Source: Saccharothrix syringae (lineage in GTDB: Bacteria > Actinomycetota > Actinomycetes > Mycobacteriales > Pseudonocardiaceae). From it: a stretch of DNA of 64,000 nucleotides. This document shows, one piece after another, positions 1 to 64,000 of this stretch (the first letter of the stretch is position 1; each line of letters starts with the position of its first letter). Made by a program: the position numbers and the translations under genes. The DNA lies in contig NZ_CP034550.1 of assembly GCF_009498035.1 (NCBI RefSeq), positions 5,084,001 through 5,148,000 on the forward strand. Direction: 5' to 3'. A model generated the notes under the pieces. The model searched no databases. It had not been told where the DNA came from and saw only the letters and a program-made list of their open reading frames with translations.

Positions 1-610
1 GGCGGACCAGCTCGCCCAGGCGCGCGAAGGTCCGCCCCAGCGGCACGGGGTCGGGGCGCGGCACGCCCGGCAGCCGCACCACCGCGGCGGCGACGGCGAT
101 CAGCAGCGGGACGACCAGCCAGAAGACCCAGCGCCAGCCCAGCGCGCGGTCCACCCCCAGCGCGTAGCCCTGGCTGACCAGGCCCGCCAGCAGGAACGAG
201 CCGGACACCGCGGTGACACCCGCGGCGCGGCGGTGCGCGGGCAGCACCTCGACGGCGTGGGCCACGGCCACCGACGGCACCGACGCGGCCAGGAAGCCCT
301 GCACGACCCGGGCGGCGAGCAGCGGCGCGAAGGACCCCGCCGCGCCCGCCACGACCGCGGCCACGGCGCCCGCGGCGAGCCCGACCGCCATCACCAGGCG
401 GCGGTCGTAGCGGTCGGAGGCGGTGCCGAACAGCAGGTTGCCCACGGCGAACGCGAAGCCGAAGCCGGCGCCGACCCAGGCGGCCGCGGCCAGCGGCACG
501 TCGTAGCGGGCGGCGATGCCGGGGAGCAGGGGGACGGTCAGGTACAGCTGGCCGACGGACAGGATCACGGCCCCGACCAGGACGGCCACGACCAGTGGTG
601 CGCGGTGCAT
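1..610 (-). CDS. MFS transporter, partial at left edge
   Basis: The first 203 codons of a major facilitator superfamily membrane transporter, probably a small-molecule or drug exporter. The ATG at 610 follows a GGAG ribosome site. The N-terminus is a hydrophobic first helix, then a second helix rich in Gly/Phe, then the family loop motif SDRYDRR at about residues 65-71, and further alternating hydrophobic segments up to the window edge. The gene continues beyond position 1, so total length and substrate are unknown. It is divergent from the GNAT gene at 773, and the shared spacer holds two matching inverted repeats, which suggests ligand-controlled expression by a repressor not seen here. The MFS call is from topology and motif; the export role is inference. 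Confidence 0.85.
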   Translation of the reverse strand, partial: MHRAPLVVAVLVGAVILSVGQLYLTVPLLPGIAARYDVPLAAAAWVGAGFGFAFAVGNLLFGTASDRYDRRLVMAVGLAAGAVAAVVAGAAGSFAPLLAARVVQGFLAASVPSVAVAHAVEVLPAHRRAAGVTAVSGSFLLAGLVSQGYALGVDRALGWRWVFWLVVPLLIAVAAAVVRLPGVPRPDPVPLGRTFARLGELVR

Positions 611-618
611 GCAAATCT

Positions 619-681
619 CCAACCTTGGCGTTGGAAGTGAAGGTAGCCCCGATCGACGACAAACGCCAACGGTGTAGTTGG
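619..681 (-). promoter_or_regulatory. Twin CCAAC-N6-GTTGG operators over the MFS promoter
   Basis: Two inverted repeats with the same layout, CCAAC-N6-GTTGG, lie at 619-634 and 666-681, with centres 47 bp apart. Read on the minus strand, a possible -35 TTGGCG (664-669) and -10 TACCTT (640-645) have an 18-nt spacer, so the distal repeat overlaps the -35 and the proximal one covers the leader and ribosome site of the MFS gene. This arrangement fits repression by a dimeric regulator. The identity of the regulator is not known. Confidence 0.5.
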
Positions 682-772
682 ACTATGGCGCGCGTCACTG
701 GCGTCCGGATGGACTTCGATTTCCCCGCCTCCTACTGTCGCCATTTTCTTGCAATAACTTCCGGGGGGACGC

Positions 773-1450
773 ATGACCGGCTCCGCGCACGTCACGGGCA
801 GCACCACGGCCGACCTGATCCGCCGCTGGCAGCGGGGCTGGGGCGAGTGCCGGGGCTGGGCACCGGCGGAGGAGGCGCGCGGCGCCCTGCACCTGCTGCT
901 GCGCCTGCCCGGCCGGTGCCGCGAGGTCGTCGCCCTGCACGCCGACGACGACCCGGCGTCGGTGGCCGCGCTCGCCGCCGAGGTCGCCGCCGACCCCGAA
1001 CCGGCGTGGCTCACCGTGCCGACGACCCGGCCGGACGAGGTCGAGCGGGTCGTGAGCGAGGCGGGCCTGAGGTCGGCGGGCGCCCGCGAGTGGTTCATGA
1101 CCCGCGACCTGACCGGTCATCCCGCACCGGAGGCGGTCGACCCCTACCGGTGCACCACCGCCACGTCCGGCCGCGTCGTGACCGCCGAGGTGTGGCACGG
1201 GGCCGACCTCGCCGCCCGCGGGAACGTGGCAGTGGTCGACGGGGACGCGGTCGCCGACCGCGTCGAGACCCGGGCCGACCACCGCCGCCGGGGGTTGGGC
1301 GGCGTGGTCGTGGGCGCGCTGGCGGCCGAGGCCGCGGCGCGCGGCGCGACCACCGGCCTGCTCGTCGCCAGTACCGCGGGTGAACGCCTCTACGCGTCAC
1401 TGGGCTGGTCCACCCGCGCCGCCGTGGTGATCGCCACCAACGGCGTCTGA
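773..1450 (+). CDS. GNAT-family N-acetyltransferase
   Basis: A 225-residue protein with a C-terminal acetyltransferase fold. Residues about 165-215 hold the acetyl-CoA binding motif A (RRRGLGG, then an Ala-rich helix) and the closing segment GERLYASLGW, which is common in GNAT enzymes. The N-terminal half is less conserved and probably supports substrate recognition. The ATG at 773 is preceded by a GGGGGGA ribosome site. The gene stands alone, divergent from the MFS transporter at 610. The acetyl acceptor cannot be read from the sequence; self-resistance or small-molecule modification are possible given the neighbouring exporter, but that is inference. Confidence 0.8.
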   Translation: MTGSAHVTGSTTADLIRRWQRGWGECRGWAPAEEARGALHLLLRLPGRCREVVALHADDDPASVAALAAEVAADPEPAWLTVPTTRPDEVERVVSEAGLRSAGAREWFMTRDLTGHPAPEAVDPYRCTTATSGRVVTAEVWHGADLAARGNVAVVDGDAVADRVETRADHRRRGLGGVVVGALAAEAAARGATTGLLVASTAGERLYASLGWSTRAAVVIATNGV

Positions 1451-1599
1451 CCGGAAAGACACCCTCGGGTGATTCCCTTCGAACACATAAGGGCAATACG
1501 GGTGGTGCGACGACGAAATGTGCGGCCTCATTCGCCCGAACACCCACGCAGGGTGCCATAGGAATTTGCGCCTACCCGGTTCGCCATCGCGGGGTTACG

Positions 1600-1887
1600 G
1601 TGTCGATCCGCTCGCGTTCCCGGGTGCGGAATTCCTCCACGGAAGGTGGCGGCATTGAGGACGACATCGGCGTCTCCGGCAGGATCAACGTCCGGCAGGC
1701 GGACGGGAGCTGGAACCACTTCGCCTGGGTCCGCGACGGCAACGGCAACAACGACCGCTGCGGCGACGCCAACAACGTCGACGTGATCCGCGAGTCGGCC
1801 GACTACACGTTCACGATCTGCCAGCAGAACACCGCCGAGGGCGTGCGCTACAACTGCGCGACCTCGCCGGCCATCTCCGGGGCCTGA
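1600..1887 (+). CDS. Small hypothetical protein, possible 5'-truncated secreted protein
   Basis: An open frame of 95 codons from a GTG at 1600. The middle and end look like a real, small extracellular protein: polar, Trp/Asn/Asp-rich, with three Cys (in RCGDA, TICQQ and YNCAT). There is no signal peptide in this frame and no convincing ribosome site, and the frame is open further upstream without a good start. Either the N-terminus has been lost, making this a remnant, or the start is elsewhere. It lies between the GNAT gene and the terminator at 1936. No family is recognised. Confidence 0.35.
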   Translation: MSIRSRSRVRNSSTEGGGIEDDIGVSGRINVRQADGSWNHFAWVRDGNGNNDRCGDANNVDVIRESADYTFTICQQNTAEGVRYNCATSPAISGA

Positions 1888-1935
1888 CGGCTCAGGACCC
1901 CGCGTCGCGGGAAAGCGGGAAAGCGGGGAAGCAAT

Positions 1936-1964
1936 GGCGCACGGCCCGCACGAGGCCGTGCGCC
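1936..1964. terminator. Hairpin between small ORF and DUF4032 gene
   Basis: An 11-bp perfect stem (arms 1936-1946 and 1954-1964) with a 7-nt loop, placed between convergent reading frames ending at 1887 and 1983. There is no T-tract on either side, as is common in GC-rich actinomycetes. It probably terminates transcription in both directions. Confidence 0.6.
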
Positions 1965-1982
1965 GCCCGCCGTCCGGCGCGG

Positions 1983-3218
1983 TCAGTCCTCCGGCCCGAA
2001 GTCGTCCTCGTCCTCCGCCTGCTCCCCGTCCTGGTGCGGCAGCACGGTGGCCAGGTAGGAGCGCAGCGCGGCGGTCGTCCCCACGTCCCGCCCCGCGTCC
2101 TCGGACAGGTACCAGCGGTGCACCAGCACCTCGTGGAACAGCTCCGCCGGCGCCAGCACGCCGAGCAGGTCGCGCGGCACCGCCGCCACCACCGGGTCGT
2201 AGACCTGGCTGCGCCACAGGTGCGCCGCGGTGGTCTCGGGCACCGGGCGGCCGTCGCGCTGCTCCAGGTAGGCGCGGAACGAGCGCAGGTCGTTGAGCAG
2301 GCGCCGGGCCTGGTTCTCCTGGGCCTCCAGGCCGGTGAGGCGGAACAGCTCGCGGCGGTGCTGGCCGCTCTCGGCGACCCGGATGTCCACCCGCAGCCGC
2401 ACGCCGCCGTCGGAGGTGATCAGCTCGACCTCGCTGACGTCGAAGCCCAGGTCGTTGAGCCGGCGCAGGCGCTCGGCGACCCGGTAGCGCTGCTCGTCGG
2501 GCCGGAAGAACTCCTCGCGGGTCACCTCGTCCCACAGCGCGGCGTAGCGGCGCGGCACGCTGTCGGCCAGCTCGATGGGGTCGATGTCGGGTGGCAGCAG
2601 CCCGCCCGCCTCCAGGTCCATCAGCTCGCCGCCGATGCGCTCGCGCGCCATGTCCACGTCGTGGTTGCGCTGGCCGTCGGACAGCTGCGGGTGCCGCTCC
2701 ACGGTCTCGGCGTCGACCAGGTACGCCGCGAGCTTGCCCGCGTCGAGCCGGAACAGCGTGTTGGACAGCGAGCAGTCGCCCCAGAACGTGCCCGCCAGGT
2801 GCAGCCGCACCAGCAGCTCGACCAGCGTGTCGACCAGCCGGTCGGCGGAGTGGTCGTCGCCGCGCGGGCTGGAGAACAGGTACCGGTAGGACATCGAGTG
2901 CTCCAGGTACCGGGTGACCAGGACGGCCTGCTGGTCGTCCGGGCGGTCCACGCACAGCCCGAGCACCGTCACCGAGGGCATGCCCTCCTTCTCCAGCTCG
3001 CCGAGCACCGCGTACTCGTGCCGGGCCAGCCGCTCGGAGATCTCCTTGAGCGCGTACACCCGGCCCTCGCTGGCCACGAACCGCACGACGTGCCGCGAGA
3101 TGCCCCGTTGCGGCACGGTGAGCAGCAGGTCGTCGTCCCACTCCTCCAGCGGCCGGGCCCACGGCAGGGTCAGCAGGCCGGTCGCCTCGGTCGCGGGCGG
3201 ACGGAAGAGGAAGCGCAT
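1983..3218 (-). CDS. DUF4032-domain protein, kinase-like fold
   Basis: A 411-residue cytosolic protein of the actinobacterial DUF4032 type. The frame extends further upstream, but the ATG at 3218 has a perfect GGAGG at 7 nt spacing and removes an unlikely N-terminal extension. The centre carries a kinase-like core: RLHLAGTFWGDCSLSN followed by VDAET, resembling the catalytic loop and metal-binding Asp region of lipopolysaccharide-kinase-like folds. The C-terminal half is helical, acidic at the very end, and has no motif I know. Biochemical function is not established for this family. It is divergent from the WGR-propeller gene at 3367. Confidence 0.75.
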   Translation of the reverse strand: MRFLFRPPATEATGLLTLPWARPLEEWDDDLLLTVPQRGISRHVVRFVASEGRVYALKEISERLARHEYAVLGELEKEGMPSVTVLGLCVDRPDDQQAVLVTRYLEHSMSYRYLFSSPRGDDHSADRLVDTLVELLVRLHLAGTFWGDCSLSNTLFRLDAGKLAAYLVDAETVERHPQLSDGQRNHDVDMARERIGGELMDLEAGGLLPPDIDPIELADSVPRRYAALWDEVTREEFFRPDEQRYRVAERLRRLNDLGFDVSEVELITSDGGVRLRVDIRVAESGQHRRELFRLTGLEAQENQARRLLNDLRSFRAYLEQRDGRPVPETTAAHLWRSQVYDPVVAAVPRDLLGVLAPAELFHEVLVHRWYLSEDAGRDVGTTAALRSYLATVLPHQDGEQAEDEDDFGPED

Positions 3219-3366
3219 TCGGGTCCTCCGCAGTGGTGCGTTGACGAGCGGAAGGTACCCGTGGTCCGCGCCGTCCCGCGTGTGTGACCGCTCACGGGCG
3301 GCGGGCAGGATTGTCGGTGCCCCCCGATAGCGTGCCCGCAAGATCACGTGAAGGGGGACGAAACCC

Positions 3367-4791
3367 ATGTCTGCGACGACGTACCTGGAGCTGTCCGAGC
3401 CGGGCGGTGGCGCGCACAAGTTCTACGAGGTGCGGGTCGACGACACCGAGGTCACCATCACCTACGGGCGCATCGGGGAGCAGGGGCAGGTCAGGACCGC
3501 GACCTTCGCCGACCACGCCAAGGCGGTCAAGGCGGCCGAGAAGAAGATCGGCGAGAAGGTGCGCAAGGGGTACGCCCCCGCCGTCCGGGGCGTGCGGCAG
3601 GCCAGGCCGGTGAGCAGGCGGCAGATCGTCAGCACCCGCTCGACCGCCCACCAGGCGCCGGTGCTGTGGCGGTTCGCCTCCGGCGCGCCCGCGTTCGGCA
3701 TCTTCATCGGCGAGGACCGGGCCTGGGTCGGCAACGAGAACGGCGACGTCTTCACCCTCGCCCACGACGGCCGGGTCACCGGGCGGTTCGGCCTGCCCGA
3801 CTCGGTCAAGTGCATCGTGGCCGACGACTTCTGGATCTACGCCGGGTGCGACGACGGCCGGGTGTACGACCTGGGCGCGAAGGTGCCCCGGGTGGCCTAC
3901 GAGATCGCCGAGGACGTCGACATCTACTGGCTCGACATCCACGACGGCGTGCTGGGCGTGTCCGACCGGCAGGGCCGGGTGACCGTGGTCGACCACGAGG
4001 ACGAGTTCCAGTGGTCGGTCCCGTCCGGCGGCGACAGCGGCTGGATGGTCCGCTGCTCGCCCGACGGCGTGTTCCACGGCCACTCCCGGGGCGTCACCCA
4101 CTACACCGGCCGCGGCCACCGGGCGTGGTACGCCGAGACCACGGGGCAGGTGCTGTTCGGCTGGCAGGAGCGCGACGCGGTCTTCGCGGGCACCAGCCGG
4201 GGCCGGGTGCAGCGCATCCGCAAGTCCGATGGCGCGAAGACGGGCGACTACCGCTGCGACGCGCCGGTGTTCTCCTGCGCGACCTCGGCCGACGGCGAGC
4301 TGGTCTTCGCCGGTGACAACCAGTCCTCGGTGTACTGCTTCGCCGCCGACGGGACCAGGCTGTGGAAGCTCGCCACCGGCTGCGGCTCGGCGTACTCCAT
4401 GCAGTACCGCGACGAACGCCTCTACCTGGTCACCACGGACGGTTCGCTCGCCTGCGTCGACGCGAGCCCCGCCGCCGTGCGCGCGGCCGAGCAGGGGCGG
4501 GTCCCGCAGCGGCAGGACATCAAGGCGGGCGGCATCGAGCGCGTCGAGGCGACCGCCGAGGTGGAGTTCGTCGCGCACGCCGCCCCGGGCGAGGGCGTGG
4601 TGGTCGAGTGCGTGCGGGAGGGCGGCCGGGTCCGGGTGCACGTCGTCTCCGACGGCTACGACCGCACGTGGGGCGTGCAGTTCCCGAAGAACATCCGGGT
4701 GCCCGGCGCGCGGTTCCTGGTCGCCGAGGTGGTCAGCTCGGCGAGCGGGTCGTTCTACCGAACCAGGGGCGAGATCAAGCGCCTGCGCTGA
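3367..4791 (+). CDS. WGR-domain protein with C-terminal beta-propeller
   Basis: A 474-residue protein. Residues 1-80 form a WGR domain (KFYEV, ITYGRIGEQGQ), a nucleic-acid-binding module also found in PARPs and some bacterial regulators. Residues about 90-375 contain repeated blades of a PQQ/WD-like beta-propeller, with recurring units such as RAWVGNENGDVF, WIYAGCDDGRVYD and VFAGTSRGRVQRI. The last 80 residues are a basic/hydrophobic tail. The ATG at 3367 follows AAGGGGG with 9 nt spacing. It is divergent from the DUF4032 gene and ends at a strong hairpin. The role is unknown; sensing or scaffolding at DNA is a guess from the domain pairing. Confidence 0.8.
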   Translation: MSATTYLELSEPGGGAHKFYEVRVDDTEVTITYGRIGEQGQVRTATFADHAKAVKAAEKKIGEKVRKGYAPAVRGVRQARPVSRRQIVSTRSTAHQAPVLWRFASGAPAFGIFIGEDRAWVGNENGDVFTLAHDGRVTGRFGLPDSVKCIVADDFWIYAGCDDGRVYDLGAKVPRVAYEIAEDVDIYWLDIHDGVLGVSDRQGRVTVVDHEDEFQWSVPSGGDSGWMVRCSPDGVFHGHSRGVTHYTGRGHRAWYAETTGQVLFGWQERDAVFAGTSRGRVQRIRKSDGAKTGDYRCDAPVFSCATSADGELVFAGDNQSSVYCFAADGTRLWKLATGCGSAYSMQYRDERLYLVTTDGSLACVDASPAAVRAAEQGRVPQRQDIKAGGIERVEATAEVEFVAHAAPGEGVVVECVREGGRVRVHVVSDGYDRTWGVQFPKNIRVPGARFLVAEVVSSASGSFYRTRGEIKRLR

Positions 4792-4819
4792 GCACGCGCC
4801 CGACCGTCCGCCGCGGACG

Positions 4820-4859
4820 CGGCGGCGCCCCGGTCACCGTCGTGGCCGGGGCGCCGCCG
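4820..4859. terminator. Bidirectional terminator hairpin
   Basis: Perfect 14-bp GC stem (4820-4833 with 4846-4859) and a 12-nt loop in the 75-bp space between the convergent WGR-propeller and esterase genes. It can serve both strands. Confidence 0.7.
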
Positions 4860-4866
4860 GGGCCGG

Positions 4867-6228
4867 TCAGGCGGTGGCGCAGGGCGCGCCGTTGAGGGTG
4901 AAGGAGGCGGGTTTGGCCGTGTCACCGCCGTGGGTGGCCTGGAAGCCGATGCCGATCGAGGCGTTCGGCGCGATCGTGCCGTTGTAGGCGACGTTGCGCG
5001 CGGTCACCTGGCCGGAGCTCGGCGAGTAGGTGGCGCCCCAGCCGGAGGTGATGGTCTGCCCGCCGGGCAGGGTGAAGGCCAGGGACCAGCCGTTGACGGC
5101 GCTGGTGCCGGTGTTGGTGATGGTGATGCTCTCGACCATGCCGTTGTTCCAGGCGTTGACCGTGCTCGTGACCCGGCACGCGCCCGGCGGCTGGGTGGTC
5201 GTGGTGGTCGTCGTGGTAGTCGTGGTGGTGGACGTGGTGGTGGACGTGGTGGTGGACGTCGTCGTGGTGGTGGTCGTCGAGGTCGGGGTGCCGCTGCCGT
5301 CCAGGCCGAAGAACGCGACGGCCCGCGCGGCCATCCCGGCCGACGGCAGGCTGTGCCCGGCGCCCTGGATGCTGTACGCCTCGACCAGGGTGGTGCCGCC
5401 GGAGTCGTAGCGGCGGCGGTTCCAGCCGGACTGCGGCGTGTCGGTGGACGTCGGCGTCTGGCTCAGCCCGAACACGTTGGTCCACTGCTCGATCGTCTCC
5501 TGCAGCAGCGCGTAGGGCACCAGCGTGTCGGCGGTGCCGTGCCACAGCTGGACGCGCGGCCGGGGGCCGGTGTAGCCGGGGTATGCCTGGCGCACCGCGT
5601 CACCCCACTGCTGCGGTGTCCGGTTCGCCCCGCCGTTGCCGGTGCACTTGCTGCTGCCGGGCGGGTAGTCGGCCGCGTTGGCGAAGCAGTTGTAGGGCAC
5701 GCCCATGAACGCGGCACCCGCCTTGAACACGTCCGGGTACAGCGCCAGCATGTGGTTGGTCATCATGCCGCCGGACGACGACCCGGTGGCGAAGACCCGG
5801 TTCGGGTCACCGCCGTAGCGCTGCTCGACGTAGTTGACCATCGACACGATCGAGACCGGGTCGCTGCCGCCGCCGCGCCGCTTGGCGGCGTCGGACCACG
5901 TGTCGAAGCACTTGCCGAACCCGGCCTCCTGCTGGGCGCTGGGGTAGATGACGATGAACCCGTACCGGTCGGCCTGCGAGGCGAACTCGCTGCCCGAGTA
6001 GAAGCCGGGGCCGGAACCGCCGCAGCCGTGCATGGCCACCACGATCCCGGGGTTGGCCGGGCGGGAGTCCGGCACGTAGACGTGCATGCGCATCCCGCCC
6101 GGGTTGTTGCCGAAGTTCGTGACCTCGGTCAGCGAGGCCGCGGACGCGGGCGTGGACAGCGGGATGGCGAGGACCGCCACGGCCAGCGACGCCGCCGCGG
6201 CGAGGAGGGAACTCCGATTGGGCTTCAT
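4867..6228 (-). CDS. Secreted PHB-depolymerase/feruloyl-esterase-like hydrolase with CBM2
   Basis: A 453-residue exported carbohydrate-active esterase. Residues 1-30 are a Sec signal peptide. Residues about 31-310 are an alpha/beta hydrolase of the PHB depolymerase / CE1-like family: oxyanion motif MHGCGG (67-72), nucleophile elbow GSSSG with Ser151, likely Asp234 in HGTAD, and His292 in GAGHS. A Thr/Ser-rich linker of about 30 residues follows, then a family 2 carbohydrate-binding module with the usual terminal Cys pair and Trp residues (VNAWNNG, NGWSLAF). The ATG at 6228 has AAAGGAG upstream. Probable role: removing acetyl or feruloyl esters from plant cell-wall polymers while bound to cellulose or xylan. 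Exact substrate is not visible. Confidence 0.88.
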   Translation of the reverse strand: MKPNRSSLLAAAASLAVAVLAIPLSTPASAASLTEVTNFGNNPGGMRMHVYVPDSRPANPGIVVAMHGCGGSGPGFYSGSEFASQADRYGFIVIYPSAQQEAGFGKCFDTWSDAAKRRGGGSDPVSIVSMVNYVEQRYGGDPNRVFATGSSSGGMMTNHMLALYPDVFKAGAAFMGVPYNCFANAADYPPGSSKCTGNGGANRTPQQWGDAVRQAYPGYTGPRPRVQLWHGTADTLVPYALLQETIEQWTNVFGLSQTPTSTDTPQSGWNRRRYDSGGTTLVEAYSIQGAGHSLPSAGMAARAVAFFGLDGSGTPTSTTTTTTTSTTTSTTTSTTTTTTTTTTTTQPPGACRVTSTVNAWNNGMVESITITNTGTSAVNGWSLAFTLPGGQTITSGWGATYSPSSGQVTARNVAYNGTIAPNASIGIGFQATHGGDTAKPASFTLNGAPCATA

Positions 6229-6319
6229 TGCGCCTGAACTCCTTTGTTCCACGCGCTCTGGGGAGGGGAGGGCGACGGGTGCGGGTGCTCCTCGGCGGCG
6301 AAGACCCGGACCCCTCGTA

Positions 6320-6355
6320 TGACAGTTACCTTGCCTACCGGTCATGAAACTGTCA
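6320..6355. promoter_or_regulatory. Inverted repeat TGACAGTT / AACTGTCA
   Basis: Two perfect 8-bp arms (6320-6327 and 6348-6355) with a 20-nt spacer lie in the spacer between the divergent esterase and PaaX-type regulator genes. The right arm also provides TTGACA on the minus strand, a possible -35 for the esterase gene. An operator is likely; the binding protein is unknown. Confidence 0.4.
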
Positions 6356-6443
6356 ATCGACCGTCTCGACCACCGCGAACGCGGATTCCGGAACTGGTTA
6401 CAGTCGGTGGCAGCCACCCGTCCCAGCCACCGCCGGAGCCGCC

Positions 6444-7400
6444 GTGACCAGCCCTTATGACATCGAGGAGATCTTCCCGGACGACGCGGTCCGACTCCCT
6501 CGGCGGCAGTCGGGCAACTCACCGCAGGGCCTGGCCGTGACCCTCATGGCGGACTACACCCTGCGCACCAGGGCGTGGCTGCCGTCGGCGGCCATCGTGG
6601 CCCTGCTCGCGGAGGCCGGCGTCAGCTCCGCCGGGGCCCGCACCGCCATCAGCAGGCTCGCCCGCCGCGGCGTGCTGGAGGGCAGCAGGCAGGGCCGCAA
6701 CAGCTCCTACCGGCTGACCAAGGCGGCCGCGTCCGTCCTGGCCGCGGGCGGCCGGGCGATCGTCTCGTGGGCCGCGGACCCCGGCACCTGGGACGAGTGC
6801 TGGACGCTGGTCGCCTTCTCGCTGCCCCAGGACGAGGTCACCCGGCGGCGCGGGCTGCGCAGCCACCTGAGGTGGCTCGGCTGCGCGCCCCTCTACGACG
6901 GCCTGTGGGTCTCGCCCCACGACCTCACCGACAAGGCCAAGGCGCAGCTGGCCGACCTCGCACCCGGCGCCATGACCGTGTTCCGCGCCCGGCACGTCGA
7001 ACTCGGCGCCTCGGTCGGCCGCGACCCCCTCGACGCCTGGGACACCGCCGCCATCGCCGGGCAGTACGAGTCCTTCATCCGGCGGTGGAGCCCGCTGCGC
7101 CCGGCCGCCCGGATCACCGGCGCCGACGCCGTCCGCACCCGCACCGAGGTGATGGACACCTACCGCCGGCTGCCCATCCTCGACCCGCAGCTCCCCACCC
7201 GGCTGCTGCCGCCGGGGTGGCTGCGCGACCCCGCCCGCGACCTGTTCACCACCGTCTACGACGGCCTGGCCGCACCCGCCCAGGACCACGTGCGCGCCGT
7301 CGCGGCCCGGTTCACCGCCGAACCCCTCACCGACGTCCGCGCCCACACCGCCGCCGACCTCCTCGGCGGCTTGGTCGACCCGCGCGAGCCGACCTGCTGA
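6444..7400 (+). CDS. PaaX-family transcriptional regulator
   Basis: A 318-residue regulator with the PaaX layout: N-terminal winged-helix (residues about 25-95, with GARTAISRLARRGVLEG as the recognition region and GRNSSYRLT as the wing), then the central PaaX domain (WTLVAFSLP, LRWLGCAPLYDGLWVSP) and the C-terminal domain (WSPLRPA, LLPPGW). PaaX proteins repress aromatic catabolic genes and respond to CoA-thioester intermediates. The GTG start at 6444 sits 14 residues before the conserved core. It lies 91 bp upstream of vanA on the same strand, so control of the O-demethylase genes is likely but not proven. Confidence 0.85.
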   Translation: MTSPYDIEEIFPDDAVRLPRRQSGNSPQGLAVTLMADYTLRTRAWLPSAAIVALLAEAGVSSAGARTAISRLARRGVLEGSRQGRNSSYRLTKAAASVLAAGGRAIVSWAADPGTWDECWTLVAFSLPQDEVTRRRGLRSHLRWLGCAPLYDGLWVSPHDLTDKAKAQLADLAPGAMTVFRARHVELGASVGRDPLDAWDTAAIAGQYESFIRRWSPLRPAARITGADAVRTRTEVMDTYRRLPILDPQLPTRLLPPGWLRDPARDLFTTVYDGLAAPAQDHVRAVAARFTAEPLTDVRAHTAADLLGGLVDPREPTC

Positions 7401-7491
7401 GGCGGTTTTCCGCCTGACGGAAAGGCCGTGTCGACGGTGGTGTGACGGGTGCCATCGTGATCCACACGCGTTGTGCCGAGGAGGAGGTGTG

Positions 7492-8712
7492 ATGACCTCG
7501 ATCGTCCGCGACCAGTGGTACGTCGCCGCCTACGGCCGGGAGATCGGCCGCGAGCCGTTCGGCCGGACCGTCTGCGGCGAGTCCGTCCTGTTCTGGCGCA
7601 CCGAGGCAGGCCGGGTCACCGCGATGAGCGACCGCTGCGTGCACCGCCGGTTCCCCCTGTCGGAGCCGCCGAGCCACCTGGTCGGCGACACCGTCGTCTG
7701 CGGCTACCACGGCTTCACCTACGGCGCCGACGGCGTGTGCGTGGCGGTCCCGGGCCAGACCAGGGTGCCGCGCACGGCCAGGCTCAAGAGCTACCCGGTG
7801 GTGGAGCAGGACTCGTTCGTGTGGATCTTCATCGGCGACCCCGCGCTCGCCGACCCCGCCCGCATCCCGCGCGCGCCGTGGCTGGACATGCCCGGGTGGA
7901 CCGCGGTGTCGGGCATGGAACCGCTGGCCGCCCGCGCGAGCCTGCTGGTCGACAACCTCATGGACCTCTCGCACGAGACCTACCTGCACGGCGGCTACAT
8001 CGGCACGCCCGAGGTCGCCGAGACCCCGATCACCACCGAGGTCGACGAGGAGGCCGGGATCGTCTACGTGTCCCGGCGCATGGCCGACGCGGAGTGCCCC
8101 CCGTTCTACGCGAGGAGCACGGGCATCCAGGGGCGGATCACGCGCTGGCAGGACATCGAGTTCACCCCGCCCTGCCTCTACAAGCTGCACAGCCGCATCG
8201 CGCCGGTCGGCGTGCTGCCGAACGGGGACGGCACCGACCCCGACGCGTTCCACGTCGAGGTCGTCTACGCGATCACCCCGGAGACCGAGTCGTCGACGCA
8301 CGACTTCTGGGCCGTCGCCCGGGACTTCGCGCTGGACGACGAGGGGGTGTCGGACTTCCTGCGGGAGAGCAACCGGACGGTCGTGCTCCAGGACGTCGCC
8401 GCGCTGGACGTCCTGGAGCGCGTGCTGACCGGGGAGCCGGACGGGTACCAGGAGCTGTCGATCAACATCGACACCGGTGGGTTGGCGGCCCGGCGGATGA
8501 TGGCCCGCCTGGCCGCGGGCGCGTCGGGTGCCGGGGGTGCCGGTGCCGGGGCTCCCGGTGCCGGGTCGTCGGCTGCCGGGGCGTCGGGCGCGGGGGCTCC
8601 CGGTGGTGGGGCTCCCGGTGCCGGGCGGTCGGGTGCCGGGCAGCGCGGGGGCGGGTCGTCGGAAGCCGGCGCGTCCGGTGCCGCGGCGGTGGACGTCGCG
8701 GCCGCCCGGTGA
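7492..8712 (+). CDS. vanA: Vanillate O-demethylase-type Rieske oxygenase, with low-complexity tail
   Basis: A 406-residue terminal oxygenase. The Rieske [2Fe-2S] ligands are Cys49/His51 (RCVHRRF) and Cys70/His73 (CGYHGF); the mononuclear iron site is Asp158, His161 and His166 (DLSHETYLH). This is the family that oxidatively demethylates vanillate and related methoxyaromatics with electrons from VanB. The ATG at 7492 has GAGGAGG just upstream. The catalytic part is of normal length, about 345 residues, but it is followed by about 62 residues made almost only of Gly, Ala, Ser and Pro, encoded by GC-rich imperfect repeats. The stop overlaps the next small ORF by 4 bp. Substrate may be vanillate or a relative; the tail's role is unknown. 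Confidence 0.85.
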   Translation: MTSIVRDQWYVAAYGREIGREPFGRTVCGESVLFWRTEAGRVTAMSDRCVHRRFPLSEPPSHLVGDTVVCGYHGFTYGADGVCVAVPGQTRVPRTARLKSYPVVEQDSFVWIFIGDPALADPARIPRAPWLDMPGWTAVSGMEPLAARASLLVDNLMDLSHETYLHGGYIGTPEVAETPITTEVDEEAGIVYVSRRMADAECPPFYARSTGIQGRITRWQDIEFTPPCLYKLHSRIAPVGVLPNGDGTDPDAFHVEVVYAITPETESSTHDFWAVARDFALDDEGVSDFLRESNRTVVLQDVAALDVLERVLTGEPDGYQELSINIDTGGLAARRMMARLAAGASGAGGAGAGAPGAGSSAAGASGAGAPGGGAPGAGRSGAGQRGGGSSEAGASGAAAVDVAAAR

Positions 8713-8957
8713 GCGCCCCGCGCCGCGGCGGCAACCGCGTGGTGCGGGTGGACTGGGTCCCCGGTTCCGACCGCCTCCGAGGCCGCTGCCACTGCGGTGC
8801 CGAGACCGAGGCCGACGACCCGGTCCTGCTGTGGGCGTGGCTGGTCGCCCACCCGGACCACCGGCCCGCCGCCCCGCCCGAGGCCACGGGCCCGCCGCCC
8901 GCCCACGTCGTCACCGATCCCGCGCTCATCCGGCGACGCACCACCGCGCCCCGCTGA
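8709..8957 (+). CDS. Small hypothetical protein between vanA and vanB
   Basis: An 82-residue reading frame starting at GTG 8709 inside the vanA stop (GTGA overlap), which implies translational coupling. It contains a CHCG motif, WVP and WAWLVAHPDH segments, and a Pro-rich end. It is followed by a 22-bp gap and then vanB with its own ribosome site. The HxH/CxC pattern could bind a metal, but no domain is recognised. Position inside the oxygenase/reductase operon suggests a role in assembly or regulation of that enzyme; this is inference. Confidence 0.6.
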   Translation: MSAPRRGGNRVVRVDWVPGSDRLRGRCHCGAETEADDPVLLWAWLVAHPDHRPAAPPEATGPPPAHVVTDPALIRRRTTAPR

Positions 8958-8979
8958 TCCCCCCACCAGGAGGAGGCCC

Positions 8980-9915
8980 GTGCGAACCCCCGGTGCAGAC
9001 CTGCGGCTGCGCGTCGCCCGGCGCCGCGACGCCGCCCGGGACGTCGTGGTGCTCGACCTGGTCGACCCCTCCGGCGCCGCGCTGCCGGCGTGGGAGCCGG
9101 GCGCCCACGTCGACCTGCTGCTGCCCGGCGGGCTGACCCGCCAGTACTCGCTGTGCGGCGACCCGGCCGACCGGTCCGCGTGGCGCGTCGCGGTCCTGCG
9201 GGAACCGGCGGGCCGGGGCGGGTCCGCGCACGTCCACGAAGCGCTGCACCCCGGCGTCGACGTCGACGTCCGGGGGCCGCGCAACAACTTCCCCCTGCTG
9301 CCCTCACCGCGCTACGTGTTCATCGCGGGCGGCATCGGCATCACGCCCATCCTGCCCATGACCCGCGCGGCGGCCGACGCCGAGTGGGAGCTGCACTACG
9401 GCGGCCGCGACCGCGGGTCGATGGCCTTCCTCGACGAGCTGGACCGCGTCACGCCGTACCCGCGGGACGAGGTCGGCCTGATCGACCTGGACCGGGCCCT
9501 CGGCACCCCCCGCCCCGACACCCTGGTGTACTGCTGCGGCCCGGAACCGCTGCTGGAGGCCGTGGAGCGGCACTGCCGGGCGTGGCCGGCGGGGTGCCTG
9601 CACGTCGAGCGCTTCAAGCCGGGGGAGACCGGCGAACCGGTCGTCGCGGGCACCTTCACCGTCGAACTGGCCCTCAGCGGGTTGACGCTGGCGGTGCCCC
9701 CGGGAAGATCCGTGCTGGAGGTCGTCGAGGAGGCCGGGGTGCCCCTGCTGTCCTCGTGCCGGGAAGGGACGTGCGGGACGTGCGAAACGGTGGTGCTCGA
9801 CGGGACGGTGGACCACCGGGACTCGCTGCTGACCCCGGCCGAGCGGGCGGCCAACGACACCATGTTCCCCTGCGTGTCGCGGGCCGCCTGCCCGAAGCTG
9901 GTGCTCCGGCTCTGA
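8980..9915 (+). CDS. vanB: Vanillate O-demethylase reductase (FNR plus 2Fe-2S)
   Basis: A 311-residue oxidoreductase that passes electrons from NAD(P)H through flavin and a [2Fe-2S] centre to VanA. The N-terminal part has the flavin-binding RQYSLCG motif, the middle has the nucleotide-binding segments GGIGITPILPM and YCCGPEPLL, and the C-terminal ferredoxin domain has Cys260-x4-Cys265-x2-Cys268 and Cys298. The GTG start at 8980 follows AGGAGGAGG. It is in the same operon as vanA and the small ORF, and its stop overlaps the IclR regulator's presumed CTG start. Confidence 0.88.
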   Translation: MRTPGADLRLRVARRRDAARDVVVLDLVDPSGAALPAWEPGAHVDLLLPGGLTRQYSLCGDPADRSAWRVAVLREPAGRGGSAHVHEALHPGVDVDVRGPRNNFPLLPSPRYVFIAGGIGITPILPMTRAAADAEWELHYGGRDRGSMAFLDELDRVTPYPRDEVGLIDLDRALGTPRPDTLVYCCGPEPLLEAVERHCRAWPAGCLHVERFKPGETGEPVVAGTFTVELALSGLTLAVPPGRSVLEVVEEAGVPLLSSCREGTCGTCETVVLDGTVDHRDSLLTPAERAANDTMFPCVSRAACPKLVLRL

Positions 9916-10664
9916 CCAGGACCGCCAACGGCAAGCTCCTGGCCGTCCTGGACGCCTTCAGCCGGGACCGGCCCGCGCTGACCCTGTCGCAGATCGCCAG
10001 GGCGGTGGGCGTGCCGGTGTCCACCGCGCACCGGCTGGTCGCCGAGCTGACCGCGTGGGGCGGCCTGGAGCGCGGGGCGGACGGGCGCTACCGCATCGGC
10101 CTGCGCGTGTGGGAGCTGGGCGCGCTGGCACCCCGCGGCCTCGGCCTGCGCGAGGCCGCGCTGCCCTTCCTCCAGGACCTGTACGAGGTCACCCACGAGA
10201 ACGTCCAGCTCGCCGTGCGGGACGAGGACGAGGTGGTCTTCGTCGAGCGCCTGGCGGCACCGGACTCGGTGACCGTGCTGACCCAGGTCGGCGGCCGGTT
10301 CCCGATGCCGCCGACCGGCGTCGGCCTGGTGCTGCTCGCGCACGCGCCGGTCGAGGTGCAGGAACGCGTGCTGGCCGCGCCGATGGCGCGGTACACGCCG
10401 TACACCATCACCGACCCGCACCACCTGCGCCGCGTGCTGGCGGACGTGCGGCGGACCGGGGTGGTCATCAGCGACCGCCAGGTCACCACGGACGCCGTGT
10501 CGGTGGCCGCGCCCGTGGTGCTCGGCGCCGAGGTGGTGGCGGCGGTGTCGGTGGTGGCCCGCGGTTCCTCGGCGGCGTCCGTCCGCTGGCTCACGCCGGC
10601 GGTGCGGGCGGCGGCGTTGGCGATCTCGCGCACCTTGGGGACGTCCGCGGGCGACCCGGCGTAG
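9912..10664 (+). CDS. IclR-family regulator with apparent CTG start
   Basis: A 250-residue regulator: winged-helix DNA-binding domain at residues about 5-65 (LSQIARAVGVPVSTAHRLV as helix-turn-helix) and IclR effector-binding domain after it (ENVQLAVRDEDEVVFVERL, MPPTGVGLVLLAHA). IclR members control aromatic degradation operons. The conserved N-terminus begins exactly at the vanB stop. In this frame no ATG, GTG or TTG lies near; the only fitting start is CTG at 9912, overlapping TGA as CTGA. Later GTG codons would cut into the helix-turn-helix. It probably regulates van expression. Confidence 0.75.
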   Translation: MTRTANGKLLAVLDAFSRDRPALTLSQIARAVGVPVSTAHRLVAELTAWGGLERGADGRYRIGLRVWELGALAPRGLGLREAALPFLQDLYEVTHENVQLAVRDEDEVVFVERLAAPDSVTVLTQVGGRFPMPPTGVGLVLLAHAPVEVQERVLAAPMARYTPYTITDPHHLRRVLADVRRTGVVISDRQVTTDAVSVAAPVVLGAEVVAAVSVVARGSSAASVRWLTPAVRAAALAISRTLGTSAGDPA

Positions 10665-10739
10665 CGCTCCGGTTCGGACTGTCCACTCACGACGGTTCCC
10701 GCCGCCCGGACCTTGCCGGCTCGCGCGGGTGCGGACGAC

Positions 10740-10780
10740 GGGTGATCGCCGGTTCACCACATGGTGCAGCAAGATCACCC
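10740..10780. promoter_or_regulatory. Nested inverted repeats in the 10665-11066 spacer
   Basis: The 402-bp spacer between the IclR and GH53 genes holds no gene. It has an 8-bp inverted repeat GGGTGATC / GATCACCC (10740-10747 and 10773-10780), and inside its 25-nt spacer a second small palindrome CACCACATGGTG. It could be an operator or a weak terminator for the van operon. Nothing else clear is seen in the spacer. Confidence 0.35.
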
Positions 10781-11066
10781 GATCGGCCGACGTCCGGCCC
10801 GGATGACGTGCCGTCCCCGGTGACCGCGAACCCCGCGTCGCCCTGGACGGCGGCACCGGCCGGCGTCCAGCCCGGGGAACGCGCTGTCACCCGGGCCGGA
10901 GGTGTGGCGCTGACCGTTCGGGACCAACCCCTACCGCCCGTGTGCACGCTCCCAATCAGCGTCTCATGCACCCTCTTGAGCACAGCGCCGATCTGCGCTT
11001 TCATGACCGTGCACGTTCACAGCCCGAACCGCCACGGGCACCGCACCGTCGATCAAAGGAGATCGG

Positions 11067-12176
11067 ATGTCCGGACCCACCCGGGCGGTCAAGGCCGTCC
11101 TCGCCCTGGCGACCGCCGTGCTCCCGCTGACCACGCTCACCCCGCCCGTCTCCGCGGCCGGTGCCCTGAGCATGCTCGGCGCCGACGTCTCGACCGCGCA
11201 ACGCGCCCTCGACCTCGGCGCGAAGTTCTACGACGCGTCCGGCACCGCCCGGGACCCGCTCGACATCCTCAAGGGCGTCGGCGTGAACTACGTCCGCCTG
11301 CGCGTCTGGAACAACCCCAAGAGCGGCTACAACAACAAGGCGAAGGTCCTGGCCTACGCCAGGACCGTCAAGGCCAAGGGCCTCAAGCTCCTGGTCGACT
11401 TCCACTACTCCGACACGTGGGCCGACCCGGGCAAGCAGTACAAGCCGGCCGCCTGGTCGGGCCACGACATCGGCCAGCTGCAGGCCGACGTCTACAACTA
11501 CACCCACGACGTGTGCAGCAGCCTCAAAGCACAGGGCACCACGCCGGACAGCGTGCAGATCGGCAACGAGATCAACGTCGGCATGCTCTGGAACGAGGGC
11601 AAGGTCGTCAACAACGATTTCACCAACCTCAGCCTCCTGCTCAAAGCCGGTTACAACGCCACCAAGGCGTGCAACGGCGGTACCAAGGTCATGATCCACA
11701 CGGCGAACGCCGACAGCCTCGACCACGCCCGCTGGTTCTACGACGGCATCAGGTCGAAGGGCGTGGCCTGGGACATCACGGCGCTGTCGTACTACTGCTC
11801 GTGGCACGGCACGTTGGCCAACCTCTACAACGTCATCACCGACGTCCGCTCCCGCTACGGCAAGGACGTGGTCCTCGCGGAGACGGCGTACCCCTTCACC
11901 AGCGCGAACGCCGACGGCACCGGCAACTCCGTCACCTCCGGCTGCGCCGACTACCCGCTGACCTGGACCGGCCAGGCCACGAACTTCGCCCACGTCCAGA
12001 ACACCGCGCGCAACGCCGGCGCCATCGGCGTCTTCTACTGGGAACCGACCTGGTACGCCGTCCCCGGCAACGGCTGGGACCCGGCCGACATCAACGGCAG
12101 CGGCAACGGCTGGGACAACATGGCGGTCTTCGACTGGAGCGGTCGCATCAACCCGAACGTCCGCTGGACGCCCTGA
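11067..12176 (+). CDS. Secreted GH53 arabinogalactan endo-beta-1,4-galactanase
   Basis: A 369-residue exported enzyme that cuts beta-1,4-galactan side chains of pectin. Residues 1-30 are a signal peptide. The rest is a complete GH53 TIM barrel: YVRLRVW near residue 76, DFHYSDTWADP at 111-121, acid/base Glu168 in QIGNEIN, nucleophile Glu272 in LAETAYP, and the closing VFYWEP and DNMAVFDW segments. No carbohydrate-binding module is attached. The ATG at 11067 follows AAAGGAG. It stands as a single-gene unit ending in a strong terminator. The neighbouring GH16 remnant supports a plant-polymer utilisation context. Confidence 0.92.
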   Translation: MSGPTRAVKAVLALATAVLPLTTLTPPVSAAGALSMLGADVSTAQRALDLGAKFYDASGTARDPLDILKGVGVNYVRLRVWNNPKSGYNNKAKVLAYARTVKAKGLKLLVDFHYSDTWADPGKQYKPAAWSGHDIGQLQADVYNYTHDVCSSLKAQGTTPDSVQIGNEINVGMLWNEGKVVNNDFTNLSLLLKAGYNATKACNGGTKVMIHTANADSLDHARWFYDGIRSKGVAWDITALSYYCSWHGTLANLYNVITDVRSRYGKDVVLAETAYPFTSANADGTGNSVTSGCADYPLTWTGQATNFAHVQNTARNAGAIGVFYWEPTWYAVPGNGWDPADINGSGNGWDNMAVFDWSGRINPNVRWTP

Positions 12177-12189
12177 CCGGGCGCGCCGG

Positions 12190-12232
12190 GCACGCCTGAT
12201 CCGCCGTACGCGGTACGGCGGATCAGGCGTGC
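12190..12232 (+). terminator. Strong terminator after GH53 gene
   Basis: A perfect 20-bp stem (12190-12209 with 12213-12232) and a 3-nt loop, 13 bp after the GH53 stop, followed by a short T-rich stretch (TTGTTTT). Confidence 0.88.
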
Positions 12233-12301
12233 CCCGGTTGTTTTCGGATTGCCCTGAACGGCGGCGCGCGCAGGAGCTGGCGGCCTGTTGCCGTGAAGTC
12301 G

Positions 12302-12338
12302 TGGAAGCGCTCTCATGGCGCCGGTGAGAGCGCTCCCA
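12302..12338 (+). promoter_or_regulatory. Twin LacI/CebR-like operators before GH16 gene
   Basis: Two sites with the AGCGCT core lie at 12302-12315 (TGGAAGCGCTCTCA) and 12325-12338 (TGAGAGCGCTCCCA). Each resembles the TGGGAGCGCTCCCA box bound by CebR/CelR-type LacI repressors in actinomycetes, and the two are near-exact reverse complements of each other, so they also form one large inverted repeat. They sit 33 bp upstream of the GH16 ribosome site. The known CebR ligands are cello-oligosaccharides; the ligand here is inferred only by analogy. Confidence 0.7.
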
Positions 12339-12370
12339 CAGTACTCTCCCGCCGGTGACGAGGAGGTCAC

Positions 12371-13751
12371 ACGAGTTCGAAGCCAGGCCGCCGGCGACGT
12401 CTCGTCGCGGCGACAGCCGCGGTGCTCGTCGCGCTTCCCGCCGCTTTCGCCCTGCACGCCAACGCCTCGGTCCCGTCCACCCCCTCGGGCTGGACCCTCC
12501 AGTGGAGCGACGACTTCACCGGCAGCGCCAACACGCTGCCCTCCTCGCAGAACTGGATCTTCGACACCGGTCACGGCTACCCCGGCGGCGCCGGGAACCG
12601 GGGCACCGGGGAGATCCAGAACTGCACCACCAGCACCGACAACATCGCCCTGGACGGCGCGGGCAACCTGCGGATCACCGCGCTGCGCGACGGCTCGGGC
12701 AACTGGACCTCCGGTCGCGTCGAGACCCAGCGGGCGGACTTCAAGCCGCCGGCGGGCGGCAAGATGGCCATCGAGGGCCGGGTGCAGATGCCGAGCGCCA
12801 CCGGCAACGCCGCCCTGGGCTACTGGCCCGCGTTCCGGGCCCTGGGTTCGCCGTACCGGGGGAACTGCTGGAACTGGCCGTCGATCGGCGAGCTGGACGT
12901 GATGGAGAACGTCAACGGCGCGAACAAGGTCTGGGGCACGCCGCACTGCGGCGTGAACCCCGGCGGCGCGTGCAACGAGACGACGGGCCTCGGCTCCGCG
13001 CCCCAACTCCTCCTGCACGGGCAACTTCCACACATACCGCTTCGAGTGGGATGCGTCGACCAGCCCGCAGGTGCTCCGCTGGTACGTCGACGGCAGGCAG
13101 TTCCACTCCGTGAGCCGGTCGCAGCCGGACGGCACGTCGTGGAACAACATGGCCTCGCACTCCGGCTACTTCCTGCTGCTCAACCTGGCCATCGGTGGCG
13201 CGTTCCCAGACGCGATCGCCGGGTTCACCACGCCGACCTCCGCCACCGTGCCCGGCTACTCGATGCTGGTCGACTACGTGGCGGTGTGGACCACCGGCAC
13301 CGGCGGAACCAACCCGACGACCACGACGACCACGGGCAGCGGCTGGAACGCCTGCGGCGAAATCCAGGCCGAGCAGGCCACGTCGCGCTCGGGCGGCACC
13401 ATCGAGTCCACCTCGGACACCGGCGGCGGCCAAGACGTAGGCAAGCTCAAGAACGGCGACTGGCTCCGCTTCCCAGCCGTCCGCTTCGATTCCACCACGG
13501 CGATCCGGTTCACCGCCAGGGCCGCGTCGGGCGCGGGTGGGTCGGTCAGCGGGCTGGTCGAGGTCCGGCTGGGCGGCCCGACCGCGACACCGGTGGGCAG
13601 CTTCGCCATCGCCAACACCGGCGGCTGGCAGTCGTGGCGCACCGTCCCGGCCAACATGGGTGGGGTGACCGGGACGCAGGACGTGTACCTGACCTTCACC
13701 AGCGGTCAGCCGTCCGAGTACGTCAGCATCAACTGGATCAAGTTCTCGTAG
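12371..13751 (+). pseudogene. GH16 beta-glucanase with CBM6, start lost and frameshifted
   Basis: Remains of a secreted laminarinase-type endo-beta-1,3-glucanase. The GH16 catalytic signature GELDVMEN is intact, and after a Thr-rich linker there is a family 6 carbohydrate-binding module ending in INWIKFS. Two defects are visible. First, the codon expected to be the start, after GGAGG and before a good signal peptide, reads ACG (12371-12373); no ATG/GTG/TTG precedes the hydrophobic core. Second, the frame changes near 12997-13003, between TTGLGS and PNSSCTGNFHTYRFEWD, consistent with loss of 2 or gain of 1 base. The part after the shift reads to 13751. Either the gene is decaying or the assembly has errors. 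Confidence 0.8.
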
Positions 13752-13866
13752 TCGGGATCGGGTTTTCATTGCCGGGAACAGGTACTCCCGGTCGATCCGG
13801 AACCCGGTGGGTCGTGGCCGCCAACGGCAGCGCCACGCCCCACCGGACCTGGCTTGTCGACCACGC

Positions 13867-14544
13867 AATGTCAACATCAAACATCAGCCGCCAGCGGTGG
13901 CATTGCAGCCTGCCGCACTGTCTTGCCCGACTTGCTGTTTTATCCGGCGCACGATGTCAACATCAAACATTAGACGCCAGCGAGGATCAGTGGAGAGCGG
14001 CAGCGCTGCCCCCGCCTGCTAACCCTGCCGGGTGTGCAATGTCAACATCAGGGCCAAGGCCAAGGCCAAGGCCAAGGCCAGAGCCGGGGCCGGGGCCGGG
14101 GCCGATGTCAACATCAGGGCCAGAGCCGGGGCCGGAGCCAATGTCAACATCAGAGCCAGAGCCAGAGCCAGGGCCATAGCCGGGGTTGGGTCCCGAGCCG
14201 GGGTTGGGGCCGGGGCCGGGGGCGGGCATTGGGACCGGGGCCGGGGCTGGGCATCGGGGGATCGGGCATCGGGGGTGGGGGACGGGGGTTGGCTCAGAGG
14301 TCGGGGATCGGGCATTGGAGCCGGGGTCGGGCATCGGAGATTGAGGGCCGCGTTCGGGCATCCAGGGTCGGGGTCGGGCATCGAGGGTCGGGGGTCGGGG
14401 ACTGCGCTGTGGCCGAGCGGCTTGGCTTTTTGGGTGCGGTACTTGCGGACCGCGTGATGTCAACATTAGACATTGGCGGCGGTGGTTGGGCTATGCGGCA
14501 TTGGATTGTTCTGCTTGGTGTGCAATGTCAACATTGAGCATTGG
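13867..14544. repeat. Seven dispersed ATGTCAACAT repeats with GC-rich simple-sequence tract
   Basis: The 800-bp spacer between the convergent GH16 remnant and the TPR-like regulator has no credible gene. It holds seven copies of ATGTCAACATY, at 13868, 13954, 14039, 14105, 14141, 14457 and 14525, often preceded by GTGNGCA-like bases. Several copies are themselves imperfect inverted repeats (for example ATGTC AACATTA GACAT at 14457). Between copies 3 and 6 the sequence is low-complexity: GGCCAA/GGCCGG units and about six TCGGGCATCG-like units. The copies read TTGACAT on the minus strand. Function is unknown. Confidence 0.75.
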
Positions 14545-14550
14545 AGGTGG

Positions 14551-15552
14551 TTAGCCGGGGCCTCGGGGTGGGCGGGTGCGGTCGATGAAAGTGCGTAGGC
14601 GGTGTGCCAGGTCGGTCAGAGTTGGGGCGGGGTTGCGTTCGCAGTGCCTCAGCAGGGGGAGCATTCGGTCGGCCACTCTGGTGGAGGCCAGGCCGTTGGC
14701 GTCTACCATGGCTTGGAAGGTTGTGCGGGTCGCGCTGTCGTGGTCGCCGACGAGAAGGTGGTTCAGCGCCAACGCGATCAGGCTGAACACCCTGCTGCGG
14801 CGCATCCCGTCGCCGTAGCCGCCGATCGCGGTTTCCAGGGCGGGCATGGCCGAGCGGGTGTGGGCGATGTCGTGGCTGCGGGCCAGTTCGGTGTGGACGA
14901 CCCCGGTCATGGCGCGCAGGTCGGTCGCGTCGAAGAACGCCGCCCACGGCGGGGGCTCCGTATCGGTGATCGCGGCGAACTCCTCCTCGGCCCGGTGGAG
15001 CAGCGCCAGCGCTTCGGTGTGTGCGCCGAGCATGGCGTGCGCCCACGCCTGGTTCGCCGACACGATCGCCGAGGTGCGGGGCGAACCGGCCAGGTCGGCT
15101 GAGGCCCGCCCCCGCTCCAAATCGCGCAGCGCGCGGACCGCATCCCGGCGGTGCAGGTGCAGCCGCGCCGATCGGTAGCAGACGTTGGCCGTCAGGTCGT
15201 GCTCCGCCTGCTCGGTCAGCAGTTCCAGGGCGGTCCGGTGGTGGTTGCGCGCCGAGCGTCGGCGGCCCGCGTCGAACTCGGCCCACCCGGCCAGGTTGTG
15301 CAGGTCGGCCACCGCCACCAGCAGTCGGCCGCGCACCGGCTCGGCGGCGTGCACGCGCAGCAACCGGTGGCCGTGGGCGACCTCGGCGCGCAGCGCCTCG
15401 CGGCAGGCGCCACCGCCGTCGTGGTAGTCCAGGCGGCGCAGCTCGCGGGTGGCGGCCTCCAGGTGCTCCACATCGGTCTTCCCGATGCGTGCGAGCACAT
15501 CGCGGTCCTTGGGGTCACCGGCTTTGCGGGACGACGCCCTCTTCGCGAACAT
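14551..15552 (-). CDS. TPR-like regulator-family protein lacking an HTH
   Basis: A 333-residue helical protein of a family common in actinomycetes, often annotated as transcriptional regulator or sporulation-related TPR protein. Visible hallmarks are ATRELRRLDYHDGGGACREAL near the start, LADLHNLAGWAEFD-like central segment, YRSARLHLHRRD, ANQAWAHAMLG and SLIALALNHLLVGD, each part of helical repeat pairs. The usual N-terminal helix-turn-helix of longer relatives is absent; instead a short basic N-terminus is present. ATG 15552 has AAGGAG upstream and is preferred over a start 30 codons earlier. Function unknown. Confidence 0.7.
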   Translation of the reverse strand: MFAKRASSRKAGDPKDRDVLARIGKTDVEHLEAATRELRRLDYHDGGGACREALRAEVAHGHRLLRVHAAEPVRGRLLVAVADLHNLAGWAEFDAGRRRSARNHHRTALELLTEQAEHDLTANVCYRSARLHLHRRDAVRALRDLERGRASADLAGSPRTSAIVSANQAWAHAMLGAHTEALALLHRAEEEFAAITDTEPPPWAAFFDATDLRAMTGVVHTELARSHDIAHTRSAMPALETAIGGYGDGMRRSRVFSLIALALNHLLVGDHDSATRTTFQAMVDANGLASTRVADRMLPLLRHCERNPAPTLTDLAHRLRTFIDRTRPPRGPG

Positions 15553-15779
15553 CGGGACTCCTTCCCGCCCCGGCTCCACCCCGTGCTCCCGGGTGCTCAC
15601 CGCCACGGTAGGACCTGGACGCGGGTGGTTACAGCGGGTCATCCGATCGCAGTAGCGGTGTTCCGGCGCCCCGCGCCCGGTGCTGGGCCGATCGGGTCGG
15701 CGGGCAACCCCGTTGGCTGCCCGCCGATCCGGTCACCCCGGTCTCCGGTGGAGACGACCACCTCGACCCGTCGCGGACC

Positions 15780-17477
15780 TCAGTCCGCGGCGAAGACGAC
15801 GTCCACCCAGTAGTTGCTGCCGATGTAGTGGCTGTCCGGGAACCCGGCCCCCGACCGGTACCGGCCGTTGGCGTACGCGCCGGGCGCGGTCCACAGCGGT
15901 GGCGAGGCGAACTGGCCCCGCAGGCCGAAGTAGTTCCGGTTGACCGCGTACTGCCCGGTGGGGGAGTAGTACGAGGCCACGTAGACCTGGTCGGCCGAGA
16001 CGGGTGCGGGCGTGTCGAAGGTCAGGGTCTGCCACCCGGTGGCGGTCTCGCCGGTGAACGTGCCGGTCGCCAGCAGCACGCCCTGGTCCGTCCACAGCGA
16101 ACCCGTGTGGGTGCCGGTGTTGCCCGCGCCCTTGTAGAACCTGACCCCGGTGACGCTGCCGGGCTCGGAGGTGCCGAACCGCACGCCCAGCTCCACCGGC
16201 ACGCGCTGCCCGGTGGACGGCTCGTCGGGCACGTTCGCCTCGCTGAACAGCGAGCACGGGCATGCCGCCTGCGGCCCGGTGGTGAACGACCACGTCGCGG
16301 CCGAGGCCATGGCGTTGCCGTTGACGTCCACCGCGAGCACGGTCGCGGTGTAGCGGGTACCCGGCTTGAGCGGGGCGCTGGGGGTCCAGGTCACGGTCCT
16401 GCCGTCGGCGGACGGCGTCGCGGTGCCCGACAGCCCGCCCTGGCCGTCGTCGGCGAGCCGGACCCGCGACGACGCGGGGTCGACCGCCTCGTCGAAGCCC
16501 AGGGTGAGGGTGCCGTCCAGGCCCACGCCCGTCGCGGCCGGCGCGGGGCTCCGGGTGTCGAGGACCGGCCGGGTGTGGTCGCCGTTCGTGCCGTGGCGGT
16601 AGATGACGTCCACCCAGTAGTTCGACCCGCGGAACCCGGAGAAGGGCATGCCGCCGCCGTAGCGGAACACGCCGTTGGGATCGGTGGCGCTGTCGGGCAC
16701 GGCCTGCACGTGCCCGTAGCCGACCGGCCTGCGGGGGACGCCGAAGTAGCCCTCGTCGACGGCGTAGCGGCCGCGGGGCGCGAAGTAGGACACCACGTAG
16801 GTCGTGTCGACGTCCACGACCACGGGGTTGGCGAAGAACAGGGTCTGCCAGCCGGTGGTGGTCTCGTCGGTGAACGTGCCGGTCGCCAGCAGCTGCCCGG
16901 TGGCCGTCCAGAACGAACCCGTGTGGGTGCCGGTGTTGCCCGCGCCCTTGTGGAACCGGACGCCCAGCACCTCGCCCCGGCTGGTGAAGTACACCTTCGC
17001 GCCCAGCTCCACCGCGCCGCTGTCGGCGGCCGCGGCCACGGCGGGTGTGGCGAAGTCGTCCCAGATCGTGCACGGGCAGTCCGTGCCGCGCGGCGCGCCC
17101 GTGGTGAACGCCCAGGTGTGGGGCGCGCTCGCGGCGTCGGCTTGGACCGACGCGGTGTAGGCGGTGGCCGGGGACAGCGGCGCGGACGGGGTGAACCGCG
17201 CGGTCGTGCCGCCGTCGGCGAGCGACACCTGGCCCGCGACCGGGCCCGCGGGGCCGGTGAGGGTGAAGGCGACGGGCGGTTCGGTGAGGGCCACGCCGAA
17301 CGCGGCGCCCACCACCGGGGTCAGCGCCACGCTGCCGGCCCCGTCGACCGGGCTGGTGCCGGTCGGTGCGGCAGCCCCGGCGGAGGTGTGCGCGAAGGGC
17401 GCGAGGAGCAGGGCGGGCACGGCGACGGCGAGCGCCAGCAGCCGTGCCGGGCGTCTGGCGGATTCCGCTGAAGGCAT
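15780..17477 (-). CDS. Secreted protein with two DUF4082 domains and Ig-like Big_5 domains
   Basis: A 565-residue exported protein. A signal peptide (residues 1-35) is followed by an Ig-like domain of the bacterial Big_5/SbsA type, a DUF4082 domain (GVRFHKGAGNTGTHTG, GWQTLFF, YVVSYFAP), a second Big_5 domain (FDEAVDPASS, WSFTTG) and a second DUF4082 domain ending at the C-terminus. Each DUF4082 unit is preceded by a CPC motif (DCPCTIW, ACPCSLF). DUF4082 occurs in actinobacterial cell-surface and carbohydrate-related proteins. The ATG at 17477 follows GGGAGAAG. It is divergent from the RHS gene. No catalytic motif is seen; adhesion or glycan binding is a guess. Confidence 0.82.
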   Translation of the reverse strand: MPSAESARRPARLLALAVAVPALLLAPFAHTSAGAAAPTGTSPVDGAGSVALTPVVGAAFGVALTEPPVAFTLTGPAGPVAGQVSLADGGTTARFTPSAPLSPATAYTASVQADAASAPHTWAFTTGAPRGTDCPCTIWDDFATPAVAAAADSGAVELGAKVYFTSRGEVLGVRFHKGAGNTGTHTGSFWTATGQLLATGTFTDETTTGWQTLFFANPVVVDVDTTYVVSYFAPRGRYAVDEGYFGVPRRPVGYGHVQAVPDSATDPNGVFRYGGGMPFSGFRGSNYWVDVIYRHGTNGDHTRPVLDTRSPAPAATGVGLDGTLTLGFDEAVDPASSRVRLADDGQGGLSGTATPSADGRTVTWTPSAPLKPGTRYTATVLAVDVNGNAMASAATWSFTTGPQAACPCSLFSEANVPDEPSTGQRVPVELGVRFGTSEPGSVTGVRFYKGAGNTGTHTGSLWTDQGVLLATGTFTGETATGWQTLTFDTPAPVSADQVYVASYYSPTGQYAVNRNYFGLRGQFASPPLWTAPGAYANGRYRSGAGFPDSHYIGSNYWVDVVFAAD

Positions 17478-17584
17478 GGTCTTCTCCCTCGGGGCCGGGG
17501 CGGCCCGTACACCCGTCGGGGATCGGCGGGTCCCGATGCCCCGTTACCGCCCTTTCGCGGGGATCGCGGTATCCGCCCGTCGCG

Positions 17585-17624
17585 CGCTTCGGACCGCTTC
17601 GGCCCAACGGCCTGTGCCGAAGCG
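17585..17624. promoter_or_regulatory. CGCTTCGG repeats between DUF4082 and RHS genes
   Basis: The 338-bp spacer between the divergent DUF4082 and RHS genes contains no gene. CGCTTCGG occurs twice directly (17585-17592, 17595-17602), with its complement CCGAAGCG at 17617-17624. The last two form an inverted repeat with a 14-nt spacer. This may be an operator or a stem-loop in the leader; no clear promoter boxes are seen. Confidence 0.35.
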
Positions 17625-17815
17625 AGTAGTCCACGTGAGTGTGAATGGACACGCCCTGCTGCCGTTCGAGTGACTTCTGTAATGCCCCGGCGGCGGCCCG
17701 CGAAAGACCAGCGCAACGCCCCTGCCCCGCACCCAGCGCCCCCCGCAGCTCCGACCGGCCGACCTCTTGGCCGGGGTTGTGCCCCCTGCTCGCGACCCGG
17801 CTTCGAGGAGACGAC

Positions 17816-20800
17816 GTGCCGCGCCCGCCCAGACGCCTCCCCGCCCTGCTCCTGACCGCCCTGGCGGTCGTCGGTACGACAATCGCCCCCTCCGACGCAC
17901 GACCCCGGCCCGCCACCGCGCCCCCACCCGCCACCGCGCCCCCACCCGCCGCCGCACCCCGACCCGCCGTCGACCAAGCCGACCAAGCCGAGCCGCCACC
18001 CGGCCCCGCGTCCTACGCCTACGACGCCCTCGGGCGGCTCACCGGCGTCGTGACCGCCGACGGCTCGGTCGCCCGCTACCGCTACGACCCCGCGGGCAAC
18101 GTCACCGGCGTCGAACGGCTCGGCACCCCCGCGGTCGCGGTGCTGTCGGCGGTACCGAGCCGCGTGCGCCCCGGCGGCTCGATCACCGTCACCGGCAAGG
18201 GCTTCGCGGCCACGGGCACCACCGCCCGGATCAACGGCACCGCCGCCACCGTCACCTCCGCCGCGCCGGACAAGCTCGTCCTGACCGTCCCCGAGGGCGC
18301 CACGAGCGGCCCGCTGGAGGTCACCTCACCCCACGGCACGGCCTCGCTCGACGGCATCGCGGTGGTCGGCGACGACCGGCCCGCCCTGACCGACTTCACG
18401 CCCAGGACCGCCACGGCCGGCACCGCCATCACGCTGACCGTCGCCAACACCGACCCCGGGTTCGCCAACAACCTCGTGCGGGTCAACGGCGTCCTGGCCC
18501 CGGTCACCGCGCGCACCGACACCGGCCTCACGGTCACCGTGCCACCCGGCGTCGCCTCGGGCCCGATCTCGTTCAGCACCCCCGCCGGCACCGCGACCAG
18601 CAGCGCCGTCCTCGTCGTGCCGCCCGCCGGCGTCGCACCGGAGAACATCGACTCGGCCGCCGCCATCCCGGTGGACACCGCCACCCAGGTCGCGATCCCC
18701 GCCGGGAAGTACGCGCTGCGCCACTTCCCGGCCGCCGACGGCGAGCGCTTCGCCGTCACCCTGAGCGGCGGCACGTTCGGCTCCTGCAACCTCGACGCCC
18801 GCGCCTACGACGAGCGCAACCGGCAGACCGGCTCGGCCTCGTGCCCGGGCACGAACGGCTGGATCGAGACCGGCCCCGCGACCGGCGCGGGCCTGCGCTC
18901 GGTCGTGCTGCGCAACACCTCGACCAGCGCGGGCACCACCTCGGTGACCGTGCACAAAGTGCCCGCCGACCTGGACGCCAGCACCCAGACCCTCGACGGC
19001 ACCCCGAAGACCGTCACCATCGCGCACCCCGGTCGCAACGCCTTCACCACCTTCCAGGGCACCGCGGGTCAACGGGTGCTGATCCAGGCCAGTGGCACGT
19101 CGTCGGCGTTCGGCTGCTGCGACCTGGACTGGTGGCTGGTCGCACCGGACGGCACCCGCGTCGGCGCCGCCAAGTACGGCAACAACACCCTCGACACCAC
19201 CACCCTGCCGCAGACCGGCACCTACCGCGTCCTGATGAACCCGGCGCGCGGGCTCACCGGCTCGACCACGTTCGCCGCGTGGGACGTGCCGGCCGACCTC
19301 GACGCGGGTGCGCAGGCCCTGGACGGCACCCCGAAGACCGTCACCATCGCGCACCCCGGTCGCAACGCCTTCACCACCTTCCAGGGGACCACGGGTCAAC
19401 GGGTGCTGATCCAGGCCAGTGGCACGTCGTCGGCGTTCGGCTGCTGTGACCTGAACTGGTGGCTCGTGGCGCCGGACGGCACTCGCGTCGGCGCCGCCAA
19501 GTACGGCAACAACACCCTCGACACCATCGCGTTGCCGCAGGACGGCACGTACCGGGTGGTCTTCGACCCCGCTGCGGCCCTCATCGGCAGCACCACCGCC
19601 AAGGCATGGACGGTCCCCGCCGACTTCGACGCCGGCACCCAGCCCCTCGACGGCACGGCGAAGTCGCTCACCTTCCCCAACCCCGGCCAGAACGGCTACA
19701 CCACCTTCCAGGGGACCACAGGCCAGCGCGTGCTGATCCAGGCCAGCGGTACCTCGTCGGCGTTCGGCTGCTGTGACCTGAACTGGCAGCTCAACGCTCC
19801 CAACGGCACCCGCGTGGGTTCGGCGAAGTACGGCAACAACACCCTGGACACCATCGCACTGCCGCAGGACGGCACGTATCGGATCGTCTTCGACCCCGCA
19901 GCCGCGCTGATCGGCTCCACCACGGTCAAGACCTGGACCGTGCCCGAGGACTTCGACGCCGGCACGCAGTCCCTGGACGGCACGGCGAAGTCGCTCACGT
20001 TCACCAACCCGGGCCAGAACGGCTACACCACGTTCCAGGGCACCGCGGGCCAGCGCGTGCTGATCCAGACCAGCGGCACGTCGTCGTCGTTCGGCTGCTG
20101 CGACTTGAACTGGCAGCTCAACGCTCCCAACGGCACCCGCGTGGGTTCGGCGAAGTACGGCAACAACACCCTCGACACCATCGCTTTGCCCCAGGACGGC
20201 ACGTACCGGATCACCTTCGACCCCGCAGCCGCGCTCACCGGCTCCACCACGGTCAAGACCTGGACCGTCCCAGCCGACTTCGACGCCGGCACCCAGCCCT
20301 TGAACGGCACAGCAAAGCCACTCACCTTCACCAACCCCGGCCAGAACGGCTACACCACGTTCCAGGGCACCGCGGGCCAGCGCGTGCTGATCCAGACCAG
20401 CGGCACGTCGTCGTCGTTCGGCTGCTGTGACCTGAACTGGCAGCTCAACGCTCCCAACGGCACCCGTGTGGGTTCGGCGAAGTACGGCAACAACACCCTC
20501 GACACCATCGCACTGCCGCAGGACGGCACGTACCGGATCACCTTCGACCCCGCAGCCGCGCTCACCGGCTCCACCACGGTCAAGACCTGGACCGTCCCCG
20601 ACGACTTCGACTTCGGCCCACTGCCCCTCGACGGCACGCCCAGGACCGCGACCTTCACCAACCCCGGCCAGGACGCCTTCGCCACCTTCACCGGCACCGC
20701 CAACCAACGCGTCGTCATCACCTCCGCCGGCACCTCGTCGTCGTTCGGCTGCTGTGACCTGAACTGGCAGCTCAACGCCCCCAACGGCACCCGAGTCGGC

Positions 20801-23800
20801 TCCGCCAAGTACGGCAACGGCACGCTGGACGCGACCCTCCCCTCCGCAGGCACCTACCGGCTGGTCGTGACACCGGCCGCCGCCCTGGTCGGGTCCGTCA
20901 CGTTCACCGCCACCCGCCCCGCCGGCACCGCGGCCACCACAACCGGAACCACCCCCGAAACCACCCCCCGGGCACCCGCCCGCAAACCCGACACCACCCG
21001 CGAGGCAGCCGACCCGACCCCGGCCCGCCCCGCCCCGGGCCGCGTCCCCGCCGACCTGCGCTCCCCGAACGCCGCCACCCCGGACCCCGAGGCCGACCTG
21101 GCCCCGGCCTGGTCGCCCGACCAGGGCAACCTCGACGGCGTCGACTGGTCGACCCGCCGCGCCGACCCCGAGCCCGTCACCGACCTGGTCGCCGAGCCCG
21201 GCAGGACCGCGGTCAGCGGCCACGTGCGCGGCCTCGACGGCGCGCCGCTGCGCGGCATCCCGGTGCGCGTCGACGACGTCCGCACCACCACCGACGACCA
21301 GGGCCGGTTCCTGCTCACCGGCGTCCGCCCCAACGCCACCACGCTCGTGGTGGACGGCTACAAAGCCAAGTACGGCACGTTCCGCATCCGCGCCAAGGTC
21401 CGCGAGAACGCCACGACCCCGCTCGACGCGACCGTCTGGCTGCCGCGCCTGGACCTGCGCAACACCGTCGAGATCGGCGCGCCGACCACCCGCGAGACCG
21501 TGCTGACCACCCCGGACGTGCCGGGCCTGGAGGTCCGCGTCCCGGCCGGTTCGGTGGTGCGCGACCAGGACGGCAACGTGGTGCGGGAGCTGGGCATCAC
21601 CGCCATCCCGGTCGACCGGCCGCCGTACCCGCTGCCGCGCAACGGGATCGTGCCCACGTACTTCACCGTCCAGCCGGGCGGCACGTCGATCTTCCCGGAC
21701 GGCGCGTCGGTGGTGTACCCGAACTACACCGACCTGCCGCCCGGCACCGAGGTCGACTTCTGGAACTACGACCCGGCCGACAAGGGCTGGTACGTCTACG
21801 GCAAGGGCCGCGTCAACGACGACGGCACGCGCGTGGTGCCGGACGAGAAGACCCGGCTGTGGACCCTCGACGGCGCCATGTTCAACACGCCCGGCAACCC
21901 CAAGCCGGACAAGCCGTGGTGGCAGGACCTGGTCGACAAGCTGTCCGGTGACCCGGTGGACCTGTCCACGGGCCTGCTCACCGACGCGCACACGGACCTC
22001 GGCCTCGGCGACACCGTGCCGATCTCGCTGACCCGCCTGTACTGGCAGGGCGACGGCAAGGTGCGCGAGTTCGGCCTGAACTCCGGCGCCGACTTCAACA
22101 TGTTCCTGGCCTCCGAGCGCCAGTACCAGGAGGTCGACCTCTACACGCCCGGCGGCGGCCGGGCCCACTACGTGCGCACCTCGCCCGGCACGGGCTACAG
22201 CGACGCCGTGTTCGGCGCGGTCGGCTCACCGGGCCGCTTCACCGGCTCCACCATCGCCCAGGTCGACGGCGACTGGGTGCTGAGCCTGCGCGACGGCAGC
22301 AAGTACTTCTTCCCCTGGTACTCGCGCCCGCGCGCCGTGCAGGACCGCAACGGCAACCAGGTCACCTTCACCCGCTCCGGCGGCAACAACGGCGAGGTCA
22401 CCCGGATCGCCTCGCCCAACGGCCGCTGGATCGCCCTGGAGTACGACTCGACCAACCGGGTGGTCGCGGCGCGCGACAACATCGGCCGCGCCACGTCCTA
22501 CACCTACGACGGCGCGGGCCGGCTGGCCACCGTCACCGACGTGGCGGGCAAGGTCAGCACCTACACCTACGACGGCGCCAACCGCATCACCCGCATCACC
22601 GACGCGCGCGGCGTGGCCTACCTCGACGTCGCCTACGACGCGAACGGCCGGGTGCGGCGCCAGGACCTGGCCGACGGCGGCAGCTACGAGTTCGCCTACG
22701 TGCTCGACGCGGCCGGCGCGATCACCGAGACGCGCGTGACCCAGCCCAACGGGGCGGTCCGCCGGGTCACGTTCGACGCCAACCACATGGTCGCCACCGA
22801 CACCGCCGCCCACGGCACGCCGCTGGCCCGCACCACCACCTACGTGCGCGGGCCGGACAACCGGGTGGACGCGGTCGTCGACCCGTACGGCAGGCGCACC
22901 GAGTACGCCTACGACGCGGCCCAGCGGATCACCGCGATCACCGACCTGGCCGGCACCGGCGACGCGTTCGTCAGCGGCCGGGCCTCCTACGGGCCGTTCG
23001 ACCGGCCGCTGAGCACCACCGACGCGGCGGGCCGGACCACCACCTACACCTACGACGCCAAGGGCAACCCGCTCACCGCGACCGACCCGGCGGGCCGGGT
23101 CACCACCATGGCGTGGACGGCGGCGGGCCAGGTCGCCTCGGTCACCGACCCCGGCGGCGGCGTCACGTCGTTCACCTACGAGGCGGGCGGCGCGGTCGAG
23201 GCGAAGGACCCGCTCGGCCGCACGACCCGGCACTTCGTGGACGCGGCCGGGCGGTTCGTGCAGGAGACCGACCCGTCCGGCGCGGTGACCCTGACCGCCT
23301 ACGACGAGCTCGACCAGCCCGTCACCGTCACCGACGCGCTGGGCGGCGTGAGCCGCTTCGGCTACGACGACAACGGCAACCTCACCTCCTACACCGACCA
23401 GCGCGGCAAGACCACCCGGTGGGCCTACGACGGCCAGGACCGCCCGGTGTCCACCACCGACCCGCTGGGCCGCACCGCCACCACGACCTACGACGCGGCG
23501 GGCCGGGCGACGGCCTCGGTCACCCGCGCCGGCACGCGCTCGGAAACCTCCTACGACCTGCTGGACCGGCCGACCTCCACCCGGTTCGGCGTCACCGGTC
23601 CGCAGGCGCAGGAGTCCCGGATCACCTACTCCCACGACGGGTTCGACCGGCTGGTCGAGCTGCACGACACCGCCGGCGGCACGCTCACCCACTCCTACGA
23701 CGCGCGGGACCGCCTGGTCGCCACGACCGGCCCGAACGGCACCGTCGGGTACGGCTACGACGAAGCGGGCAGGCAGACCTCCACCAGCCTGCCCGGCCTG

Positions 23801-25255
23801 CCCGCCACCACCTACACCTACGACGAGGCGGGCGCGTTCACCGGCGTGGCCCGGGGCGGCGAGGCCACCGCGGTGACCCGCGACGCCGCGGGCCGGGTCG
23901 CGACGCTGACCCTGCCGGGCGGCTGGGCGCAGACCTACTCCCACGACGCCGCCGGCCAGGTCACCGGCATCGCCTACGCGCACGCGGGCACGCCCAAGGG
24001 CGACCTCGCGTACACCTACGACCCGAGCGGCCGGCGCACCTCGGTGACCGGGAGCCTGGCCGGGGTGGTGCTCCCGGCGGCCCGCGCGGACCTGGCGTAC
24101 GACGACGCCAACCGGCTGGTCTCGGCGGGCGGCACCGCGCTGACCTACGACGACGACGGCAACCTGCGCGGCGACGGCACCACCACCTACTCGTGGGACG
24201 CGCGCGGCCGGCTCACCGGCACCAGCCGCACCGGGCTGACCTCGACCTACTCCTACGACGCGGCGGGCACCCGCACCGCCCGCGTGGTCGGCGGCACCAC
24301 CACGAGGTTCGTCCACGACGGCGCGAACGCCGTGGTCGAGCTCGACGCCGCCGGCGCGGTCACCGCCGCGCGGCTGGCCGGGGGAGTGGACCAGTGGTTC
24401 GCCCGCACCGCCGCCGGCGTCACCGACACCGCGCTCACCGACGCGCTCGGCTCGCCCGTCGCCCTGGGCCGCGGCGACGGCGCGATGGCCGCGACGACCG
24501 CCTACGACCCGTTCGGCACGCCCGCCGCGACCGGCGACCGCCGCGGTTCGGACCTGTCGTTCACCGGCCGCCAGGACGACGGCACGGGCCTGATGCACTA
24601 CCGGGCCCGCTACTACAGCCCGGCGTTGCAGCGGTTCGTCTCCGAGGACCCGATCGGCATCGCGGGCGGCACGAACCTCTACGCCTACGCGGCGAACTCG
24701 CCGACCAACCTCACCGACCCGTCCGGCCACAACCCGCTGCTGGTGGGCTGCCTGGTCGGCGGCCTGCTCGACGGCGGCCTGGACTACGCGGGCCAGCGCC
24801 TGTCCGGCCGCAAGGTCGACTGGGGCGGCGTGGGCGCGTCGGCCGCCGCCGGGTGCGCGATGGGCGCCCTGGGCGGGCTCGGCGCGCTGGGCCGGGCGGG
24901 CAAGGCGCTCGACGCCATGCCGTCGCTGCCCAGGGCGCTGACCCAGGGCCGCAACGCCGAGGCGGGCGTCGACGTCTACCAGGGCATCCGCAACGGCGAG
25001 TCGGTGTACTCGGGCATCTCCAACAACGTGGCGCGCCGGGCGGGCGAGCACGCCGGCCGCAACTTCGACCACCTGTCGACGGTCACCAGGAACGGCTCGG
25101 TGACCCGCGGCGAGGCCCGCGCCATCGAGCAGGCGCTGATCAACCGCAACCGCGGGGAGAACGTGCGCAACAGCATCAGCCCCGACCGCCCGTACTACGA
25201 TCAGGCCGTGAGGTGGGGTGAGGCGTGGCTGAACCGCAACGGGTACCCCCGGTGA
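17816..25255 (+). CDS. RHS/YD-repeat polymorphic toxin with GIY-YIG-like C-terminal nuclease
   Basis: A 2479-residue exported RHS protein. GTG 17816 follows GAGGAG and begins a signal-like segment (PALLLTALAVVGTT). In order: a lone YD motif, two TIG/IPT Ig-like domains (about residues 110-285), a PPC-like domain, six tandem 109-residue units each with FGCCDL (about 382-1037), a Pro/Thr linker, a carboxypeptidase-regulatory-like fold (VSGHVRGLDGAPLRGIPVRV), a DUF6531-type segment (GDPVDLSTGLL), about 700 residues of YD repeats, and the RHS core end RYYSPALQRFVSEDPIG near 2265-2282. The variable C-terminus has a hydrophobic/Gly-rich stretch and then VYSGISNNVARRAGEH and RAIEQALI, matching a GIY-YIG-type nuclease. 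Role: contact-dependent toxin, with Imm26 next door as immunity. The nuclease call is from motif, not homology search. Confidence 0.85.
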   Translation: MPRPPRRLPALLLTALAVVGTTIAPSDARPRPATAPPPATAPPPAAAPRPAVDQADQAEPPPGPASYAYDALGRLTGVVTADGSVARYRYDPAGNVTGVERLGTPAVAVLSAVPSRVRPGGSITVTGKGFAATGTTARINGTAATVTSAAPDKLVLTVPEGATSGPLEVTSPHGTASLDGIAVVGDDRPALTDFTPRTATAGTAITLTVANTDPGFANNLVRVNGVLAPVTARTDTGLTVTVPPGVASGPISFSTPAGTATSSAVLVVPPAGVAPENIDSAAAIPVDTATQVAIPAGKYALRHFPAADGERFAVTLSGGTFGSCNLDARAYDERNRQTGSASCPGTNGWIETGPATGAGLRSVVLRNTSTSAGTTSVTVHKVPADLDASTQTLDGTPKTVTIAHPGRNAFTTFQGTAGQRVLIQASGTSSAFGCCDLDWWLVAPDGTRVGAAKYGNNTLDTTTLPQTGTYRVLMNPARGLTGSTTFAAWDVPADLDAGAQALDGTPKTVTIAHPGRNAFTTFQGTTGQRVLIQASGTSSAFGCCDLNWWLVAPDGTRVGAAKYGNNTLDTIALPQDGTYRVVFDPAAALIGSTTAKAWTVPADFDAGTQPLDGTAKSLTFPNPGQNGYTTFQGTTGQRVLIQASGTSSAFGCCDLNWQLNAPNGTRVGSAKYGNNTLDTIALPQDGTYRIVFDPAAALIGSTTVKTWTVPEDFDAGTQSLDGTAKSLTFTNPGQNGYTTFQGTAGQRVLIQTSGTSSSFGCCDLNWQLNAPNGTRVGSAKYGNNTLDTIALPQDGTYRITFDPAAALTGSTTVKTWTVPADFDAGTQPLNGTAKPLTFTNPGQNGYTTFQGTAGQRVLIQTSGTSSSFGCCDLNWQLNAPNGTRVGSAKYGNNTLDTIALPQDGTYRITFDPAAALTGSTTVKTWTVPDDFDFGPLPLDGTPRTATFTNPGQDAFATFTGTANQRVVITSAGTSSSFGCCDLNWQLNAPNGTRVGSAKYGNGTLDATLPSAGTYRLVVTPAAALVGSVTFTATRPAGTAATTTGTTPETTPRAPARKPDTTREAADPTPARPAPGRVPADLRSPNAATPDPEADLAPAWSPDQGNLDGVDWSTRRADPEPVTDLVAEPGRTAVSGHVRGLDGAPLRGIPVRVDDVRTTTDDQGRFLLTGVRPNATTLVVDGYKAKYGTFRIRAKVRENATTPLDATVWLPRLDLRNTVEIGAPTTRETVLTTPDVPGLEVRVPAGSVVRDQDGNVVRELGITAIPVDRPPYPLPRNGIVPTYFTVQPGGTSIFPDGASVVYPNYTDLPPGTEVDFWNYDPADKGWYVYGKGRVNDDGTRVVPDEKTRLWTLDGAMFNTPGNPKPDKPWWQDLVDKLSGDPVDLSTGLLTDAHTDLGLGDTVPISLTRLYWQGDGKVREFGLNSGADFNMFLASERQYQEVDLYTPGGGRAHYVRTSPGTGYSDAVFGAVGSPGRFTGSTIAQVDGDWVLSLRDGSKYFFPWYSRPRAVQDRNGNQVTFTRSGGNNGEVTRIASPNGRWIALEYDSTNRVVAARDNIGRATSYTYDGAGRLATVTDVAGKVSTYTYDGANRITRITDARGVAYLDVAYDANGRVRRQDLADGGSYEFAYVLDAAGAITETRVTQPNGAVRRVTFDANHMVATDTAAHGTPLARTTTYVRGPDNRVDAVVDPYGRRTEYAYDAAQRITAITDLAGTGDAFVSGRASYGPFDRPLSTTDAAGRTTTYTYDAKGNPLTATDPAGRVTTMAWTAAGQVASVTDPGGGVTSFTYEAGGAVEAKDPLGRTTRHFVDAAGRFVQETDPSGAVTLTAYDELDQPVTVTDALGGVSRFGYDDNGNLTSYTDQRGKTTRWAYDGQDRPVSTTDPLGRTATTTYDAAGRATASVTRAGTRSETSYDLLDRPTSTRFGVTGPQAQESRITYSHDGFDRLVELHDTAGGTLTHSYDARDRLVATTGPNGTVGYGYDEAGRQTSTSLPGLPATTYTYDEAGAFTGVARGGEATAVTRDAAGRVATLTLPGGWAQTYSHDAAGQVTGIAYAHAGTPKGDLAYTYDPSGRRTSVTGSLAGVVLPAARADLAYDDANRLVSAGGTALTYDDDGNLRGDGTTTYSWDARGRLTGTSRTGLTSTYSYDAAGTRTARVVGGTTTRFVHDGANAVVELDAAGAVTAARLAGGVDQWFARTAAGVTDTALTDALGSPVALGRGDGAMAATTAYDPFGTPAATGDRRGSDLSFTGRQDDGTGLMHYRARYYSPALQRFVSEDPIGIAGGTNLYAYAANSPTNLTDPSGHNPLLVGCLVGGLLDGGLDYAGQRLSGRKVDWGGVGASAAAGCAMGALGGLGALGRAGKALDAMPSLPRALTQGRNAEAGVDVYQGIRNGESVYSGISNNVARRAGEHAGRNFDHLSTVTRNGSVTRGEARAIEQALINRNRGENVRNSISPDRPYYDQAVRWGEAWLNRNGYPR
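18961..20925 (+). repeat. Six tandem 327-bp repeats inside the RHS gene
   Basis: Six in-frame units start near 18967, 19294, 19621, 19948, 20275 and 20602, a period of 327 bp (109 codons). Copies three to five are nearly identical at DNA level. Each encodes a beta-sandwich-like module with TFQGT, GQRVLIQ, SGTSS, FGCCDL, GTRVG and KYGNNTLDT. The last copy is most diverged. High identity points to recent expansion or gene conversion, so copy number may vary between strains and be difficult for assembly. Confidence 0.9.
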
Positions 25256-25728
25256 ACCTCGTCGCCGGCCCGGGCTCGCGCAAGGCCGTCCGCCCGGGTG
25301 ACGTGTTCACCCTGCGGCTGGTCGACGGCAGGCACCTGTTCGGCCGGGTGGTGGCCGCCGACCTGCCCCGGGAGCGGGCGCCCATGCCCGGCGCGAACCT
25401 GGTCCACCTCCACGCCGCGGTCTCCGACCGGCCCGAGCCGGACCTGTCCGCGCTGCGCCCGGACGCCCTGCTCGTGCCGCCCCTGTTCATCAACCGCCTG
25501 CCGTGGTCCAAGGGCTACTTCCGCACCGTCGCCCACCACGACCTGCGGCCCGCCGACCTGCTCGACCGGTACTGCTTCCGCGACACCACCGGCCGGCACC
25601 TGGACCGGGAGGGCCGGCCGACCACCCACGCCGAGCCCTGCGGCACGTGGGGCCTGGCCGGCTACCTCACGGTGGACCGCGAGGTCGGCCGGGCCCTCGG
25701 CCTGCCGGTCGCGGGCCACGCCCGGTGA
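25225..25728 (+). CDS. Imm26-family immunity protein
   Basis: A 167-residue cytosolic protein. The conserved part (RKAVRPGDVFTLRLVDGRHLFGRVVAADL, then a DLRPADLLDRYCF segment) fits the Imm26 family of immunity proteins found beside polymorphic toxins. Two starts are possible: GTG 25225, which overlaps the RHS gene by 31 bp and has a purine-rich AGGTGGGGTGAGG in front, and GTG 25252, overlapping the RHS stop as GTGA. I chose 25225. Either way expression is coupled to the toxin. It should neutralise the RHS C-terminal domain; the pairing is inferred from position. Confidence 0.78.
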   Translation: MAEPQRVPPVNLVAGPGSRKAVRPGDVFTLRLVDGRHLFGRVVAADLPRERAPMPGANLVHLHAAVSDRPEPDLSALRPDALLVPPLFINRLPWSKGYFRTVAHHDLRPADLLDRYCFRDTTGRHLDREGRPTTHAEPCGTWGLAGYLTVDREVGRALGLPVAGHAR

Positions 25729-26606
25729 GCCCCACCCGCCGCGCGTTCCTGGCCGGGGCGGTGCTGACCGCCCTGGCCGGGTGCGCGGACCCGCCCGCCG
25801 CCCACCCGGCCCTGCGCCGGCCCCGGCGGGCGGGCGCGGTGGCGTTCCTGCGGGCGGACGGGACCGCGCCGCTGCTGGAGCTGCGCGGCGAACCCGACGT
25901 GCTGGTGGGCCTGGCGGCGGGCACCCCGGCCATGCCCGCGTTCCCCGGCGAGGTGCTGATCCCGGAGCGCAGCAACACCGACGCGTTCCTCCAGGTCGAG
26001 GGCGACGACGAGGAGGGGTGCCAGGCGCGGCTGACCGAGCTGCTGGGTGCCCTGCCCGGCGCCGAGGCGACCTGGCGGACCGCGGTGCGCCGCGACACCG
26101 TCGACGACGGCCTCCAGCGCAACCCCTTCGGCTTCGTGGAGGGCCAGACCAACAGCGACGCGGTCCTCCTGCCGAACGGCGACAGCCTGCTGGCGGTGCG
26201 CGTCATCCGGCTGGCGCGCGGGTCGTGGGATGCCGACAGCCCGGAGCACCAGCGCCGCGTCATCGGCCGCCACCCGGACGGCACCTGGCTCGACGGCAGC
26301 GGCGCCCGCGCCGTGCCCGACTACGCCGCCGACCCGACGGGCGCGGTGATCCCCCTGGACTCGCACGCGCGGGCCATGAACCCCCGCACGCCCGGCGCGC
26401 CGGCACCGCGGATGCTGCGCCGGTCGTGGAGCTACCAGGGACCGCCCACGCCGCAGGGCACGCCGGACGAGGGCGTGCTGTTCATGGCTTTCCAGAGCGA
26501 CTTCGAGCAGGGCTTCGCCCTGGCCCAGTCCCGCATGCCCGGCGACGCGCTCCGCCCGTACCTGCTCACCGTGGGCGGCGGCTACTACACCGTGCCGGGC
26601 GTTTAG
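25725..26606 (+). CDS. Small Tat-exported DyP-type peroxidase-like lipoprotein
   Basis: A 293-residue protein with a twin-arginine signal (RRAFLAGAVL) running into a lipobox-like LAGC, so a Tat-exported lipoprotein is likely. The mature part has DyP peroxidase marks: GFVEGQTN in place of the usual GxxDG motif, DSHARAMNPR as the proximal-His region (HxRxxNPR), and RMLRRSWSYQG, FMAFQSDFEQGF near the end. In typical DyP enzymes the distal residue is Asp in GxxDG; here it is Glu. It is also about 100 residues shorter than usual. GTG 25725 overlaps the Imm26 stop (GTGA), so it is in the toxin/immunity transcript. Role: heme peroxidase or a diverged relative; substrate unknown. Confidence 0.8.
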   Translation: MSPTRRAFLAGAVLTALAGCADPPAAHPALRRPRRAGAVAFLRADGTAPLLELRGEPDVLVGLAAGTPAMPAFPGEVLIPERSNTDAFLQVEGDDEEGCQARLTELLGALPGAEATWRTAVRRDTVDDGLQRNPFGFVEGQTNSDAVLLPNGDSLLAVRVIRLARGSWDADSPEHQRRVIGRHPDGTWLDGSGARAVPDYAADPTGAVIPLDSHARAMNPRTPGAPAPRMLRRSWSYQGPPTPQGTPDEGVLFMAFQSDFEQGFALAQSRMPGDALRPYLLTVGGGYYTVPGV

Positions 26607-26729
26607 TCCTCTGTGGACTGTCGACGTCCGCGGGCTCGTGCATCAGGGTGATTTCCGGTTCCCGTGATCGAACCAGTTGGTACGGTGATGCAACTCACAG
26701 GACCAACCGCGTCGAGGGGGACCTGTCCG

Positions 26730-27608
26730 ATGACGGTGACCGGCGACGGCACGACCGGCGGTTCGAGCGCACCCACCCCCGAGGAGATCGGGGCCAACTA
26801 CGACCAGTTCACCGACCTGTACGGGCTGACCATCGGCGATGTGGGCCTGCACATCGGCATGTGGAGCGAGCCCGGTGAGCGCGCGCCCGCGTCCACGCTG
26901 GGCGACCTGGCGAATTTGGCGCAGGAGCGGCAGACCGGGTACCACGTCGAGACCCTCGGCCTGCGGCCCGACGAGCACCTGCTGGACATCGGCTGCGGCA
27001 CCGGCGTGCCCGCGGTGCGGTTCGCCCAGCGCACCGGCTGCCGCGTCACCGGCATCAACGTCAGCCGCGAGCACCTGGCCAGGGCCGAGGGCGCGGCGCG
27101 GGCGGCGGGCGTCGAGGACCGCGTCGCGTTCCGCTACGGCAACGCCATGGACATCGACTTCCCGGACGGCACGTTCGACGCGGCCCTGTCCATCGACGTG
27201 TACGCCCACCTGTCCGACCGGCAGCGGGCGTTCCACGAGGCCGCGCGCGTGCTGCGGCCCGGCGGCCGGTTCCTGATGAGCGAGTTCACCGTGCGCGGGA
27301 CGCCGACGAGGGAAGCGCTCGACGCCTACCTCCAGGTGTGGCGCTGCATGCCCCCGACCACGCCCGCGGAGAACATCGACCGGGCGGCCAACGCCGGCCT
27401 GGAACTGGTGCGGGTCGAGGACATGACCCAGAACTGCGCGTTCAGCGGCGAGCTGATGGGCCTGCTCTACCGCGACCGGCACGACGAGATCGTCGAGCGC
27501 TACGGGGCGGAGCTGGTCGCCCGGATGGACGCCGCGGTGCCGCTGGTGCGCTCCTTCATCCACCACAACCTCGGCTCGTACCTCTTCCTGTTCCGCAAAC
27601 CCGCCTGA
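26730..27608 (+). CDS. Class I SAM-dependent methyltransferase
   Basis: A 292-residue methyltransferase. Motif I is LLDIGCGTGVPAVRFA, followed by GINVSREHLARAE (motif II region), FRYGNAMDIDFPD and the post-I helix, and HEAARVLRPGGRFLMSEF (motif III). This type includes sarcosine/glycine-, sterol- and natural-product C- and O-methyltransferases. The ATG at 26730 after GAGGGGG is preferred over an earlier in-frame ATG at 26664. Upstream, GGTTC-N8-GAACC (26657-26674) is a possible operator. Substrate cannot be decided; no biosynthetic genes flank it. Confidence 0.8.
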   Translation: MTVTGDGTTGGSSAPTPEEIGANYDQFTDLYGLTIGDVGLHIGMWSEPGERAPASTLGDLANLAQERQTGYHVETLGLRPDEHLLDIGCGTGVPAVRFAQRTGCRVTGINVSREHLARAEGAARAAGVEDRVAFRYGNAMDIDFPDGTFDAALSIDVYAHLSDRQRAFHEAARVLRPGGRFLMSEFTVRGTPTREALDAYLQVWRCMPPTTPAENIDRAANAGLELVRVEDMTQNCAFSGELMGLLYRDRHDEIVERYGAELVARMDAAVPLVRSFIHHNLGSYLFLFRKPA

Positions 27609-27862
27609 CCGCCCGGTCGACCAGGCCGGCCTCCGGTTACGGAAAGTCCCGGAACATCGCGCTCGTTAGGCCATTTGTGCCAAACCGATTCGTCTCGATA
27701 TGGTGGTTTGTGACAGATGGCACAGTTTGTTATGTCTTTTCTGCCCTGTTCGGGTGATTTGTTGATCTACTGCCCATCACTCGATCAGGTGAAGGATGGT
27801 GCGGTCCCGCCAGGCGGGTCGACTCCCGCCCGGTCCCAGGTCCCCCGAAGGGCTGCACCCAC

Positions 27863-28606
27863 GTGGCTAGAAAAGGCATCGCCGCCGTCGCCGTCCCTGT
27901 CGTCCTCAGCGCGCTGCTGACCGCCGGCGCCGCCCCGGCCCGGTCGCAGGTGCCGCTGCAGAGCCCGATCGACATCACCCCCTCGGCCGTCCGCCTCAAC
28001 CCGCACCTGCCCCAGCTCCAGATCTCCTACGGCCACCACGCCGCCGGCGACCTGCACTACGTCCGCAAGGACGCCGAGGCCGCCGACGGCTGCACCGCGC
28101 GCAACCACGAGGAGACCGAGGAGTTCGAGGTCGAGCCCGGCGCCGGCCACGTGACGCTCTCCGGCGTCCGCTACGACCTCGTGCAGTTCCACTTCCACAC
28201 CCCCTCGGAGCACCGCTTCGCCGGCCACGCCGACCCGCTGGAGATGCACCTGGTGCACCGCAGCGCGGAGGGCGGGCTCCTGGTGATCGGCGTGCCGCTG
28301 CGCGTCGGTGCTCCGTCCACAGTGGACAAGGTGCTGGAGCACCTGGCCCCCGAGTGCGGCGAGGAGGTGCACCTGGGCGACATCGACCTGAACACCCTGC
28401 TGCCGGTCAACCGGGCCACCGCCCGCTACACCGGCTCGCTCACCACCGCGCCGTTCACCGAGGGCGTGCAGTGGTTCCTGATGGGGGAGAAGACGGTCAC
28501 CCAGGCGACCGTCAGCCACTTCCAGGAGTTGTTCTACGCGGGCAACGCGCGCCCCGTGCAGCCGCTGAACGGCCGCACCGTCCAGGTCGAGCTGCCGCAC
28601 CTCTGA
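27863..28606 (+). CDS. Secreted alpha-carbonic anhydrase
   Basis: A 247-residue enzyme that hydrates carbon dioxide outside the cytoplasm. Residues 1-28 are a signal peptide. The zinc ligands are His110 and His112 (QFHFHTPSEH) and His129 (EMHLVH), with the conserved QSPIDI near the N-terminus and the later LPVNRATARYTGSLTTAPFTEGVQW block typical of alpha-class enzymes. GTG 27863 is the likely start, although the ribosome site (GAAGGG) is distant. The 250-bp region before it is unusually AT-rich for this genome and carries CAAACC/GGTTTG arms at 27681-27686 and 27705-27710, with no gene. Confidence 0.9.
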   Translation: MARKGIAAVAVPVVLSALLTAGAAPARSQVPLQSPIDITPSAVRLNPHLPQLQISYGHHAAGDLHYVRKDAEAADGCTARNHEETEEFEVEPGAGHVTLSGVRYDLVQFHFHTPSEHRFAGHADPLEMHLVHRSAEGGLLVIGVPLRVGAPSTVDKVLEHLAPECGEEVHLGDIDLNTLLPVNRATARYTGSLTTAPFTEGVQWFLMGEKTVTQATVSHFQELFYAGNARPVQPLNGRTVQVELPHL

Positions 28607-28611
28607 CACCA

Positions 28612-28643
28612 CCGGTGGGGTGAGGCAGCCCCTCACCCCACCG
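28612..28643 (+). terminator. Hairpin after carbonic anhydrase gene
   Basis: Perfect 14-bp stem (28612-28625 with 28630-28643) and a 4-nt loop, 6 bp after the stop. The next small ORF starts only 8 bp downstream, so it may also act in the leader of that gene. Confidence 0.7.
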
Positions 28644-28650
28644 GCTCGGC

Positions 28651-28839
28651 ATGATGTCCGGCGTGAACCACCCCGGCGCGGACCACTTCGGCGCGGACCA
28701 CCCCGGCGCGGACCACTTCGGCGCCGTCCGCCACCGGTACGTCCACCAGCCCGACGGGGGTGGCGTCTTCTGCGTCGGCAACGCCGCCGAGTGCGACCAC
28801 CTCGCCGCGGACACCGCCTGCCCGGCCTCCGGGCCCTGA
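28651..28839 (+). CDS. Small His/Asp-repeat peptide, coupled to next gene
   Basis: A 62-codon ORF. The N-terminal part repeats HPGAD-HFGAD twice, so it is rich in His and Asp and could bind metal. The C-terminal part has three Cys (VFCVG, AECDH, TACPA). Its stop overlaps the start of the next gene as TGATG, which supports real translation. No family recognised. It lies just after the hairpin that ends the carbonic anhydrase gene; whether they share a transcript is unclear. Confidence 0.5.
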   Translation: MMSGVNHPGADHFGADHPGADHFGAVRHRYVHQPDGGGVFCVGNAAECDHLAADTACPASGP

Positions 28840-29342
28840 TGCGGGTCAGCTCCGTCGTCCCGCCGGTGCCGCCCGAGGTCGTCGACCCGCTCCCGCCGCT
28901 GGAGTTCCCGCGCGTGAACGTGAGCGGCGAGCAGGCGGTGCCGGACCGGTTGCGCGGCCTGACGTCCCTGCGCCACCTGGAAGTGGTCGACCTGCGCGAC
29001 GTCGACGTGTTCGACCACCTGGCCGCGCCCCCGCGGGCACTGGAGATCGCCGGCACCGGCCGCGCCTTCCCGCTCCACCGGCTCCCCTCGGTCGCGACGC
29101 TGGAGGCGTTGCGCCTCAACGGCGTGCGCGCCGAGGTCGACTGCGCCGTGTTCCGCGAGCTGCCCGAGCTGGTCGACCTGACCGTCCTGAACTCACGGCG
29201 GATCGTGAACGTCGAGGCGTTGCCGGACTGCCCGAAGCCGGCCGGCACCACCTTCGCCGACTGCGGCAACCCGTTCAAGAAGCAGGGCAAGGCGTTGTTC
29301 GAGGCCCGGGGCTTCGCCCGCCCGGACGTCGACTTCTCCTGA
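28839..29342 (+). CDS. Leucine-rich-repeat-like protein
   Basis: A 167-residue cytosolic protein with several leucine-rich segments spaced at about 20-25 residues (LRGLTSLRHLEVVDLRDVDVFDHL cut short here as LRGLTSLRHLEVV, VATLEALRLNGV, LPELVDLTVLNSRRI), consistent with a short LRR-type solenoid. It ends with a CGNPFKKQGKALFEARGF tail. ATG 28839 overlaps the preceding small ORF stop. It is convergent with the HEAT-repeat gene, 9 bp away. Function unknown; probably a protein-binding module. Confidence 0.6.
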   Translation: MRVSSVVPPVPPEVVDPLPPLEFPRVNVSGEQAVPDRLRGLTSLRHLEVVDLRDVDVFDHLAAPPRALEIAGTGRAFPLHRLPSVATLEALRLNGVRAEVDCAVFRELPELVDLTVLNSRRIVNVEALPDCPKPAGTTFADCGNPFKKQGKALFEARGFARPDVDFS

Positions 29343-29351
29343 CCGGACCCG

Positions 29352-31424
29352 TCAGCCCCCGTCGAGCACGGCCCGAAGCGCGCCCACCGCGTCCACGTCA
29401 CGGGCGATGTCGTCGTCGAAGCGGGTGTCCGCCCCGACGAGCGGTGCGACCACCTCCGCGACGCGGTCGCGGAGGTCGGGGCGCGCGACGAGCGCGGTGC
29501 GCAGCACCCGGCCGGCGACGGGGGCGAGGTGGCACACCCGGCCCACCGCGATCGCGGCCCGCAGGCCCGCGACGGCGAGGTCGACCGCCTCCTCCGGGGC
29601 GATCCCGCCCAGCTCCTGGAGCGCCTGCACCGCGACCGCGCCCGCCCAGGGGTCGGGCCCCGCCCACGAGTCCCGGCCGTTGCGGGCGATGTCGCCCAGC
29701 AGCTCCACCCACTCCCGGCGGCGGTCGGCGTCCGACGCGGCGAGCCGGTGCCCGAGCGCGACCGCGTCGGTCAGCGGGTCCCCGGCCGCGTCCGCGACCG
29801 CGCGCACCGTGGGCCACGCGCGTGCCACGTCCCCGGCTCCCGCGACCAGCCGGGCCGCGACGAGCTGGCAGTGCCGGTCGGGGGAGGAGACCCGCGCCGT
29901 CCCGTCGAGCAGCTCCAGGCAGGTGTCGTGGAAGGCGGGCGACGGGTGCCGGGCCCAGGCCGCGAGGAGGTCGGCGTCGCCGTCCGCGAGCCGCCACACC
30001 CGCTCGAACGCCCCGTCGCCGACGCCCAGGAGCGCGGTCGCGGTCGCGACCCAGGCCGCCGCGTCGTCATCGGGCACCCGTGGCGTCTCGACGGGCCACC
30101 CGGCGGCGAGCACCGCCGGGTGGTCGGCCGCGATCCGGGCCAGGAGCCGGCACACCCGCTCCGGCGCGTGGGGCAGGGCGGCCGGCAGGGTGCGCACCAC
30201 CTCCTCGGAGGGCGGGAGTTCCGCCAGCACGGCGACCCAGCCGGCCACCGCGGGCGGCCACGCGGCGATGGCGGCGACGGCCAGGTCGATCAGGTCGTCG
30301 GCCGCCCACGCCACCGGGCGCGCCGCGAGGAGCGCGGCGGAGAACGGCCTGCGCCCGCCGGCCCCGTCGGCGACCACGGGCTCCCGCGGGCACCCGGCCA
30401 CCACGGCCCTCGCCGCCGCGGCCCACCGCCGGTCCCGCGCGGCGAACAGCGCGACGGCCGCGCTCGCCGGCAGACCCGTGGCGACCGGCCCCCCGGCGAA
30501 CCCGGCGACGGCGTCGCACACCTCGGGCGACCGCTCCGGCGCACCGGGGCGCACCCGCGCGAGCGCACCCACCAGGCGGACGGCCGACGTCGTCGCCCGG
30601 GCGTCCCCGACGAGGTCCAGCAGCCCGGTCAGCGCCGGGTCCGCCGCGGCGCGGGACACCCCGGCCAGGGCGACCCACCCGTCGACCAGGTCGTCGACAG
30701 CCGCCGCGCGTGCCTCCCGCAACCGGCGCAGCACCGGCCGGGCCGCCGCGCCCGCCGCCTCCACCAGCAGGGCCGGTGACGCGCCCCCCTCGTACCGCCC
30801 GGCGTGATCGGGCCACAGCCGCACGAGGTGGTCGACGGCGCCGGGCAGGTCGCGCCCGTCGACGACGCCGCACCACGCCGCGGCGAAGAGGACCGCGTCG
30901 TTCCCGCGCGCGGCCACGGCGGCCGGGTCGAGCGCCCCGTGCCGCGACAGCGGCCTCGTCAGCGCGACCGCGGCCTGCTCGTCGTCCTCCTGCTCGAACC
31001 GCGCCCGCAGGACCGGGACGACCTCGGTGGCGTCCACGAGGTGCGTGGCGATCTCGTAGACCGCCGCGCGCACCTCCGCGTCCGGGTCCGCCGCCAGCGG
31101 CAGCAGCCGCCGGGCCACGTCGGCCAGTGCCGCCCGGCCGCCCTCGGGCAACCGGTCGGCGATCGCCTGCGCGCACGCCCCGAGCAGCCACAGCGCACCG
31201 CCGCGGCCCGGCGCGGCCCGGTCCAGGGCGAGGTCGACCAGGAACGGCACGGCGGCCACCGTGGCGGGGTAGGCGCCGCCCTGGTGGACCAGCGAGCCGA
31301 ACAGCTCGCCGAACGCCTCCTCCCAGTCCTCGCCGCGCAACCGCGCCAGCAGGCCGGGCGTGTCCTCCGCCGGGCCGTACGCGTGGTGCAGCCGCGACCA
31401 GTCGGGGTCCTCCAGCGTGATCAC
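29352..31424 (-). CDS. Large HEAT-repeat-like protein
   Basis: A 690-residue all-helical protein, Ala/Leu/Arg/Asp-rich, built of about a dozen helical pairs similar to HEAT repeats. The start carries the block HHAYGPAEDTPGLL and LVHQGGAYPATVAAVPFLVDLA, often seen at the N-terminus of actinobacterial HEAT-repeat proteins. No catalytic motif or membrane segment is seen. GTG 31424 is the start. It stands alone, convergent with the LRR-like gene. Likely a scaffold or protein-interaction module. Confidence 0.7.
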   Translation of the reverse strand: MITLEDPDWSRLHHAYGPAEDTPGLLARLRGEDWEEAFGELFGSLVHQGGAYPATVAAVPFLVDLALDRAAPGRGGALWLLGACAQAIADRLPEGGRAALADVARRLLPLAADPDAEVRAAVYEIATHLVDATEVVPVLRARFEQEDDEQAAVALTRPLSRHGALDPAAVAARGNDAVLFAAAWCGVVDGRDLPGAVDHLVRLWPDHAGRYEGGASPALLVEAAGAAARPVLRRLREARAAAVDDLVDGWVALAGVSRAAADPALTGLLDLVGDARATTSAVRLVGALARVRPGAPERSPEVCDAVAGFAGGPVATGLPASAAVALFAARDRRWAAAARAVVAGCPREPVVADGAGGRRPFSAALLAARPVAWAADDLIDLAVAAIAAWPPAVAGWVAVLAELPPSEEVVRTLPAALPHAPERVCRLLARIAADHPAVLAAGWPVETPRVPDDDAAAWVATATALLGVGDGAFERVWRLADGDADLLAAWARHPSPAFHDTCLELLDGTARVSSPDRHCQLVAARLVAGAGDVARAWPTVRAVADAAGDPLTDAVALGHRLAASDADRRREWVELLGDIARNGRDSWAGPDPWAGAVAVQALQELGGIAPEEAVDLAVAGLRAAIAVGRVCHLAPVAGRVLRTALVARPDLRDRVAEVVAPLVGADTRFDDDIARDVDAVGALRAVLDGG

Positions 31425-31482
31425 CGCGCGAGCCTAGCCAAGGCCGGACCGCGGGCCAGGGCGGCGCGGGTACCGCGCAGAG

Positions 31483-31632
31483 GTGGACGACTTGCGCCCC
31501 GCCGACCGGCCCGCGGCCCACCAACCGCTCGACGCGGTCTCCGGCGACCCGCACAGCCAGTTCGTGCTGCCGGGCGCGCGGGGTGCCGGCAGGAGCACCC
31601 TGGCCGTGCTCTGCACGTTGGCCGCGGTGTAG
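31483..31632 (+). other. Short ORF with P-loop-like motif, probable remnant
   Basis: A 49-codon frame with LPGARGAGRSTLAVL, resembling a Walker A motif with Arg in place of Lys. It stops right after the motif. No ribosome site is visible. Probably the beginning of a lost ATPase gene; coding status is doubtful. Confidence 0.2.
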
Positions 31633-31725
31633 CTGACCCGCGCCGTACCCGTTCGCGCCCGTGGAGCGGATCGGCGGCCTGTGCGCCGATCGGGGCTCCA
31701 CCGGCACCGCGGCGGCCGAGCGGGA

Positions 31726-31898
31726 CCGGGCCCGCCGTCGACCCGGTCCGCGCCGGGGCCGCCGATCAGCGTGTCGTTGCCGTTTCCGCCGGTGAGGTTG
31801 TCGTTGCCGTCCTCGCCCCGGACCCGGAAGGAGCCGGCCCGGGGTGGCGGTCGCGTTGTCACCGCGCGCAACCACCGTGAACGGGCACCGCACCCCCG
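31726..31898 (-). pseudogene. RTX calcium-binding repeat remnant
   Basis: On the minus strand a fragment encodes two to three RTX nonapeptide-type repeats (GEDGNDNLTGG, NGNDTLIGG, PGADRVDGG), the calcium-binding units of secreted hemolysin-like proteins. Just upstream in another frame lies CPFTVVARGDN, as in the region before such repeats. The frame break and lack of start or signal peptide show it is a remnant. It sits in the 490-bp spacer between the HEAT-repeat gene and map. Confidence 0.55.
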
Positions 31899-31922
31899 CC
31901 GGCTCCCGGGACCGACCGCCGG

Positions 31923-32696
31923 CTACTCCGACTCGCGCCGCGTGAGCACCAGGGGGACGTCGTCGGTGATGGCGATCGTGTGCTCGGAGTGGGCGGTGCG
32001 CGAACCGTCGGCGGAGCGGATGGTCCAGCCGTCGTCGTCGTAGACGATCCGGTCGGTCGTGCGGGTGAACCAGGGTTCGAGCGCGAGGGTCAGCCCCGGC
32101 CGCAGGACCAGGCCGCGACCCGCCCGGCCCTTGTTGGAGACGTGCAGGTCCTCGTGCATGGTGCGGCCGATGCCGTGGCCGCCGAACTCGGTGTTGACCG
32201 GGTAGCCGTGGTCGCGGGCCACCGCCCAGATGGCCGCCGAGATGTCACCCAGCCGGTTGCCCGGCCGCGCCACCTCGATCGCGGCCTCCAGCGCCTCCTC
32301 GGTGGCGCGGATGATCCGCAGGTCCTCCTCGGCGGGGGTGCCGACGACGATCGTGCGCGCCGAGTCGGCCACCCAGCCGTCGATGCCCACCGCGAGGTCC
32401 GCGCTGAGCACGTCCCCGTCGCGCAGCGTGTAGTCGTGGGGCAGGCCGTGCAGGACGGCGTCGTTGACGGACAGGCAGATGACGTTGCGGAACGGCCCGC
32501 GCCCGAACGACGGCGCGTAGTCCCAGTAGCAGGACTCCGCCCCGCGCCGCGCGATCATGCCGCGCACGTGGTGCTCCAGGTCCAGCAGGTTGACGCCCAC
32601 GTCGGCGAGGCGGCCGACCTCGGAGAGCACCTCGGCGACGAAGCGCCCGGCCACGTGCATGCGTTCGACTTCCGCAGGCGTCTTCAACTCGATCAC
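31923..32696 (-). CDS. map: Type I methionine aminopeptidase
   Basis: A 257-residue metallopeptidase that removes N-terminal Met from new proteins. The dinuclear-metal ligands are visible in order: Asp in SADLAVG, Asp in VADSART, His in GGHGIG, Glu in LALEPW and Glu near the end in HSEHT. There is no N-terminal zinc-finger extension. GTG 32696 with GAGG upstream is preferred; GTG 32702 has no room for a ribosome site. It is divergent from a small XRE regulator with palindromic operators between them, so this is probably a regulated second copy, not the housekeeping map. Confidence 0.88.
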   Translation of the reverse strand: MIELKTPAEVERMHVAGRFVAEVLSEVGRLADVGVNLLDLEHHVRGMIARRGAESCYWDYAPSFGRGPFRNVICLSVNDAVLHGLPHDYTLRDGDVLSADLAVGIDGWVADSARTIVVGTPAEEDLRIIRATEEALEAAIEVARPGNRLGDISAAIWAVARDHGYPVNTEFGGHGIGRTMHEDLHVSNKGRAGRGLVLRPGLTLALEPWFTRTTDRIVYDDDGWTIRSADGSRTAHSEHTIAITDDVPLVLTRRESE

Positions 32697-32715
32697 GAAC
32701 ACCTCGCGTCACGGG

Positions 32716-32769
32716 GGTTGGTATAGTTATACCGGAACCCTAGCACTTGCCGGTATAGTAATACCAACC
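32716..32769. promoter_or_regulatory. Paired GGTATAGTNATACC operators between map and XRE gene
   Basis: Two palindromic sites, 32720-32733 (GGTATAGTTATACC) and 32752-32765 (GGTATAGTAATACC), extended by GGTT and CCGG flanks in mirror orientation so that 32716-32735 and 32750-32769 are near reverse complements. Each contains TATAGT, a good -10 hexamer, so a bound protein would cover both divergent promoters. The adjacent XRE protein is the natural candidate. Confidence 0.75.
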
Positions 32770-32782
32770 CTATCCTGGTGAC

Positions 32783-33052
32783 ATGGTCCGCCAACCGCTG
32801 ACGCCCGAGCAGGTCGAAGCCGGCAGGCGCCTCGGCGCCCTGCTCCGCCGCGCGCGGGCGAACCGGGACCTGGCCGAGGTCGCGCACGCGGCCGGCATCT
32901 CGCCGGAGACCCTGCGCAAGATCGAGACCGGGCGGCTGCCCTCACCCGGGTTCGGCACGATCGTCTGCCTCGGCGAAGCGCTCGACCTGCCGGTCCAGGA
33001 GTTGGCGGCCACCTGGCGCGGCACCGACCTGCCGCTGGGTGCCGCCTCCTGA
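32783..33052 (+). CDS. Small XRE-family HTH regulator
   Basis: An 89-residue DNA-binding protein consisting almost only of an XRE helix-turn-helix (residues about 18-70: LGALLRRARANRDLAEVA, ISPETLRKIETGRLPSPGFGTI). The ATG at 32783 is about 25 bp after a TATAGT box, so the leader is very short and the ribosome site weak. It most likely binds the GGTATA palindromes and controls map and itself. This map/XRE pair recurs in actinomycetes, as far as I recall. Confidence 0.82.
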   Translation: MVRQPLTPEQVEAGRRLGALLRRARANRDLAEVAHAAGISPETLRKIETGRLPSPGFGTIVCLGEALDLPVQELAATWRGTDLPLGAAS

Positions 33053-33056
33053 GCCC

Positions 33057-33572
33057 TCACTCGTCCTCGCCCCAGGTCCCGACGACCGCCAGCGCCGCCT
33101 CGCCCGCGTCGAAGGCCGAGAACAGCTCCGCCTCCGCGGCCGGCCCGTCCTGGAGCAGCAGGACCACCGGCTGGTCCCCGGTCCCGGTGGCCGGGTCGAA
33201 GTCCGTGGCGATCTCCCGGCGCAGCAGCACGACGCCGTCCTCCACCAGCGGGGCGTCGCGCAGCGGCGCGCCGGCCTCGGCCAGGTCCTGCCGGTACTGC
33301 GAGATCATGTGGTCGTACACCTCGGGGGAGGTCAGCAGGACCACGGCGAGTCGGTCGCCGTCGCGCTCGTAGCGCACGCCCAGGTCGAACGGGAGCAGGT
33401 AGAACACGCCCTCCTCGCCCTCGTGCCCCCGGTCCAGCAGGACGTCCACCAGCTGCTGGCCGGGGTCGCCCGAGGTGGGGTCGATCCCGATCAGGACCAG
33501 CTCGGCCTCGTCGTCCCCGCCGTCCTCCAACGGCGGCACGACGGTGATCCACATCTGTTCGGCGTCACCCAT
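33057..33572 (-). CDS. Hypothetical acidic protein
   Basis: A 171-residue acidic cytosolic protein without recognised domain. Segments such as WITVVPPLEDG, LVLIGIDP, VFYLLPFDLGVRYERDGDRLAVVLLTSPEVYDHMI and a closing VGTWGEDE suggest an alpha/beta fold. Several in-frame Met codons lie close together (33572, 33581 and further up); 33572 is chosen but the start is not certain. It is convergent with the XRE gene, 4 bp away. Confidence 0.55.
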   Translation of the reverse strand: MGDAEQMWITVVPPLEDGGDDEAELVLIGIDPTSGDPGQQLVDVLLDRGHEGEEGVFYLLPFDLGVRYERDGDRLAVVLLTSPEVYDHMISQYRQDLAEAGAPLRDAPLVEDGVVLLRREIATDFDPATGTGDQPVVLLLQDGPAAEAELFSAFDAGEAALAVVGTWGEDE

Positions 33573-33752
33573 GCCGGGCATCCAAGCCCATGTGCCGCAC
33601 CGGTGGTCGGTGGCGTTACCGAGCTGTTCCCCGGTGCCCCGCAGGGCCCGTCGTGCCACGGCCCCGGGACCACCGCGAAAACCCGTTGGCGGACCGCCGG
33701 GACCGCTGCTAACTTCCCGGAGGCCGTGCGAGAGACCGAGGAGGTGGTACCC

Positions 33753-33803
33753 GTGAACCTGTTGACGTGGGTGCTCCCCTCAGGGGTCACGGTCGGGCGG
33801 TAG
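33753..33803 (+). CDS. 16-residue leader-type ORF
   Basis: A GTG at 33753 with a strong GAGGAGG ribosome site at good spacing opens a frame of 16 codons (VNLLTWVLPSGVTVGR). It ends 46 bp before the alpha/beta hydrolase gene at 33850. Between them, GGGAGC and GCACTCCC can pair loosely. It could be a regulatory leader peptide or chance. Confidence 0.3.
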   Translation: MNLLTWVLPSGVTVGR

Positions 33804-33849
33804 GTCGTCCGGGAGCGCCGCTCGCGAGCACTCCCGAAAGGCACGACCC

Positions 33850-34581
33850 ATGCGATTCACCTCCGAACAGCGCCTCGACGACGGCGCCCTGGAGCGCGAG
33901 TTCACCCTCGGCGGCATCCCCGGCATCCTGTGGACGCCCGGCTCCGCCCCCGAACCGGCCCCGCTGATCCTGGTCGGCCACCCCGGCGGCCTGGACAGGA
34001 TGTACCCCCGGGTGGCGGCCCGGGCCCGGCACTCCGTCGCGGAGGGCTTCGCCGCGGCCACGATCGAGCTGCCCGGCAGCGGCGACCGGCCCCGTTCCGC
34101 GGCCGCCGACCGGGCCCGCGCCGACCTGCGCCGGGCGCTGGAGGCCGGTGAGCCGGTCGACGACGGCATCGTCGACCGGCTCGTCCTCCCGCTGGTCGAG
34201 CAGGCGGTCCCGGAGTGGCGGGCCGCGCTGGACGCCCTCCTCGCGCTGCCCGGCATCGGCGGCCCGGTCGGGTACTCGGGCGGGGTGATCGCCATCGGCA
34301 CCCGGCTGGCGGCGGTCGAACCCCGCATCTCGGCCGCCCTCCTGTACGCCGGGAGCTTCGTGCCCCGCGCCATCGTCGAGCAGGCCCGGCGGGTCACCAT
34401 CCCGCTGCTGGTCCTGCTCCAGTGGGACGACGAGCACAACGACCGGCAGATGGCCCTGGACCTGTTCGACGCCTTCGGCTCCGAGGAGAAGACCCTGCAC
34501 GCCAACATGGGCGGGCACACCGGCGTGCCGTGGTTCGAGGGTGACGACGGGAACCGGTTCTTCGCCCGGCACCTGAGGTGA
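33850..34581 (+). CDS. Alpha/beta hydrolase, dienelactone-hydrolase-like
   Basis: A 243-residue cytosolic hydrolase. Visible parts are the oxyanion segment LVGHPGGLDRMYP, nucleophile elbow VGYSGGVIA, a likely acid in LLQWDDEHND and the catalytic His in NMGGHTGVP. The arrangement (Asp followed closely by the QMALDLFDAFGS helix and His near the C-terminus) resembles dienelactone hydrolase-type enzymes. ATG 33850 has GAAAGG upstream. It forms a single-gene unit with a strong terminator and perhaps a leader ORF. Substrate unknown. Confidence 0.75.
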   Translation: MRFTSEQRLDDGALEREFTLGGIPGILWTPGSAPEPAPLILVGHPGGLDRMYPRVAARARHSVAEGFAAATIELPGSGDRPRSAAADRARADLRRALEAGEPVDDGIVDRLVLPLVEQAVPEWRAALDALLALPGIGGPVGYSGGVIAIGTRLAAVEPRISAALLYAGSFVPRAIVEQARRVTIPLLVLLQWDDEHNDRQMALDLFDAFGSEEKTLHANMGGHTGVPWFEGDDGNRFFARHLR

Positions 34582-34582
34582 G

Positions 34583-34632
34583 GTCGGGCCACCGCTCGTC
34601 GAGGACGGCTCCTCGACGAGCGGTGGCCCGAC
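34583..34632. terminator. Strong terminator after alpha/beta hydrolase gene
   Basis: A perfect 23-bp stem (34583-34605 with 34610-34632) and a 4-nt loop starting at the hydrolase stop codon. It also faces the end of the TAP-like pseudogene on the other strand. Confidence 0.88.
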
Positions 34633-34639
34633 GCTGTCC

Positions 34640-35754
34640 GAAGTGGACGGTTTCGGCCCCGGTGCGGTGTTGCCGGGTCGTGCCCGCCGCTCACCACGAG
34701 GACCTTCCCGGTGCCGCGGACGTCCGGCCGCGACCACGGGTTCGCCGCGCGGATCGGCCGCCCGCCGCACCTGCCGCAGGCGGGCGGCCAGGTCGTCGAA
34801 CGCCCGCACGTCGCCGGGGAGGTCGTGGCAGGGGATCACCCGGTGCGCGGCGTGCGTGGGTGATGGCCGCGCGAAGGCCGCCGCGTCCGGGTCGGGACCC
34901 ATGACGTCCCGCAGGAGTTCCGCGAGCGCGGGCCAGTCCCCGGTACTCGGCCGCCACGTCCCCGCCGTGCAGCGCGCAGGACTCCGTCACGGCGCACCAC
35001 CCGGCGAACGCGGAGAAGGCGTCCTCGGTGCCGCGCGCCTCGTCGAACGCCATGCGCCGCACGCCGATGCCGCGGTCGACGGCCCCGTCCAGCACGGCCG
35101 CCCGCACCCGGGACGGGAACAGCTGGGCGTAGGTCGCCCCGAGCAGGGTGCCGCGGGACCGGCCCAGCCGGCTCACCCGCTCCTCGCCCGGGGCCGCGCG
35201 CACCGCGTCGAAGTCCCTGGCGGCGCTGACGGTGTCGACGTGGTCGACCAGCGGACCGGTGGCCCGGCGGCACGACTCGGCCACCGCGCGGTTGTGGGCC
35301 ACGAGCGCCCGGAACCGCCGCGGCGTCGCCGGGAACCGCGTGACCGCCGGGTCGACGGGCGGCGTGGGGCAGGTGATCGCCGGGCGACTGTCGCCCACGC
35401 CCCGGGGGCCACGCCGACGATGTCGAAGCGCTCGCGCAGGACCGCCGGGAACACCTCGGCCGCGTAGTCGCGCACCACGGGCACGGCGGGCCCACCCGGT
35501 CCGCCCGGGTTGACGAACAGCACGCCGACCCGGCGCGCGGGATCGGCGGCGGACACCCTGGCCACGGCCGGGGAGATGCGGTTGCCACCGGCGTCGGCCC
35601 GGTCCAGCGGGACCTCCACGGTGGCGCACTCGGCACCCCGCGCACCGCACGGCCGCCACCCCGGCGACGCCGGCGCGGGTACCGCCGACGCCACGACCAC
35701 GCCCGTCGCGGTGGCCGCGGCCGGCGCCCCCGGTGTCCGGCCGGGATCGATCAC
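34640..35754 (-). pseudogene. TAP-like secreted peptidase pseudogene
   Basis: Remains of an exported alpha/beta-hydrolase-type tripeptidyl aminopeptidase. It begins at GTG 35754 with a signal-like stretch (ATATGVVVASAVPAPA), then VEVPLDRADAGGNRI and VLFVNPGGPGGPA as in the family. Frames change near 35408 (before RGVGDSRPAITCP), near 34935 (before LAELLRDVMGPD) and near 34725 (before VLVVSGGHDPATP, the C-terminal TAP segment). The nucleophile elbow reads GRSRGT where GYSYGT is usual. The final His region is missing. At least three frameshifts make function very unlikely. Confidence 0.75.
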
Positions 35755-35832
35755 GATCGGACCGCGCGTCGGCGGGCGTCGGTCGGCGGGGTGATCCCGC
35801 CTCATCCGCAGGACCTGCGGCGGGACCGGGGC

Positions 35833-36195
35833 CTACCCGCGCTCCCCGCCCGCCTCGCGGGCCTTGCGCCGCTGCTCCTCGGCGCGCTCGCGGCAGCGGC
35901 GCAGGAACTCCGCGTCGGCCTCGGCGTCCACGGCGGCGGAGCGGCCGGGCCGGTCGTACTCGGGGAACCCGGGCGCGGCCCGCTCGTGGGCGCGCGGCCG
36001 GGCGACCGCCCGCACCGGCCTGCCCGCGACCAGCCAGGTGATCGAGCCGACCAGCGGGAAGAACAGGACGACCAGCAGCCAGGCCACCTTGGGCAGGTTC
36101 CTGGCGTCACCGTCGTCGGTGGTGATGACGTCGATCAGGCAGAACAGCCACAGGCCCAGCGCGAGGACGCCGAAGAAACCCCCGAAGTACAACAC
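35833..36195 (-). CDS. PLDc_N-type small membrane protein
   Basis: A 120-residue membrane protein. Residues about 1-60 hold two hydrophobic helices (FFGVLALGLWLFCLIDVI and WLLVVLFFPLVGSITWLVAGRP), the pattern of the phospholipase D nuclease N-terminal (PLDc_N) domain found alone in many actinomycetes. The C-terminal half is charged and cytosolic (FLRRCRERAEEQRRKAREAG). GTG 36195 after a purine-rich AGGGGGTGGGG is chosen; GTG 36204 is possible. Function unknown; related small proteins have been linked to cell-envelope stress. Confidence 0.75.
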   Translation of the reverse strand: MLYFGGFFGVLALGLWLFCLIDVITTDDGDARNLPKVAWLLVVLFFPLVGSITWLVAGRPVRAVARPRAHERAAPGFPEYDRPGRSAAVDAEADAEFLRRCRERAEEQRRKAREAGGERG

Positions 36196-36403
36196 TTTCC
36201 CCACCCCCTGGAGTGAAGGGGGCAGGCTAGCAGCACGGCCACCGGCGGGTGCGCCGACGGCGACGACGACACCGGACCGGCCGCCGCCCACCTCGGGTAC
36301 CGCCTCCCGGACGTCGGTGCGGGTGCCCCGTCGGGGTCGAGCGCCGCAAGGCCGCCGTGCCGCGGTGACCCGGGAAAACGGCTCGTCGGCCGCGCCTCCC
36401 GGG

Positions 36404-37186
36404 TCACCGCGGCGCCGACGGGCGCCCCACGTCGGCCAGGCCGCTGATCCGGACCAGCGCGTCCTGCACCGGCCAGGGCAGCACGCGGGCCAGCGTCGCC
36501 GGCAGGCGGATCCACCGGGGCACCGACACCTCGCACCGCCCCCGCTCCAGGGCCGCCACCACACCCCTGGCCACGGTGTCGGGGCGGAGCGGGCCGAGCA
36601 GGGCCATGGGCGCCACGGCCGAACCCATGGCCGTGTCCGTGTGGTGCGGGTGCACCACCAGGACGCCGACGCCGGTCCCGCGCAGCTCCCGGTGCAACGC
36701 CTGGCTGAAGGCCAGCACGGCCGCCTTGGTCCCGCTGTAGACGGCCATCCCGGCGAGCGGGGTGATCCCGGTCGGGCTCGCGATGTTCACCACGCGCCCC
36801 CGGCCGCGGTCCCGCATCCTCGGCACGACGATCCGGCACGCCTGCACCAGCGCCCGGTAGTTGACGTCGATCGCGCGGTCGACGACCTCGGGGGACAGGC
36901 TGTCCAGGGTGCCCACGGGGCAGGTCCCGGCGTTGTTCACCCACACGTCGATCGGCCCCAGGTCGGCCTCGACCCGCTCGACGAGCCGCCGAACCGCGTC
37001 GGTGTCGGTCACGTCGAGCACCTCGCCGGCGCAACCGGCGCCGACCGACCCCGCGGCCGCCCGGCACCCGGCGGCGTCCCGGTCGACCACGACCACCCGG
37101 TGGCCGCGCGCCGCGAGCCGGCGCGCGATCGCGAGCCCGATGCCGCCGGCACCACCCGTCACCACGGCGATCCGTTGCTGCGGCAC
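36404..37186 (-). CDS. Short-chain dehydrogenase/reductase
   Basis: A 260-residue classical SDR enzyme: cofactor motif TGGAGGIG near residue 11, DVTD and NNAG motifs, catalytic Ser in NIASPTG and Tyr-x3-Lys in VYSGTK. The C-terminus has a basic amphipathic end (VPRWIRLPATLARVLPWP), as in SDRs acting on lipid or steroid-like substrates. Start ATG 37186 follows GAGGAGGAC. It shares the strand with the deazaflavin-type oxidoreductase 10 bp upstream, so the two are probably an operon. Substrate unknown. Confidence 0.85.
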   Translation of the reverse strand: MPQQRIAVVTGGAGGIGLAIARRLAARGHRVVVVDRDAAGCRAAAGSVGAGCAGEVLDVTDTDAVRRLVERVEADLGPIDVWVNNAGTCPVGTLDSLSPEVVDRAIDVNYRALVQACRIVVPRMRDRGRGRVVNIASPTGITPLAGMAVYSGTKAAVLAFSQALHRELRGTGVGVLVVHPHHTDTAMGSAVAPMALLGPLRPDTVARGVVAALERGRCEVSVPRWIRLPATLARVLPWPVQDALVRISGLADVGRPSAPR

Positions 37187-37196
37187 GTCGTCCTCC

Positions 37197-37715
37197 TCAG
37201 GGCGCGGGGTCGCCGGTGCCCGGCTCGGGCCGGAGGTGGAAGACCCGCACGGCGCGGCCGGAGCGCGCAGCGTAGGCGCCGAAGACCGGGGCGGTCCCGG
37301 AGGCGCGCAGGAGTTCGAGGAAATCGCCGTCCGCGTCGACCGGGTGCGCGGTCACCGGGAAGGTGCGGCCCCGCCAGGTGACGGTGGCGCCCGGCTCGTG
37401 CCGCAGGTTGGTGCTCCACCCCGGGTGCCGGGCGCGGCCGAAGTTGCTGCCGATCACGTAGAAGCCGTCGTCGGAGCACAGGCACAGCAGCGGCACGCGC
37501 CGCGCCAGGCCGCTGCGCCACCCGGTGGTGGTCAGGACCAGCACGGGGAAGAAGAGCCGGCTGAGGACCAGGCGCCCGCCGCTGAGGCGGAACACCGCCC
37601 GGTCGAGGTCCGTCAGCGCCCAACCGGCCACGCGGGCGAACAGGGTCGTCGTCGCGACCCGGACGACGACCCGCCTGATGGCGGAGGCGGGTCGCCGCCC
37701 TCCGAGAACGTCCAT
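37197..37715 (-). CDS. Deazaflavin (F420)-dependent nitroreductase-family oxidoreductase
   Basis: A 172-residue protein of the DDN/F420H2-dependent reductase family. Characteristic pieces are VLVLTTTGWRSGLARRVPLL, FYVIGSNFGRARHPGWSTNLRHEP and VTWRGRTFPVTA, which together form the split-barrel cofactor pocket. ATG 37715 is chosen; an alternative GTG at 37754 would add 13 residues, and neither has a strong ribosome site. It is the first gene of a probable two-gene operon with the SDR. Likely reduces a quinone-like or nitroaromatic compound with F420H2. Confidence 0.82.
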   Translation of the reverse strand: MDVLGGRRPASAIRRVVVRVATTTLFARVAGWALTDLDRAVFRLSGGRLVLSRLFFPVLVLTTTGWRSGLARRVPLLCLCSDDGFYVIGSNFGRARHPGWSTNLRHEPGATVTWRGRTFPVTAHPVDADGDFLELLRASGTAPVFGAYAARSGRAVRVFHLRPEPGTGDPAP

Positions 37716-37905
37716 GTGCACGACCAACGACGGGGGAGCTGATGTCGGCCGCACTGTGGCAGAGCCCGGGACCGGGCCCTGGGACCGTCACCTGATCGGA
37801 GCGGGTCCGGACCCGGCCGGTCCGCGGTGGTCGGGACCGGAATGCCCCGATCGGGTGGAAACCCCGGCCCGCCGCCGCACACGGGGAAGACGAAGGGGTG
37901 TGCGG

Positions 37906-38310
37906 GTGAGCGGGGACGGTGCGTCCGCGGCTGTCGCGGTGGAGGTCGTCACGGTTGACGGCGTGTCGGTGCTGCGCGTGGCCGGTGAGGTGGACACGAG
38001 CACGGTGGGCGAGGTGCGCCGCGCGCTGCTGGCGTGGGTGGACGGCGGTTCGGGCGGGATGGTGCTCGACCTGGGCGGGGTGACGTACCTGCCCTCCGTC
38101 GGGCTGGCCCTGCTGGTCGAGGCCGCCGGGTACGCCGACCGGCGCGGTGTGCGGTTCGTGCTGGTCGCGGCCGGCCGCGCCGTGCTGCGGCCGATCCGGG
38201 CGACCCGGTTGGAGGAGGTGTTCGCGGTCTACCCGGACCTCGGCGAGGCCGTCGCCGCGGTGCGGGACGCGCCGGTGCCGCTGCCACCGGAGGCGTTGGG
38301 GGGCGGTTGA
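37906..38310 (+). CDS. STAS-domain anti-sigma factor antagonist
   Basis: A 134-residue protein built of one STAS domain: VSVLRVAGEVDTSTVGEVRRAL, VLDLGGVTYLPSVGLALLVEA with the conserved phosphorylatable Ser in LPSVGL, and RGVRFVLVAA. Such proteins bind anti-sigma kinases when unphosphorylated and so free an alternative sigma factor. GTG 37906 is 7 nt after GAAGGGG; GTG 37900 is too close. No anti-sigma gene is next to it, so the partner must be elsewhere. Confidence 0.85.
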   Translation: MSGDGASAAVAVEVVTVDGVSVLRVAGEVDTSTVGEVRRALLAWVDGGSGGMVLDLGGVTYLPSVGLALLVEAAGYADRRGVRFVLVAAGRAVLRPIRATRLEEVFAVYPDLGEAVAAVRDAPVPLPPEALGGG

Positions 38311-38424
38311 GCGCCGGGTCGGGGAAAAACGGGGAAGCGGTTCACCTCCGCGGCCGGCGCGCGGTGGAATCCGCCGCCGCGTCGGACCGCGGATGTGAAC
38401 TGCCGGTGAATTCGGTCCGCCCTT

Positions 38425-38464
38425 CCGGTTGACGGGACTTGTTCCGCCCGGTTGACGAAACTTG
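38425..38464. repeat. Direct repeat CCGGTTGACGRRACTTG
   Basis: Two 17-bp copies, 38425-38441 and 38448-38464, differing only at two purines, start 23 bp apart. They lie in the 264-bp space between the STAS gene and the end of the hypothetical gene at 38575. GTGAATTC upstream (38406-38413) and GAATTCAC downstream (about 38508) bracket them. No gene fits in this spacer. They may be regulator-binding sites; each includes TTGAC. Confidence 0.35.
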
Positions 38465-38574
38465 CCGCGAAAGCCGCGTCCGGCGGTGACCGGCTATCTC
38501 CACACGCGGAATTCACAACCCGGCCCGGTGTGACGCCGTTCGGCGCCGCCGCGTTCCATTCGAAACGACGCCGT

Positions 38575-39057
38575 TCAGCGCGACGGCGAGTGGGTGACGA
38601 GGGTGCGGCCCGCGGATTCGCGCTGAGGGGTGATTCGGCTGTAGGGCACCGCGCCACCCGCCAGCGTCCCACCGGCGGCGGCCCGCGCCAGCAGCGCGTG
38701 GTGGTCCGGCGCGCCCAGTTCGAGGTCGGCGCCGACGAGCAGGAGCACCGCCCGGCGCCTGCCCGCCGCCCACGACCACACCCCGGGGCGTGCGACGGCG
38801 GCGCGGTCGAGCAGCGGCGTCCGGTGCGGCCAGCGCAGGGTGAGCGCGCCGTCGGCGGACTCCTCGACGGCCCAGCCCCGGGTGGTGGGCAGGGCGATGC
38901 GGTCGAGGTCCGAGACCAGGGTCAGGCCCTTGGCGGCCAGGGCGGTGGGCAGGGGCACCGGGAGCGGGGTCCGCCCGTCCAGCAGCAGCACGGCGATGCG
39001 GTTGTCCCCGCGACCCCAGACGGCGGTGCGGACGTGCAGGCGTGCTTCGGCGCTCAT
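38575..39057 (-). CDS. Hypothetical protein divergent from nar operon
   Basis: A 160-residue protein with no recognised domain. It has a mixed alpha/beta composition with hydrophobic stretches (NRIAVLLLDGRTPLPVPLP, RRAVLLLVGADLELG) and Trp-rich motifs (AVWGRGDN, GVWSWAAGRR). ATG 39057 has GGAGG at 8 nt. It faces away from narG, and the shared spacer has two palindromic sites, so it may be co-regulated with nitrate respiration. Confidence 0.55.
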   Translation of the reverse strand: MSAEARLHVRTAVWGRGDNRIAVLLLDGRTPLPVPLPTALAAKGLTLVSDLDRIALPTTRGWAVEESADGALTLRWPHRTPLLDRAAVARPGVWSWAAGRRRAVLLLVGADLELGAPDHHALLARAAAGGTLAGGAVPYSRITPQRESAGRTLVTHSPSR

Positions 39058-39154
39058 GATCGAACCTCCAATTCGCGCCAGATCGATTCTAGGGGCCTTG
39101 CGGGAAACTTTCTTCACCAATGCGAGTGAATCCGCCTCTCTGGTTAACAAAGGG

Positions 39155-39270
39155 TTGGTACAGGTCGTACAAATACCCGTGAATGGGAGGGTAAAGCGAT
39201 GCATTGATCTGTGATGTACATCACCTTGGGTTGTAATCAACTTGACACGGAGAGTTACATGGAATTTATT
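39155..39270 (+). promoter_or_regulatory. Crp/FNR-like palindrome and nar promoter
   Basis: In the spacer before narG, GTGATGTACATCAC (39211-39224) is a perfect 14-bp palindrome of the Crp/FNR type. Downstream lie TTGACA (39242-39247) and, 17 nt later, TTTATT (39265-39270) as -35 and -10. The palindrome centre is about 60 bp before the expected start site, the classic class I activator position. A second imperfect site TTGGTAC-N5-GTACAAA lies at 39155-39173. Control by an oxygen- or cAMP-responsive regulator is likely. Confidence 0.6.
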
Positions 39271-39311
39271 CGCGCCCAATTGGGCGGCAACTTCGAGGAA
39301 GGACCAGGGGG

Positions 39312-42300
39312 ATGCGCGCGGTATTCCAGCGCGGTGGGGGTGAGCGGCCGAAGCCGGGTTTGGCGGGCGACGCGCTGCTGTCCACCAGCAGGTTCCTCAC
39401 CCGGGCCGAGGTCGCCGACGACCGGCGCGCCGTTTTCCACGACGGCGGTCGCGAGGGCGACGCGTTCTACCGGGACCGGTGGAGCCACGACAAGGTCGTG
39501 CCCTCCACGCACGGGGTGAACTGCACCGGTTCGTGCCGGTGGAACGTCTACGTCAAGGACGGGATCATCACCTGGGAGACCCAGGACGTGGACTACCCGT
39601 CCACCGGGCCCGACCGCCCCGAGTACGAGCCGCGGGGCTGCCCGCGCGGCGCTTCCTTCTCCTGGTACACCTATTCGCCGCTGCGGGTGCGCTACCCGTA
39701 CGCGCGCGGCGTCCTGGTGGAGATGTACCGCGAGGCGCGCCGGGTGCACGAGGACCCGGTGCTCGCGTGGGCGTCCGTGGTGGACGACCCGGTCAAGCGC
39801 CGCGCCTACCAGCGCGCCCGCGGCAAGGGCGGCCTGGTCCGGGTCTCCTGGGACGAGGCGGTGGAGATGGTCGCCGCCGCGCACGTGCACACCATCGCCC
39901 GCCACGGCCCGGACCGCATCGCCGGGTTCTCGCCCATCCCGGCCATGTCGATGGTCTCGCACGCGGTGGGCTCCCGGTTCATGGCGCTCATCGGCGCGCC
40001 GATGCTGTCGTTCTACGACTGGTACGCCGACCTGCCGCCCGCCTCGCCGCAGGTGTTCGGCGACCAGACCGACGTGCCGGAGTCCGCGGACTGGTGGGAC
40101 GCGGCCTACCTGGTGCTGTGGGGCTCCAACGTGCCGGTGACCCGCACCCCGGACGCGCACTTCATGACCGAGGCCCGCTACCGCGGCCAGAAGGTCGTGG
40201 TGTGCTCACCGGACTACTCCGACGCGACGAAGTTCGCCGACGAGTGGCTGGCGCCGCACCCGGGCACCGACGCGGCGCTGGCGATCGCGATGGGGCACGT
40301 GGTGCTGCGCGAGCACTTCGTCGACCGGGAGGTGCCCTTCTTCGCCGACTACGCCCGGCGGTTCACCGACCTGCCGTTCCTGGTCACCCTGGAGGAGCGC
40401 GGCGACGACCTGGTGCCCGGCAAGTTCCTCACCGCCGCCGACCTGGGCGAGGACGGGCCGGGCGCGGAGTGGAAGACCGCGGTGCTCGACGCCGACCGCG
40501 ACGTGCCGGTGGTGCCCAACGGGTCGCTGGGGTTCCGGTGGGCCGACGAGCCGGGCCGGTGGAACCTGGACCTGCGCGGCGTCACCCCGGCGCTGACCGC
40601 GCGCGGCGGGCCGGACGGCGCGGTCGAGGTGCTGCTGCCGCGGTTCGACGCCCCGGACGGCAGCGCCGGGACGGTCACCCGCGGGGTGCCGGTGCGCCGG
40701 GTGGCCGGCCGCCTGGTGACCACCGTGCTCGACCTGCTGCTGGCCCAGTACGGCGTGGCCCGCCCCGGCCTGCCCGGCCGGTGGCCCACCGGCTACGACG
40801 ACGAGGACGCGCCCGGCACGCCCGCCTGGGCGCAGCGGCTGACCGGCGTGCCCGCGGCCCGGACCACGCGCATCGCCCGCGAGTTCGCCGACACCGCGGT
40901 GCGCTCGGAGGGGCGCTGCATGATCGTCATGGGCGCGGGCACCAACCACTGGTTCCACTCCGACCTGGTCTACCGCTCGTTCCTGACGCTGCTGCTGCTC
41001 ACCGGCTGCCAGGGCCGCAACGGCGGCGGGTGGGCGCACTACGTCGGCCAGGAGAAGGTGCGGCCGCTGACCGGCTGGTCCACCCTGGCCGGCGCGCTGG
41101 ACTGGCACCGCCCGCCGCGCCAGATGATCGGCACGGCGTACTGGTACACCCACACCGACCAGTGGCGCTACGACCGGCTCACCGCCGACGGGCTGACCTG
41201 GCCGGGCGCCCGGGGCACCCTGGCCGGCCGGGCGGTGGCGGACTGCCTGGCGCAGTCGGCGCGGCTGGGCTGGATGCCGTCCTACCCCACGTTCGACCGC
41301 AACCCGCTGGACCTGTGCGCCGAGGCCGACGCCGCCGGGGAGGACCCGGTGTCGCACGTGACGGGCCGGGTGCGCGCCGGCGAGGTCGGGTTCGCCTGCG
41401 AGGACCCGGACGCCCCGGCCAACTGGCCGCGCGTGCTGACCGTGTGGCGGGCCAACCTGCTCGGCTCCTCGGCCAAGGGCAACGAGTACTTCCTGCGGCA
41501 CCTGCTGGGCGCCGACGGCAACCCCCGCGCCGAGCAGACCCCGCCCGGGCAGCGCCCGCGCACCGTGCGGTGGCGGGAGGAGGCACCGGAGGGCAAGCTG
41601 GACCTCCTGCTGGCGCTGGACTTCCGGATGACCAGCACCACGCTGTTCGCCGACGTGACCCTGCCCGCGGCCACCTGGTACGAGAAGCACGACCTGTCCA
41701 GCACGGACATGCACCCGTTCGTGCACTCCTTCAACGCCGCGGTCGACCCGCCGTGGCAGGCGCGCACCGACTTCGACGCCTTCCACGCCATCGCCCGCAG
41801 GTTCAGCGAGCTGGCGGCAACCCACCTGGGCACCCGCCGCGACCTGGTGGCCACCGCGATGCAGCACGACACCCCGGGCGAGACCGCCCAGCCCGGGGGA
41901 GTGGTGCGCGACTGGCGCGACGGGGGGTGCGAGCCGGTGCCGGGCCGCACGTTCCCCGTGCTGACCGTCGTCGAGCGCGACTACACCGCGGTCGCCGCCA
42001 GGCTGGGCGCGCTCGGGCCGCTGGTGGACAAGCTGGGCGTGACCACCAAGGGCTGGACCGCGGACGTCACCCCGGAGCTGGCCTGGCTCGCCGAGGCCAA
42101 CGGGGTCGTCCGGGGCGGGCCGGCCGCGGGCAGGCCCGCCCTGGACACCGACCGCAAGGCCGCCGAGGCCGTGCTCGCCCTGTCCGGCACCACCAACGGC
42201 CGCCTCGCCGACGAGGGCTTCCGGGCGCTGGAGGAACGCGTCGGCACCCCGCTGCGCCCTCTGGTGGAGCACCACCGCGAGCACCGGGTGACCTTCGCCG

Positions 42301-43007
42301 ACACCCGCGCCCGCCCGGCGCCCGTGGTCACCAGCCCGGAGTGGTCCGGCGACGAGTCGGGCGGCCGCCGCTACGCGCCGTTCACCATCAACGTCGAGCG
42401 CCTGAAGCCGTGGCACACCCTCACCGGCCGCCAGCACTTCTACCTCGACCACGACTGGGTGGCCGAGATCGGCGAGCAGCTGCCGGTGTACCGGCCGCCG
42501 CTGGACATGCACCGCCTGTTCGGCGAACCCCGCCTCGGGCCCAACGGCCCCGAGGTCACCGTCCGCTACCTGACCCCGCACTCCAAGTGGTCCATCCACT
42601 CCGAGTACCAGGACAACCCCATCATGCAGACCCTCTCGCGCGGCGGACCGGCGTTCTGGGTCAGCCCCGCCGACGCCGCGGCCATCGGCGTGCGGGACAA
42701 CGACTGGGTGGAGGCGGTCAACCGCAACGGCGTGGTGGTCGGGCGGGCGATCGTGTCGCACCGGATGCCCACCGGCACCGTGTTCCTCTACCACGCCCAG
42801 GAGCGCACGGTGAACGTGCCCAGGAGCGAGACCACCGGCAAGCGCGGCGGCATCCACAACTCCCTGACCCGCCTGCAGATCAAGCCGACCCACCTGGTCG
42901 GCGGGTACGGGCAGCTGTGCTTCGCCCTCAACTACTACGGGCCGACCGGCAACCAGCGCGACGAGGTCACCGTGCTGCGCCGCCGCGGCCAGGAGGTGCG
43001 GTACTGA
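39312..43007 (+). CDS. narG: Respiratory nitrate reductase, alpha subunit
   Basis: A 1231-residue molybdopterin enzyme that reduces nitrate to nitrite at the inner face of the membrane. The FS0 iron-sulfur ligands His67, Cys71, Cys75 and Cys110 are visible (STHGVNCTGSC, RGCPRGAS), and the likely molybdenum ligand Asp236 is in SFYDWYADLPPASPQ. Length is normal for NarG. No Tat signal is present, fitting a cytoplasm-facing NarG; ATG 39312 is preceded by AGGAAGGA. The stop overlaps narH (TGATG). First gene of narGHJI. Confidence 0.97.
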   Translation: MRAVFQRGGGERPKPGLAGDALLSTSRFLTRAEVADDRRAVFHDGGREGDAFYRDRWSHDKVVPSTHGVNCTGSCRWNVYVKDGIITWETQDVDYPSTGPDRPEYEPRGCPRGASFSWYTYSPLRVRYPYARGVLVEMYREARRVHEDPVLAWASVVDDPVKRRAYQRARGKGGLVRVSWDEAVEMVAAAHVHTIARHGPDRIAGFSPIPAMSMVSHAVGSRFMALIGAPMLSFYDWYADLPPASPQVFGDQTDVPESADWWDAAYLVLWGSNVPVTRTPDAHFMTEARYRGQKVVVCSPDYSDATKFADEWLAPHPGTDAALAIAMGHVVLREHFVDREVPFFADYARRFTDLPFLVTLEERGDDLVPGKFLTAADLGEDGPGAEWKTAVLDADRDVPVVPNGSLGFRWADEPGRWNLDLRGVTPALTARGGPDGAVEVLLPRFDAPDGSAGTVTRGVPVRRVAGRLVTTVLDLLLAQYGVARPGLPGRWPTGYDDEDAPGTPAWAQRLTGVPAARTTRIAREFADTAVRSEGRCMIVMGAGTNHWFHSDLVYRSFLTLLLLTGCQGRNGGGWAHYVGQEKVRPLTGWSTLAGALDWHRPPRQMIGTAYWYTHTDQWRYDRLTADGLTWPGARGTLAGRAVADCLAQSARLGWMPSYPTFDRNPLDLCAEADAAGEDPVSHVTGRVRAGEVGFACEDPDAPANWPRVLTVWRANLLGSSAKGNEYFLRHLLGADGNPRAEQTPPGQRPRTVRWREEAPEGKLDLLLALDFRMTSTTLFADVTLPAATWYEKHDLSSTDMHPFVHSFNAAVDPPWQARTDFDAFHAIARRFSELAATHLGTRRDLVATAMQHDTPGETAQPGGVVRDWRDGGCEPVPGRTFPVLTVVERDYTAVAARLGALGPLVDKLGVTTKGWTADVTPELAWLAEANGVVRGGPAAGRPALDTDRKAAEAVLALSGTTNGRLADEGFRALEERVGTPLRPLVEHHREHRVTFADTRARPAPVVTSPEWSGDESGGRRYAPFTINVERLKPWHTLTGRQHFYLDHDWVAEIGEQLPVYRPPLDMHRLFGEPRLGPNGPEVTVRYLTPHSKWSIHSEYQDNPIMQTLSRGGPAFWVSPADAAAIGVRDNDWVEAVNRNGVVVGRAIVSHRMPTGTVFLYHAQERTVNVPRSETTGKRGGIHNSLTRLQIKPTHLVGGYGQLCFALNYYGPTGNQRDEVTVLRRRGQEVRY

Positions 43008-44545
43008 TGCGGGTCATGGCTCAGCTGGCCATGGTGATGAACCTGGACAAGTGCATCGGGTGCCACACCTGCTCGGTCACGTGCAAGCAGACCTGGACCA
43101 ACCGCGGCGGCGTGGAGTACGCCTGGTTCAACAACGTCGAGACCAAGCCCGGCCAGGGCTACCCGCGCCGCTACGAGGACCAGGGGCGCTGGCGCGGCGG
43201 GTGGACCCTGCGGCACGGGCGGCTGGTGCCCGCCGCGGGCGGGCGGGTGCGGCGGCTGCTGTCGCTGTTCGCCAACCCCGGCATGCCGCACCTGGACGAC
43301 TACTACCAGCCGTGGACCTACGACTACCGCACGCTGACCGACGCCCCGCTGGGCGACGACACGCCGGTGGCCCGGCCGGTGTCCGCGGTGACCGGCGCGC
43401 CGGCCGAGGTCACCTGGGGCCCCAACTGGGAGGACAGCCTGGGCGGCGCGCCCGAGCACGCCGCGGCCGACCCGGTCGTGCAGCGGCTGGGGCGCGAGGT
43501 GCGCTTCGAGTACGAGCAGGCGTTCATGTTCTACCTGCCGCGCATCTGCGAGCACTGCCTCAACCCGTCGTGCGTGGCCTCCTGCCCGTCCGGGGCGATG
43601 TACAAGCGGTCCGAGGACGGCATCGTGCTGGTGGACCAGGACCGCTGCCGCGGCTGGCGGATGTGCGTGTCCGGCTGCCCGTACAAGAAGGTCTACTTCA
43701 ACCACAAGACCGGCAAGGCCGAGAAGTGCACGTTCTGCTACCCGCGGCTGGAGGTGGGGCAGCCGACCGTGTGCGCGGAGACGTGCGTGGGCCGGCTGCG
43801 CTACATCGGCGTGCTGCTCTACGACGCCGACCGGGTCGGCGAGGCCGCGAGCACGAAGGACGAGCAGCGCCTCTACCAGGCGCAGCTGGGCGTGTTCCTC
43901 GACCCGCACGACCCCGCCGTGGTGCGGGAGGCGCAACGGGCGGGCATCCCGCACGACTGGATCACCGCCGCGCGGCGCTCCCCGGTGCACGAGCTGATCT
44001 GCCGCCACCGCGTCGCGCTGCCGCTGCACCCGGAGTACCGCACCATGCCCATGGTCTGGTACGTGCCGCCGCTGTCGCCGGTGGTCGACGCGCTGGCCGG
44101 CACCGGCTTCGACGGCGAGGACTCCGGCAACCTGTTCGGCGCCATCGACACCCTGCGCATCCCGCTGGACTACCTCGCGGGCCTGTTCACCGCGGGCGAC
44201 CCGGAACCGGTCCGGATGGCGCTGCGCAGGCTGGCCGCCATGCGGTCGCACATGCGCGCGGTCAACCTGGGCGAACCGCCCGACCCCGCCGGCCCGGCCC
44301 GGGTCGGCATGGACGCGGGCTCGGTCGAGGCCATGTACCGGCTGCTGGCCGTGGCCAAGTACGAGGACCGGTACGTCATCCCCACCGCCGCCGTCGGCGA
44401 CGCGCACGACCTGGAGGGCATCGCCACCACGTGCGCGGTGGGCGGGGACGGCGGCGCTGCCGACGGGAGCACCGACCTGTTCGTCTGGCGCGACGGGGAA
44501 CGCCCCGCCGGCCTGTTCCCCACGCTGCGCCGGGAGGCCCCGTGA
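43007..44545 (+). CDS. narH: Respiratory nitrate reductase, beta subunit
   Basis: A 512-residue electron-transfer subunit with four iron-sulfur clusters, joining NarI hemes to NarG. Ferredoxin-type Cys groups are clear: CIGCHTCSVTCKQ near residue 16, CEHCLNPSCVASCPSG in the middle, the special CRGWRMCVSGCP (Trp in place of a Cys, marking the [3Fe-4S] cluster) and KCTFCYPR with CAETC. ATG 43007 overlaps the narG stop and has AGGAGG in front. The gene is complete and its stop overlaps narJ. Confidence 0.97.
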   Translation: MRVMAQLAMVMNLDKCIGCHTCSVTCKQTWTNRGGVEYAWFNNVETKPGQGYPRRYEDQGRWRGGWTLRHGRLVPAAGGRVRRLLSLFANPGMPHLDDYYQPWTYDYRTLTDAPLGDDTPVARPVSAVTGAPAEVTWGPNWEDSLGGAPEHAAADPVVQRLGREVRFEYEQAFMFYLPRICEHCLNPSCVASCPSGAMYKRSEDGIVLVDQDRCRGWRMCVSGCPYKKVYFNHKTGKAEKCTFCYPRLEVGQPTVCAETCVGRLRYIGVLLYDADRVGEAASTKDEQRLYQAQLGVFLDPHDPAVVREAQRAGIPHDWITAARRSPVHELICRHRVALPLHPEYRTMPMVWYVPPLSPVVDALAGTGFDGEDSGNLFGAIDTLRIPLDYLAGLFTAGDPEPVRMALRRLAAMRSHMRAVNLGEPPDPAGPARVGMDAGSVEAMYRLLAVAKYEDRYVIPTAAVGDAHDLEGIATTCAVGGDGGAADGSTDLFVWRDGERPAGLFPTLRREAP

Positions 44546-45132
44546 GCACCAGGGTCCACCACCAGGTGGCGGCGCACTGCCTGCACTACCCCGACGCGGT
44601 GGGCGGGGTGCTGCCGCTGCTCGGCCGCTGCCTGGCCGAGGCACCCGACGCCGGCCTGGCCGGGCTGGTCGACCACCTGCGGCGCACGCCCGCGGTCGAG
44701 GCCGCCCGCCACTACGTCGAGGTGTTCGACACCAAGGCCGACCGGTGCCTGCACCTGACCTGGTACACCGACGGCGACACCCGCCGCCGCGGCGGCGCCC
44801 TGGCGGCGCTCAAGCAGCGCTACCGGGAGCACGGCTACCTGCTCGACCCCGGCGAGCTGCCCGACTACCTGCCGGTGCTGCTGGAGTTCGCCGCCCACAC
44901 CGGCGAGCCCGGGGTGCGGCTGCTGGCCTCCTACCGCCCGGCGCTGGAGCTGCTGCACCGCAACCTGCTGCCCCTGGGCACCCCGTACGCGCCCGCCGTG
45001 GCCACCGTGCTGGCCACGCTGCCGGTCCGCGACGACGCCCGCCCCGTCACGGGCGGCGCACCGGTCGAGCGGGTCGGGCTCGAACCGGTCCTGCTCGGCT
45101 ACCCCACCGGACCCCGGGAGCGGACACCATGA
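44542..45132 (+). CDS. narJ: Nitrate reductase molybdenum cofactor assembly chaperone
   Basis: A 196-residue chaperone that binds NarG and helps insertion of the molybdenum cofactor before membrane attachment; not part of the final enzyme. The helical NarJ core is recognised from VFDTKADRCLHLTWYTDGD, the ELPDYLPVLLEFA motif and LELLHRNLLPL. GTG 44542 overlaps the narH stop (GTGA) and the stop overlaps narI (ATGA), so translation is coupled on both sides. Confidence 0.93.
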   Translation: MSTRVHHQVAAHCLHYPDAVGGVLPLLGRCLAEAPDAGLAGLVDHLRRTPAVEAARHYVEVFDTKADRCLHLTWYTDGDTRRRGGALAALKQRYREHGYLLDPGELPDYLPVLLEFAAHTGEPGVRLLASYRPALELLHRNLLPLGTPYAPAVATVLATLPVRDDARPVTGGAPVERVGLEPVLLGYPTGPRERTP

Positions 45133-45851
45133 CCCTGGACCTGCTGCTGTGGGCGGTGCTGCCCTACGTCACGATCACCGTGCTCGTCGGCGGCACCGCC
45201 TGGCGCTACCGGTACGACCGGTTCGGCTGGACCACCCGCAGCTCCCAGCTGCACGAGTCCCGGCTGCTGCGGGTGGGCAGCCCGCTGTTCCACCTCGGGC
45301 TGCTGCTCGTGCTGGCCGGCCACGTCGGCGGCCTGCTCGTGCCCGCGTCGGTGACCCGGTGGCTGGGCCTGCACGACGAGGCGTACCACCTGGTCTCGCT
45401 CACCGCGGGCGGCCTGGCGGGCGCCGCCGCCCTGGTCGGGCTCGGCGTGCTGCTCCACCGGCGGCTGCGCACCCCGGCCGTGCGCGCGGCCACCAGCCGA
45501 GGCGACCGGCTCACCTTCCCGCTGCTGGCCCTGGTGCTGCTGCTGGGCATGACCGCCACCGTGCTGCTCAATGGCGTGGGCGGCGGGTACGACTACCGCG
45601 AGACCGTCTCGCCGTGGGTGCGCGGGGTGCTGCTGCTGCACCCGGACCCGGCGCTGATGCACGACGTGCCCCTGGTCTACCGGCTGCACGCGCTGGCGGC
45701 GATGGCGTTGTTCGCGCTGTGGCCGTTCAGCCGGCTCGTGCACGCCTTCAGCGCCCCGCTGCACTACCTCGTGCGCCCCTACATCGTCTACCGCGGTCGC
45801 GACGACCGCCTGGCCGCCCGGCCCGCACCCCGCGGCTGGGACGACCGGTGA
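45129..45851 (+). CDS. narI: Respiratory nitrate reductase, gamma subunit (cytochrome b)
   Basis: A 240-residue membrane protein with five hydrophobic helices that oxidises menaquinol and carries two b hemes. The first helix (LLLWAVLPYVTITVLVGG), WRYRYDRFGWTTRSSQ loop, helix with FHLGLLLVLAGHVGG (heme His), and the last helix YRLHALAAMALFALWPFSRLVHAF with the second pair of His ligands all match NarI. ATG 45129 overlaps narJ. The stop overlaps the HPP gene (GTGA). Confidence 0.95.
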   Translation: MTLDLLLWAVLPYVTITVLVGGTAWRYRYDRFGWTTRSSQLHESRLLRVGSPLFHLGLLLVLAGHVGGLLVPASVTRWLGLHDEAYHLVSLTAGGLAGAAALVGLGVLLHRRLRTPAVRAATSRGDRLTFPLLALVLLLGMTATVLLNGVGGGYDYRETVSPWVRGVLLLHPDPALMHDVPLVYRLHALAAMALFALWPFSRLVHAFSAPLHYLVRPYIVYRGRDDRLAARPAPRGWDDR

Positions 45852-46375
45852 CGCGCCTGCGCGCCGCGCTGCGCCCGGCGGCCGGGGCCCTGCTCACCAC
45901 CGCCGTGCTCGCCGCCCTGGCCGTGCTCACCGCCCAACCGCTGATGTTCCCCTCCCTGGGACCCACCGCGTACCTGCTGTTCGCCACCCCGACCCACCCG
46001 GCCGCCAGCCCGCGCAACACCGTCGCCGGCCACCTGATCGGCCTGCTGGCGGGCGCGGCGGGCCTGGCCGCGTTCGACCTGTGGGACACCGCGCCCCACC
46101 TGGACCACCTGACGTGGGCCCGCGCCGGGGCCGTCGCCCTGGCGCTGACCTGCACGTGCGGCGGCATGGCGTGGTCGGGCCTGCCGCACCCGCCGGCCGG
46201 GGCCACGACCCTCATCGTCGCCCTCGGCCTGCTGCGGACACCGCTGCAACTGGTGGAGATCATGGTCGGGGTGGTGGTGCTGGTGGTCGTGGCGGGCACG
46301 GTCAACCGGCTGACCGGCGTGCCCTACCCCCTGTGGTCGGTGGAGGCGCCCGCCAGGGAGCGGTCGTTGCGCTGA
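45848..46375 (+). CDS. HPP-family integral membrane protein, possible nitrite carrier
   Basis: A 175-residue membrane protein with about four helices and the HPP-family pattern FPSLGPTAYLLFATPTHPAASPRNTVAGHLIG, then PHPPAGATTLIVALG. HPP proteins of cyanobacteria and chloroplasts have been described as nitrite transporters. Here it is the fifth gene of narGHJI, coupled by a GTGA overlap, and no narK-type carrier is in the window, so export or exchange of nitrite is a reasonable inference. Its end overlaps the convergent MmyB-type gene by 52 bp. Confidence 0.8.
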   Translation: MTRLRAALRPAAGALLTTAVLAALAVLTAQPLMFPSLGPTAYLLFATPTHPAASPRNTVAGHLIGLLAGAAGLAAFDLWDTAPHLDHLTWARAGAVALALTCTCGGMAWSGLPHPPAGATTLIVALGLLRTPLQLVEIMVGVVVLVVVAGTVNRLTGVPYPLWSVEAPARERSLR

Positions 46376-47217
46376 GGGTCCCACGAGGCCAGCAGGCGCA
46401 GGGCCCGCTCGGACGGCGAGCCGGGCTCGGCGGTGTAGATGGTGAGGGTGAGGCCGGGTTCGGAGGCCATCTCCAGGCCCTCGTAGGCGAGGGTGAGGTC
46501 ACCGACGACGGGGTGGTGGAAGTCCTTGGTGCCGGTGCCGTGGTGGCGGACGTCGTGCGCGCCCCAGCGGGTGCGGAAGGCGTCGCTGCGGGTGGACAGC
46601 TCGCCGACGAGGTCGTGCAGCCCCTTGTCGTGCGGGTTGCGGCCGGCCTCGACGCGCAGGATGGCGACGGAGACGTCCGCGGCGAGGTCCCAGTCCGGGA
46701 AGAACCGGTGGGAGGCCGGGTCGAGGAACTGGAACCGGGCGAGGTTGGGCGGTCGCTGCGGGTCGGCGTAGAGGGGAGCGTAGAAGGCCCGCGCCAGGGA
46801 GTTCACGGCGAGCAGGTCGAGGCGGCCGTTGCGGACGAACGCGGCACCCGCGGTGACCGCGTCCAGGGTCCACTGGAGGCTCGGGTGCGGGGTCCACTGC
46901 CTGGACCTGGTCCGCCGCGGCCCGAGCGCGCTCGTGCCGTTCGCGGCCCGGGCCAGGTCGAACAGGTGCGCGCGCTCGGCGTCGTCGAGGCGCAGCGCGC
47001 GGGCGACGGCGTCCAGCACCCCGGTCGACACCCCGGCGAGCGCGCCGCGCTCCAGCTTGGCGTAGTACTCGATGCTCACCCCGGCCAGCGCGGCGACCTC
47101 GGTGCGGCGCAGGCCCGGGACGCGGCGGTTGGTCCCGGCGGGCAGGCCGGCCGACTGCGGTGAGATCTTGGCCCTGCGCGAGACCAGGAACTCGCGAACC
47201 TCCGAGCGGTTGTCCAC
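46324..47217 (-). CDS. MmyB-type XRE transcriptional regulator
   Basis: A 297-residue regulator: N-terminal XRE helix-turn-helix (residues about 8-80, NRRVPGLRRTEVAALAGVSIEYYAKLERG) followed by an MmyB-like PAS-type ligand domain (WTLDAVTAGAAFVRNGRLDLLAVN, HDLVGELSTRSDAFRTRWGAHDVR, FHHPVVGDLTLAYE). This family usually controls a divergent oxidoreductase gene, and here a zinc alcohol dehydrogenase starts 202 bp away in the other direction. GTG 47217 fits the conserved start. Its 3' end overlaps the HPP gene. Confidence 0.85.
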   Translation of the reverse strand: MDNRSEVREFLVSRRAKISPQSAGLPAGTNRRVPGLRRTEVAALAGVSIEYYAKLERGALAGVSTGVLDAVARALRLDDAERAHLFDLARAANGTSALGPRRTRSRQWTPHPSLQWTLDAVTAGAAFVRNGRLDLLAVNSLARAFYAPLYADPQRPPNLARFQFLDPASHRFFPDWDLAADVSVAILRVEAGRNPHDKGLHDLVGELSTRSDAFRTRWGAHDVRHHGTGTKDFHHPVVGDLTLAYEGLEMASEPGLTLTIYTAEPGSPSERALRLLASWDPQRNDRSLAGASTDHRG

Positions 47218-47418
47218 CCCACCACGGTAGGCCCCGCGGCCCGCCCGAGGGGTGCCCTGCCGGTACACCTCCCAGCCGGAACTCCCCCGTCGCGGGCGCC
47301 GGTGGTGTGCTGGACCGGTCACCCCTCCAGGGTGACTTCCGCCATGGCGCACCGCGGACCGGGTTCCGATCGCGCCGGGCGGGCACCCCCGGGAAAAATG
47401 CCTTCGAGGAGAACCACC

Positions 47419-48441
47419 ATGCTCGGTGTTGTCCTGCACGCCCCCGGCGACGTCCGGGTCGAGCAGCGCGAGGACCCGCGGGTCCTCGCACCGACGGACG
47501 CGGTCATCCGGCTGGCCGCGACCTGCGTCTGCGGTTCGGACCTGTGGAGCTACCGCGGCGTCAACGACGTGACCTCGCCCACCCCGATGGGGCACGAGTA
47601 CGCCGGGGTCGTCGAGGAGGTCGGCGACGAGGTCCGCGACGTCAAGCCGGGCCAGTTCGTGGTCGGCTCCTTCTTCGCCTCCGACAACACCTGCGAGATC
47701 TGCCGGTCCGGGTTCCAGACCTCCTGCGTGAACCGCGTGCCGGTCGGCGCGGGCGGCGCGCAGGCGCAGTACCTGCGGGTACCGCTGGCCGACGGCACCC
47801 TGGTCGCCACGCCCGAGATGCCCTCGGACGACCTGGTGCCGAGCCTGCTGGCGGCCTCGGACGTGCTGGGCACGGGCTGGTTCGCCGCCGTGGCCGCCGA
47901 GGTGCGGCCGGGCGCGACGGTGGCCGTGGTCGGCGACGGCGCGGTCGGCCTGCTCGGCGTGCTGGCCGCGCGGGAGCTGGGCGCGGAGCGGATCATCGCG
48001 ATGAGCCGGCACGAGTCCCGGCAGAAGCTGGCCACCGAGTTCGGCGCCACCGACATCGTCACCGGGCGCGGCGACGAGGGCGTGGCCGCGGTCAAGGAGC
48101 TGACCGGCGGGCTGGGCGCGCACAGCGTGATCGAGGCGGTCGGCACCCAGGAGTCGATGATGCAGGCCATCCGCTCCACCCGCGCCGGCGGCGCGGTGGG
48201 CTACGTCGGCGTGGCCCACGACGTCGCCCTGCCGGGCGAGGAGCTGTTCTACTCCCACGTGAAGCTGCTCGGCGGCCCGGCACCGGTGCGCCGGTTCCTG
48301 CCCGACCTGATCGACCGCGTCTGGAGCGGTGCGATCGACCCGGGCAGGGTCTTCGACCTCACCCTGCCGCTCGACCGGGCCGCCGAGGGGTACCGGGCGA
48401 TGGACGAGCGCCGCGCCATCAAGGCCCTGTTGACGGTGTGA
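47419..48441 (+). CDS. Zinc-dependent alcohol dehydrogenase (MDR family)
   Basis: A 340-residue medium-chain dehydrogenase. Catalytic zinc ligands are Cys in CVCGSDLW and GHE in PMGHEYAG; the structural-zinc lobe is reduced (CEICRSGFQTSC), and the Rossmann motif is VAVVGDGAVGLLGVLAA. The C-terminus GYRAMDERRAIKALLTV is typical for this subgroup. ATG 47419 has GAGGAG in front. Divergent from the MmyB-type regulator, which probably controls it. Substrate is unknown; many such pairs act on small alcohols or aldehydes. Confidence 0.88.
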   Translation: MLGVVLHAPGDVRVEQREDPRVLAPTDAVIRLAATCVCGSDLWSYRGVNDVTSPTPMGHEYAGVVEEVGDEVRDVKPGQFVVGSFFASDNTCEICRSGFQTSCVNRVPVGAGGAQAQYLRVPLADGTLVATPEMPSDDLVPSLLAASDVLGTGWFAAVAAEVRPGATVAVVGDGAVGLLGVLAARELGAERIIAMSRHESRQKLATEFGATDIVTGRGDEGVAAVKELTGGLGAHSVIEAVGTQESMMQAIRSTRAGGAVGYVGVAHDVALPGEELFYSHVKLLGGPAPVRRFLPDLIDRVWSGAIDPGRVFDLTLPLDRAAEGYRAMDERRAIKALLTV

Positions 48442-48468
48442 GCCGCCCGCTCGGCGGCCCGGAGCGCG

Positions 48469-48615
48469 GCTGGCGCCGGGTACCGCGCGCTCGACACGAT
48501 CGTGGCGTTCGCGCGCGAGCACGGGGTGGCGGTGGTCGCGCCGGAGGAGCCGGCCGCCCGGGTCGACGCGGTGGTCAGCCCGGGCGTCGACCACGGCGAT
48601 CTCGGCTTCCGGTGA
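48469..48615 (+). other. Possible C-terminal gene remnant upstream of P450
   Basis: A frame ending at TGA 48613-48615 encodes a plausible C-terminal piece (YRALDTIVAFAREHGVAVVAPEEP, then DAVVSPGVDHGDLGFR) with no start or ribosome site. It fills most of the 277-bp spacer between the alcohol dehydrogenase and P450 genes. Nothing else is seen there except a possible TGTAAT -10 element about 40 bp before the P450. Confidence 0.25.
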
Positions 48616-48718
48616 GGCGACCCCTTTCGGGTGAAGCGGGTGGCGCGCGCTTCTCCGCCGCCGGTGCCGGTGGTTGTAATGGTCGGGCATCGGGGGAACT
48701 CTTGGGGGAGAGTGTTCG

Positions 48719-49834
48719 ATGAGGACACTGGACAGGTACCGCTTTCGACGAGACCCGCTCGCCTTCGTCGAAGACCTCCGCCGCCGCGCACCGGGCGGCG
48801 TGCTCCGGCTCCCGTGGGGCGGCTGGTGCGTGAGCGACCCGGACCTGGCGCAGGTGTTGTTGCGCGGCCCGGAGTTCAACGGCGGCGCCTCGGACTTCTT
48901 CGGCTCGCTGCTGCCGACGCGCGAGGCCCAGGTGGCGCTCGGCCACGCGGTGCGCGACGTGCTGCGGTCACGCCTGGCCGAGTACCGCGACCGGCTGGCC
49001 GCCGAGGTGGCCGCGCTGCCCGCGGCCGGCCGGTGGCCGGCGACCGGGGTGCGGCTCGTGCACCGCTGCCTGGCCGACGTGCTGCTGCACCCCGGCACGG
49101 CGCCGGCGACGCGGCGGTCGCTGGAGCGGGCCGCGAGCGGCGGCCTCGTGGTCCGGCCCCGGCGCCTCTGGTCGCGGGTGCGCGCGGAAGCGTTGCGCGG
49201 CAGGCTGATCGCGGCGCTGACCGACGAGGTGGGACGCCGGAGGGGGCGCGTCGGCGAGCCGCGGGACGTGCTGGACGCGGTGGTCGGCGCGTGCCCCGCG
49301 GGCCTCCCGGACCGGACCGCGGCCCGGCTGTACCTGGTGCTGTACCGGTCGATCGTGGCGCCCGTCGGCTGCTCGCTGGCGTGGTCGGTGCTGCTGGCCT
49401 GCCTGCACCACGCGTCGGGCTCGCCGTGGCCGTGGCCGGTCGACGCGGTGGTGCGCGAGGCGTTGCGGCACCGGCCGATGGCGTGGATGGTCGGCCGCGG
49501 CGTGGTGCGCCCCACCGAGTTCGGCGGTGTCGCCCTGCGCCCCGGCGAGGTCCTGTCGGTCTGCCCGTACCTGCTGCACCACGACGAGCGCCACTGGGCC
49601 GAGCCTGGCGCGTTCCGGCCCGAGCGCTGGGCCGGACCGGGGCGGCGCGGGCCCTACCTGCCGTTCGGCGTGGGTCCGTTCGCGTGCGTCGGGGCGTCGG
49701 TGGCGCAGGCGCTGACCACCGAGGCGTTGGCCGCGCTCACCGACGACGCGCGCCTGGCCGTCACCGGGGGCGACACGCGCCCGGTCATCACCGACGGCGC
49801 GGTGCCGCGCCCGTTCACCCTGCACCGCAGCTGA
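48719..49834 (+). CDS. Cytochrome P450
   Basis: A 371-residue P450, slightly shorter than usual bacterial members. Heme-binding loop FGVGPFACVG with Cys323, K-helix ExxR as Glu247-Ala-Leu-Arg250 (VVREALRHRP) and the later FRPERW are clear. The I-helix region (LVLYRSIVAPVGCSLAW) lacks the usual acid-Thr oxygen-activating pair, so it may use an atypical mechanism. No ferredoxin gene is adjacent. ATG 48719 follows GGGGGAGAG. It is followed after 46 bp by a 20-codon ORF and then a perfect terminator, so the two form one transcript. Tailoring of that peptide is the main hypothesis. Confidence 0.88.
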   Translation: MRTLDRYRFRRDPLAFVEDLRRRAPGGVLRLPWGGWCVSDPDLAQVLLRGPEFNGGASDFFGSLLPTREAQVALGHAVRDVLRSRLAEYRDRLAAEVAALPAAGRWPATGVRLVHRCLADVLLHPGTAPATRRSLERAASGGLVVRPRRLWSRVRAEALRGRLIAALTDEVGRRRGRVGEPRDVLDAVVGACPAGLPDRTAARLYLVLYRSIVAPVGCSLAWSVLLACLHHASGSPWPWPVDAVVREALRHRPMAWMVGRGVVRPTEFGGVALRPGEVLSVCPYLLHHDERHWAEPGAFRPERWAGPGRRGPYLPFGVGPFACVGASVAQALTTEALAALTDDARLAVTGGDTRPVITDGAVPRPFTLHRS

Positions 49835-49880
49835 CCCCGCACCGGGGTGCCCGACGTTCGTGGACAGGGGGTGAACAGCC

Positions 49881-49943
49881 ATGGCCGCAGTGCTGCGACG
49901 CGTCTTCCGGACCGCGCCGGCCCGCCGCTGGAACTGGGAGTAG
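49881..49943 (+). CDS. 20-residue peptide, candidate P450-modified RiPP precursor
   Basis: A 20-codon ORF from ATG 49881, with GGGGG ribosome site about 10 nt upstream, encoding MAAVLRRVFRTAPARRWNWE. It begins 46 bp after the P450 stop and ends 13 bp before a perfect 18-bp-armed palindrome, so it lies inside the P450 transcript. The peptide has a basic amphipathic leader-like part and a C-terminal Trp-Asn-Trp-Glu. In known P450-modified RiPPs (biarylitides, tryptorubin-type atropopeptides, cihunamides) tiny precursors with two or more aromatic residues at the end lie beside a P450 that cross-links them. Here the order is reversed and the end is acidic. Product assignment is inference. Confidence 0.5.
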   Translation: MAAVLRRVFRTAPARRWNWE

Positions 49944-49956
49944 GAGCGGGCCCGAA

Positions 49957-49992
49957 CCGGTGGCCCGGGCGGTCGACCGCCCGGGCCACCGG
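49957..49992 (+). terminator. Perfect 36-bp palindromic terminator after mini-ORF
   Basis: 36 bp with perfect two-fold symmetry (arms 49957-49974 and 49975-49992), able to fold into a very stable hairpin just after the 20-codon ORF. It closes the P450 transcript and separates it from the convergent phosphotransferase gene. Confidence 0.88.
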
Positions 49993-50077
49993 CGTGGTCG
50001 CCGGTCCTGCCACCGCCCCGTCCGCCGTTCGCCGCGTCGTCGTCCGCCGTTCGCCGCGTCGTTCGCCGGGCGGATCG

Positions 50078-50956
50078 TCACGTCCGCGCGACCAGTTCGG
50101 CGTGCACCTCGTGCAACCGTCGCACCGCCTCGCGCGCCCGCGCGCGGTCCGGTGCTTCGAGCAGGAACACCACGGCGAGCATCACCGCGGCGTCGAGCCG
50201 GTGGACGAGCAGCGCCGGGTCGTCCGCGGGCCAGTGCCCGCCCGCCGCCTCGTAGCCGGCCCGGGTGCCGGCCGCGTCCAGGCCGTTGTCGGGCAGCCGG
50301 GCGAACTCCTCGAACCGGCCCAGCTCCAGCACCGGGTCGCCGACCAGGGCGTTGGACCAGTCCAGCAGGGCGGTCACCGCGCCGTCCGCGCAGCGCAGGT
50401 TCGGCCGGCGCACGTCCAGGTGCAGCAGGCTGTTCGCGGTGCGGTCGGCGAGCAGCGCGGCCAGCAGATCCTGCGGCGGGGGAGCGGGCAGCTCGGCGAC
50501 CTCCGCGGCCGCCCGCCAGCGGCGGACCAGGCGCGCGGGCACCGCCCCGTCGGCCGGGGGGCGCAGGCCGTCGACGGGGACGCGGTGCAGCCGGGCGAGC
50601 AGGCCGCCCAGGGCGACCGGGTCGGGTCGCGAACCGTCGTCGGGCACGTACCGGCTGATGAGCACGTCCGGTGCCGACCCGGTGCCGGGCACCAGCTCCA
50701 GCGGTTCGGCGACGGGCAGCCCCTCGGCCGCGAGCCGCGCGGTGACCTGCCGCTCCCACGTGAGCAGGGCCCGGGTGTCCACCAGGGGGTCGTTGGCGTT
50801 GGACTGGAACCGGCCGCCCGAGGACACCCGCAGCACCACCGGCTCGCCCGCCGCCGTCCGGGCTTGGTGGACGGTGAACTCCAGCCCGCTGCCGATCCGG
50901 CGCAGGCCGGTCAGCCCGCGTTCCCGGGCAACCCGCTCGGTGGTTCCGCGTGCCAT
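50078..50956 (-). CDS. APH-family phosphotransferase
   Basis: A 292-residue kinase-fold enzyme of the aminoglycoside phosphotransferase / homoserine kinase-like family. Catalytic loop LLHLDVRRPNLR (HxDxxxxN) and metal-binding Asp in LLDWSNALVGDP are complete, and the N-lobe is seen as PVVLRVSSGG. Start is uncertain: ATG 50956 is chosen; ATG 50977 and GTG 50992 are possible, none with strong ribosome site. Could phosphorylate an antibiotic or a small metabolite; nothing nearby decides. Confidence 0.8.
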   Translation of the reverse strand: MARGTTERVARERGLTGLRRIGSGLEFTVHQARTAAGEPVVLRVSSGGRFQSNANDPLVDTRALLTWERQVTARLAAEGLPVAEPLELVPGTGSAPDVLISRYVPDDGSRPDPVALGGLLARLHRVPVDGLRPPADGAVPARLVRRWRAAAEVAELPAPPPQDLLAALLADRTANSLLHLDVRRPNLRCADGAVTALLDWSNALVGDPVLELGRFEEFARLPDNGLDAAGTRAGYEAAGGHWPADDPALLVHRLDAAVMLAVVFLLEAPDRARAREAVRRLHEVHAELVART

Positions 50957-51026
50957 GGTCGGATTGTGGCCGATCATCCCGCCGGGGAACACGTCGTTGT
51001 GCCGTCGGTGGCGGGAATACCGGCCA

Positions 51027-51977
51027 TCAACAGGATTTGGCCACCTCGCGGAACGCCGCCCGGTAGGCGTGCGGGCTGGTGCCCGCCACGCGCTTGAACC
51101 GGTCGCGGAAGGCGGTGGGCGAGCCGAAGCCGACCTGGGCGGCGATCCGGTCGACCGGGTGGTCGGTGGTCTCCAGCAGGTGCTGGGCGCGGCGGACCCG
51201 GGCGCGCAGCAGCCACTGGAGCGGGGTGGTGCCGGTCTGCTCGCGGAAGCGGCGGTTGAGGGTGCGGGTGCTCGTGCCCGCCTCGGCGGCGACGTCGTCG
51301 AGGGTCAGCTCGCGCGCGCAGTTGTCCTCCAGCCACCGCAGCAGCGGCTCCAGCTCCGACCCGCGCGGTGCGGGCGGGAGGTCGTGCACGATGAACTGGG
51401 CCTGGCCGCCCTCGCGCTCCAGCGGCATGACCGACAGCCGGGCGGCGTCGGCGGCGACCGCCGAGCCGTGGTCGCGGCGGATCAGGTGCAGGCACAGGTC
51501 CAGGCCCGCGGCGGCGCCGGCGGAGGTGAGGAACTGGCCGTTGTCGACGTAGAGCACGTCCGGGTCCACCCGGACCGCGGGGTGGCGGGCGGCCAGCTCG
51601 GCGGCGGCGAGCCAGTGCGTGGTGGCGCGCAGGCCGTCGAGCAGGCCGGTGGCGGCCAGGGTGAACGCGCCGGAGCAGATCGAGGCGATCCGGGTGCCGT
51701 GCGCGGCGGCGCGGCGCAGCGCGTCCAGCACCTCCCCGGGCACCGGGGTGAGGTCGGTGCGGCCGGGCACCACGATCGTGTCGGCCTCGGCCAGCGCCTC
51801 CAGGCCGTGGTGGGGGTGGAGGGTGAACGCGCCGGCGTCGACCGGGCCCGTCCCGCAGACCCGCACCCGGTAGGCGGGGCGGCCGTCGGGCAGGCGGGTG
51901 CGGGTGAACACCTCGATCGGGGTGGACAGGTCGAACGGGACCACCTTGTCCAGCGCGAGGACGGCCAGCGTGTGCAC
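51027..51977 (-). CDS. GlxA-type AraC regulator with DJ-1/PfpI domain
   Basis: A 316-residue regulator. Residues about 1-185 are a DJ-1/PfpI-like sensor (LAVLALDKVVPFDLSTPIEVF, IASICSGAFTLAATGLLDG with the nucleophile-elbow Cys), and residues about 215-316 are an AraC DNA-binding domain with two helix-turn-helix units (LTLDDVAAEAGTSTRTLNRRFR and VDRIAAQVGFGSPTAFRDRFKR). GTG 51977 follows AAGGTGGGG. Divergent from a stand-alone DJ-1 gene at 52086, which it probably controls. Confidence 0.88.
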   Translation of the reverse strand: MHTLAVLALDKVVPFDLSTPIEVFTRTRLPDGRPAYRVRVCGTGPVDAGAFTLHPHHGLEALAEADTIVVPGRTDLTPVPGEVLDALRRAAAHGTRIASICSGAFTLAATGLLDGLRATTHWLAAAELAARHPAVRVDPDVLYVDNGQFLTSAGAAAGLDLCLHLIRRDHGSAVAADAARLSVMPLEREGGQAQFIVHDLPPAPRGSELEPLLRWLEDNCARELTLDDVAAEAGTSTRTLNRRFREQTGTTPLQWLLRARVRRAQHLLETTDHPVDRIAAQVGFGSPTAFRDRFKRVAGTSPHAYRAAFREVAKSC

Positions 51978-52085
51978 GGGCCCCACCTTAGGCGGGAATC
52001 CGTTGGAACGTGGCAATCCGGCCACTTCCGGGCGCCCGGTCCGCGCCCCTAGCGTTCCCCGCACCGAGAGAAGGGGGCCCAACCG

Positions 52086-52772
52086 ATGCTGGCCCAGGTA
52101 GTGCTGTTCGACGGCTTCGACCCGTTGGACGTCATCGCCCCGTACGAGGTGCTCGCCCTGGGCGCCACGCTCACCGACGACCCGCTGGAGGTCGAGCTGG
52201 TCACCGCCGAGGGGCCGCGCGAGGTGCCCAGCGGCCTGGCGGCCGTGTCGTTGCGCGCCACCGCCCGGCTCGACCCGGCGCGTGCCGACCTGGTCGTCGT
52301 CCCCGGTGCCGCGGGCACCCTGGCCGACGGCGAGCCCGACGAGGGCAGCGTCCTGGGCCGCCTCGGTCGCGCCGCGCGCGGCGAGCTGGCCGGGCTGCTG
52401 GCGGAGGCGCTGGAGCGGCGGGACGTGCTGGTGGCGACCGTGTGCGGCGGGTCGGTGCTGCTGGCGATGGCGGGCCTGATCCGGGGCCGTTCGGCCACCG
52501 GTCACCGGCTGGGGCTGGGCGCGCTGGCCGGCGCCGGGGTGCGGGCGCTGGACGCCCGGGTCGTCGACGACGGCGACCTGGTCAGCTCCTCGTCCGTCAC
52601 CTCGGGCCTGGACCTGGGCCTCTACCTGCTGGAGCGCCTGGTCGGCCCGCGCGTGGCGGTCGAGGTGGAGCGGTTCACCGCCCACGAGCGCCGCGGCACG
52701 GTGTGGCGCCCGGTCGGTGCCGAGCCGCTGGTCACCACTGGGCCAGGAACCGGCGGACCAGCTCGTCGGTGA
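52086..52772 (+). CDS. DJ-1/PfpI family protein
   Basis: A 228-residue protein with one DJ-1/PfpI domain: VVLFDGFDPLDVIAPYEVL, VVVPGAAG and VATVCGGSVLLAMAGLIRGR with the conserved Cys at the nucleophile elbow, then a TSSVTSGLDLGLYLLERL-type end. Such stand-alone copies beside GlxA regulators include isonitrile hydratase-like and stress-related proteins. ATG 52086 follows GAGAAGGGGG. Its end overlaps the convergent TetR gene by 41 bp. Confidence 0.82.
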   Translation: MLAQVVLFDGFDPLDVIAPYEVLALGATLTDDPLEVELVTAEGPREVPSGLAAVSLRATARLDPARADLVVVPGAAGTLADGEPDEGSVLGRLGRAARGELAGLLAEALERRDVLVATVCGGSVLLAMAGLIRGRSATGHRLGLGALAGAGVRALDARVVDDGDLVSSSSVTSGLDLGLYLLERLVGPRVAVEVERFTAHERRGTVWRPVGAEPLVTTGPGTGGPARR

Positions 52773-53304
52773 ACGCGCGCGGCACGGGCTCGCCGGTGAC
52801 CAGGACCCGGTGGTGCACCGGACCGACGAGCTGGTCCACGGCCAGGTCGGTGTCCAGGTCCGGGGGAAGGTCGCCGCGCTCGACCGCGCGCAGCAGCGGC
52901 AGCCGGTCGCGTTCGCGCTGCCGGGCCAGGTGCCCGGTGCGCAGGCGGGCGGCCAGGTCCGGGTCGTGCTGCGCCTGCCCGACCAGGGCCCGGTACACCG
53001 CGCCCGGGTCGGAGCGGGTCAGGAACTCCGCCAGGCGGTGCAGGTGCTCGCGCAGCTCGTCGCCGAGGTCGCCGAGGTCGGGCGGGGTCAGGTGCTGGGC
53101 CAGGTCGTCGCCGAACGCCTCCAGCAGGACGTCCACCTTGGACGGCCACCAGCGGTAGATCGTCTGCTTGGCCACGCCCGCGCGGGCGGCGATGCCCTCC
53201 ACGGTGACGCCGGCGAAACCGCGTTCGGCCACCAGGTCGTCGGCGGCCTCCAGCACGGCCCGGCGGGCGTCCTCGCTGCGCCCGTATCGGTTACCGCGGT
53301 GCAC
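52732..53304 (-). CDS. TetR-family transcriptional regulator
   Basis: A 190-residue repressor: N-terminal helix-turn-helix (FAGVTVEGIAARAGVAKQTIYRWWPSKVDVLLEAF) and a helical ligand domain. The YRWW variant of the recognition helix and the C-terminal domain are common in the TetR_C_33-like group. GTG 53304 after GGGTAGG is favoured over TTG 53331. It is divergent from an O-methyltransferase gene, with a palindrome between them. Confidence 0.88.
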   Translation of the reverse strand: MHRGNRYGRSEDARRAVLEAADDLVAERGFAGVTVEGIAARAGVAKQTIYRWWPSKVDVLLEAFGDDLAQHLTPPDLGDLGDELREHLHRLAEFLTRSDPGAVYRALVGQAQHDPDLAARLRTGHLARQRERDRLPLLRAVERGDLPPDLDTDLAVDQLVGPVHHRVLVTGEPVPRAFTDELVRRFLAQW

Positions 53305-53330
53305 GGCGGGCAGCCTACCCGCCGTAGACA

Positions 53331-53348
53331 AGACTCAACGTTGCGTCT
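53331..53348. promoter_or_regulatory. TetR-type operator AGACNCAACGTTGNGTCT
   Basis: An 18-bp near-perfect palindrome (16 of 18 positions symmetric) in the 56-bp gap between the TetR and O-methyltransferase genes. It lies 13 bp upstream of the methyltransferase start, so binding would block both promoters. Likely bound by the adjacent TetR protein. Confidence 0.75.
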
Positions 53349-53360
53349 AGCGTAGGTCGC

Positions 53361-53987
53361 ATGACCAGCACCCTGCACCGCCCGCCCGTCCGCGACCTGC
53401 TCGACCGGCTGTTCGCCGCCGCCGACCGGGACCGGCCCGTGGACGTCGGCGCCGCCACCGCCCTGGAGCGGGCCGACGCGCTCGCCGACGTCTACATGCC
53501 CGTTTCCCGGTCGGGCGGCGAACTGCTCTACGCCCTGGTGCGCGCCACGCGCCCGGCGACCGTGGTGGAGTTCGGCACCTCGTTCGGCATCTCCACGCTG
53601 CACCTGGCCGCGGCCGTGCGGGACAACGGCTCCGGCCACGTGCACGGCAGCGAGTTGAGCGCGGCGAAGGTCCGGGCGGCACGGGAGAACCTGGCCGCCG
53701 CGGACCTCGCCGACGTCGTCACCGTGCACGAGGGCGACGCCCTGGAGACCCTGGCCGGGATCGGGGGGCCGATCGGCCTGGTCCTGCTCGACGGCTGGAA
53801 GGAGCTGTGCCTGCCGGTGCTGCGGCTGCTCGAACCGCGGCTCGCGCCGGGCGCGCTGGTGGTGGCCGACGACGTGAGCTTCCCGACGATGGCCGACTAC
53901 CTCGCCCACGTGCGCGACCCGGCCAACGGCTACGTCAGCGTGGAGTTCCCGGTGGAGGACGGCATGGAGATCAGCTGCCGGGCCTGA
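53361..53987 (+). CDS. Class I O-methyltransferase-like enzyme
   Basis: A 208-residue SAM-dependent methyltransferase of the caffeoyl-CoA/catechol type. Motif I is VVEFGTSFGISTLHLAAA, then GHVHGSELSAAKV, and VLLDGWKELCLPVL with the Asp that usually helps bind the metal. The ATG at 53361 is close after the operator with only a short AGG-type leader. Divergent from and probably repressed by the TetR gene. Substrate not known. Confidence 0.82.
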   Translation: MTSTLHRPPVRDLLDRLFAAADRDRPVDVGAATALERADALADVYMPVSRSGGELLYALVRATRPATVVEFGTSFGISTLHLAAAVRDNGSGHVHGSELSAAKVRAARENLAAADLADVVTVHEGDALETLAGIGGPIGLVLLDGWKELCLPVLRLLEPRLAPGALVVADDVSFPTMADYLAHVRDPANGYVSVEFPVEDGMEISCRA

Positions 53988-53998
53988 ACGCGCCGGAC

Positions 53999-54023
53999 CC
54001 GTTCACCGCCGCCCGGTGAACGG
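53999..54023 (+). terminator. Hairpin after O-methyltransferase gene
   Basis: A 10-bp perfect stem (53999-54008 with 54014-54023) and 5-nt loop, 11 bp after the stop codon. No T-tract. Confidence 0.65.
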
Positions 54024-54191
54024 ACCGGATCGAATCGAACCATTGCCGATGAATACGAATATTGCTCTTGGGGGAGATGGTCGGGGGCGTCGGAGTTCGG
54101 CTACGCTCGCGCGGAATCAACAGCACGTGGAATTCACCCAGCAGTTCCGCGCCGGTTAGCGCGGTTGTCGTGCCTTTGCCTGAGGAGGGAC

Positions 54192-56342
54192 GTGGCAGTT
54201 CCGGCCGGCGCGACCGTCGCGCTGTTGGATGACGTGTCCTGCACGTACGCCGGTCTCCGCCGCGTACGGCGGTGGACCATGGTCTTCGCCTGGTTCTGCG
54301 GTGTCCTGTTCGCCGTGGAGCTGGCGCTCATGGGCCGGACGCCCGTCAGCGGCGTCGCGGCGCTGGTCGCGGGGCTGGTGCTGTGCGGGTGGCTGGTGCG
54401 GCCCGGGAAGGACGGCTGGGGCGTCGCGGTCGTCGAGACCGCCGTCATCGTGACCGGCACCCTGGTGCTGCCGGTGCCGCAGCCGGTGCTCGGCTTCCTG
54501 TTCGGCGTCACCGTCCGGCGGATGCTGCTCGACGGCGAGTACCGCTTCCCGGTGCGCGCCGCGCTGCCCCTGCTCGGCTACGTCGGCGGTTTCGGCGCGC
54601 TGGTGGTCAGCGGTCGGGTCGACTTCGGGCCGGACACCGCCGCACCGGCGCTGATGCCGCTGGTGGGCCTGGTCGTCGAGTCGGTGGCGCTGTACGAGAC
54701 CGCGCGCGCCGCGCGCCTGGCCGACGCCGCCCGGTACCGCGCCGACCGCGCGCACCGGGCCGCGGAGGCCGCCGTGCGGGCCAGCCCGGTGGGGCTGGTG
54801 CTGCTCGACGGCGAGGGCAGGCCGGAGCTGTTCAACGACCGCGCCGCCGACCTGCTCGGGTGGGACGGGTCCGGCGCGGTGCCGTGCCCGCACGGCCCCG
54901 ACATCACCGCCTGCGCGGAGGGCTGCGCCCGACCCGGGCCGGAACCGGTGGAGCTGCGGCTCGACCGCGCCGGCACCGCGCTCACCCTGCACCCGGTCGA
55001 CGTCTCCGACGCCGACGGGGCGGGCCGGGTGATGGTCGCCGTCGTCGACGTCACCGCGCGGCGGCGGTGGGAGGACGAGCTGCGCGAGCGCTCCGAGCAC
55101 GACGAGCTGACCGGCCTGGTCAGCCGCCGCCACTTCCTCGAACTGGTGGATCGGGCGCTGGCCTCGGGCGACGACGTCGCGCTCCTGCTGGTCGACCTGG
55201 ACCGGTTCAAGGAGGTCAACGACGTCGAGGGCCACCAGGCGGGCGACCGGCGGCTGGTCGAGGCGGCCCGGCGGCTGCGCGGTGCCACCGGCGGGCAGGA
55301 CGTGGTGGCGCGGCTGGGCGGCGACGAGTTCGCCGTGCTGACCGCGCCCGGCGACGGCGGCGTGGACCTCGCGGACCGCGTGCTGGCCGCCCTGGCGCCG
55401 GTCAGCCGGGCGAGCGCCGGCGTGGCCGTGCCCGGTTGGGAGGGCACCGGCCGCACGTCGCGCGACCTGCTGCGCGACGCCGACGTGGCGATGTACGTGG
55501 CCAAGCGCGAGGGCGGCGGCGGGGTCCGGCGGTTCCGCCGCGAGATGGGCGAGGACGTCGCCGTGCGGCAGCGGGACAAGGCCGACCTGCGCGACGCGCT
55601 GTCCAACGACGAGCTGGTCCTGCACTACCAGCCGATCATCGACCTGGCCTCGGCGCGCACCACGCACGCCGAGGCGCTGGTGCGGTGGCAGCGCCCCGGC
55701 CGCGGGCTGCTGGGGCCGGACCGGTTCATCGGGCTGGCCGAGGAGACCGGGCTGATCGTGCCGCTGGGCACGCACGTGCTGCGCACCGCGTGCGGTCAGG
55801 CGGTGCACTGGCAGGACCGCGGCCACCGCCTCGGCGTGGCCGTCAACGTCTCGCCCGGCCAGCTCTCCGGCGAGCAGTTCCCGCACCAGGTCGGCGAGCT
55901 GCTGGGTGCCACCGGCCTGGAGCCGGGGCGGCTGACCGTGGAGGTCACCGAGTCGGTGTGGGCCGACGAGACCGCGATGCGGGTGCTGATGGACGTGCGC
56001 GAGCTGGGCGTGCGGGTGGCGCTGGACGACTTCGGCACCGGCTACTCCTCGCTGAACTACCTGCGCCGCTACCCGTTCGACCTGGTCAAGATCGACAAGT
56101 CGTTCACCGACGGCCTGGGCGAGGACAGGCGGACCGAGGGCGTGGTGCGGTGCATCATCGACCTGGCCGCCGTGCTGGGCGCCCGCACCGTCGCCGAGGG
56201 CGTGGAGACGCCGACGCAGGCGCACTGGCTGCGCGACGCCGGCTGCGACTACCTCCAGGGCTACCTGTTCGGCAAGCCCGACCTGCTGGAGAACTGGCGG
56301 CCCGAGCTGCTCACCGGCTCCCAGCCGCTGCTGCGCGCCTGA
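54192..56342 (+). CDS. Membrane GGDEF-EAL cyclic-di-GMP protein
   Basis: A 716-residue signalling protein. The first about 185 residues hold several membrane helices, followed by a degenerate PAS-like domain (AAVRASPVGLVLLDGEGRPELFNDRA). The GGDEF domain is intact at the active site (LGGDEFAVL) and has a DLDRFKEVND metal loop; the EAL domain has EALVRWQRP and DDFGTGYSSLNYLRR, with a DxVKIDKSF motif. Both cyclase and phosphodiesterase activity are possible. GTG 54192 follows GAGGAGGGA. Its end overlaps the LacI gene by 32 bp. Confidence 0.92.
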   Translation: MAVPAGATVALLDDVSCTYAGLRRVRRWTMVFAWFCGVLFAVELALMGRTPVSGVAALVAGLVLCGWLVRPGKDGWGVAVVETAVIVTGTLVLPVPQPVLGFLFGVTVRRMLLDGEYRFPVRAALPLLGYVGGFGALVVSGRVDFGPDTAAPALMPLVGLVVESVALYETARAARLADAARYRADRAHRAAEAAVRASPVGLVLLDGEGRPELFNDRAADLLGWDGSGAVPCPHGPDITACAEGCARPGPEPVELRLDRAGTALTLHPVDVSDADGAGRVMVAVVDVTARRRWEDELRERSEHDELTGLVSRRHFLELVDRALASGDDVALLLVDLDRFKEVNDVEGHQAGDRRLVEAARRLRGATGGQDVVARLGGDEFAVLTAPGDGGVDLADRVLAALAPVSRASAGVAVPGWEGTGRTSRDLLRDADVAMYVAKREGGGGVRRFRREMGEDVAVRQRDKADLRDALSNDELVLHYQPIIDLASARTTHAEALVRWQRPGRGLLGPDRFIGLAEETGLIVPLGTHVLRTACGQAVHWQDRGHRLGVAVNVSPGQLSGEQFPHQVGELLGATGLEPGRLTVEVTESVWADETAMRVLMDVRELGVRVALDDFGTGYSSLNYLRRYPFDLVKIDKSFTDGLGEDRRTEGVVRCIIDLAAVLGARTVAEGVETPTQAHWLRDAGCDYLQGYLFGKPDLLENWRPELLTGSQPLLRA

Positions 56343-57375
56343 CCCCGGCGGTGGACTCCCGCACGACCAGCTCCGGCGGCCGCACCGCGACCGGCGCGTC
56401 GTCGGCCTCCCCGAGCGCCACGAGCAGCAGGCGCGCGGCGGCCCGGCCGAGGTTGACCAGGTCCTGCCGCACGGTGGTCAGCGTCGGGTAGACCAGCTCG
56501 GCCAGCGGCAGGTCGTCGTGGCCCACCACGGACAGCTCGCCCGGCACGTCGACGCCCAGCCTGCGGGCGGCGCTCAGGGCGGCCACGGCCATCGTGTCGT
56601 TGGCGAGCAGCACCGCGGTGGGCCGGTCGTCGGCGCCCAGCAGCGCGCGCACCGCGTCGACGGCGCCGGCCGCGGTGAAGTCGGAGACCAGCGTGCGGGC
56701 CGGGGCGAGGCCGCGCGCGGCCAGCGCCTCCTCGAACGCCCGCCGCCGGTGGTGGGTGTGCACGCGGTCCTCGGGACCGGAGACGTAGGCGACGCGGCGG
56801 TGGCCGAGGTCGAGCAGGTGCTCCACGGCCGCCCGGACGCCCGCCTCCCGGTCCCCGCCGGCCCGCGCGGAGGGGACCGGGTCGTCGCGCCACGGCGTGC
56901 CGACCAGCACGGCGTGCGCGCCCAGCTCGCGCAGCAGGGCGAACCGGGTGTCGTCCACGCGGCTCTCGGTGAGCAGGAAGCCGTCCACCCGGCGCTCGTC
57001 GGCGAGCCTGCGGTAGGCGGCCTCCTCGGCGGCCGGGTCGTCGCCGACCAGGTGCAGCAGCAGGCCGTGGCCGGCGGGGGACAGCTCGGCCTCCACGCCG
57101 GTGATGAGCCGGGTGAAGTGCGGGTCGGCGCTGAGCAGGTCCGGTGGGCGGCGCACCACCAGGCCCACGGCGCGCGTCCGGGCGCCGCGCAGGGCGACGG
57201 CCGCCGCCGACGGGGTCCAGCGCAGTCGGGCGGCGGCCCGGAGCACCCGGTCGCGGGTGGGCGCGGAGATGCCGCCCTTGCCGTTGACCACCTTCGACAC
57301 GGCCGCGACCGACACCCCGGCCAGCGCGGCCACGTCCGCGATCGTCGGCTTGCCCGACCCGCGTCGACCGGTCAC
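56311..57375 (-). CDS. LacI-family transcriptional regulator
   Basis: A 354-residue repressor: LacI helix-turn-helix at residues about 9-32 (TIADVAALAGVSVAAVSKVVNG), hinge, and periplasmic-binding-protein-like ligand domain (VGLVVRRPPDLLSADPHF, GHRRVAYVSGPEDR, AVLLANDTMAVAAL, LSVVGHDDLPLAELVYPTLTTVRQ). GTG 57375 has GGGAGG at 5 nt. Divergent from the ManD-type gene, with a TCGTTAAACGA site between them. Probably senses a sugar or sugar acid. Confidence 0.9.
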   Translation of the reverse strand: MTGRRGSGKPTIADVAALAGVSVAAVSKVVNGKGGISAPTRDRVLRAAARLRWTPSAAAVALRGARTRAVGLVVRRPPDLLSADPHFTRLITGVEAELSPAGHGLLLHLVGDDPAAEEAAYRRLADERRVDGFLLTESRVDDTRFALLRELGAHAVLVGTPWRDDPVPSARAGGDREAGVRAAVEHLLDLGHRRVAYVSGPEDRVHTHHRRRAFEEALAARGLAPARTLVSDFTAAGAVDAVRALLGADDRPTAVLLANDTMAVAALSAARRLGVDVPGELSVVGHDDLPLAELVYPTLTTVRQDLVNLGRAAARLLLVALGEADDAPVAVRPPELVVRESTAGVRRAAAAGSR

Positions 57376-57427
57376 GCCACCTCCCCGTTCGGGCCGCCGA
57401 GGTAACAGCAGGTCTCGACACCACGGC

Positions 57428-57438
57428 TCGTTAAACGA
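57428..57438. promoter_or_regulatory. LacI-type operator TCGTTAAACGA
   Basis: An 11-bp perfect palindrome with a central A, in the LacI/ManD intergenic region, similar in style to many LacI-family half-site pairs (TTAAACG). It lies 53 bp upstream of the LacI start. Confidence 0.6.
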
Positions 57439-57450
57439 TATACCTGCTCT

Positions 57451-57807
57451 GTGCGGCGCAATTCGGCGAAGTTGGCGGTCGGGGACGCCCCGGACGCGAC
57501 TTCCCGGACCGGCACGCAGCGCCGGGCCTGCGCGGCGGCGCGGGAGGCCGACCTGCCCGTCGGGGTGGTGCGCGAGGTCAACGGGCTGCCCGGGGGCTGC
57601 GCGCTCCACCTGGTGCCGTCGGTCGAGCAGTTCACCGCGCCGACCTGGCACGAGACCTTCGGCGGGGCCGGTCGGCCGGTACGACGAGCGCCCCGTCGGC
57701 CGCCGGCCGACGGGGCGCTGCACGGCCTCGACGGCGAACCGCTCACCGAGGTGGAGTCGGCCCCCTGCGGCATCGTGGTGCTCGGACCGCGGAGGAGCGA
57801 GGCATGA
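57451..57807 (+). pseudogene. Glycosidase C-terminal remnant before manD
   Basis: An open frame of 118 codons with patchy similarity to the end of GH42-type beta-galactosidases: [17 protein letters not shown] and, at the end, [19 protein letters not shown], which resembles the closing beta-strand domain. The catalytic part is missing and the middle is scrambled by basic Pro/Arg residues, so internal deletions or frame changes are likely. Its TGA overlaps the ATG of the ManD gene (ATGA), which may still allow coupled translation. Family assignment is tentative. Confidence 0.4.
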
Positions 57808-59033
57808 GGATCGAGTCGGTCGAGGTCGTGGTGACCTGCCCGGGGCGCAACTTCGTCACCCTGCGGGTCACCACCGACGACGGCCTCACCGGGTGGGGCG
57901 ACGCCACCCTCAACGGCCGGGAGCTGGCCGTGGAGGCGTACCTGCGCGAGCACGTGGCACCGCTGCTGCTCGGGCGGGACGCGGGCGCGATCGAGGACAC
58001 CTGGCAGTACCTGTACCGGGGCGCCTACTGGCGGCGCGGACCGGTGACCATGGCCGCCATCGCCGCGGTGGACACCGCGCTGTGGGACATCAAGGCCAAG
58101 GCCGCCGGGATGCCGCTCTACCAGCTGCTCGGCGGCGCGTCGCGGGTCGGTGCGCTGGCCTACGGGCACGCGTCGGGGCGCGACCTGCCCGAGCTGTTCG
58201 ACTCCATCCGGCTGCACCTGGAGCGCGGCTTCCGGGCGATCCGGGTGCAGACCGGCATCCCGGGCCTGGCCACCGTCTACGGCGTGGCCGCGTCCGCGGC
58301 GGGCGGCGGCGAGCGCTACGACTACGAACCGGCCCGGCCGACCGCGCTGCCGGTGGAGGAGACCTGGGACACCCGCGCCTACCTGCGGCACGTGCCGGGC
58401 GTGTTCGAGGCGGTGCGCCACGAGTTCGGGCCGGAGCTGCCGCTGCTGCACGACGGGCACCACCGGATGACCCCGGTCGAGGCGGCCCGGCTGGGCAGGG
58501 CCCTGGAGCCCTACGACCTGTTCTGGCTGGAGGACGCCACCCCCGGCGAGGACCAGGCGGCGCTGCGGCTGGTCCGGCAGCACACCACCACGCCGCTGGC
58601 CATCGGCGAGGTGTTCAACAGCGTGCACGACTACACGACTCTGCTGAGCGAGCGGCTGATCGACTACGTGCGGTCGGCCGTGACGCACACCGGCGGGGTG
58701 ACCGGGTTGAAGAAGGTGCTGGACCTGGCGTCGGTGTACGGGGTCAGGTCGGGCATCCACGGGCCCACCGACATCTCGCCGGTCGGCATGGCGGCGGCGC
58801 TGCACCTGGACATCGCGGTGCACAACTTCGGCATCCAGGAGTACATGCCGCACACCGCCGAGACGTTGGAGGTGTTCCGCACGTCGTTCACCTTCGCCGA
58901 CGGCCTGCTGCACCCGTCGGACGCGCCGGGCCTGGGGGTGGAGCTGGACCTGGGGGCGGCGGCGCGGTTCCCGTACCGCGCCGCCTACCTGCCGGTGAAC
59001 CGGCTGGCCGACGGCACCCTGCACGACTGGTGA
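57804..59033 (+). CDS. manD: D-mannonate dehydratase (ManD/RspA-type, enolase superfamily)
   Basis: A 409-residue enolase-superfamily acid-sugar dehydratase. It begins with [27 protein letters not shown], then [17 protein letters not shown], the ManD-type VQTGIPG segment, and the metal-ligand series Asp in LLHDGHHR, Glu in WLEDATPGE and Glu in AIGEVFNS, followed by [12 protein letters not shown] and FGIQEYMPH. Such enzymes turn D-mannonate (sometimes D-gluconate) into 2-keto-3-deoxygluconate. ATG 57804 overlaps the preceding frame. With the LacI gene it forms a hexuronate-type catabolic locus. ManD versus other RspA-like activity cannot be decided here. Confidence 0.85.
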
Positions 59034-59040
59034 CGGCGGG

Positions 59041-60017
59041 TCAACCGGCGAGGAAGCCGAGCAGCTCCGCGGTGACGAACCCCGGGTTCTCCTCGACCAG
59101 CCAGTGCCCCGCGCCCGGCACGTCCACCGCCCGCACGACGGCGGCCAGGCGCGGGGCGACGGTGGCCAGGACCGCGTCCCGCTGCCCCTGGGCGGTCAGG
59201 ACCAGGGCCGGGACCCGCACCGGGGCCGTCGCCACGACGTCGGCGACGTCGCGGTCCAGGGCGCGGTAGAGCTCGAAGCCGCCCGCCAGGGCCTCGGGCC
59301 TGCGGTAGGTCCGCGCGTACTCGTCGACCTCGGCGTCGGTGAACGGGGAGCGGTCGGAGGTGCCGCCGAAGGCCGTGCCGCCGAAGGAGACCTGCGGGTA
59401 GAACAGCGCCAGGTGGTCGCGGACGTCGTCGCCGACCACCGCCTCCGGGACCCGCGGCTGGGAGTGGAAGGCGATGTGCCAGCTCAGCGAGCGGTAGGCG
59501 GGCCCGTCGACGCCGGGCCGGGCAGCGGCAGGTCGAGGTAGCCCAGGCGGGTGGTGTCGGCGGGGAACTGCGCGGCGTACTGGAACGCCGCGGCGGCGCC
59601 GAGGTCGTGCCCGACGACGGCGGCGCCGCGGACGCCGAGCCGGTCGGCGACGAGCGAGTGCGCGTACCGCGCCAGGGTGGCCTTGTCGTAGCCGGTGGGC
59701 GAGCCGGTGCTGTCGCCGAGGCCGGGCAGGTCGACGGCGTGGACGGTGTGGTGCCCGGCGAGCGCCGGCATGATCGGCCACCAGCCGAACCAGGTCCGCG
59801 GCCAGCCGTGCAGCAGCACCACCGGCGAGCCGCTGCCGCCGGTCACGTAGTGCAGCCGGACGCCGTCGACGTCGGCGAACTCGTGCCGGAAGGTGCTCGC
59901 GAACCCCGGGTCCTGTGCCGTGGCGGCGGCGTGCGGGGGGAGTTGCCCGGCGGGTGCCGAGCAGGCCGCGGTGGCGATGACGAGGGCGAGGATCGCCGCG
60001 ATGCGCGCTGTGGCCAT
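59041..60017 (-). pseudogene. Frameshifted lipoprotein epoxide-hydrolase-like alpha/beta hydrolase
   Basis: A gene starting at ATG 60017 (AGGAG upstream) with a lipoprotein signal (ALVIATAAC), HGWPRTWFGWW oxyanion loop and VVGHDLGAA nucleophile elbow with Asp, as in epoxide hydrolases and dehalogenases. Near 59520 the frame changes: after LDLPLPGP one frame stops soon, while the continuing sequence (VDGPAYRSLSWHIAFHSQ through GAGHWLVEENPGF, with the catalytic His) is in another frame. Loss of one G in a CCGG run would explain it. Without the error it would be about 325 residues. Either a recent pseudogene or an assembly error. Confidence 0.75.
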
Positions 60018-60085
60018 GTGAAGTCTCCTGTCCTCGGGGGCTGTGCGGTCAGCCTCGCCGGACCGGGCCCGGCCTGGCACGCGTT

Positions 60086-60102
60086 CTTGCCGTTGTGGCA
60101 AG
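60086..60102. promoter_or_regulatory. Inverted repeat CTTGCC-N5-GGCAAG
   Basis: Perfect 6-bp arms at 60086-60091 and 60097-60102, in the 93-bp gap between the divergent hydrolase and XRE-cupin genes and only 8 bp before the XRE-cupin start. A likely autoregulatory operator. Confidence 0.6.
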
Positions 60103-60110
60103 TTGGCGGC

Positions 60111-60683
60111 ATGGACGAGGAAGACGTGCTCGGCGCGGTGGGACCGAGGCTGCGCGCGTTGCGGCGCGACCGGGGCATCACCCTGGCCGAGCTCTCCGCG
60201 GTGACCGGGATCTCGGAGAGCACCCTGTCGAGGCTGGAGGGCGGGCAGCGCAGGGCGACCCTGGAACTGCTGCTGCCGCTGTCCCGCACCTACGACGTAC
60301 CGCTGGACGACCTCGTCGGCGCGCCCCGCACCGGCGACCCGCGCGTCCACCTCAAGCCGATCCACCGGTTCGGCACGGTCCTGGTGCCGCTGTCCCGGCG
60401 ACCGGGCGGGACGCAGGCGTTCAAGATGGTGATCCCGGCCCGGCCGGAACCGCTCGAACCGACCCCGCGGACCCACGAGGGCTCCGAGTGGCTGTACGTG
60501 CTCAACGGCCGCCTGCGGCTGGTGGTGGGGGAGCGGGACCTGACGCTGCCGCCCGGCGAGGCCGCCGAGTTCGACACGTCGTTGCCGCACTGGCTGGGCA
60601 GCGCCGACGGTGGCGCGGTCGAGCTGCTGGTCTTGTTCGGACCGCACGGGGTGCGGGCGCACGTGCGCCCCTCGCGGCGTTAG
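60111..60683 (+). CDS. XRE regulator with C-terminal cupin domain
   Basis: A 190-residue regulator: XRE helix-turn-helix at residues about 10-65 (LRALRRDRGITLAELSAVTGISESTLSRLEGG) and a cupin sensor domain after it (THEGSEWLYVLNGRLRLVVGERDLTLPPGEAAEFDTSLPHWLG). ATG 60111 has a weak GGCGG leader and follows the CTTGCC palindrome. Divergent from the lipoprotein hydrolase, which it probably regulates. Effector unknown. Confidence 0.88.
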   Translation: MDEEDVLGAVGPRLRALRRDRGITLAELSAVTGISESTLSRLEGGQRRATLELLLPLSRTYDVPLDDLVGAPRTGDPRVHLKPIHRFGTVLVPLSRRPGGTQAFKMVIPARPEPLEPTPRTHEGSEWLYVLNGRLRLVVGERDLTLPPGEAAEFDTSLPHWLGSADGGAVELLVLFGPHGVRAHVRPSRR

Positions 60684-61206
60684 GAGCTGTTTGAAGTTCG
60701 GACCTGGGTGGGTCCGGTGGTGTGCTGGTTGGGGCTGGTAGCACCCTGGTGTGGCGGTTTCGCACCGGGTCGGGCTGGCGCGACGTGCCCGAACGGTACG
60801 GGCCCTGGTCGACCGTCTACTCCCGGTTCAGTGCCTGAGCGGGGTGGCGGTCGCCGGGGAGACCCTGGATGCGTTGGAGCAGGCGTTGACCGAGGAAAAA
60901 AGGGGCTCCGTTGCCCACCCAACAGAGCGTGCTGCGGGTGGTGCGTCGCGGCCCGCGCCGGCCGAGGCCGGTGCGGGCACGCCTGCCGATCGGGACCGTG
61001 CCGCCCGCAGGCGTCGTCGGAAGGCGCGGGCTGCGGCGGCCGGGCTCGGCCGGTCCCGGGGCGGGCTGAGCAGCAAGATCCACGCCGCGGGGTTGCCGTT
61101 GGCGTTCGTGCTCACCCCCGGACAACCCGCGGTTGCGGACGGTGCTGGACCGGGGGCGCCGACCCGCCGGTTGGCCCCGGGCGACTGGCGAGCCGGTCAT
61201 AGCTGA
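60684..61206 (+). mobile_element. IS5-family transposase remnant
   Basis: Fragments of an IS5/IS4-type transposase in several frames. About 60750-60838 reads WRFRTGSGWRDVPERYGPW then TVYSRF and stops at once; about 61050-61130 has GRSRGGLSSKIHAAG and LPLAFVLTPGQ, the start of the DDE domain. Stops and frame changes break it and the C-terminal catalytic part is missing. The left edge GAGCTGTTTGAAGTTC just after the XRE-cupin stop may be the old terminal repeat; no matching right end was found. Confidence 0.75.
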
Positions 61207-61251
61207 ACGATTTTCACCACTATCACTTCAGTGCGAACCAAAACCAGAACA

Positions 61252-61989
61252 TCAGCCCGCGTCGGCGCGACCGATCAGCCGCCGGTGGATGACGGCCTCC
61301 GGGCTGAGGACCAGCAACGCCTCGGTGAGCGCGTCGGCGGCGGCGTGGACGTCCTGGTCGGACAGCGGTTCGAGGGCGTCGAGGACGAACAGGGCGCTGG
61401 TGGTGGCGGTGGTGATGCGGGTGCGGGTGCACTGCCGCCAGTTCCAGCGGCGGCAGGTGGCGCCGGCGTCGTCGCACCAGACGACCTCGCCGATCTCGGG
61501 GTGCTCGACCACCGGTTCGCCGCCCGCGGTGGTGTCGAAGGGTTCGTCGCCGCGGGCGCGGATCAGGCGTGGTGGTCCGACGTAGGCGGTGCGGTCCTCG
61601 CCGCCGATGGGGATGAGGTGGGTGATGGAGACGGCGTTGTAGGCGTCGGTGATGCGGTCGATGCGGGGGAGGCCGTCGGGGTCGAGGCGGCGCAGGAGCG
61701 CTTCGGCGCTGGGGCGGGTGCGCTGGGGTTTGGCGCCGAAGGCGCGGTAGGCCGCGCGCCAGGCGGCGGGGTGGGGCAGTTGTTCGGGTGAGCGGCCGTC
61801 GAGGGTGTGGCGGGCGGTGTGCTCGGCGGTGGTGAGGAGGTGTTCGCTGGTGGTGTCGCTGTCGCCGCCGCGGAGGTGGTCGGCGGTGATCAGGAGTGCC
61901 CGGTAGTCGGGGCGCAGGTCGTGGACGGCGGGGTCGATGGTGGCGGTGGCCAGCCACTCGCGGGGGTCGGTGTGCTGGTGGTCGGTCAC
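61252..61989 (-). CDS. B3/4-domain protein
   Basis: A 245-residue protein with the B3/B4 tRNA-binding-like domain known from phenylalanyl-tRNA synthetase beta chains, here as a stand-alone protein. Family marks are WRAAYRAFGAKPQRTRPSAEALLRR, DRITDAYNAVSITHLIPIGGED and VVWCDDAGATCRRWNWRQ. Such proteins may edit misacylated tRNA or bind amino-acid-like ligands. GTG 61989 with GGAGG is the start. Stands alone. Confidence 0.82.
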   Translation of the reverse strand: MTDHQHTDPREWLATATIDPAVHDLRPDYRALLITADHLRGGDSDTTSEHLLTTAEHTARHTLDGRSPEQLPHPAAWRAAYRAFGAKPQRTRPSAEALLRRLDPDGLPRIDRITDAYNAVSITHLIPIGGEDRTAYVGPPRLIRARGDEPFDTTAGGEPVVEHPEIGEVVWCDDAGATCRRWNWRQCTRTRITTATTSALFVLDALEPLSDQDVHAAADALTEALLVLSPEAVIHRRLIGRADAG

Positions 61990-62084
61990 GGGTGGGCCTC
62001 CGCCGGTGTTCGGGCTGGGACGCGGTGGGGGTGACACGGGGCGTGGCCGTGTCGGCCGGCGTAGCCTAGCCGTGGGCGTCGTCG

Positions 62085-62111
62085 GTTCGTGCGGGGCGTT
62101 GTTTTGGGTAT
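62085..62111 (+). promoter_or_regulatory. Possible SigB/SigH-like promoter before GAF-PP2C gene
   Basis: GTTCGT (62085-62090), a 15-nt spacer and GGGTAT (62106-62111) resemble the GTTTNN-N(14-16)-GGGTAY promoters of actinomycete stress sigma factors. The box is about 95 bp before the start of the phosphatase gene. Spacing fits; the -35 is only a partial match. Confidence 0.4.
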
Positions 62112-62205
62112 TCTTGGGCGGCTGGCACCGGCCTGTACGGCACCCGTCACACGTTCGTGCTGCTCACTCGGTGTGCGTGGTCAGGGACGGGACGGGGATC
62201 GACGG

Positions 62206-63420
62206 ATGGGTACTCCGCAGGGGTCGCAGCTGCAGTTGCGGGTGTTGGAGGCGGTGACCGACGGCACGCTGCGCGAGTTGGACCTGGAGAAGGTCTTCGA
62301 GGTGCTGTTGTGGCGGGTGCGGGAGTTGTTCGCGGTCGACACGGCGACGATCCTGCTGACCGATCCCGGTGGTGGGCAGTTGGTGGCCCGGGCGGCGTCC
62401 GGTCTGGAGGAGGAGGTCTTCCAGGGCGTGCGGGTGCCGGTGGGGTCGGGGTTCGCGGGTCGGGTGGCGCAGAGCCGGGCGGCGGTGCAGATCGACCACG
62501 TGGACGAGTCGACGGTGGTCAACCCGTTGTTGTGGGAGCGGGGCCTGCGGGTGATGCTGGGTGTGCCGATGGTGGCGCAGGGTGAGCTGACCGGGGTGTT
62601 GCACGTGGGCAGTGTCACGGCGCGTCGGTTCACCGAGGAGGAGACGGACCTGTTGCAGCTGGTCGCGGACCGGTTGGCGATGGCGGCTCACATGCGTCGG
62701 TCGAATTCCGAGCGGGTCGCGGCGTCGATGTTGCAGGACAGCTTGTTGCCGGGGCAGTTGCCGTCGCCGGAGGGGTGGGAGTTGGCGGCCCGGTACGTGC
62801 CGGGTGCGGACGTGGGCGTCGGTGGTGACTGGTACGACGTGTTCCCGTTGCCGGGTGGGCGGGTCGGCCTGGTGATCGGTGACGTGGTGGGCAAGGGGTT
62901 GGACGCGGCGATCGTGATGGGGCGGTTGCGCAGTGCGTTGCGGGCCTATGCGCTGGAGTTCGGTGATCCGGCGGAGGTGTTGGCCAAGCTGGACCGGAAG
63001 GCGAGCCACTTCGAGGCGCACACCATGGCGACGGTGGCTTATGCGGTGATCGACACGGTGTCGGGGCGGATGGAGCTGGCCTTGGCGGGTCACCTGCCGC
63101 CGGTGTTGGCGGTGCCGGGTGCGGTGCCGGTGTTCGTGGAGGCGCCGTTGGGGCCGCCGATCGGGTATGACCTGGCGGTGTCGGGTCGTCGGGGTGCGGT
63201 GGTGGAGGTGCCGCCGGGTGCGGTGTTCGTGTTGTACACCGACGGGTTGGTGGAGCGTCGGTGGGAGGACTTGGACGAGCGCCTGGAGTTGTTGCGGGGT
63301 GTGGTGGAGCCGGCGCGGCCGGAGGCGGTGTGCGTGCGGATCATGACGGCCCTGGTGGGTGATCGGCCCGCGACGGACGACATCGCGCTGGTGGTGGTCG
63401 GGCGGGATCCGGTGGGGTGA
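62206..63420 (+). CDS. GAF-domain PP2C/SpoIIE-type serine phosphatase
   Basis: A 404-residue regulator. Residues about 20-170 are a GAF sensor (LFAVDTATILLTDPGGGQLVARAA, GVPMVAQGELTGVLHVGS), residues about 190-400 a SpoIIE/PP2C-type phosphatase (LQDSLLPGQLP, GGDWYDVFPLPGGRVGLVIGDVVGKG, LYTDGLVE and the last DDIALVVV), with the metal-binding Asp residues present. Such proteins dephosphorylate STAS anti-anti-sigma factors and so activate stress sigma factors. ATG 62206 follows a purine-rich GGGACGGGGA leader. The STAS gene at 37906 could be one target, but that link is speculation. Confidence 0.88.
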   Translation: MGTPQGSQLQLRVLEAVTDGTLRELDLEKVFEVLLWRVRELFAVDTATILLTDPGGGQLVARAASGLEEEVFQGVRVPVGSGFAGRVAQSRAAVQIDHVDESTVVNPLLWERGLRVMLGVPMVAQGELTGVLHVGSVTARRFTEEETDLLQLVADRLAMAAHMRRSNSERVAASMLQDSLLPGQLPSPEGWELAARYVPGADVGVGGDWYDVFPLPGGRVGLVIGDVVGKGLDAAIVMGRLRSALRAYALEFGDPAEVLAKLDRKASHFEAHTMATVAYAVIDTVSGRMELALAGHLPPVLAVPGAVPVFVEAPLGPPIGYDLAVSGRRGAVVEVPPGAVFVLYTDGLVERRWEDLDERLELLRGVVEPARPEAVCVRIMTALVGDRPATDDIALVVVGRDPVG

Positions 63421-63447
63421 GGTCGTGCTCGCCCCGCGGGTCGTGGG

Positions 63448-64000
63448 GTGGTGGGGGTGTTGCCCGGTGGTGGTCCGTTGTGGAGGGTGACCGTCGGGCC
63501 GTGGGGGTTGGGGCGGTGCCGGTGGTTGGTCGTGGGGGCGCTGCTGGCCGGGATGGCGGTGGCGATGGTCACGGCGGCGGTGGAGCAGAGCCCGACCGTC
63601 GACGAGCCGGTCTACGTGGGTGCGGCCGCGGTGTACCTGGAGCAGCGCAGCCTGCGGTACAACCCGGAGCACCCGCCGCTGGGCAAGTTGGTGGTGGCGG
63701 CCGGGTTGGTGTTCGTGGACGTGCGGCCTGGACCCGGCTTTCGCCGGTGACCAGACGGGGTTGGGCCGGCACGTGCTGTACGAGGCGGGCAACGATCCGG
63801 GGCGGGTGGTGCTCGCGGCGCGGTTGCCGGTGATCGTGTTGGCGTTGTCGTTCGGGTTGGTGGTCTTCGCCTTCGCCCGTGACGTGGTCGGCACGGGTGG
63901 TGGGTTGGTGGCGGTGGCGCTGTACGCGTTCTCGCCCGATGTCGTGGCGCACGGGTCGTTGGCCACGTTGGACGTGCCGGCGGCCGGTTTCGCGCTGACC
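63448..64000 (+). pseudogene. GT39-like membrane glycosyltransferase, frameshifted and partial at right edge
   Basis: The beginning of an ArnT/PMT-like (GT39) membrane transferase that uses a polyprenyl-phosphate sugar. A first helix (WLVVGALLAGMAVAMVTAAVEQ) is followed by SPTVDEPVYVGAAAVYLEQ and RYNPEHPPLGKLV, the acidic-loop motif of the family. At 63727 the frame changes: one extra C after GTGCGG leads to an early stop at 63750, while the continuing sequence (LDPAFAGDQTGLGRHVLYEAG, ARLPVIVLALSFGLVVFAF) is in the next frame and runs off the window. The start codon is uncertain. It may be a true pseudogene or a sequencing error. Confidence 0.65.

Follow-up and report, generated by a model that had tools for sequence, protein, structure and literature searches.

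A cytochrome P450 and a conserved 63-nt open reading frame of Saccharothrix syringae, a module that very probably joins two tryptophans of a 20-residue peptide

A cytochrome P450 encoded in the genome of Saccharothrix syringae very probably joins two tryptophans of a 20-residue peptide whose last residues are Trp-Asn-Trp-Glu, and the 63-nt open reading frame (ORF) for this peptide, located behind the P450 gene, very probably encodes a macrocyclic peptide. Both lie in a stretch of 64,000 nucleotides from this actinomycete (10.9-Mb contig NZ_CP034550.1, positions 5,084,001 to 5,148,000), which was analysed as a whole and is referred to as the window; the coordinates of the features are compiled in Table 1. 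We assume with good confidence that they constitute a two-gene RiPP module that is cotranscribed up to a palindrome, in which Trp17 and Trp19 would be joined in a leader-guided reaction by the bonds known from axy-type enzymes, and the leader would be removed by a protease of the host.

Table 1. Features of the P450-precursor locus in the window
Feature	Position	Strand	Basis
Cytochrome P450 gene, 371 aa, ATG start, predicted peptide cross-linking enzyme	48719..49834	+	Pfam PF00067
Ribosome-binding site GGGGGTGA of the precursor gene	49867..49874	+	Sequence; homologous loci usually GGAGGTGA
Precursor peptide gene, MAAVLRRVFRTAPARRWNWE plus stop codon TAG	49881..49943	+	Sequence; ORF kept in homologous loci
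Leader region MAAVLRRVFRTAPARR, presumed extent	49881..49928	+	LRR box, fixed distance to core Trp
Core region Trp17-Asn18-Trp19-Glu20, presumed N-terminal limit	49929..49940	+	Trp(i)/Trp(i+2) in 33/65 precursors; WNW in A. xylanica (L047)
Perfect 36-bp palindrome, which probably terminates the transcripts of both convergent genes	49957..49992	.	Sequence and folding

The succession of P450 gene, 46-nt spacer, 20-codon ORF, 13 nt and 36-bp palindrome had been described in an original prediction made on this DNA, and all of its coordinates proved correct on recheck. The palindrome is the longest zero-loop palindrome of the window, the next one measuring 22 bp, and is predicted to fold into a stable hairpin (-52.4 kcal/mol, z -4.25); a T run is absent from it. 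Because the next gene, coding for an APH-family kinase (50078-50992, Pfam), is oriented convergently, the palindrome probably ends both transcripts. In the homologous loci, the 60 nt following the stop codon of the ORF fold with z <= -2 in 30 of 36 cases (median -3.7), while the 45 nt preceding the ORF do so in 2 of 36. Since stable folding is predicted 3' of the stop codon and not 5' of the ORF, a single transcript ending past the ORF is the likely layout. The claim that P450 and precursor ORF share one transcript therefore stands as likely, not as the fact as which it had been put forward.

Seven ATG-started ORFs in the whole window are 10-40 aa long and have a strong Shine-Dalgarno sequence. 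Only the one encoding MAAVLRRVFRTAPARRWNWE ends in W-x-W, and its ribosome site GGGGGTGA differs by one base from the usual site of the family, GGAGGTGA. In 36 of the 37 distinct loci having a close P450 homologue, the P450 gene is followed by a short ORF that has a ribosome site and encodes a similar leader and a core Trp; these loci span the genera Saccharothrix, Actinosynnema, Amycolatopsis, Streptoalloteichus, Streptomyces, Kitasatospora, Embleya, and Streptosporangium. The ORF starts 19-65 nt past the end of the P450 match and overlaps the 3' end of the P450 gene in several loci. This agrees with the original prediction of a P450-modified RiPP whose precursor lies 3' of the P450; homologues lacking a conserved short ORF in their neighborhood, which it had named as the finding that would speak against it, were searched for with the result just given.

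The close loci were sampled from 40 genomes of relatives, plus 31 loci from one-per-species genomes, and L003, L005, L006, L007, and L010 were left out of the 37 as duplicates of L031, L033, L035, L042, and L052. Ten further loci came from two families, that of the window and that of genome G772, and a survey of 150 genomes of the genus holding Nocardia transvalensis (genome G435) showed a short precursor ORF behind 19 of 21 P450 matches. The precursor loci compiled amount to 65 in total, a number which refers to loci and not to distinct sequences, some of the precursors being identical. Duplicates, defined by the same contig coordinates or by the same precursor and organism, were dropped from these later counts (L062-L064, L066-L071, L073-L075, L077, L078, L093, L095-L097, L119, L122, L123, L125, and L127), as were L136, a duplicate of L060, and L156, a weak match of 114 bits outside the family. 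The partial P450 copies L016 and G131 C1:7146951 were left out of the ORF check, and the P450 matches of L155 and L094 are partial or split. At E <= 1e-30, and with the sister clade (see below) counted in, the P450 profile has matches in 32 of 390 genomes in the window's family, in 20 of 394 in the family of G772, and in 4 of 394 genomes sampled across the class, with the window's own among the last.

The leaders of the precursors follow the form (L/M/I/A/V)(R/H/K)R(I/V/L)(F/L/I/V), usually continued by a K/Q/T/A-P/T pair and then the Trp. This box was detected in 35 of 36 precursors, with L051 outside the pattern, and the core Trp follows 12 residues past the first box residue in 34 of these 35, the distance of 14 in L038 being caused by a two-residue insertion. 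The close homologue from N. transvalensis (L060 = L136) has kept the ribosome site, and the ORF behind its P450 contains no Trp, which we read as a lost or different precursor. A codon comparison of 25 W-x-W-type precursors, which is a weak test, gave 30% synonymous differences in frame versus 25% and 7% in the shifted frames. As judged from this conservation, the 63-nt ORF is a conserved gene of the sort which gene annotation overlooks. Its shortness, the weakness of the codon test and the lack of a recurring protease or exporter beside it in the flanks analysed would also suit a regulatory or incidentally translated peptide next to a P450 acting on a small molecule. We regard this as very improbable: attenuation of P450 expression is hardly expected from an ORF located 3' of the P450 gene and just before a terminator-like hairpin, the register of the Trp is fixed while the core residues vary with the enzyme tree, and the chemistry of two relatives has been reported (PMC11002830).

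The P450 of the window is matched by the Pfam p450 profile (PF00067) with an E-value of 4.2e-20, and 199 of the candidate proteins scored are homologous to it at E <= 0.001. The ExxR motif (E247, R250) and the heme-ligating Cys (C323) are invariant across 24 aligned sequences, and the I-helix stretch, RSIVAPVGCSLAWSVLLACL in the window, lacks the acid-Thr pair when the alignment is read by eye, which is consistent with the features of the enzyme listed in the original prediction. Its predicted structure is a P450 fold with a mean pLDDT of 83.3 and values under 50 in the heme loop (residues 316-322). A structure search with this model returned the general P450 fold only, and no RiPP P450 was recognized among the best 50 structure matches listed by either of two programs, which does not imply that none exists. 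The best NCBIfam match is the RiPP P450 ApyO (NF050147), which spans only residues 241-350 and reaches 68.5 bits versus a cut-off of 525; the best E-value of NF050147 among the 24 aligned family members is 1.7e-20. The best PDB sequence match, 9ulw ("Cytochrome P450," 376 residues, E 5.6e-47), is the only one among the 60 PDB matches listed that covers nearly the whole query. No paper naming 9ulw was found in the literature search, and the entry is given no weight here. On the minus strand, a 1063-aa open frame (46327-49515) runs through much of the P450 gene. Because its Pfam support is confined to the C-terminal part (HTH and MmyB-like domain, from about residue 800), the portion antisense to the P450 is best explained as a spurious frame of GC-rich DNA.

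A view on the core regions shows two classes of precursors. In 33 of the 65, the next aromatic residue beyond position i+1 is a Trp at i+2, with the cores WNWE, WNWA, WNW, WYWY, WFWQ, WFWV, WFWG, WIWH, WIWP, WKW, and WDW; together with the identical WNW of Amycolatopsis xylanica, this argues for the W-N-W(-E) end as the core, as had been proposed. In the other 32, the next aromatic residue beyond i+1 follows at i+4 to i+7, in long cores such as WDPPVWL (S. catenulae), WEPDVWL, WNPKEHW, WNPKDPW, WNINHTW, WSSSGSDWE, WFGTGLNWYYGG, and WNHTWEW, and a W-x4-Y core (e.g., WNPAEYG) is present in 16 of the 19 Nocardia-group loci. The long-core loci (L045, L049-L051, L053-L058, L061, L124, L126, and L137-L155) share the leader and the P450 family with the W-x-W members. 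The strings RRWYWY, RRWNWE, RRWNWA, QRWIWH, KPARRW, and RRIFTNK are absent from the literature searched.

A maximum-likelihood tree of the P450s was calculated from 57 rows, 51 of them from the family (including six loci of the Nocardia-group survey and L060) and six from the sister clade; L058, L094, and 13 of the 19 Nocardia loci were left out, and L085 was flagged as a long branch. The core classes require four changes on this tree, close to the minimum of three, compared to a mean of 21.7 after shuffling of the labels, and none of 200 shufflings was as low, a test which asks only about the clustering of the core classes. Such a co-segregation of core class and P450 tree is expected of an enzyme-substrate pair. 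Inside the long-core branch, a single outlier has a W-x-W core, namely the S. iconiensis copy L059. The whole family is fully supported (100/100), but the forks parting the W-x-W from the long-core rows are weak (81/82 and 90/11), and the split should therefore be regarded as a tendency and not as a proven pair of clades. Despite the common leader and enzyme family, the ring of the W-x-W members cannot be formed in the long-core and Nocardia branches. We tentatively consider, with slightly less than even confidence, that a single family of leaders and P450s covers rings of several sizes, with the W-x-W members forming the reported Trp-Trp pyrroloindoline and the sister branch, with its second aromatic residue four to seven positions on, larger or chemically different macrocycles. 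If this is true, the window enzyme and its nearest relatives represent the small-ring end of a tunable series. With 65 precursor loci beside their P450s and a core class that follows the enzyme tree, the P450 residues setting ring size and bond become directly testable.

The chemistry of the W-x-W members may be deduced from two relatives. As outlined in a 2024 review, P450s of A. xylanica and Streptoalloteichus hindustanus are reported to form one bond between C3 of Trp(i) and N1 of Trp(i+2) and another between C2 and the backbone N of Trp(i) (PMC11002830). The enzymes named there are A. xylanica axy WP_218134608.1, S. hindustanus SHF91911.1, and Streptomyces spectabilis WMW29964.1, the last of which was not located in the present analysis, and Hu et al. 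(JACS 2023, 10.1021/jacs.3c07416) and Liu et al. (Angew 2024, 10.1002/anie.202314046) are cited for the axy-type enzymes. The module is present in both of the former species, with the precursors MLRRIFGTKPALRWNW in A. xylanica (L047) and MTAMLRRIFSTKPSRRWDW in S. hindustanus (L043). Within about 1.5 kb on each side of the 23 P450 matches of both genomes (profile A1, E <= 1e-5), the only short ORFs ending in W-x-W are the family's own with WDW and WNW; the same survey also yielded a WYYYHHI precursor twice (L098 and L110, adjacent P450s), two ORFs in L114, one of them a KSLK precursor, and in L104 a W-x-x-W ORF that looks like a chance occurrence. From the species names and their standing as sole candidates among the P450s examined, L047 and L043 are presumed to be the published enzymes. 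The window P450 is 58% and 60% identical to those of A. xylanica and S. hindustanus over 374-376 residues, and all three fall into one 51-row family (100/100), with a support of 90/11 for the narrower W-x-W grouping. As far as the sequences allow such an assignment, we assign the module of the window to the axy-type W-x-W P450-RiPPs as a new member of a kind whose chemistry is already reported in relatives. The suggestion of a new branch fails, because P450s with a Trp(i)-Trp(i+2) link had been in print by 2023-24 for two species bearing the module (PMC11002830). Neither of the features taken as unusual in this context is so, as a precursor behind the P450 is the rule in the P450 family, and the acidic end WNWE recurs in two Saccharothrix loci (L033 and L035).

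The following sequence of events is proposed. The P450 gene and the precursor gene 46 nt downstream would be transcribed together up to the palindrome, and the leader (LRRVF..xP) would bind to the P450 and thread Trp17-Asn18-Trp19-Glu20 towards the heme, where a two-electron oxidation (-2 H) would join Trp17 and Trp19. If the window P450 acts like those reported from A. xylanica and S. hindustanus, its bonds would run from C3 of Trp17 to N1 of Trp19 and from the backbone N of Trp17 onto its C2, yielding a pyrroloindoline. A host protease encoded elsewhere would cut off the leader; the order of these steps, with the P450 acting on the full precursor before proteolysis, is adopted from other P450-RiPPs, and leader removal by a general protease has been proposed for atropopeptides (PMC11450843). 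The computed [M+H]+ values of the expected products are 632.246 for WNWE-2H, 788.347 for RWNWE-2H, and 503.204 for WNW-2H. The same module may also set a different bond on WNWE, such as Trp N1 to an aryl carbon, C-C, a bond to Glu or an extra hydroxylation. The bond types of RiPP P450s are described to shift with small changes of the substrate, ApyO giving C-C, N-C or C-O products (PMC13192836), and several bond types in laurentirubin B are ascribed to one or two P450s (PMC11450843); moreover, the window enzyme shares just 58-60% identity with the two enzymes of reported product, and the tree resolves the inner forks among the W-x-W rows only in part. Considering that it groups with the reported enzymes among the W-x-W rows, albeit with weak deep support, and that A. 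xylanica has the identical WNW core, we rate another bond as unlikely, but as the most serious alternative to the pyrroloindoline, which is the preferred product.

The module appears to be minimal. Clustering by blastp of 620 GC3-filtered ORFs of at least 110 aa from the flanks (up to 6 kb, 1.5 kb for part of the loci and less at contig ends) gave no widely recurring neighbor gene other than the P450 and its antisense ORFs, and no protease, transporter or exporter recurring widely beside the module. One cluster of 11 loci consists of ORFs at or beside the sister-clade P450s, and every other cluster listed comprises three or four loci, some stemming from duplicate or closely related loci and others representing common families in unrelated loci. 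Among these are a sensor-kinase-like cluster (L034, L036, L048, and L054) as well as ABC-ATPase-like, acetyltransferase-like, and zinc-alcohol-dehydrogenase-like ones, all named by eye. A wider gene cluster was rejected, as no neighbor besides the P450 is widely shared in these flanks. Elsewhere in the window, Pfam domains indicate respiratory nitrate reductase-like genes (39312-45851, molybdopterin oxidoreductase and nitrate reductase gamma subunit domains), a GGDEF-EAL protein (54165-56342), and a mandelate racemase/muconate lactonizing type enzyme (57804-59033). The sole plasmid record found is a 5.7-Mb replicon of Embleya sp. NBC_00888, classed as a mobilizable plasmid, which encodes a P450 of the family with 62% identity (NZ_CP108785.1:1717726-1718826); the gene table, which is incomplete, contains no feature beneath this match.

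A sister clade of P450s with 33-37% identity is found in L012-L015, L080-L091, L098, and L128-L135. Its precursor, of the form ...LN(I/V)R...WYxYHHI, lies directly 3' of the P450 in most loci, L083 being one in which none was seen. Two loci, L098 and L087, were inspected for what follows the precursor, and both have a further P450-like ORF of 405-432 aa there; the second ORF beside L098 is matched by the P450 profile with an E-value of 9e-19 (L110). A. xylanica additionally carries a KSLK-bearing precursor, MKALMRKFKPEKSLKAYAWYIWW, directly before a P450 (L114), and hence contains three P450-RiPP-like loci in one strain, namely the KSLK, WNW, and WYYYHHI modules.

The original prediction had likened the module to atropopeptides, biarylitides, and cihunamides, the defining features of which are missing from the precursor. 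Atropopeptides such as tryptorubin and amyxirubin are likewise produced by two-gene modules with a small precursor and a P450 acting on Trp. They are described to contain a KSLK-type leader motif and a mostly hexapeptide core with W2 (PMC11450843), the usual core pattern being W-x-x-W or W-x-x-Y (PMC11450843, PMC12352619). A module of the typical tryptorubin type would fit the single P450 with a tiny Trp-ending precursor and the pyrroloindolines that also occur in atropopeptides (PMC11450843). In none of the relatives does i+3 hold the next aromatic residue beyond i+1; the WYWY cores nevertheless have a Tyr at i+3 and thus hold W-x-x-Y besides W-x-W. A KSLK-type motif is present in none of the 65 precursors, the window's included, and the WNWE core lacks W-x-x-W/Y, so that membership was rejected. 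Furthermore, the window precursor follows its P450, whereas that of the A. xylanica KSLK locus precedes it, and the P450 of the latter, the one locus compared, is distant from that of the window, aligning only locally (33% over 136 residues). Atropopeptide membership is thus hardly credible, even less so than the regulatory peptide considered above.

Cihunamides and strecintide ("bitryptides") resemble the predicted window product in a Trp-Trp C-N cross-link made by one P450. Their link is reported to connect Trp N1 to C7' (PMC13250620), in cihunamide between Trp residues at i and i+3 (PMC11002830), and this type was rejected because of the i, i+2 spacing in the window. The aminopyruvatide P450 ApyO is described to modify a pair of aromatic residues, one apart, that is followed by an acidic residue at the C-terminus (PMC11117315, PMC13192836), an arrangement also seen in WNWE; membership was rejected from the score against the ApyO equivalog cut-off given above. 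Biarylitides also involve a single P450, a tiny gene and an aromatic cross-link one residue apart, but they derive from a five-residue precursor with aromatic residues at positions 3 and 5 (PMC13417212) and were rejected, the window precursor having 20 residues, a leader and two Trp. Cyclic peptides cross-linked in these ways are under study as drug leads (PMC12352619, PMC13383641). The closest correspondence is to the axy-type systems, in which the precursor likewise follows the P450 directly, shows the leader pattern of the window and has a C-terminal Trp(i)/Trp(i+2) pair, with the WNW core of A. xylanica equal to that of the window and WDW in S. hindustanus; the window precursor differs from them by its additional C-terminal Glu and by an Ala in place of the Lys found in many relatives (TAP instead of TKP).
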